Shown: positions 1 to 6,220 of the stretch, piece by piece
Layout of the letters: each line of letters starts with the position of its first letter
Position numbering within the stretch: the stretch's first letter is position 1
Origin: Deltaproteobacteria bacterium RIFOXYA12_FULL_61_11
Lineage (GTDB): Bacteria; Bdellovibrionota_F; JAHFAK01; YA12-FULL-61-11
NCBI GenBank assembly: GCA_001799195.1
Contig: MGSU01000180.1
Coordinates: forward strand, 1 to 6,220
DNA length: 6,220 bases
Direction of reading: 5' to 3'
The notes under the pieces: model-generated
Told to the model about the DNA's origin: nothing
The model's database searches: none
What the model saw: only the letters and a program-made list of their open reading frames with translations
Made by a program: the position numbers and the translations under genes

Positions 1-205
1 CTCTGCCCCTTCCGTTTCTCGCTCCCTCTCTCTTCCTTCTGTTCTTCCCCTGTTCGCTTGTGTGTCCCTGCCCCTTGAAGCTTCGCTCTTCATTGCTGGT
101 TCGCCATGGAGATCAGAGAAATGATAGTACCTTCGATGTTTGATCAGTACAAGTGGGCAAAAGCACGGCCTCTCGCGTTTGCCCAACCCCTGGCCGTGGA
201 GTACA
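1..205 (+). other. Upstream leader, pyrimidine-rich, no supported gene
   Basis: The first 77 bases contain no A at all and only a few G, so the + strand is a long C/T tract; the first A is at 78. A short palindrome GAAGCTTC lies at 77-84. From about 105 the composition becomes mixed. A weak -10-like GATAGT sits at 123-128 without a convincing -35. A short reading frame opens at ATG 106 and runs to 318, but it overlaps the helicase start in another frame and has no strong ribosome binding site, so it is not called. The stretch probably holds the promoter and leader of the helicase unit, but no element can be placed with confidence. Confidence 0.4.
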
Positions 206-2617
206 ATGGGCGCTCCGATCCGGGAGCAAGATCTAGCCGTGGCGCAATCGGAAAAACAACGCCTCAAGCGCAAGGGCAAACAGCACCGACGCCGGCCGCT
301 CGCACCACCCCCTCCTGACAACGACCTCGAGCCGAGACGCGACAGCTCGGGCAATTTTCGCGCTGCCCTTGGGCTTGCGTCGACCACTAACAACTCGGCC
401 CACGACCCCACCGAGCGGCTACACCTGGCCCAAGCCGGCCGTTTATCGACCCTTGAACTGATATCTTTCTGGAACGAGCTGGTACTGGCCGGAGATTTCC
501 CCCGGGGCTTGGTCTTGACCGCGGCGATCCAGCGCCAGCTACCCTGCCTCGATCTCTCCGTCCAGGGTCGCCGCGAGCTGAGTCGAGCGCTCGAGATCTT
601 CCAACACCGGTTCGAGTATCTCGACCATCCGGCCGTTGCAGACGATACGTTGCCTCGGACCCGGCTCGAGCCCGCCCTGCACCTGCTCCGTGAGGCCATT
701 CCCCGTGAGATCTTTTCCCGAGCACAGGCCACCCCTGGCAAGGCCCCTCGGCCTTCCTCCGGGAAAACGAACCAAGCGAAACCTCGACCACTTCCGCCTC
801 TCACCCGTCAGAGCCGTACCACAACGCCCCCGGCCACTCGAGAACCAAACCCCATGGCCGACCTCGAGCGGCTCTTCCCGGCCGAACGGGACCTCACGCT
901 GCTGCCGAATTTCCTCCTCGACCGGCCGAGCTTCGAACGCTGCCTCAACGACCCCGGCGGCGACCGGCGAGAGCTCTTCGACCTGGCCATGCAAGCCCAC
1001 GAGCTGTCCCTGCTCCAGACCTACGATCACCTGCTCTGTCTGTCCGGGCTCCGCGGGGTGCAGCCCTTGCAATACCAAGAGGAGACGGTGCGCAAGGTGC
1101 TCAAGGACTTCCGCGGCCGTGCCATCCTGGCCGACGAGGTCGGGCTGGGCAAGACGATCGAGGCCGGGATGGTCCTCAAGGAGTACCTACTGCGCAGGAT
1201 GATCGAGCACGCCTTGATCCTGGTGCCGAGCTCGCTGGTGACCCAGTGGCGGGAAGAACTCGACGAGAAGTTCGGCCTCGTTTGCAGCACCAGCGAAGAT
1301 CCCGAATTCCGCGAGAATCCCCGATCCTTCTGGGACCGCGAGCTGATCATCACCTCGCTCCACGCCGCGAAATCCGACCTGCACCTGCCCCTGGTCACGA
1401 CGCGGCACTTCGACTTGGTCATCGTCGACGAGGCCCACCACCTCAAACACAACTCGACCAAGAACTGGAAACTTGTCAATGCCTTGCAAAAACGCTACCT
1501 GCTCTTCCTGACGGCCACACCGGTGGAGAACAACCTGCTCGAACTCTACAACCTCATCACCCTGCTCAAGCCCGGGCAGCTCGGCACCGCGGCCGAGTTC
1601 CGCGCTGCCTTCACCACCAAGGGAGACCTCGCGCAGCCGCGAGACAGCGAGCGACTGCGCGGCCTGCTCGGCACCATCATGGTGCGCAACACCAGGGCGG
1701 TGGTCGGGGTCAAGCTGCCGCCGAGGATCGCCACCACGCTGCGCGTCCCCGGCACCCCGGAAGAGACGGCGCGGTACGAACAGGTCACGACGTTGGTTAA
1801 GGCGACCCTCGCGCAAGGACTCAAACGAATGACCGCGGGCACCTTGCTCCACGAAGCAGGCTCCTCGACGGCAGCCCTGCGGCAAGGCCTGCGCAACCTG
1901 CTTGCGCACGGTACCTTGCCAGCCACCCTGTCTGTCGAAGTGAATTCCATCCTTCGCCGCTGCGAGGACGAACGTGAGGACGCGAAGCTCCAGGTCCTGC
2001 TCGCACTCCTGAGCCGCGAGCGCGACAAAACCGTAGTGTTCGTCAACTACCGCGCCACCTTGGACGAGGTGTCCGAACGCCTCGGCAGGAGCGGCCTGGC
2101 CGTCGAGGTGTTCCACGGTGGGCTCGACCAGGCGGCCAAGCACCGAGCCATCGACGCCTTCCGCGGCCCGGGGGAGGTCCTCGTGGCTACTGACATCGGA
2201 GGCGAGGGCCACAACCTCCAATTCTGCCATCGCCTGGTCAACTATGACCTGCCCTGGAACCCGATGCGTCTCGAACAGCGGATCGGGCGGCTCCACCGCT
2301 TCGGCCAGCCCCACGAGGTCGTGGTGGTCAACCTGTGCGCCGCCGGCAGCATCGAGGACTATGTCCTGACGATACTCGACAAGAAGATCAACATGTTCGA
2401 ACTGGTGATCGGCGAGATGGAGATGATCCTCGGCCGGCTCAGCGGGCCCGCCGGGTTCGAGGACCTGGTGCTCACCACCTGGCTCGTCGCAGCCAACGCC
2501 GCGGAGCGGGCCAACGGCTTCGAGACCCTAGGGGAAACCCTCGTGCACCTGAAGCAGGCTTACGCCAAAACCAAGCAACTCGATGAAACCCTGTTTGGGA
2601 AGAGCTATGAACTGTGA
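206..2617 (+). CDS. SNF2/RapA-type DEAH helicase-like ATPase (superfamily 2)
   Basis: Predicted cytoplasmic ATP-dependent nucleic-acid translocase of the SNF2 group of superfamily 2. Numbering from ATG 206 (803 aa): residues about 45-175 are a helical N-terminal region I do not recognise; about 177-216 is a Pro/Arg/Thr-rich basic linker; the core starts near 217. Motif I is DEVGLGKT (310-317), motif II DEAH (408-411), motif III TATP (436-439), motif V ATDIGGEGHN (from 661) and motif VI RIGRLHRFGQ (692-701), so both RecA-like lobes look intact. The last 100 residues are helical, with no nuclease motif. Family knowledge: RapA and YqhH-like proteins share this core and remodel protein-nucleic acid complexes; the substrate here is unknown. 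Start choice: ATG 206 has GGAG at 198-201. The frame is open back to TTG 140 (825 aa); GTG 239 is another option, and ATG 854 would begin exactly at the core. The next gene follows after 24 bp in the same frame, suggesting an operon. Confidence 0.9.
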   Translation: MGAPIREQDLAVAQSEKQRLKRKGKQHRRRPLAPPPPDNDLEPRRDSSGNFRAALGLASTTNNSAHDPTERLHLAQAGRLSTLELISFWNELVLAGDFPRGLVLTAAIQRQLPCLDLSVQGRRELSRALEIFQHRFEYLDHPAVADDTLPRTRLEPALHLLREAIPREIFSRAQATPGKAPRPSSGKTNQAKPRPLPPLTRQSRTTTPPATREPNPMADLERLFPAERDLTLLPNFLLDRPSFERCLNDPGGDRRELFDLAMQAHELSLLQTYDHLLCLSGLRGVQPLQYQEETVRKVLKDFRGRAILADEVGLGKTIEAGMVLKEYLLRRMIEHALILVPSSLVTQWREELDEKFGLVCSTSEDPEFRENPRSFWDRELIITSLHAAKSDLHLPLVTTRHFDLVIVDEAHHLKHNSTKNWKLVNALQKRYLLFLTATPVENNLLELYNLITLLKPGQLGTAAEFRAAFTTKGDLAQPRDSERLRGLLGTIMVRNTRAVVGVKLPPRIATTLRVPGTPEETARYEQVTTLVKATLAQGLKRMTAGTLLHEAGSSTAALRQGLRNLLAHGTLPATLSVEVNSILRRCEDEREDAKLQVLLALLSRERDKTVVFVNYRATLDEVSERLGRSGLAVEVFHGGLDQAAKHRAIDAFRGPGEVLVATDIGGEGHNLQFCHRLVNYDLPWNPMRLEQRIGRLHRFGQPHEVVVVNLCAAGSIEDYVLTILDKKINMFELVIGEMEMILGRLSGPAGFEDLVLTTWLVAANAAERANGFETLGETLVHLKQAYAKTKQLDETLFGKSYEL

Positions 2618-2641
2618 ACTCCCCACGACCGTGGTTGCGCG

Positions 2642-3727
2642 ATGGCCGGAACGATAACCCATCTCAGCTCCAACTCCGCGGAACTGGGCGAATTCGCTGA
2701 GCGGATCCTGGGTCTCCACGGCGCCGAGGTCGAACCCGTACCGGGAGGCAGCAAGGTCCTGCTGCCCACGGACCTTGCTCGGCGTCTCGAGGTACCGGAG
2801 TGGTTCGCGTTGCGCTGGGAGGATCACGATCCCACGGCGTCCGACCTCGAGCCGAGCGTACGCCTACACCTCGGTTCTGCCTTGCTCGAACGACTCTTCG
2901 CCCTGAACCAGGAACGGCCGGTCCTGGTCGGCGCGACCGCGCGCGTCGGCTACCTCAAACAGAGCGGCTTCGATCGACTCCTCGGCGAGACCTTCCACTT
3001 CCCCGAGGCTCGGATCGCCTCCCTCCATCCGGCCGCGACCACGGCGCGCTACCTGTGGCTGGGGTGCCGCTATGTGGCCACCAGTGACGAACAGCGTGAG
3101 GGCTTGTTCCGGGTCTTCCTCGGCCTGGACGGAGCCCTCTTCACCGAGGAGGACCAGCGACGGGCACTCTTCGCCATCGACCTCGAGTACAAGAAGCCCG
3201 CTCTCGGTGGTATGGAGATCGAGGCCATCCTGCCGCTGCTCGAACCAAGGCTCCGACCGATAGTGGAACGCCATGTCGCGACCTTCCGCGAACAGATGGA
3301 ACGGCGCCTCCTCCGCGACCTCGCCGGCCTTCGCGACTATTACCGACGCACTCATCGAGACATGCAGGCCGGTCTCGGCCGATCCACGCTCAATGCCGAA
3401 CTCCAGGCGACCAGACAGCAGAAGCTCGCCTCGCTGCCTTCCGACTTCGCCAACAAGCGTCAGGACCTCTTGAAGAAATACACCCTTACGGTGACCATGC
3501 GCTGCTGTGCCGCCTTGGTCCTCGACCTACCGGTGGTCAAAGTCGCGGTCGCCCTACAACGAGGCCGTGAGAACCTCAAGCAGGAACTGACCTACCAACC
3601 ATTGCTCAAAGGCTTCGAGCCCCTGCGCTGCCGCGCTTGCGGCACGGCGACCACCGTGATCGCCCATTGCCGGCAAGGCCATCTGCTTTGTCCTTCCTGC
3701 CGGCCGACGGCCCCATGTTGCCATTAG
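2642..3727 (+). CDS. Uncharacterised helicase-partner protein with C-terminal zinc-ribbon-like module
   Basis: A 361-aa protein with no signal peptide or membrane segment, so probably cytoplasmic. Residues 1-60 look like a small alpha/beta region, 60-190 a mixed globular region, and about 200-280 a long charged helical stretch rich in Arg, Glu and Gln that may form a coiled coil. The C-terminus has a likely zinc site: C330-x2-C333, C343-x3-H347, C350-x2-C353, followed by a terminal Cys-Cys-His (359-361). It lies 24 bp after the helicase stop, in the same frame, so co-transcription and a shared task are likely. The general plan recalls YqhG, encoded beside the SNF2 protein YqhH in Bacillus, but this protein is longer and I could not align them. 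No clear Shine-Dalgarno precedes ATG 2642, so translational coupling is possible. A role in nucleic-acid binding or in loading the helicase is inference only. The gene ends in three consecutive in-frame stops. Confidence 0.8.
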   Translation: MAGTITHLSSNSAELGEFAERILGLHGAEVEPVPGGSKVLLPTDLARRLEVPEWFALRWEDHDPTASDLEPSVRLHLGSALLERLFALNQERPVLVGATARVGYLKQSGFDRLLGETFHFPEARIASLHPAATTARYLWLGCRYVATSDEQREGLFRVFLGLDGALFTEEDQRRALFAIDLEYKKPALGGMEIEAILPLLEPRLRPIVERHVATFREQMERRLLRDLAGLRDYYRRTHRDMQAGLGRSTLNAELQATRQQKLASLPSDFANKRQDLLKKYTLTVTMRCCAALVLDLPVVKVAVALQRGRENLKQELTYQPLLKGFEPLRCRACGTATTVIAHCRQGHLLCPSCRPTAPCCH

Positions 3728-3733
3728 TAGTAA
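3725..3733 (+). other. Triple in-frame stop codons
   Basis: The zinc-module gene ends TAG TAG TAA, all in frame. This gives a very tight stop to translation at the end of the helicase operon. It may be chance. Confidence 0.6.
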
Positions 3734-3800
3734 GGGAAACCCCAACCCAGGTCGGCAACGAGATCGAACCTGGTGAGACGAGCATTGGAATCCCCCGAGG

Positions 3801-3829
3801 TTGCCTTCCCGTACCACTCATGCGATACC
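3801..3829 (+). promoter_or_regulatory. Candidate sigma70-type promoter for the first lipoprotein gene
   Basis: In the 136-bp gap 3728-3863, TTGCCT (3801-3806, four of six matches to TTGACA) is followed after 17 bp by GATACC (3824-3829, three of six matches to TATAAT). Spacing is ideal but the -10 is weak, so this is tentative. Downstream, AGTAGG (3853-3858) is the likely ribosome binding site, 5 nt before ATG 3864. I see no convincing terminator for the upstream operon in this gap. Confidence 0.3.
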
Positions 3830-3863
3830 CTGTGTAAGGATGAACACCCTCGAGTAGGTTCCC

Positions 3864-4763
3864 ATGAAGAGAATGCCCTATCTGAGTATCCTCGTCCTCC
3901 TGTTTGGTTGTCTCGAGAACGCCGAGACCTCGACCACGACCGAGACAACCCCCACTGCCGAGACCGAAGAGACAAATCCCCCCCTCGGGAAGGCACCCGC
4001 AACCCCGGAACTCCAAGCGGACGATCCAACCCAGCCTGACCAAAAAACTGAGGATACGAGCGACGACTCCTCGCCAACCGACCCTTCCCCCGTGCAAATG
4101 GCCAACCCCGCAGCGGTCAAGTGCGCCGAGGACGGGGGCGACAGCCGCACGGTCGAGACCGAGGCCGGGCAGTACAGCATATGCATCTTCGTCGACGACA
4201 GCGAGTGCGAGGAGTGGGCCTACTTCCGGGGCGAGTGCAACAAGGGAGATTGCGAGCACTGGGAGACCTGCGACCTCTCGTCCGACCCCGGCGAGGATCA
4301 AGACCCTAGCAATGACCAAGACCCTGGCGAGGACCAAGACCCCAGCGATGATCATGGTTTCACCGGCATGGCCAACCCGGCCGCGGTCAAGTGCATAGAG
4401 GACGGCTTGCAGCACGACATCCGAACCGAGGACGACGGAGGCCAGTACGGCGTCTGCATCTTCGAAGACGAGAGCGAATGCGGTAGCTGGGCCTACTTCC
4501 GCGACGAGTGCAACAAGGGCGACTGCGAGGCTTGGGAAACCTGTGACCTCAATCCCAACGCCGAGCCCCCTCTCATCGGCATGGCCAATCCCGCCGCGGT
4601 CAAATGCTCCGAGGACGGGGTCGACAGCCGCACGGTCGAGACCGAGGCCGGGCAGCACGGCATCTGCATCTTCGAAGACGGCAGCGAGTGCGAGGAGTGG
4701 GCCTACTTCCGGGGCGAGTGCGAACCAGGAGACTGCGAGAACTGGGAAACCTGCGAGGAGTAA
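3864..4763 (+). CDS. Predicted lipoprotein with three DUF333-type six-Cys domains
   Basis: A 299-aa predicted secreted lipoprotein. A short signal peptide MKRMPYLSILVLLFG ends at the lipobox cysteine C16 (Leu-Phe-Gly-Cys; Phe at -2 is slightly atypical). Residue +2 is not Asp, so under the E. coli rule it would go to the outer membrane. Residues 17-78 are a Thr/Glu/Asp/Pro-rich disordered linker. Three homologous domains follow at 79-137, 169-228 and 240-299, each starting MANPAAVKC and containing WAYFR(G/D)EC, which matches the DUF333 family seen in E. coli YoaF. Each carries six cysteines at equivalent places (copy 1: C87, C107, C115, C125, C130, C136), enough for three disulfides. The last part, GDCExWETC, lies beyond the DUF333 core as I know it. 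An acidic hexapeptide repeat links copies 1 and 2. DUF333 has no established function, so none is assigned. The gene 272 bp downstream is a paralogue. Confidence 0.88.
   Translation: MKRMPYLSILVLLFGCLENAETSTTTETTPTAETEETNPPLGKAPATPELQADDPTQPDQKTEDTSDDSSPTDPSPVQMANPAAVKCAEDGGDSRTVETEAGQYSICIFVDDSECEEWAYFRGECNKGDCEHWETCDLSSDPGEDQDPSNDQDPGEDQDPSDDHGFTGMANPAAVKCIEDGLQHDIRTEDDGGQYGVCIFEDESECGSWAYFRDECNKGDCEAWETCDLNPNAEPPLIGMANPAAVKCSEDGVDSRTVETEAGQHGICIFEDGSECEEWAYFRGECEPGDCENWETCEE
4098..4760 (+). repeat. Three coding repeats of the DUF333-type domain
   Basis: Copies lie at 4098-4274, 4368-4547 and 4581-4760. Copies 1 and 3 differ at about 20 of 177 bases by hand count, including an identical run of about 34 bases inside the domain. 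Copy 2 is clearly more diverged from both. The two outer copies are therefore the most recent duplicates or have been homogenised by gene conversion. Confidence 0.85.
4284..4355 (+). repeat. Acidic hexapeptide tandem repeat (18-bp unit x4)
   Basis: Four 18-bp units encode DPGEDQ, DPSNDQ, DPGEDQ and DPSDDH (residues 141-164), an alternating A-B-A-B pattern that suggests duplication of a 36-bp pair. It forms a highly acidic flexible spacer between DUF333 copies 1 and 2. Asp-rich repeats can bind Ca2+, but the spacing here does not match a known Ca-binding loop that I can name. Confidence 0.8.
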
Positions 4764-4884
4764 CCTCGAAAACCCACTCTTACCCCACCTCCTTCCAGCG
4801 CTTCCCCATACGCTTCCTGCGAAGACCTCTGTTTCTCCTGGTACGAAACCAGCCGTTACCTGCCTATCCAGCACCCTGTGACCT

Positions 4885-4950
4885 CAATATTATTGAACAA
4901 AATGATGCACTGTTCGTGACTTTTGTTATGATTATTTTCTATTTTGTCTT
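4885..4950 (+). promoter_or_regulatory. AT-rich island, probable promoter region of the second lipoprotein gene
   Basis: By hand count only 17 of 66 bases are G or C, in sharp contrast to the GC-rich flanks. The best -10-like element is TATGAT at 4927-4932 (five of six matches to TATAAT), but there is no good -35 at 16-18 bp. TTGAAC at 4893-4898 is too far away. The site may need an activator or an alternative sigma factor, or may be a binding site for a nucleoid protein. Position relative to the gene, about 100 bp upstream, supports a promoter with a structured leader. Confidence 0.4.
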
Positions 4951-4988
4951 GCCTCATGCGGTACGTTGTTGCATGCTGCTTTTCAGAC

Positions 4989-5010
4989 GGAGCGCACAGT
5001 GGTGCGCCCC
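4989..5010 (+). promoter_or_regulatory. Leader hairpin GCGCAC-AGTG-GTGCGC
   Basis: A perfect 6-bp inverted repeat (4992-4997 with 5002-5007) around a 4-base loop, extended by GG/CC (4989-4990 with 5009-5010) after one A/C mismatch. It is followed by C-rich sequence and no T-run, so it does not look like an intrinsic terminator. It lies 26 bases before the start codon and could be an mRNA structure or an operator. Confidence 0.5.
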
Positions 5011-5019
5011 CACGATCCA

Positions 5020-5032
5020 CACCTCGGAGGTG
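5020..5032 (+). promoter_or_regulatory. Strong ribosome binding site inside an inverted repeat
   Basis: GGAGGTG at 5026-5032 is a near-perfect Shine-Dalgarno, 3 nt before ATG 5036 (5 nt from the GGAGG core). The half-site CACCT (5020-5024) can pair with AGGTG (5028-5032) around the loop CGG, which would sequester the ribosome binding site. This fixes the start of the downstream gene and suggests possible translational control. Confidence 0.55.
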
Positions 5033-5035
5033 AAT

Positions 5036-5785
5036 ATGTTCCGGACAGTGATCCTCATGATGTTCCTCGCCACGACACTGAGTTGCACCTCGGAAAAATC
5101 TGATGAGAAGGCCACGACCGCCGCAGACGACCAAACTGCGAAGCAATCCCAGGAGAGCGCGGACGATCAGGCGGCCGACTCGAGCGCCTCACGGCAAGCC
5201 GCCATGGCCAACCCTGCCTCGGTCAAGTGCGAAGAAGACGGCTACACCCTGGAAAACCGCACCCTGAAGGCTTTCTTCCTCGTAGAGGTCGAAGAAGAGA
5301 GCGCCGACGAACCCATGCTCGGAGCCACGCTCGAGGCTGAGCCGGTCCTGGGCAGCACCCTCGAGGAAGAACCGGTGCTCGGAGCCACGCTCGAAGACGA
5401 ACCGGTGCTGACAACTCTCAGCGAGGAAGAACCCGTGCTCGGACAAGATGCGGCGACTTCCGGCGGTAGCTACGCGGTGTGCAAGTTCAAGGACGGCACC
5501 GAGTGCGACGAGTGGGCTTACTACCGCGGTGAGTGCAAACCCGGCGACTGCGAGGTCTGGGAAGAGTGCTCCCTCAATCCGCTGGTCGGCGGTGGAACCC
5601 AGTTGGCGAACCCGGCGGCCGAGAAGTGCAAGGCGGACGGTCTGAACAGCGAAGCCCGGACCAACGAAGCCGGCGCCTACTCGGTCTGCATCTTCGACGA
5701 CGGCAGCGAGTGCGACGAATGGGCCTACTTCCGCGGCGAATGCAAGAAGGGCGACTGCGAGGTTTGGGAAACCTGCGGAAAGTGA
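5036..5785 (+). CDS. Predicted lipoprotein with two DUF333-type domains, one split by a decapeptide repeat
   Basis: A 249-aa paralogue of the preceding lipoprotein. ATG 5036 is chosen for its GGAGGTG site and the signal peptide it gives: MFRTVILMMFLATTLS then C17 (lipobox Thr-Leu-Ser-Cys, Thr at -3 being atypical). Residues 18-56 are an Asp/Ser/Gln/Ala-rich linker. Domain A begins MANPASVKC (57-65), then is interrupted after about residue 76 by some 66 residues holding five acidic decapeptides (91-137), and resumes at GGSYAVC (143-149) through C178. Domain B spans 190-249. Both keep the six cysteines (A: C65, C149, C157, C167, C172, C178; B: C198, C218, C226, C236, C241, C247), so domain A probably folds with the repeat as a looped-out insert. 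Known for the family: DUF333 occurs in bacterial envelope lipoproteins such as YoaF, function unknown. Location on the envelope is inferred. The gene is convergent with the AIM24-like gene, with 35 bp between stops. Confidence 0.87.
   Translation: MFRTVILMMFLATTLSCTSEKSDEKATTAADDQTAKQSQESADDQAADSSASRQAAMANPASVKCEEDGYTLENRTLKAFFLVEVEEESADEPMLGATLEAEPVLGSTLEEEPVLGATLEDEPVLTTLSEEEPVLGQDAATSGGSYAVCKFKDGTECDEWAYYRGECKPGDCEVWEECSLNPLVGGGTQLANPAAEKCKADGLNSEARTNEAGAYSVCIFDDGSECDEWAYFRGECKKGDCEVWETCGK
5306..5446 (+). repeat. 30-bp coding tandem repeat (acidic decapeptide, 4.7 units)
   Basis: Units start at 5306, 5336, 5366, 5396 and 5426 (the last partial). They encode DEPMLGATLE, AEPVLGSTLE, EEPVLGATLE, DEPVLTTLSE and EEPVLGQ, with consensus x-E-P-V-L-G-(A/S)-T-L-E. 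The array sits inside a DUF333-type domain. Such arrays commonly vary in copy number by slippage or recombination. Confidence 0.88.
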
Positions 5786-5820
5786 ATTGATCGCTGGCCC
5801 CCCCCCTCTGCCTCAGGTCC
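5786..5820. other. Convergent 35-bp gap with a nine-C run
   Basis: The gap between the converging stops holds a run of nine C (5798-5806) and no hairpin with a T-run on either strand, so no intrinsic terminator is seen. Transcription from each side may run into the other gene or end by Rho. The homopolymer is also a place where sequencing errors would be likely, but no reading frame depends on it. Confidence 0.5.
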
Positions 5821-6220
5821 TCATCGGCTGAACACATCAAACAACCTGCCGAGAGTATTGGCCGAACCGGCGTCGGGACCGGCCTTGCCGCCCGCGGGCC
5901 GGATATACGGCGCGAGGGCCCGGGCCAGTCCGGTTACCGGCATGGACTGCAGGAAGATCCTCCCAGGGCCGGTGAGCGCGGCCAGGAACAAGCCCTCCCC
6001 GCCGAACAGAACGTTCTTGATCCCCCGCACCAGGCGGATGTCGTACTCCACGGTCGGGTCAAAGGCGGCGACGTGCCCGGTGTCGACCAGCACGGTCTCG
6101 CCCTTCTGCAGGTCCCGCTCGACCAACTCGCCGCACACCTCGAGGAAGGCCGTCCCCGGGCCGGTCAGGCGTTGCAGGACAAAGCCCTCGCCGCCGAAGA
6201 GACCGGCACCGAGGCATTTG
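5821..6220 (-). CDS. AIM24-family (TIGR00266-like) protein, partial, 5' end outside window
   Basis: The last 132 residues of a - strand gene; the frame is open through the window edge at 6220, so the start is missing. The GTG at 6138 is internal and not the start, because homologous sequence continues upstream (KCLGAGLFGGEGF, 6219-6181). The fragment shows two related segments, LFGGEGFVLQRLTGPGTAFL and LFGGEGLFLAALTGPGRIFL, about 65 residues apart, each with the Gly-rich GGEG turn and LTGPG motif typical of the bacterial AIM24/TIGR00266 family (trp RNA-binding attenuator-like beta fold). Between them lies DTGHVAAFDPTVEYDI, also characteristic. The C-terminal 20 residues are a Gly/Ala/Ser tail ending in LGRLFDVFSR. 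The family has no firmly known bacterial function. No signal peptide or membrane segment is visible in this part. Confidence 0.88.
   Translation of the reverse strand, partial: KCLGAGLFGGEGFVLQRLTGPGTAFLEVCGELVERDLQKGETVLVDTGHVAAFDPTVEYDIRLVRGIKNVLFGGEGLFLAALTGPGRIFLQSMPVTGLARALAPYIRPAGGKAGPDAGSANTLGRLFDVFSR

Follow-up and report, generated by a model that had tools for sequence, protein, structure and literature searches.

A degenerate acidic decapeptide array interrupts a DUF333 domain in a predicted bacterial lipoprotein

The DUF333 domain is widespread and, to our knowledge, has no known function. Lipoproteins 1 and 2, tandem paralogues encoded in the 6,220 nucleotide stretch of DNA analysed here (the window), both score far above the cut-off for this family (PF03891), and resemble members such as the E. 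coli lipoprotein YoaF in the NPA(S/A)xxC start, the C-x(F) element, the DGxxC/E-x-x-W motif and a putative lipoprotein anchor. However, the first DUF333 domain of lipoprotein 2 (domain A) departs from this pattern by a net gain of 63–64 residues in the β1–β2 hairpin, the net figure arising because the insert replaces a turn of 2–3 residues. The DUF333 domains of the window have six cysteines, whereas most of their Chloroflexota relatives have four.

Two other kinds of system bear comparison with the insert, much of which is a decapeptide array. The intragenic minisatellites of microbial surface proteins (reviewed in PMC3899988) likewise consist of in-frame units longer than 10 nt within genes for exported proteins, but the array described here is of low purity and old divergence, is situated inside the hairpin of a folded domain, and lacks the highly similar tandem units seen in variable minisatellite surface proteins. 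Acidic low-complexity regions of prokaryotic proteins, with proposed roles that include cation binding and solubility (PMC6821194), are similar in being acidic, low in complexity and, as is probable for the insert, disordered, although the insert repeats regularly every ten residues, has hydrophobic VLG/TL positions and sits in a disulphide-rich module.

Interruption of domain A

Lipoprotein 2 (249 aa; 5036–5785, + strand, as are all features of both lipoproteins) matches DUF333 with E=1.8e-28, and this is the sole Pfam family above cut-off (99 bits against a cut-off of 25, in three stretches); no Pfam repeat family matches within the insert. From the N-terminus the protein comprises a signal peptide with a lipobox-like TLSC, an acidic linker, domain A and domain B. 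By eye the N-terminus reads MFRTVILMMFLATTLSC followed by T, and suggests export and lipid anchoring, TLSC being an imperfect match to the usual lipobox consensus.

Domain A is an interrupted DUF333 domain, in which MANPASVKCEEDGYTLENRT is followed by 66 residues and then by GGSYAVCKFKDGTECDEWAYYRGECKPGDCEVWEEC. Its N-terminal part (5204–5263), delimited by alignment A1 and by secondary structure from AlphaFold2, contains MANPASVKC with the first cysteine (Cys1, C65), a helix and strand β1 (T71–T76). The insert (L77–S142; 5264–5461) comes next, and the C-terminal part (5462–5569) runs from strand β2 with Cys2 (C149) through Cys6 (C178). When domain A alone is searched with the DUF333 profile only this C-terminal half is matched (profile positions 22–47, 38.2 bits). 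All six cysteines are nevertheless retained, and in the motif NPA...C, C, ECxxW, C domain A keeps every position seen in the other rows of alignment A1. Domain B (5600–5785) has no insert by Pfam, by cysteine spacing and by AlphaFold2.

The interruption shows in the distance between Cys1 and Cys2, which is 83 residues in domain A, as against 19–24 in 117 of the other 119 distinct DUF333 domains, drawn from Chloroflexota, archaea, Patescibacteria, other metagenome bins and viral contigs; this range is the usual one for an uninterrupted, continuous domain of 45–50 residues, although Pfam does not define the family by it. Of the two exceptions, one (L187) is an error of pattern parsing in a domain that lacks the W, with a true spacing of 20, and the other was read as 8; a papain fusion in an archaeal bin (L132), also a candidate outlier in the pattern survey, proved to be a parsing error as well. 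The sister domains, namely domain B (spacing 19) and all three in lipoprotein 1, have spacings of 19–20 and no insert, and share 35–38 of approximately 56 core residues with domain A. The insertion is real, unusual for the DUF333 family and in frame, and it is derived in domain A because the other domains, including these four paralogues, do not have it. Such insert-free relatives with the same flanking residues had been set in advance as a confirming test, and are found both among the paralogues and among the surveyed domains.

In genome-wide profile searches no other domain matches only from profile position 22 onwards. When the viral contigs were searched with the alignment, ten weak relatives of DUF333 came up, of which seven could be parsed, all seven lacking an insert; the whole of lipoprotein 2 matches nothing among the plasmids, phages and viral contigs. 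Close relatives of this organism's genes are scarce among the genomes searched, in which two (G000 and G001) represent the phylum. Only the genome of the window has DUF333, G001 having none, and no orthologue with another repeat number was found.

The AlphaFold2 model was run on alignment A1 (23 sequences; model residue n corresponds to protein residue n+48). Strands at 71–76 and 145–150 directly border the insert, and the model of domain B joins the corresponding strands through a turn of two residues; the array therefore replaces a tight β-hairpin turn. The insert is predicted to be a disordered loop at the β1–β2 turn with the domain core intact, block pLDDT being approximately 86–95 in the core and 45–66 in the insert, where a low value can also mean 'not predicted'; the composition of the insert likewise points to disorder. 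The DUF333 model has neither a sequence nor a fold match in the PDB (best VIA Z 2.9), though this does not establish that the fold is new.

These observations agree with the original prediction that a repeat array lies within the domain and not in a linker, that about 66 residues separate C65 from the remainder with all six cysteines intact, and, as far as the model goes, that the array forms an exposed loop. The position of the split was only partly anticipated: the first cysteine does lie N-terminal of the insert, but so do the helix and strand 1 (TLENRT). The range of 5207–5572 given there needs a slight correction, as the domain extends from about 5204 to 5569. The insert marks the β1–β2 turn as a permissive site and helps to delimit the functional face of DUF333, as the turn can vary freely whereas the motif on the opposite side (ECDEWAYFRGEC) is conserved.

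The decapeptide array and a related tract

The insert consists of a lead of about 15 non-repeat residues (LKAFFLVEVEEESAD; 5264–5308), 46 residues of repeat and a brief exit segment. The repeat residues form 4.6 units of 30 bp each (5309–5446) with the consensus EPVLGATLEE, which read in order EPMLGATLEA, EPVLGSTLEE, EPVLGATLED, EPVLTTLSEE and EPVLG(Q). Tandem Repeats Finder, which takes no account of reading frame, reports a 30-bp array at 5309–5410 and a 60-bp array at 5309–5443, with 74% matches. At an offset of 10 residues the insert matches itself at 24 positions, compared with a maximum of 19 in 20,000 shuffles. Together with the five residues that follow it the insert has a net charge of -17, and its GC3 of 0.70 is close to that of the neighbouring coding DNA.

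The units have diverged considerably at the DNA level. Pairwise identity is 16–25 of 30 nt among units 1–4 and 12–18 of 30 when these are compared with the fifth, which is decayed (40–83% overall); exact repeats reach at most 19 nt. Codon differences among units 1, 2 and 3 are synonymous in 13 cases and nonsynonymous in 7; pooled over all units pS is 0.55 and pN 0.22, giving a pN/pS of 0.39 that is a rough figure, as the units are few and the pairs not independent. Because synonymous divergence exceeds nonsynonymous and the units are themselves diverged, the array looks old and its peptide somewhat constrained. The suggestion in the original prediction that the array is variable is not supported: units so diverged would not be expected to behave as a young array prone to slippage, and the differences among units 1–3 are mostly synonymous.

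A search of the organism's own genome with the insert returned one further weak match (E = 0.005; C87:8796–8906), which lies in an orphan lipoprotein of 710 aa without a Pfam domain above cut-off (G000:C87:7851–9983; L083/L089). This protein differs from lipoprotein 2 in lacking DUF333 and in having only two units, and searches of 97 other genomes found no relative of it. It holds a FLTQDEVSEDEPLLGSDLEDDPLLG tract similar to the insert, the insert aligning as FLVEVEEESADEPMLGATLEAEPVLG with FLTQ-DEVSEDEPLLGSDLEDDPLLG of the orphan protein. The Smith-Waterman score is 79 against a maximum of 69 in 2,000 shuffles of the insert, and the DNA alignment scores 23 against a maximum of 19 in 1,000 shuffles. 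We regard the link as suggestive only, since acidic low-complexity composition inflates similarity scores, and we give no weight to a match obtained with a consensus query (E = 8e-4), which is biased because the query was built in part from the C87 tract. A common origin of the two tracts is possible; alternatively, exported proteins encoded by a GC-rich genome may have converged on acidic low-complexity sequence. If the link is true, one acidic repeat would be spreading among exported proteins.

The C87 lipoprotein, with its EPLLGSDLEDDPLLG tract, also has a different acidic decapeptide array, of about four copies of DLSDDYTYDY, situated between cysteine pairs. Lipoprotein 1 carries an 18-bp acidic repeat (DQDPxx; 4291–4351, by Tandem Repeats Finder) between its domains 1 and 2, which is distinct from the decapeptide array and sits in a true linker. 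With the insert, acidic in-frame repeats therefore occur in at least three predicted exported proteins, in a survey that combined searches with a sample of stretches amounting to approximately 0.41 Mb. No other credible EPxLG tract came to light in the genome with a degenerate DNA pattern. The candidates set aside were an EPVLGSVLD on C166, a coincidence in an ORF resembling a cytoplasmic enzyme; an EPxLG match on C151, also a coincidence, in a short ORF that is probably no gene; matches on C199 and C287 that look like chance; and a decapeptide-like array on C14 that probably arises from reading an ALPAS-type repeat on the opposite strand.

Origin and possible role of the loop

The explanation we favour, with moderate confidence, is that the insert is a flexible acidic loop accessory to the DUF333 core, which grew by unit duplication and is now old and constrained. 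In this model lipoprotein 2 would be a secreted, lipid-anchored protein with two small disulphide-rich DUF333 modules, each a helix with a β-hairpin, and in-frame duplication of the 30 bp coding for EPVLGATLEE would have built, in place of the tight β1–β2 turn of module A, an acidic flexible loop of 66 residues. That turn would be a permissive point, so that the core could still fold with its six cysteines, as motif conservation and the structure prediction suggest. An array that looks old, and whose peptide seems to be under constraint, probably has some modest use: as an extended polyanionic loop at the surface of the cell it may serve as a spacer, aid solubility, or bind cations or a partner weakly. 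The related tract on C87 suggests a recurrence of acidic EPxLG stretches among the organism's exported proteins, which could reflect either a common ancestral sequence or convergence.

A less probable alternative is that the loop is merely harmless, a chance duplication tolerated at the tip of a hairpin and nearly neutral. Domain A is the sole carrier among approximately 120 domains, with no orthologue to show that the insert is conserved, and acidic low-complexity stretches are found in other exported proteins of the genome, all of which would suit such a passenger; the preponderance of synonymous differences among units 1–3 and the pooled pN/pS suggest constraint instead. Rather unlikely, in our estimation, is a repeat with a specific ligand or partner, for instance a divalent-cation or docking loop held in common with the C87 lipoprotein. 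An FL-acidic-EPxLGxxLExxPxLG tract, alike in protein and DNA, is indeed present in two unrelated lipoproteins, but these are the only two occurrences in a genome that is 87% complete, and Pfam gives no hit to a known repeat family. Slightly more doubtful again is an extension of this idea, whereby the acidic EPxLGxxLE module would be a lineage-specific functional tag in the loops of unrelated lipoproteins, multiplying by unit duplication and recruiting a shared envelope partner or cation.

We consider it improbable that the array is a contingency locus, changing copy number quickly to alter an exposed epitope or phage receptor, notwithstanding its in-frame 30-bp units and their place in a predicted exposed loop of a lipoprotein. 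The low DNA identity of the units and the short length of the longest exact repeat argue against this, and repeat number probably does not change quickly; that the protein has no relative among the phages, plasmids and viral contigs also counts against it, while saying little about a decoy role. Least likely of all is that the array came to lie in the gene through an artefact of assembly or sequencing. The sequence comes from a single draft metagenome assembly and the window ends at a short N run in the contig, but there is no disruption of reading frame, codon-position GC, the six cysteines or either flank, and the divergence of the units excludes misassembly of identical repeats. Listed from the most likely, the readings run from an accessory polyanionic loop, through a neutral passenger, to a docking or cation-binding loop, with a fast-varying decoy unlikely.

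Lipoprotein 1 and other genes of the window

Lipoprotein 1 (299 aa; 3864–4763) has a standard LFGC lipobox and three DUF333 domains (Pfam matches at 4095–4235, 4365–4505 and 4578–4718). Its domains 1 and 3 (within 4098–4756) are 89% identical in DNA and therefore derive from a recent duplication. Elsewhere DUF333 is fused to a papain-family protease (Peptidase_C1; L132, 1652–3142) in the archaeal bin mentioned above, and to a chagasin-type peptidase inhibitor (I42) in Chloroflexota (L072, 1390–2007; L075, 1387–2004). These fusions hint that DUF333 is connected with cysteine proteases in some lineages and may be a clue to its function, though they say nothing direct about lipoprotein 2.

Upstream of the lipoproteins the window encodes an SNF2/RapA-like helicase (140–2617), with best matches to DrmD, BrxHI and DpdE that fall far below the NCBIfam cut-offs. 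It is followed by a protein of no known family with a C-terminal, paired-cysteine, zinc-ribbon-like end (2642–3727), and the two are possibly a two-gene unit. Downstream, on the opposite strand (5821–6219), is an AIM24-family gene that continues in L088, the full frame having paired CxxC motifs towards its N-terminus.
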